Below, in pieces: positions 1-11,787 of a DNA stretch of 11,787 nt. Made by a program: the position numbers and the translations under genes. Positions within the stretch are counted from its first letter, which is position 1, and every line of letters begins with the position of its first letter. The DNA comes from Lutispora sp. (GTDB lineage Bacteria; Bacillota; Clostridia; Lutisporales; Lutisporaceae), in the NCBI GenBank assembly GCA_030834765.1, contig JAUQXG010000061.1:1-11787 (forward strand). Direction: 5' to 3'. Below the pieces are notes generated by a model that saw nothing but the letters and a program-made list of their open reading frames with translations, was not told the origin of the DNA and made no database searches.

Positions 1-176
1 TCACTAATCTTATATATGTCCCCTGGCATATTTGCAAAATACCCATTCACTGCAGTCACAACGGTTGCTTTTGGTGCTGCTGGGGCTGCCAGTACAGAAC
101 TGGTGAATCCAAACAATCCAAAAACCAGCGCAACAATTAAACACATCGATAAAATTTTAACTTTTCTTGAAATCAT
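1..176 (-). CDS. Exported protein, N-terminal part only; possibly rhodanese-like
   Basis: Only the first 58 codons are present; the gene runs off the left edge. The ATG at 176 is preceded by GGGAGG (190-185) at 8 nt spacing, which fixes the start. The product opens with a classic export signal: basic residues R4, K5 and K7, a hydrophobic core at about 9-24, and a likely signal peptidase I site after VLA (residue 30). The mature part begins APAAPKA and continues to NGYFANMPGDIYKIS. That opening reminds me of secreted single-domain clostridial rhodaneses, and the next gene upstream is a rhodanese lipoprotein. No catalytic residue is inside the window, so the family call is weak. The gene is co-directional with the rhodanese at 369-1445, about 190 nt away, and may have its own promoter. 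Confidence 0.75.
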   Translation of the reverse strand, partial: MISRKVKILSMCLIVALVFGLFGFTSSVLAAPAAPKATVVTAVNGYFANMPGDIYKIS

Positions 177-368
177 ATGGTTTTCCTCCCTTATTTATAA
201 TAGTGTTATTTTTTTGTCATATTAATTATATCAATAGAAACAATGGATACATATATTGTTTTATTTATGCTGCATAAGATAATCTTATATATAAATATGG
301 TTATTTTTCATAAATCCTTTCGTGAATGTCATAGCAAAATATAGTAAAACCTTTCACTATTGTGGTGC
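177..368. other. Intergenic region with two adjacent palindromes
   Basis: This 192-nt AT-rich gap separates the rhodanese lipoprotein from the next minus-strand gene. It holds TTATGC-T-GCATAA (265-277), which overlaps ATAAGAT-A-ATCTTAT (274-288). Both are perfect odd-length palindromes with a one-base centre. They lie roughly 90-110 nt upstream of the start codon at 176, a distance that suits an operator or a regulator binding site. No convincing -35/-10 pair was found for the gene at 1-176. Confidence 0.4.
335..360 (-). terminator. Weak hairpin after the rhodanese lipoprotein gene
   Basis: Read on the minus strand, an 8-bp stem (ATAGTGAA / TTTACTAT, one G-U pair) closes an AGGT loop at 360-341. 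It begins 9 nt after the stop codon and is followed by ATTTTG. The stem is AT-rich and the T run short, so this would be a weak or leaky intrinsic terminator; read-through into the next gene is possible. Confidence 0.35.
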
Positions 369-1445
369 TCAGGATGCATCTTGGCTATTGGACTCTACTG
401 GAGGAGTTGGTGCTGCAGGTTTCTTTTCTGGCTTTTTCAATGGCTCTGCAGGCTTAGTATCAGGCTTTTTCTCAGGTGTTTTAGGCTTTTCTTCTGTATT
501 TGTCTTTTTTTCTGTTTTCTCCTCTGATGCAGGCGTTGTATCAATTACAGGCTCTTCAGGCGCTGCTATGACTTCAGGCTCAATTGGGTTTTGAATTAAA
601 TCCCATTCCAGCCATGCCCCATCGTATACTTTTAGATTTCTATATCCTGCATTATAAAGTGCTAAAAAGCTTTGTGCTGCTCTTACTGATGTTTTACAAT
701 ACATTATTATTTCTTTATCTGGCGTGATTTTATTTTCAATATATTGAATTTTTATATGGTCTACAGGCTTATAGGTGGCATCTTTAAAGTTATTTTCTTC
801 AAAATTATATAATACTGCATTACCTATATAACCTTCTGCATATTCCTCTGGCGATCTTGTATCAAGAAGTATCACTTTATCACTTGGATTTTCTGCTATA
901 AGTTTTACTTCATCTATTGCTGCCAGCCACTTAATATCCTTATCCTTAGCTGTATAGCTCACCGAAGCAATTGATGTCTTTTCCGCTGTAAGCTCAAGGT
1001 TTGCATCTTCTATTGCTTTTATTCCTCCGCTTACTACCTTTGCATTATCGTGCCCATACATTTTTAGAGTCCACCAAAGTCGTGCGGCCTCCATATTTTT
1101 GTTGTTATCGTATATCAATACCATTGAATGATTAGATATTCCGTTAGCTCCAAGAATCTTTTCTACTTGATCTTTCGGTGCTAACATATTTGGGACTGGC
1201 TGGTTTATAACGATATTCTCCAGTGTAATATTTACTGCTCCAGCTATATGAGCTTTTGCGTAGTCTTCTGGCTTTTGCATGTCTACAATAACCGACTCAG
1301 CTTTTCCTACATAGTCTGATAAAGCTTTTGCATCAATTATATATTGTCCTTCATCAGCAGCATTTGTAGCGCTACAACCTGCCAAAAACATAACAATCGA
1401 TGTGAGAAGTACAAATAAAAGCCATACTCTCCATACCTGTTTCAT
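369..1445 (-). CDS. Tandem-rhodanese lipoprotein (thiosulfate sulfurtransferase type)
   Basis: This 358-residue product is probably an extracytoplasmic sulfurtransferase that moves sulfane sulfur from thiosulfate or a similar donor to a thiophilic acceptor. A lipoprotein signal ends in LAGC, with the lipidated Cys at 24. Two rhodanese domains follow. The first (about 32-155) has YDNN at 112-115 where a catalytic Cys would sit, so it is the usual inactive partner. The second (about 170-285) has the active loop CKTSVR with Cys250, then the family-typical YDGAWLEW. Residues 289-358 form a Pro/Lys/Glu/Thr-rich, probably disordered tail. I chose the ATG at 1445 because GGGGG (1457-1453) precedes it by 7 nt; an in-frame TTG at 1463 lacks such a site. 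Tandem rhodaneses are normally about 280 residues, so the tail and signal explain the extra length. 3-Mercaptopyruvate sulfurtransferase is less likely, because its loop is usually CGSGV-like. Confidence 0.9.
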   Translation of the reverse strand: MKQVWRVWLLFVLLTSIVMFLAGCSATNAADEGQYIIDAKALSDYVGKAESVIVDMQKPEDYAKAHIAGAVNITLENIVINQPVPNMLAPKDQVEKILGANGISNHSMVLIYDNNKNMEAARLWWTLKMYGHDNAKVVSGGIKAIEDANLELTAEKTSIASVSYTAKDKDIKWLAAIDEVKLIAENPSDKVILLDTRSPEEYAEGYIGNAVLYNFEENNFKDATYKPVDHIKIQYIENKITPDKEIIMYCKTSVRAAQSFLALYNAGYRNLKVYDGAWLEWDLIQNPIEPEVIAAPEEPVIDTTPASEEKTEKKTNTEEKPKTPEKKPDTKPAEPLKKPEKKPAAPTPPVESNSQDAS

Positions 1446-1523
1446 AGCTTTTCCCCCTATCAATCTTAATTTGTTAAATATGATACAATCATTAACTTTA
1501 TTATAATAGAGCAGCTAGCCTAA

Positions 1524-1563
1524 GCGGTATAAGACTTTTATATACTGCATCAAATTATTTGAT
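1524..1563. promoter_or_regulatory. Back-to-back inverted repeats in divergent promoter region
   Basis: Between the rhodanese lipoprotein gene and the GT-C gene, an imperfect inverted repeat (GCGGTATA 1524-1531, TATACTGC 1541-1548, one G-T mismatch) directly abuts a perfect palindrome, ATCAAAT-T-ATTTGAT (1549-1563). The palindrome ends just upstream of the -35 position of the GT-C promoter. It has the same geometry, 7-bp arms around one base, as the palindrome at 274-288. Operator function is inferred from position and symmetry alone. Confidence 0.4.
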
Positions 1564-1566
1564 ATG

Positions 1567-1594
1567 TTAAGCATCTGAATAATCATGATATAAT
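1567..1594 (+). promoter_or_regulatory. Putative sigma-70/sigma-A type promoter of the GT-C gene
   Basis: A consensus -10, TATAAT (1589-1594), is preceded by TGA, giving an extended -10. The -35 is poor (TTAAGC, 1567-1572, 16-nt spacer), which the extended -10 could offset. Transcription would start near 1600, leaving a leader of about 28 nt with TGGAGG at 1616-1621. Confidence 0.5.
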
Positions 1595-1628
1595 TGCTTT
1601 GCAGGAAACTAAAAATGGAGGCACTTAT

Positions 1629-3185
1629 ATGAATGGATTAATACAGTTCCTAATAAAAAAGTATATGTATGTTCTATTTCTTTTATATATAATCCTTAGT
1701 GTTTCTACCTTAACTGCTTTCCCTTTTGTACATTCTGACGAATCATGGCTAAGTGGTCTTTCTAGAAATATATTAGAGAAAAAAGATTTTTCTGTAACAG
1801 AAACCTTCTTTGATCTAAAGATAAGAAACCCTCATGCAATAAAAATACTCTTTCACAGCATACAAATTTTTTTTATAAAGATCCTTGGGTATGATATTTT
1901 TACTTTCAGACTTATTTCCCTTATTTTTGGAATGGCATCTCTTTTTCTTATTTATCAAATAAGTCTTCTTATTTTTCATTCAAAGCCTTGGGCTTTTTTT
2001 ACAGCCGCATTATTGGCAGCTGATGCACAGTTTGTTTATGCCTCTCATTTTGCCAGACAGGAAATAATCATACTTTTCATGCTGTGTTTTGGTTTTTGGT
2101 TTATCCTTAAGAGGAAAACGATGGCTTGTCTTAAGGATGATATCCTGTTAGGCATTATCATAGGACTTAGCATAGGTATTCATCCCAACAGCTTTATTAT
2201 TGCATTGCCTTTTGGTCTTATCTACTTAACAAGCATCTTGACAAAACAAAGATATAGCATGAAAAACCTTGCAGCCTTCACCTTTACAACAGCTGTTTTC
2301 GCTATCTTCTTTATATTCTTGAGCTTTAGCTTCGACCCAAACTTCATTCACAATTATTCTTCTTATGGAAACGAGTTTGATGTTTTTAATCCTCTATCAT
2401 CAAAACTTGCTCAAGTAAAAGACTTTTATCTAAAGCTCTACTATGGGGTTAGCGGAACGTATTATACGCCAAATATCAAATTTCAATTTTTCTTATTCCC
2501 CCTGGTATTCTTTATGAGTCTTATAAAGCTGTATTATGAGAAAGATAAACAAGTTAAGGATTCAATTTCAAGAACTTTATTATCTATCATTGCAATCAAT
2601 ATAGGCATAATCTTTATTGGTCGGTATAATCAAACAAGTGTTATATTTCTTTTCCCATTTTTCTACTTGCTATTCATTTATGTAATACAAAGCTTGAATC
2701 ACCTCTATCGGGTAGCGGCAATAAGCATATCACTAGCTGTATTGGTTTTAGGTATATGGCTTAACTACCTTCCCTACAGCCAAAACTCCTATGGTGATTA
2801 TATACAAAATATATCAAAAATTGTTAGCCCTCGTGACAACGTCCTTGCTAATTTAAATGCAGATTATTATTTTGAAAATGGTAAGCTATATGATTTTAGA
2901 AATTTAGCTTATCTAAAAGAGCATGGCATGAGCTTTGAAGACTATATCAAAAATAATGATATAAAATATATTATATATCCTGAGGAAATGGATTTTATTT
3001 ATGAATCCACTCCAAAATGGGATGTAATATATGGTACTCCTGATTATCATGATGAAATGAAAGATTTTATAAACAATCATTGTAAAAAGGTATATGAATT
3101 TACCGATGGCTTCTATGGAGTCAGAATAGTGAGATACATAAACACAAGGCCCTGGTTTATAAAAATTTATAAGGTTATGTCCTAG
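1629..3185 (+). CDS. GT-C fold membrane glycosyltransferase (GT39/ArnT-like, PMT_2 type)
   Basis: The 518-residue integral membrane enzyme probably transfers a sugar from a polyprenyl-phosphate donor to an acceptor on the outer face of the membrane. Evidence: about 9-11 hydrophobic segments between residues 11 and 395; the acidic pair Asp37-Glu38 in the first outer loop (HSDESW), typical of GT-C enzymes; and the later ASHFARQE (about 138-145) and GIHPNS (183-188) stretches placed as in the PMT_2/ArnT families. Residues from about 396 on are soluble and may form a small outer domain. The start is the ATG at 1629, with TGGAGG 7 nt upstream; a TTG at 1599 would add ten residues without a good site. 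The gene converges on the ABC ATPase gene, and both stops share CTAG. Its partner donor could be made by the GT2 enzyme at 7015-7749. The acceptor and sugar are unknown. Confidence 0.85.
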   Translation: MNGLIQFLIKKYMYVLFLLYIILSVSTLTAFPFVHSDESWLSGLSRNILEKKDFSVTETFFDLKIRNPHAIKILFHSIQIFFIKILGYDIFTFRLISLIFGMASLFLIYQISLLIFHSKPWAFFTAALLAADAQFVYASHFARQEIIILFMLCFGFWFILKRKTMACLKDDILLGIIIGLSIGIHPNSFIIALPFGLIYLTSILTKQRYSMKNLAAFTFTTAVFAIFFIFLSFSFDPNFIHNYSSYGNEFDVFNPLSSKLAQVKDFYLKLYYGVSGTYYTPNIKFQFFLFPLVFFMSLIKLYYEKDKQVKDSISRTLLSIIAINIGIIFIGRYNQTSVIFLFPFFYLLFIYVIQSLNHLYRVAAISISLAVLVLGIWLNYLPYSQNSYGDYIQNISKIVSPRDNVLANLNADYYFENGKLYDFRNLAYLKEHGMSFEDYIKNNDIKYIIYPEEMDFIYESTPKWDVIYGTPDYHDEMKDFINNHCKKVYEFTDGFYGVRIVRYINTRPWFIKIYKVMS

Positions 3186-3943
3186 ATCTGTACATCTAGC
3201 ATTGAATATATTTTTTCATATAAATCTAAAAACTCATCACTTCTCCTATTTCTCGGCCTTTCTTGAAAATTCTTTATTCTTTCCTTTATACGCCCTGGAG
3301 TTTTATCCATTACTATAATATTATCCCCAAGCGCCAGCGCCTCATTAATATCATGAGTAACAAAAACAATTGTCACTTCTGTTTTTCGCCAAATATCTAA
3401 TAGCTCATTTTGTAAATTACTCCTAGTAATGGCATCAAGACTGCCAAAGGGCTCATCCATAAGAAGAACTGATGGCTTTAATGCCAGCCCTCTGGCTATA
3501 GCTGCTCTTTGCTTCATACCTCCTGATAGCTGATGAGGATAATAATTCTTGAAATCTTCCAATCCTACCAATTTGAGATATTCTATAGATATTTCTATCC
3601 TTTGCATAGCAGAAGCTCCTATTTTATTTACTTTTAAAGGGAATAAAACATTTTCAAGAACTGTCATCCAAGGAAAAAGTTGATTATAATCTTGAAATAT
3701 CATGACCATATCTGCAGAAGGTTTTAATACTTTATTCCCGCAAATAAGTATTTCACCCTTATCAATTCTTTCAAAACCGCCAATCACTCTGAGCAATGTA
3801 GATTTTCCGCAGCCTGAGGCTCCTAATATGCACAATATTTCTCCCTTCCCTATAGAAAAGCTTATATCTTCTAATACCTTCAGCTTTTTATTCTCATTTA
3901 AATATGTTTTACTTATACTTACAGCTTTTAAAAAATCATTCAT
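3182..3943 (-). CDS. ABC importer ATPase, nitrate/sulfonate/taurine family (SsuB/TauB-like)
   Basis: This 253-residue cytoplasmic ATPase should power uptake through the permease encoded just upstream. All nucleotide-binding motifs are intact: Walker A GASGCGKST (41-49), Q-loop Gln84 in FQDYNQLFPW, signature LSGGMKQ (139-145), Walker B VLLMDEPF (159-166), D-loop SLD, and the switch His197 in VTHD. The QDYNQLFPWMTV stretch is characteristic of the SsuB/TauB/NrtD group. The start chosen is the ATG at 3943, which overlaps the permease stop as ATGA and suggests translational coupling; GGGGA lies 12 nt upstream. An in-frame ATG at 3961 would add six residues but has no visible ribosome site. The gene is last in the seven-gene operon and shares its stop tetranucleotide CTAG with the convergent GT-C gene. 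The substrate cannot be read from the ATPase. Confidence 0.93.
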   Translation of the reverse strand: MNDFLKAVSISKTYLNENKKLKVLEDISFSIGKGEILCILGASGCGKSTLLRVIGGFERIDKGEILICGNKVLKPSADMVMIFQDYNQLFPWMTVLENVLFPLKVNKIGASAMQRIEISIEYLKLVGLEDFKNYYPHQLSGGMKQRAAIARGLALKPSVLLMDEPFGSLDAITRSNLQNELLDIWRKTEVTIVFVTHDINEALALGDNIIVMDKTPGRIKERIKNFQERPRNRRSDEFLDLYEKIYSMLDVQI

Positions 3944-4707
3944 TTTACTGTCATTCCCCATTTTTCTATCGTATTTGCTTCAAGCCTTTCAAAAAGAAGA
4001 TCTTCCACCAACATTCCTATTATCACGATTATGATTAAAGCTGCAAACATTCCCGCGGTATCCATAAATACTCTTTGCTTAAATATGTACCAGCCCAAAC
4101 CCCCTTTTCCTCCAACTGCGCCAAATATCATTTCGGCACTTATTAAAGCCCGCCAAGCTCTTGCCCAGCCAATTCGAAGTCCGGAGATTATAAATGGCAT
4201 GGAGGCAGGAATATATATGGTACTAATTAGATGAATGCCTCTTACCCCAAGGTTATGTCCTACATCTGTAAAAATCCTAGGTATAGTTCTAAACCCAGTT
4301 GTAGTATTTAAAAGTATTGGCCATAAAGCAGAATGAATAATAACAAACACTACAGAAGTTCGCCCAGTGCCAAACCATAGTATAATTAAAGGCAAAAGTG
4401 CAATTCCAGGAAGAGGATGGGCTATGGCTATTAAAGTCTCAACGAAATCCTCCATAATCTTATACCTGATTGAAGCTAAAGCCAAAAGAAATGCAAAAAA
4501 AGTACCTATAAAAAGACCTTCTAAAATGATAATTAAGGAGTACATCGTTTCATTTAGGAGTTCACCTCTCATGATACTCTCTAGAAAAGCTTTTATTACC
4601 ATATATGGGCTTGGTAAAATTAGAGAAGAAAAAGTGCCGCTCATTGAAATAACTTGCCAAAACAATATGATCAAAAAGCTCCAAAACAACTTCTTATTTT
4701 TCATCAT
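3940..4707 (-). CDS. ABC importer permease, SsuC/TauC-like
   Basis: The 255-residue inner membrane subunit is expected to form the translocation pore as a dimer. About six hydrophobic segments are visible (near 8-22, 57-79, 93-111, 118-134, 165-180 and 221-238). An LPSP motif at 31-34, just after the first segment, is typical of SsuC/TauC/NrtB permeases. The cytoplasmic EAA-like coupling loop lies around 183-204, including ALISAEMIFG and GGKGGLGW. The gene overlaps the end of the binding-protein gene by 14 nt. GGGAAG sits 8 nt before the first of two tandem ATG codons (4707 and 4704). Length and topology are normal for the family. Sulfonates, taurine, nitrate or thiamine precursors are all possible for this superfamily; nearby sulfur genes favour a sulfur compound, while the adjacent ligase favours a biosynthetic substrate. 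Confidence 0.92.
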   Translation of the reverse strand: MMKNKKLFWSFLIILFWQVISMSGTFSSLILPSPYMVIKAFLESIMRGELLNETMYSLIIILEGLFIGTFFAFLLALASIRYKIMEDFVETLIAIAHPLPGIALLPLIILWFGTGRTSVVFVIIHSALWPILLNTTTGFRTIPRIFTDVGHNLGVRGIHLISTIYIPASMPFIISGLRIGWARAWRALISAEMIFGAVGGKGGLGWYIFKQRVFMDTAGMFAALIIIVIIGMLVEDLLFERLEANTIEKWGMTVK

Positions 4708-5671
4708 TTACATCTTCCCACAAAATTTCATTTATACTTTGAGGAGTTTTAGATATATATCCGTTTCTTTTCATAAACTCAGCAAATTCAGGAACACCTG
4801 CCACAGAATTATCATAGCTTACACCTTCTAACGTCATGTACTTTTCTATCTCCTCCTCACTCATCTCATATGCTTTGCTTAAAAGTATTTGAGTTGCCTC
4901 TCTATTTTGTTTCATATATGCCATCGCTTCATTCAAGGATTTTATGAAAGCTTTATATGCTTTCGTGTTTTTGTCATGAAAATTGCTTGTTGATACTCCT
5001 ACTATAAAGGTAAAATCTTTTCCCATAGCTTCACTGCCGCTTAATATCTGATGCATACCTTCGACTTCCAGTTCCTTTGTCAGATATGGTGGCGCTGTAA
5101 AATGAGCAGTTATATCATTTTTGCTAAAAAGTGCATTCATTCCATCGGGATGTGCCAAAGTGATAAGCTGATTATCAAGCCTTTCTGGCTCTCCAAATTC
5201 TCTCTCGCAAGCCATGGAAAGCAAAATATGCTGAACACTTCCTGGCTGTGGAACTGCAATTCTATCCTTACCCGTAAAATCCTTTATTGATTTTATATGA
5301 GGATTATTCACAACCAAGCCTACAGGGCTTTTGGAAAGACCGCTAAAAATTCTCCAATCCATTCCTTTATCCCACCCAATCAAAAAAGGAGGTATAGCCA
5401 TAAAACCAATGTCCACTTCTTTGGCAACCATTGCTTCTCTTATTGCAGCAGTATTACCTAGTTGCTTCCAAGTTACCTCTACCCCAGGAAGATTTTTTTC
5501 TAATAGCTTCAGCTCTTTCATCACTTGAAGAGGTGCATAGGCAAGTCCAAACTGTTCAGCTACAGAAATCTTGCTGACCTCTAAGTTTTGCTGATTACCA
5601 ATTGTGCATCCAGATAAAATTATAGACAATAAAGTAATCATTATAGACAATATCAAACTTAGCTTTTTCAT
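4694..5671 (-). CDS. Substrate-binding lipoprotein of the ABC importer (SsuA/TauA/NMT1-like)
   Basis: This 325-residue protein captures the ligand outside the cell and delivers it to the permease. The signal ends in the lipobox LSGC, so Cys22 is the lipid anchor, as expected in a Gram-positive. The mature part has the type II periplasmic-binding fold pattern of the NMT1/SsuA group: a QFGLAYAPL opening at about 40-48, VDIGFMAIPP (about 91-100) lining the cleft, and KDFTGKDRIAVPQPGS in the hinge region (about 124-139). The ATG at 5671 overlaps the stop of the ATP-grasp gene as ATGA, with AGGAAG a few nt upstream, so the two are probably translated together. Family members bind aliphatic sulfonates, taurine, nitrate, bicarbonate, riboflavin or pyrimidine precursors. 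I cannot choose among these, and an acyl donor for the neighbouring ligase is also conceivable. Confidence 0.9.
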   Translation of the reverse strand: MKKLSLILSIMITLLSIILSGCTIGNQQNLEVSKISVAEQFGLAYAPLQVMKELKLLEKNLPGVEVTWKQLGNTAAIREAMVAKEVDIGFMAIPPFLIGWDKGMDWRIFSGLSKSPVGLVVNNPHIKSIKDFTGKDRIAVPQPGSVQHILLSMACEREFGEPERLDNQLITLAHPDGMNALFSKNDITAHFTAPPYLTKELEVEGMHQILSGSEAMGKDFTFIVGVSTSNFHDKNTKAYKAFIKSLNEAMAYMKQNREATQILLSKAYEMSEEEIEKYMTLEGVSYDNSVAGVPEFAEFMKRNGYISKTPQSINEILWEDVNDEK

Positions 5672-6921
5672 ACATCTGCTTCCTTTCTAACCTTAAAATC
5701 AATTATCAGGTTTTCATCCTTTTTATCTAAAATGTAAAGTTTACTGTAAGCATGCCTTATATTATCCTGTAAGCTTTTTTCATTTATCCCTGTGATTATC
5801 ATAAAGCCTGCTCTAGCAGTTGCATTCTCTATAGCTTTTAACTCATATCCTTCTTTAACATTGTATTTTGCTTGTACGATTCCCGGCAGCTTTCTTATTT
5901 CATTCATGTCGTTCATTTTTATTATCATTCCTGGTTTAGCGAAAATCATTTCCACAGATAGATATTTTTTATTATGATAAATACTATAATTATATAAGGA
6001 TCTACTATCTATTTTATTACCAATGCTTGACTCTATAAGCATGTCTAATATGTCTACTCCAGTTATGAAGGGTATAAATTCATCTTCATAGGCTCCCCCT
6101 ATCCGGCAGGCGATCTCATTTACTTTTATTCCTTTTTCACCTATCAGCATTTGAAAATAAATAGGTCCATTTTTTATATGGAATGCTTCTACGATTTGGT
6201 TTGCTATGTCTATTATTTCTACTCCATAATCATTAAAATGCTTTGATGGAAAATGATGTGCTGTACATATGCCTATATGAGGAAAGCTCTGATAGCTTAT
6301 CCTATCTGTAATGGTAAGTATATGCACAATACTATTTTCAACCCATCCACTTAATGTAATTTCCTGACTTTGGTAATACTCCTCCAGCAGTATTTCTTTT
6401 TCCCTTGAAAAGCTTAGAACATTATCAAATACAGTCCTTATGTCACTAACATGATCAAGCTTATATACGCCCCTCTGTCCTTGGCTATCCAGTGGTTTCA
6501 CCACAACAGGAAATCTTATATCCGAAATTTCTTTTTCTGAAAATGATTTTTCTATTATTTTATAACGAACCGTTGGAATGTTATTTTCTGTGAATATCCT
6601 CTTCATAACCTTCTTATTGGTGGCAGCCTTGGCGATATCCACATCTATTAAAGCTGGTAAACTTAAAACTTTCGCAACGCTTGCTGCTGTATATACTGGC
6701 TGATCCGTGCCCAAAGTCATTATGCCATCAACATTATGTTTTTTAGCCACTAAAATAGTAGCTTCCACATCAAAAGTACTCGCCAGCTCCCCATAATTAC
6801 ATATTGCTTTTGCAGGAGCATCTAAGTAATAATCAGATACTATAACAAAATGACCCTTTTCCCTGGCTCTTTTCACCAGATTGTATTGCACATTGCTGCC
6901 GCCCAATATCAGAAGCTTCAT
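5668..6921 (-). CDS. ATP-grasp carboxylate-amine/thiol ligase
   Basis: The 417-residue cytoplasmic enzyme is expected to activate a carboxylate as an acyl phosphate with ATP and join it to an amine, or less often a thiol. An N-terminal preATP-grasp Rossmann-like domain opens with LILGGSN (4-10). The ATP-binding part includes VVKPLDSQGQRGV (140-152, Lys142). The metal site is VNEIACRIGG, with Asn268, Glu269 and Arg273. The region after about 330 resembles the C-terminal domain of CarB/PurK-like members. The start at 6921 has AAAGGG about 8 nt upstream. A 93-nt gap with two hairpins separates it from the GT2 gene, while downstream it overlaps the binding-protein gene by ATGA. Ligases of this group recur in surface-sugar clusters, where acylation of an aminosugar is a reasonable idea. 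PurK or biotin carboxylase roles are unlikely, since no purine or biotin genes are near. Substrates are unknown. Confidence 0.85.
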   Translation of the reverse strand: MKLLILGGSNVQYNLVKRAREKGHFVIVSDYYLDAPAKAICNYGELASTFDVEATILVAKKHNVDGIMTLGTDQPVYTAASVAKVLSLPALIDVDIAKAATNKKVMKRIFTENNIPTVRYKIIEKSFSEKEISDIRFPVVVKPLDSQGQRGVYKLDHVSDIRTVFDNVLSFSREKEILLEEYYQSQEITLSGWVENSIVHILTITDRISYQSFPHIGICTAHHFPSKHFNDYGVEIIDIANQIVEAFHIKNGPIYFQMLIGEKGIKVNEIACRIGGAYEDEFIPFITGVDILDMLIESSIGNKIDSRSLYNYSIYHNKKYLSVEMIFAKPGMIIKMNDMNEIRKLPGIVQAKYNVKEGYELKAIENATARAGFMIITGINEKSLQDNIRHAYSKLYILDKKDENLIIDFKVRKEADV

Positions 6922-6940
6922 AATTTTTACCCTTTCTTGC

Positions 6941-7004
6941 AGCTATGTAATGTCATAGCTGACATTTTGCACAAAATAGAATTGATAAAGGCGATAGCCT
7001 TTTT
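6941..7004. other. Two hairpins in the GT2 / ATP-grasp gap
   Basis: This is the largest gap inside the operon. It holds a perfect inverted repeat AGCTATG-N6-CATAGCT (6941-6960) and a second hairpin AAAGGC-GATA-GCCTTT (6987-7002). Read on the minus strand, the second lies about 13 nt after the GT2 stop and is followed by only a short T run, so it would be a leaky terminator or an mRNA stability element. Read on the plus strand it has five T residues (7000-7004). The elements could set different expression levels for the sugar genes and the ligase/importer genes. Confidence 0.4.
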
Positions 7005-7014
7005 CAAACTTCTC

Positions 7015-7749
7015 CTAAAGATACGTATTTTTTAAAACATATTGAGGTTTGGTATGGTGTCCCGTTGCTCTGAAAACCCCTGAGTAGTATATAAATAGCT
7101 TTAAAAAAACCTTGGTTAATTGAATCATATTATAATTTGACTTACCAAACTTTCTCTCATTATGCGTTACCATTACATTTCCAATATTTTTTGTATGCTT
7201 TAGGGTAATAGCTGATATATAAACAAAGCTTGTATTATCAATACTTATGGCTTCTACTATGTGTTTTCTCATCGCACGAAAGCTGCTGACTCGGATTCCG
7301 TTTGGCTTTCCACATATGATATGAAACAAGCCATCCGTCAGTTTCGTACCTATGTTTCGATAAAAGCTATGTTTTTTGTTTAATGGTATGCCATAAACTA
7401 CATCATAGCCTTGTCCCAACTCATTTAAAAGCTTGATGATTTCTTCTGGAGGATGCTGCAAATCATCATCCATTGTAACTATAGTTTCATATTTTGCATG
7501 CCGAAGTCCGCACATAAGTGCATTTTGCTGTCCAAAATTACCATCTAACCCAATTGCCTTCACTCGATTATCCACTTCATGCAGTTTGCCCATCTCTATA
7601 TAGCTGTGATCTGTACTTCCATCATCTATTAAGATTATTTCATGATTGTTGCAACTGTTCTCTAAAAAACTAGATAATCTTATATATAATTCATAAAGAG
7701 ACTTTTCGCTGTTATAAACAGGTATTATCACTGAAATATTATCAAACAT
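7015..7749 (-). CDS. Family 2 glycosyltransferase, ArnC/GtrB/DPM-like, without the C-terminal membrane pair
   Basis: This 244-residue enzyme should transfer a sugar from a nucleotide donor, probably to polyprenyl phosphate. The GT-A domain is intact: VIIPVYNSE (7-15), IDDGSTD (41-47) for nucleotide binding, and the catalytic metal region MDDDLQHPPE (93-102). The later HNERKFGKSNY (196-206) matches the conserved RxxGxSxY segment of polyprenyl-phosphate glycosyltransferases. ArnC and GtrB relatives run to about 310-330 residues with two membrane helices after this point. Here the chain stops at 244, with only a short hydrophobic stretch (about 213-223). Neither alternative frame downstream encodes membrane helices, so a simple frameshift does not explain it. 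The ATG at 7749 lies 1 nt after the aminotransferase stop, with TTGGAG about 9 nt upstream; a TTG at 7773 is a less likely start. It may be a natural soluble variant. Confidence 0.88.
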   Translation of the reverse strand: MFDNISVIIPVYNSEKSLYELYIRLSSFLENSCNNHEIILIDDGSTDHSYIEMGKLHEVDNRVKAIGLDGNFGQQNALMCGLRHAKYETIVTMDDDLQHPPEEIIKLLNELGQGYDVVYGIPLNKKHSFYRNIGTKLTDGLFHIICGKPNGIRVSSFRAMRKHIVEAISIDNTSFVYISAITLKHTKNIGNVMVTHNERKFGKSNYNMIQLTKVFLKLFIYYSGVFRATGHHTKPQYVLKNTYL

Positions 7750-7750
7750 A

Positions 7751-8893
7751 TTATAGTTCTCCAATAATATCAATTAAATTTTGCCCAACATACTCCATTT
7801 CCTGCCTCGTCATATCAGGATATAAAGGTAATCTTAAAAGGCCTTGACTTACTTTTTCTGTAATTCTTAAATCACCCTTTGTGTACCCCAGATGCTTCCC
7901 CATCTTTGAGCTATGTAGGGGTACATAATGGGTAGTCGCACTAATTCCGCGGGAATTCAATTCTGTCATCACATAATTTCTATGAAGCTCATGAGGAAAA
8001 ATTAAATAAAATATATGATAATTGCTTTCACATTCTGTTGGTATATTTACCAATTTTATATTTTCCTTTAAAGCTTTATTCTTCAAAACATCTGTATAAT
8101 ATTCATGTATAAATCTTCTTTTTTCTGTTATCTTTCCCATTTCCTCAAGCTGCCCCATAAGCATAGCCATCAAAATATCAGAAGGACTATAGCTTGATCC
8201 TTTGCCAGTCCAGCTATAGCGGTCTATCTCCCCCCTTAAAAACCTTTCCCTGTCCGTTCCCTTTTGCCTTATGATTTCTGCCTTCTCCATAAATGCTTCA
8301 TCCTCTGTATTGATCAATAAGGCTCCACCTTCACCACAGGTATAGTTTTTTGTGCCATGAAAGCTGAAAGCACCCATATGTCCAATACTGCCAAGATATT
8401 TGCCTTTGTATTTTGCATGAACACTTTGGGCAGCATCCTCTATGACATACAGCTTATTTTTCTTGGCTATACTCATAATACTGTCCATATCACAGCTGAT
8501 TCCTCCATAATGTACAGGTATGATTGCTTTTGTTTTATGAGTCAATTTATTTTCCATTTCCTTTGGCGACATATTTAAAGTATTTTCCTCTATATCGCAA
8601 AAGACTGGTTTTCCTCCTCTAAGAATGATGGAATTGGCAGTTGATGTAAAGGTGAAGGATGGCATAATTACCTCATCTCCAGGAGCAATGTCAATAATAA
8701 GAGCAGCCAGCTCAAGAGCATGAGTGGCGGAGGTAGTCATGTAGGCCCGCAAAATCCCAAATTTTTGTTCCAAAAGCGCCGAAACCTGCCTCGTATAATA
8801 TCCATCTCCACTGATATCATTTTTATTTATTGCATCAAGTACATATTCTTTTTCTTTAGAAGAGTGATATGACTTATGATAAGGTATTTTCAT
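7751..8893 (-). CDS. wecE: dTDP-4-amino-4,6-dideoxyhexose transaminase, WecE/RffA type (DegT/DnrJ/EryC1 family)
   Basis: The 380-residue PLP enzyme should aminate the dTDP-4-keto-6-deoxyglucose made by the upstream dehydratase, giving dTDP-4-amino-4,6-dideoxygalactose (Fuc4N). As I recall E. coli WecE, the sequence follows it closely along its whole length. Matching blocks include PGDEVIMPSFTFTSTAN (71-87), AIIPVHYGG (123-131), the PLP-contacting IEDAAQ (151-156), FSFHGTKNYT with the Schiff-base Lys182, and THYVPLHSS near the C-terminus. Length matches WecE (about 376). It starts at an ATG with AAGGGG 7 nt upstream, 13 nt after rfbB, and its stop lies 1 nt before the GT2 start. No FdtA-like isomerase is present, which argues against a 3-amino sugar route. 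A VioA/DesI-type 4-amino-glucose product remains possible, so the stereochemistry is inferred. Confidence 0.93.
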   Translation of the reverse strand: MKIPYHKSYHSSKEKEYVLDAINKNDISGDGYYTRQVSALLEQKFGILRAYMTTSATHALELAALIIDIAPGDEVIMPSFTFTSTANSIILRGGKPVFCDIEENTLNMSPKEMENKLTHKTKAIIPVHYGGISCDMDSIMSIAKKNKLYVIEDAAQSVHAKYKGKYLGSIGHMGAFSFHGTKNYTCGEGGALLINTEDEAFMEKAEIIRQKGTDRERFLRGEIDRYSWTGKGSSYSPSDILMAMLMGQLEEMGKITEKRRFIHEYYTDVLKNKALKENIKLVNIPTECESNYHIFYLIFPHELHRNYVMTELNSRGISATTHYVPLHSSKMGKHLGYTKGDLRITEKVSQGLLRLPLYPDMTRQEMEYVGQNLIDIIGEL

Positions 8894-8906
8894 ATGATAC
8901 CCCTTC

Positions 8907-9893
8907 TTATTTATTATTCTTCAAATACCATTTAATTGTATTATGAAGCCCTAATTCAAAATCTATGGAAGGTTTCCATCCCAAATCCTTTCTTATCTTC
9001 CTTGAATTTATTTTATATCGTCTGTCATGGCCTTTTCGATCTGCAATGTAGGTAATGAGCTTCTCTGTTATTTCAGCACATTGTATCCCTTGTGATTTTA
9101 GCTCAGCTTTGCATAGATCAAGAATTTTCTTTATAAGCAACCTGTTTTCTATTTCATTTCCAGCACTTATATTATATATCTCTCCTAGTTTCCCTTTTCT
9201 CAGGACCTCATATATAGCTCTGCAATGATCTTCTACATAAATCCAGTCTCTCCTGTGAAGTCCATCTCCATATAGCGGTATACTTTGATTCTTCATATAT
9301 CGGTCTATTACCATTGGTATTAGTTTCTCTTTGTTTTGATAAATCCCATAATTATTTGTGCTTCGAGTGATCAAAATTGGTAGCTTATATGTATTAAAAT
9401 ATGAAATTGCCAGCATATCTCCAGCTGCTTTGCTGGCTGCATAGGGATTCCCTGGCTTTAATAGTGATAATTCGCTAGATTCTCTCTCTCCAATAGCTGC
9501 TCCGTATACTTCATCAGTGGATATTTGAATAAATCTCTTAATTTCATTTTTTAGCGAGCACTGTAAAAGCACCTGAAGACCCATTACATTTGTATTTATA
9601 AAAATCTCACTATCTTCAATGCTCCTATCTACGTGAGATTCAGCAGCAAAATTCACAACATAATCAGGATCATAGGTTTTAAAAATGCTTTCCATCCCAG
9701 CCTTATTGCATATATCTTCTTTCATAAAAATATAATTTTTATTTTCCTCCAGCTCTTTTAGTTCATTAAGGTTAGCAGCATAGGTCAGCTTATCCACATT
9801 TACAATAAATATATTGCTCACATTCTTTTGCAAATACTGTATAAAGTTCAATCCTATGAAGCCTGCCCCTCCTAGTATTAGAAAAACTTCCAT
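8907..9893 (-). CDS. rfbB: dTDP-glucose 4,6-dehydratase
   Basis: The 328-residue NAD-dependent enzyme converts dTDP-glucose to dTDP-4-keto-6-deoxyglucose, the entry step of many deoxy- and aminosugar routes. It belongs to the extended short-chain dehydrogenase family. Visible motifs are GGAGFIG (8-14) for NAD, DKLTYAANL (34-42), NFAAESHVDRS (81-91), ISTDEVYG (124-131) with the active-site Thr126, Asp127 and Glu128, and YAASK with Tyr151 and Lys155. RSTNNYG (about 177-183) and DGLHRRDWIYVEDH also match RfbB proteins closely. The length is normal (about 330-360). It starts at an ATG with AGGAG a few nt upstream and is the first gene of the seven-gene operon. No dTDP-glucose synthase (RfbA) gene is in the window, so the nucleotide sugar must be supplied from another locus. 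The kept Asp-Glu pair favours a dehydratase over an epimerase. Confidence 0.95.
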   Translation of the reverse strand: MEVFLILGGAGFIGLNFIQYLQKNVSNIFIVNVDKLTYAANLNELKELEENKNYIFMKEDICNKAGMESIFKTYDPDYVVNFAAESHVDRSIEDSEIFINTNVMGLQVLLQCSLKNEIKRFIQISTDEVYGAAIGERESSELSLLKPGNPYAASKAAGDMLAISYFNTYKLPILITRSTNNYGIYQNKEKLIPMVIDRYMKNQSIPLYGDGLHRRDWIYVEDHCRAIYEVLRKGKLGEIYNISAGNEIENRLLIKKILDLCKAELKSQGIQCAEITEKLITYIADRKGHDRRYKINSRKIRKDLGWKPSIDFELGLHNTIKWYLKNNK

Positions 9894-9910
9894 ATCCTTC
9901 TCCTATGCCA

Positions 9911-9940
9911 ATAATACGCCTTTGCAATACTGCATGACAA
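9911..9940 (-). promoter_or_regulatory. Putative promoter of the rfbB operon
   Basis: On the minus strand, TTGTCA (9940-9935) and TATTAT (9916-9911) are separated by 18 nt. Transcription would start close to the AGGAG ribosome site of rfbB, giving a very short leader of about 10-12 nt. The element interlocks with the tusA promoter on the other strand. It is the best match in the 88-nt gap but is not proven. Confidence 0.45.
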
Positions 9941-9951
9941 TTTGTTATAAT
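9922..9951 (+). promoter_or_regulatory. Putative promoter of the tusA-like gene
   Basis: TTGCAA (9922-9927) and a consensus TATAAT (9946-9951) are 18 nt apart, and a TGT just before the -10 makes it an extended -10. The predicted start near 9958 leaves a leader of about 24 nt carrying AAAGAGG at 9968-9974. Confidence 0.6.
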
Positions 9952-9981
9952 AATATCAATATAGTATAAAGAGGTATGTAT

Positions 9982-10200
9982 ATGAAAACAATTGATTGTT
10001 TGGGAGAATTTTGCCCCATACCTATTTTGAGAATAAAATCTGAGCTAAAGATAACATCTAAAGGTGAATGCTTTATGGTGGTAACAGACCATAGCTGTGT
10101 GCTTCAATCCATACAGGATTATTTTAAAAAAACGCATAATACTGTGAAAACAAATGAAATAATAAATGGTGTCTGGGAGATTGTTATCACAAAAGGTTAA
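9982..10200 (+). CDS. TusA-family sulfur carrier protein
   Basis: This 72-residue cytoplasmic protein should carry sulfur as a persulfide on a cysteine. The family signature is complete: DCLGEFCPIP with the CPxP Cys at 11, then PILRIKSEL leading into the first helix. Three more cysteines are at 6, 30 and 39. I chose the ATG at 9982 because AAAGAGG (9968-9974) lies 7 nt before it; the in-frame ATG at 9976 is only 1 nt from that site. TusA-like proteins often sit directly beside YeeE/YedE transporters. Here a LysR gene lies between it and the YeeE/YedE gene, and the three probably form one sulfur-handling locus. It shares its stop tetranucleotide TTAA with the convergent lysR gene. Possible partners are the YeeE/YedE protein, rhodaneses or a cysteine desulfurase. 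Selenium-linked members also exist. Confidence 0.93.
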   Translation: MKTIDCLGEFCPIPILRIKSELKITSKGECFMVVTDHSCVLQSIQDYFKKTHNTVKTNEIINGVWEIVITKG

Positions 10201-11093
10201 CAAAAGCTTTTCTCTCCGATTTTCTTCAAAAACTGTATGAACTCTTTTGTACTTTTATTCATGTCTTTATTTTTCTTATATATGATGTATATATCATAGC
10301 TCATTTCGAAATTATCTATTTTAATTTCTTTTAGCTGCTTTAAATATAATTCTTTTTTCACTGATATATAAGGCACAAAAGATAATCCATACCCTTTTAG
10401 AACACTTGACTTTACTGATTCAGTAGAATCAAGGTTAAAAAGTACTTTATAATCGTCCATATTATAGCCATTTTCCTTAAAATACTCATTTATTTGTTTT
10501 CTATATTTAAATTTCTCTTGGATCATGATTAGAGGATGCTTTACAAGTTCCTTTAATGACATTTCTTCTTTTATATTATAATCATAGGATGAAACTAAGA
10601 CTAGCTTGTCTGTTCCAACCTTCGCTCTTATAAGCTGGTCATCATTTGGGATGCCTTGAATAAAGCCTACATCACAAACATCGTTTAAAATGTTTTGCTC
10701 AACAATGTCAGAAAGATTGGAAGTAAGATTATAAGTATATTGAGGAAATTCTGCTTTTATAAGATATAGTGTACATGGTAGTGCATAAGTTGCCATGTTA
10801 GGACAAGATTCTATTCTAATAGAGCTATTACTTTTATTTATGGTGTCCAGATCTTCTATCATATTATCATAGGATCTAATTAAACTTTTGCAATACTTCT
10901 CTACAACTTTCCCAGCCTCAGTAAGTTCTACACCTTTATTACTTCTTACCAGAAGCTTGTAGCCAAGGCTATCTTCCAGCCTTTGTATCTGTTGACTGAG
11001 GGCTGGTTGTGATATATGAGAATAGTTTGCTACTTTAGAGATGCTTCTTACTGATGCTACTTCATAAAAAAGTCTAAGATATTCTATATGCAT
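10197..11093 (-). CDS. LysR-type transcriptional regulator
   Basis: The 298-residue DNA-binding regulator has an N-terminal winged helix-turn-helix (about 2-60), with the family-typical LRLFYEVASVRSISKVA, ISQPALSQQIQRLEDSLG and LTEAGK segments. A linker helix follows (about 65-88), then an effector-binding domain of the periplasmic-binding type (about 90-290). AGGGGG (11108-11103) stands 9 nt before the ATG at 11093, which yields the normal family start. ATGs at 11102 and 11099 are too close to that site. The gene is divergent from yeeE/yedE, and the shared 211-nt region holds repeated GCTAT/ATAGC motifs. The classic LysR arrangement therefore suggests control of that gene and of itself. CysB-like or CysL-like sensing of a sulfur metabolite is a fair guess from context only. 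Its 3' end overlaps tusA by 4 nt. Confidence 0.93.
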   Translation of the reverse strand: MHIEYLRLFYEVASVRSISKVANYSHISQPALSQQIQRLEDSLGYKLLVRSNKGVELTEAGKVVEKYCKSLIRSYDNMIEDLDTINKSNSSIRIESCPNMATYALPCTLYLIKAEFPQYTYNLTSNLSDIVEQNILNDVCDVGFIQGIPNDDQLIRAKVGTDKLVLVSSYDYNIKEEMSLKELVKHPLIMIQEKFKYRKQINEYFKENGYNMDDYKVLFNLDSTESVKSSVLKGYGLSFVPYISVKKELYLKQLKEIKIDNFEMSYDIYIIYKKNKDMNKSTKEFIQFLKKIGEKSFC

Positions 11094-11146
11094 ATCCATC
11101 ATCCCCCTGAATATTTATTCCTTGATAATATATTATCATATAGTTG

Positions 11147-11242
11147 GCTATAGTAATAGCTTATGGCGCCTTTGCTGCTATAATTTTAATTTATATAGCA
11201 TAAGCACTTTAAATAAGTACGCTATAATTTCTATGCTATAAT
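11147..11242. promoter_or_regulatory. Repeated GCTAT/ATAGC operator-like cluster between lysR and yeeE/yedE
   Basis: A palindrome GCTAT-AGTA-ATAGC (11147-11160) is followed by an inverted pair TGCTATA (11176-11182) and TATAGCA (11194-11200). The direct repeat GCTATAATTT occurs at 11177-11186 and 11221-11230, 44 bp apart or about four helical turns. GCTATAAT recurs at 11235-11242. LysR proteins bind dyads of the T-N11-A type upstream of a divergent target, often at two or three helically phased sites, so this cluster is a good candidate for the regulator's binding region. Confidence 0.6.
11234..11242 (+). promoter_or_regulatory. Putative extended -10 element of the yeeE/yedE gene
   Basis: TGC directly before TATAAT (11237-11242) forms an extended -10, about 62 nt ahead of the start codon. 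The -35 position (around 11214-11219) is poor, which fits a promoter that needs an activator. The -10 overlaps the last GCTATAAT repeat. Two other TATAAT hexamers, at 11179 and 11223, are alternatives. Confidence 0.45.
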
Positions 11243-11304
11243 CATGTTGTCGGAATTTCATATGCATCCTTGTTAAATATATATCTAAAAAGGAGGGGGA
11301 ACTC

Positions 11305-11787
11305 ATGTCTGAGCCTAATATCAGTATTCGTACTTCATCAAGAGCTAGGACTGATACCAAGAAAAAAACTAAAAAGAATCAAATTCCTATTGGCATTGCT
11401 CTTTTTGCAGCCATGATATTATTTGGTATTTATTTGTCAAATATATCACCTAAGCTTGCTCTTTTCTGGATCACAGGAGGGTGCTTCGGCTTCATTCTTC
11501 AAAAATCACGATTTTGTTTTACAGCATCCATGCGTGATCCATACCTTACTGGAAGCACCTCAGTTACACGAGCTGTATTGGTAGCTTTTGCTTTCACTAC
11601 CATTGCATTTACTGCAATAAAATATGGAGCTTTTATAAAGGGGCTTCCAATACCAGGTCAAAGCTATATCGTTCCCATCAGCTTTGCAACTGCAGCAGGA
11701 GCATTTCTTTTCGGAATAGGTATGGTAATAGCAGGCGGCTGTGCTTCCGGGACTCTTATGAGAGTGGGAGAAGGCTTCGGTATGCAA
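11305..11787 (+). CDS. YeeE/YedE-family sulfur-compound transporter, N-terminal part
   Basis: The first 161 codons are present; the gene continues past the right edge. The start ATG follows a very strong site, AAGGAGGGGG, about 4-5 nt upstream. A basic cytoplasmic tail (1-26) precedes at least four hydrophobic segments (about 28-46, 50-66, 89-105 and 123-145). Family hallmarks are GGCFGFILQKSRFCF (58-72) and AGGCASGTLMR (143-153), with Cys60, Cys71 and Cys146. Conserved cysteines in YeeE proteins such as TsuA line the path for thiosulfate. The family also includes members linked to selenium, which are harder to exclude from a fragment. A divergent LysR gene and the TusA-like gene nearby support a role in uptake of thiosulfate or a related sulfur species. 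Confidence 0.88.
   Translation, partial: MSEPNISIRTSSRARTDTKKKTKKNQIPIGIALFAAMILFGIYLSNISPKLALFWITGGCFGFILQKSRFCFTASMRDPYLTGSTSVTRAVLVAFAFTTIAFTAIKYGAFIKGLPIPGQSYIVPISFATAAGAFLFGIGMVIAGGCASGTLMRVGEGFGMQ

Follow-up and report, generated by a model that had tools for sequence, protein, structure and literature searches.

This locus may build one dedicated sugar and attach it to the D-x-S tail of a single lipoprotein rhodanese in conjunction with sulfur import, an explanation to which, taken as a whole, we assign a probability of roughly 0.57; the purpose of such sugar-tagging would probably be to aid the uptake of sulfur compounds in anaerobic bacteria. The window, by which we mean the whole stretch of 11,787 nucleotides that was analysed, is one entire contig of a draft genome, so that both flanks are cut, and it carries the following features:

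369..1463, minus strand: lipoprotein rhodanese with the C-terminus ...SQDAS (Pfam Rhodanese, 6e-33)
372..383, minus strand: C-terminal tag Q-D-A-S, directly before the rhodanese stop codon
1599..3185, plus strand: GT-C glycosyltransferase, PMT_2 family (Pfam PMT_2, 8.5e-07, 29.8 bits, cut-off 26.1)
3182..3961, minus strand: ABC importer ATPase, SsuB/TauB-like (Pfam and NCBIfam)
3940..4707, minus strand: ABC importer permease, SsuC/TauC-like (Pfam and NCBIfam)
4694..5671, minus strand: importer binding lipoprotein, SsuA/TauA-like fold
5668..6921, minus strand: ATP-grasp carboxylate-amine ligase, L-amino-acid-ligase-like (Pfam LAL_C2, 5.6e-11; ATP-grasp_4, 3.3e-08)
7015..7773, minus strand: GT2, ArnC-like polyprenyl-phosphate sugar transferase with DDD motif (Glycos_transf_2, 3e-29)
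7751..8893, minus strand: WecE-type dTDP-4-amino-4,6-dideoxyhexose aminotransferase (NF008687, 503 bits, cut-off 375)
8907..9893, minus strand: dTDP-glucose 4,6-dehydratase, RmlB/RfbB (TIGR01181, 399 bits, cut-off 365)
9976..10200, plus strand: TusA-family small sulfur-transfer protein, 74 aa (59% identity to the TusA protein L009:7701-7919)
10197..11102, minus strand: LysR-family regulator (best NCBIfam model NF040786, 198 bits, cut-off of 250 missed)
11305..11787, plus strand: split YeeE/YedE sulfur transporter, first of the two half-genes, truncated by the contig end

The seven co-directional open reading frames from ATPase to dehydratase, which an earlier note had described as an operon, are all present on the minus strand. 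The spacing measured from the dehydratase to the ATPase (13-nt gap, 23-nt overlap, 93-nt gap, 4-nt overlap, 14-nt overlap and 22-nt overlap) bears out its account of close packing with one 93-nt gap, as well as the ATGA shared by the ATP-grasp and binding-protein genes, which is the 4-nt overlap; the GT2 start codon is a TTG inside the 23-nt overlap with the aminotransferase gene. Pfam and NCBIfam assignments were concordant for the seven proteins, with RmlB and WecE passing the curated NCBIfam cut-offs and the other five remaining below them. The block recurs at about 33-63% identity, with parts absent or relocated in some loci, in records titled Clostridia, Halanaerobiales, other Firmicutes, one Spirochaetales and one 'Calditrichales' MAG, and this recurrence indicates that the gene order exceeds chance. 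The earlier note leaves out the TusA, GT-C and rhodanese lipoprotein genes, which are of kinds that recur with the operon. An Rfam scan of the window at gathering scores gave no match, and a literature search of open-licence PMC listed no paper recognisable by title or opening of the abstract as dealing with this locus.

The aminosugar, its predicted ATP-grasp acylation and the GT2 transfer of the pathway outlined earlier still stand, whereas the unit is larger than seven genes and its theme is sulfur, comprising split YeeE/YedE, TusA, LysR and lipoprotein rhodaneses. In the stretches fetched from 30 genomes with the GT-C, we found GT2 in 30, WecE in 29, ATP-grasp in 28, LysR in 24, the YeeE family in 23, and TusA and the F1 rhodanese in 21 each, F1 being a rhodanese family different from F9, the family of the window-type lipoprotein. 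Sulfur genes (YeeE, TusA or rhodanese) were present in 27 of these 30 stretches, the exceptions being G501 and G541, on contigs <6 kb, and the outlier G268. YeeE-family matches lay within 15 kb of a GT-C in 29 of 45 instances, compared with 0.5 expected. The window half-gene shares 86% and 78% identity with half-genes in loci L007 and L009; the YeeE and TusA copies of the window were assigned by identity to the L009 genes, and the Pfam scores are those of L009, whose YeeE/YedE half (PF04143) and TusA at L009:7701-7919 (PF01206, 65 bits) both exceed the gathering cut-off.

The scores of RmlB and WecE support the dTDP-4-amino-4,6-dideoxyhexose chemistry suggested before, the predicted product being of the Fuc4N or Qui4N type. 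Use of this aminosugar by the ArnC-like GT2, also part of the earlier proposal, is supported too; the best NCBIfam model of the GT2 is ArnC (148 bits, missing the cut-off of 529), and D102-D104 are invariant in nine aligned rows; no flippase was found in the window. The ligase contains both LAL_C2 and ATP-grasp domains and matches PDB 4dim (6e-34) and the L-amino acid ligases 3vot and 4wd3, and we propose that it is the N-acylase of the aminosugar.

Linkage of ligase and importer is real: 44 related loci were compared, and 36 of them have an importer gene directly 3' of the ligase (33 ABC, one of them taken from a separate locus reading, and 3 DASS symporter), so that the linkage is not refuted by the test that the earlier note had set itself, 'rarely found together' in related genomes. 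The DASS symporter, which is unrelated to the ABC importer, replaces it in family f39; DASS motifs are SNT, and the alignment has PNV at the expected first SNT-type motif and retains the second SNT. In six ligase loci no importer is adjacent and the ligase abuts a convergent GT-C. The importer is an optional part of the system, and GT-C, sulfur-transfer genes and rhodaneses are steadier partners. The binding protein was absent genome-wide (E 1e-20) from 10 of the 11 genomes that have no adjacent copy at the locus; since it occurs elsewhere in only one of these genomes and tracks the ligase, it does not behave like part of a stand-alone nutrient importer. Its SsuA/TauA fold points to sulfonates or taurine, with bicarbonate and nitrate binders scoring nearly as high, and neither it nor its partners reached the curated cut-offs of the SsuA/TauA-type NCBIfam models (SsuA_fam 99.4 of 163.5 bits). 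The Sao ABC system was rejected as an identity, the SaoA/SaoP/SaoX cut-offs of NCBIfam having been missed.

The window rhodanese carries a pair of rhodanese domains, Cys occupying the active-site position in one of them, and a long Pro/Lys-rich linker; the lipobox C30 and C256 are invariant in 13 aligned rows. All 28 distinct F9 orthologs from GT-C genomes end in D-x-S-COOH, in which D and S are the only invariant residues of the tail, and none of 26 tails contains Cys. The same ending occurs on one of 672 other open reading frames of at least 100 aa in these loci, F9 and F1 rhodaneses excluded. The ending QDxS, spelled CAR GAY NNN TCN TAA, has 26 DNA matches in three genomes, three of which close an open reading frame >100 aa, each time the rhodanese (one per genome), while one more closes a 73-aa frame. 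A general sequon is unsupported by this one spelling in three genomes, where the rhodanese is the sole protein >100 aa with the tag, and the NCBIfam family rhoda_near_glyco (NF045521) was discarded as an existing name, with no match above cut-off in 21 genomes. The rhodanese lipoprotein, through its tail, appears the more likely acceptor compared to a bulk envelope polymer; given the sulfur genes around it and the tag, the earlier pathway is ranked lower in its bulk-envelope form.

The GT-C, our proposed transferase to the tag, is divergent from the rhodanese gene, head-to-head with 135 nt between them, and its H45, D47 and E48 are invariant in 16 rows. The match to PMT_2, the sole Pfam domain found in it, is weak; Pfam detected no O-antigen-ligase-related transferase domain, and no relative of solved structure was found by sequence. 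The proposed substrate, whose gene lies near that of the transferase, has a conserved Ser at its C-terminus, as in TfpO/PilO-type O-glycosylation; this was not seen in seven of 35 GT-C genomes. Among 398 sampled genomes, 10 of 10 close rhodanese relatives were tagged, all in genomes with the GT-C, compared with none of 20 rhodanese homolog tails read from genomes without it. Tagged and untagged F9 homologs belong to different clades (profile scores of 336-482 and 149-257 bits), and part of this association is therefore ancestry. Of 34 tagged genes, 28 lie next to a GT-C gene and diverge from it; the 34 include those of loci L055, L058 and L059, which are more distant. In six cases the two are apart, in G308 on different contigs. 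In one GT-C clade of five loci (support 100/100) the tag, together with a new linker, is on the F1 rhodanese and not on F9, and in the four of these with tandem F1 copies solely the copy on the GT-C side is tagged; transfer of the tag to F1 was probably a single event. Genome G828 has two GT-Cs, each adjoining its own tagged rhodanese, one pair being free of sugar or importer genes within the 20 kb read. A search covering F9-like rhodaneses found no tagged one in the seven GT-C genomes G102, G411, G473, G497, G562, G581 and G687, six of which group in the GT-C tree (91/78, including one undetermined row), five of the six at 100/99; no candidate for an alternative acceptor was found in the seven, and the F1 rhodaneses seen there have ordinary tails. 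The gene families, their conserved linkage, the tag and its link with the GT-C are read directly from the DNA.

The mechanism below is inferred throughout: its reactions, the residue that would accept the sugar, which acid and which form of sulfur take part, and what the sugar is for. RmlB and WecE would form the dTDP-aminosugar, to whose 4-amino group the ligase would amide-link a small carboxylic acid, usually taken up through the importer encoded next to it, which is of the ABC type or, in one family, a DASS symporter. The ArnC-like GT2 would transfer the sugar to polyprenyl phosphate; once this lipid-linked form had been flipped across the membrane, the GT-C would move the N-acylated 4-amino-4,6-dideoxyhexose to the Ser that closes the D-x-S tail. 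The modified rhodanese may then act on the external face of the membrane beside YeeE/YedE-TusA import of thiosulfate, polysulfide or other sulfane sulfur. It is also conceivable, if rather improbable, that the sugar is a prosthetic group whose ligase-added acyl carries a thiol or sulfur-binding group, the flexible, Cys-free tail serving as a glycan-borne swinging arm that collects sulfane sulfur, either at the active site of the rhodanese or from the surroundings, and delivers it to the YeeE/TusA importer; this would be a sugar-based counterpart of the C-terminal Cys arm of SoxY and of lipoyl arms.

The D-x-S tail might instead be an unmodified docking or sorting signal, recognised by the YeeE half-subunits, the F1 rhodanese or the GT-C, with the sugar going elsewhere, e.g., to a wall polymer or lipid. 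Tail modification is a prediction from sequence, YeeE, TusA and F1 are common nearby besides the GT-C, and both the seven GT-C genomes lacking a tagged rhodanese and the six separated tagged genes would suit such a signal. However, the tag tracks the GT-C even onto F1, none of the 20 homologs read from genomes that lack the GT-C carries it, and a single invariant hydroxyl residue at the extreme end would suit a modification site, so we consider docking unlikely. Polymers are often decorated by Und-P-sugar and GT-C modules, and the gene families would also fit a polymer of the wall or cell surface that bears an acylated aminosugar, beside an importer for a plain nutrient, much as the earlier note read them or in a simpler form; against this speak the sulfur genes in 27 of 30 stretches and a binding protein that follows the ligase, and we hold general decoration of this kind to be very doubtful.

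The glycosylation system could also be the same and serve selenium uptake rather than sulfur. The best NCBIfam names are suggestive of this, being NF033796 (selenium) for the YeeE/YedE halves, NF040786 (selenium metabolism LysR) for the regulator and YedF for the TusA of the window kind (L009:7701-7919). However, all of these matches fall below cut-off, the L009 genes missing the cut-offs of the thiosulfate TsuA/TsuB and the selenium YedE/YedF families alike; the other L009 TusA is closest to the thiosulfate partner TsuB/YeeD, and CoA-disulfide-reductase-like/rhodanese fusions and taurine-type importers near several loci point to sulfur, making a selenium role quite improbable.

If the rhodanese tail is indeed tagged in this way, anaerobic bacteria would possess a dedicated protein glycosylation system that combines a GT-C transferase, a three-residue C-terminal recognition tag and an acylated aminosugar served by an importer of its own, with every part tied to sulfur uptake. 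The presence of a lipid-linked sugar pathway inside a sulfur locus would then be accounted for, a short glycotag for the C-terminus would be at hand, and a new type of sulfur carrier might come to light.

In the Arn pathway a 4-aminosugar is made via a DegT-family aminotransferase (ArnB), loaded on Und-P by a GT2 (ArnC) and transferred by a GT-C (ArnT). The present locus likewise has a DegT-family aminotransferase, a related GT2 and a GT-C; it differs in building on a dTDP-hexose and not on the UDP-pentose, in having an ATP-grasp ligase where Arn relies on the ArnA/ArnD formyl steps, and in an acceptor that is likely protein. The window importer resembles SsuABC/TauABC in binding-protein fold and in having all three subunits, but misses the SsuA/TauA and partner cut-offs and shares 21% identity with SsuA and 21% with TauA. 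Its ATPase and permease have their best NCBIfam matches in the Sao ABC system, as presented in PMC13188914, yet stay below the cut-offs (257 of 360 and 109 of 295 bits). As in YeeE-YeeD (TsuA-TsuB) thiosulfate uptake, a YeeE-family transporter stands beside a TusA-family partner; unlike the system described in PMC11073785, YeeE is split in two genes in many loci here and occurs together with rhodanese lipoproteins and a sugar module. The parallel with SoxYZ-SoxT would be a sulfur carrier that works outside the cell, has a distinctive C-terminus and is proposed to deliver to a YeeE-like importer; SoxY binds sulfur on the Cys of GGCGG (PMC11582611, PMC6067878), whereas the rhodanese tails here are Cys-free. 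TfpO/PilO and TfpM are characterised in PMC12645811 as pilin O-oligosaccharyltransferases with an O-antigen-ligase-related domain and a C-terminal Ser (or Thr) acceptor. The system proposed here would be similar in pairing one dedicated transferase with one kind of substrate and a C-terminal Ser, the genes often being close, and differs from that account in its GT-C/PMT_2 transferase and in a proposed substrate that is a rhodanese lipoprotein instead of a pilin.

The seven-gene set on the minus strand at 9893-3182, which an earlier note had described as joining dTDP-aminosugar synthesis, a GT2 glycosyltransferase, an ATP-grasp ligase and an ABC importer, was present as stated (open reading frames; Pfam, NCBIfam). 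RmlB and WecE passed curated NCBIfam cut-offs and should therefore yield a dTDP-4-amino-4,6-dideoxyhexose. The nearest NCBIfam model for the GT2 was ArnC (148 bits, under cut-off), and the C-terminal domain of the ATP-grasp protein places it among the L-amino-acid ligases. The likeness of the importer to SsuABC/TauABC held, although the curated cut-offs for these systems were missed. The window, one entire contig of a 564-contig draft genome, additionally encodes a LysR protein, the initial half of a YeeE/YedE transporter split in two, and the following:

369-1463, minus strand: lipoprotein rhodanese (Pfam), here called F9
1599-3185, plus strand: PMT_2-family glycosyltransferase, GT-C (Pfam)
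9976-10200, plus strand: TusA gene (identity to the TusA of another locus)

A ligase-based scan of species genomes returned 17 loci, including two from distantly related Bacteroidales with a different context. A GT-C HMM matched 14/398 genomes of the phylum, 18/391 of the class, 4/22 of the family and 5/82 of another class (35 genomes after removing repeats). The recurring order, with variations, was YeeE - TusA - LysR - (RmlB) - WecE - GT2 - ligase - (importer) - GT-C - rhodanese - second rhodanese (family F1), with RmlA additionally present in loci L008, L012 and L035. In the stretches fetched from 30 GT-C genomes, many of which terminate at contig ends, we found GT2 in 30, WecE in 29, the ligase in 28, LysR in 24, TusA in 21, F1 in 21, a thioredoxin reductase-thioredoxin fusion in 10 and the YeeE family in 23, some of the YeeE matches belonging to a second, neighbouring module; genome G003 (by coordinates locus L007) and loci found through the ligase lie outside this count. 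In 18 GT-C genomes, 29 of the 45 matches to PF04143 (YeeE family; split half-genes entered separately) were at most 15 kb from GT-C, where uniform placement expects 0.5, and 16 of the 18 genomes had such a match.

The second sulfur module that often adjoins the unit combines a taurine-type ABC importer with a long YeeE and a CoA-disulfide-reductase-like/rhodanese protein of 565-579 aa. Models run on four of these genes and on the YeeE scored under cut-off except for one SsuA-family score. It was located at:

L011, 176-5335
L030, 241-4920
L043, 1824-7921

Similar modules were seen in L015, L017, L025, L032, L047, L049 and L051. In family f39 (L048, L050, L054, L045, L041) a DASS anion symporter replaces the ABC importer, its gene starting 4 nt inside the ligase gene in L048, L050 and L054. 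F1 takes a two-domain (~300 aa) or four-domain (~600 aa) form depending on the genome (noted at L007 16863-18695 and L018 14146-15924), and a split-Soret cytochrome c-like gene (L035 12065-12862; NF047622, 168 bits, under cut-off) lies between tagged F1 and YeeE genes. Ligase relatives of 24-28% identity in two Bacteroidales/Bacteroidia MAGs (L022 9099-12650, L023 9995-13522) share a downstream set of three other families, with sulfur genes absent nearby; the ligase may serve a different purpose there. In G007 the ligase gene is broken into two frames between intact neighbours (L038 9071-10229), a possible sequencing error or decay.

All 28 distinct F9 orthologs, every one from a GT-C locus or GT-C genome, end in D-x-S, as does a 29th added later (L130). 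The preceding linker varies from 17 to 96 residues without sequence conservation and x may be G, A, N, M or V. This leaves D and S as the tail's only invariant residues, with S supplying its only invariant hydroxyl; none of 26 F9 tails contains Cys. Among 748 distinct ORFs of at least 100 residues across the loci, a set omitting ORFs cut by a sequence end save a few in L128-L132, 32 end in D-x-S: 26/26 F9, 5/50 F1 or F1-like and 1/672 of the remainder, a ligase. One DNA spelling of Q-D-x-S-stop had 26 matches in three genomes, and the only ORFs of more than 100 residues that these ended were the F9 rhodaneses, one per genome.

The F9 profile matched 61 of the 398 genomes in the phylum sample. 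All ten matches of at least 335 bits were tagged and in GT-C genomes, versus 0/20 tagged tails among weaker matches (149-257 bits) with a locus returned from genomes without GT-C, most of which stop shortly past the rhodanese fold; the other 31 matched genomes lie outside this tail count and include G102, which has GT-C and a weak, untagged F9 match. Within this sample, GT-C occurred without strong F9 in G102, G268, G411 and G441, the tag in G441 being carried by F1. Five loci of one GT-C clade (support 100/100) bear the tag on F1 instead, with a new linker, and in four of these, where F1 is in tandem, only the copy adjoining GT-C is tagged. Of the two GT-C genes in G828, one has tagged F1 beside it together with the genes for biosynthesis and import, and the other adjoins tagged F9, with biosynthesis/importer genes absent from the 20 kb read. 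GT-C and the tagged gene were direct divergent neighbours in 28/34 cases and one gene apart in 3/34; they are ~9 kb apart on one contig in L058 and L059, and on different contigs in L055. Such a pattern would be expected of an enzyme paired with its substrate.

The 10 versus 0 contrast is partly explained by ancestry. A tagged rhodanese was present in 23 of the 35 GT-C genomes (G003 counted through L007), in 22 on the GT-C contig and in G308 elsewhere in the genome. Four (G011, G501, G541, G660) are broken by contig ends at this point, and G268 is a distant outlier with no ligase in its stretch. No tagged rhodanese was found in the seven others, which were searched for F9-like rhodaneses and of which six cluster in the GT-C tree (91/78); in those six D-x-S may not be the acceptor.

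In the mechanism we propose, a putative sugar would be set on the rhodanese tail and serve sulfur import. There is a real but minority chance that this sugar acts as a prosthetic group, a role given weight because the rhodanese is already lipid-anchored and the acid is apparently special enough to be imported. That selenium is served instead of sulfur we consider unlikely. The component parts are of known kinds; neither the gene combination nor a C-terminal D-x-S tag linked to GT-C was found in our searches of the open-licence PMC literature.

From its sequences, the system is classed with dedicated surface-protein glycosylation as a putative member. PMC12645811 describes TfpO/PilO and TfpM, for which a C-terminal Ser is O-glycosylated by a dedicated transferase encoded nearby, although the transferase domain differs from that of GT-C. 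For sulfur, SoxYZ-SoxT is a precedent in which an outside carrier is proposed as donor to a YeeE-like importer (PMC11582611); SoxY holds sulfur on the Cys of a C-terminal GGCGG (PMC6067878). Thiosulfate import by YeeE with a TusA-family partner is reported in PMC11073785. The yeeE gene of Thermotoga maritima, which shares a unit with dsrE/tusA homologs, was 42.6-fold up with thiosulfate (PMC9431562). Taken together with these precedents, the simplest reading of our analysis is that a putative sugar on the tail of the rhodanese would serve the import of sulfur.
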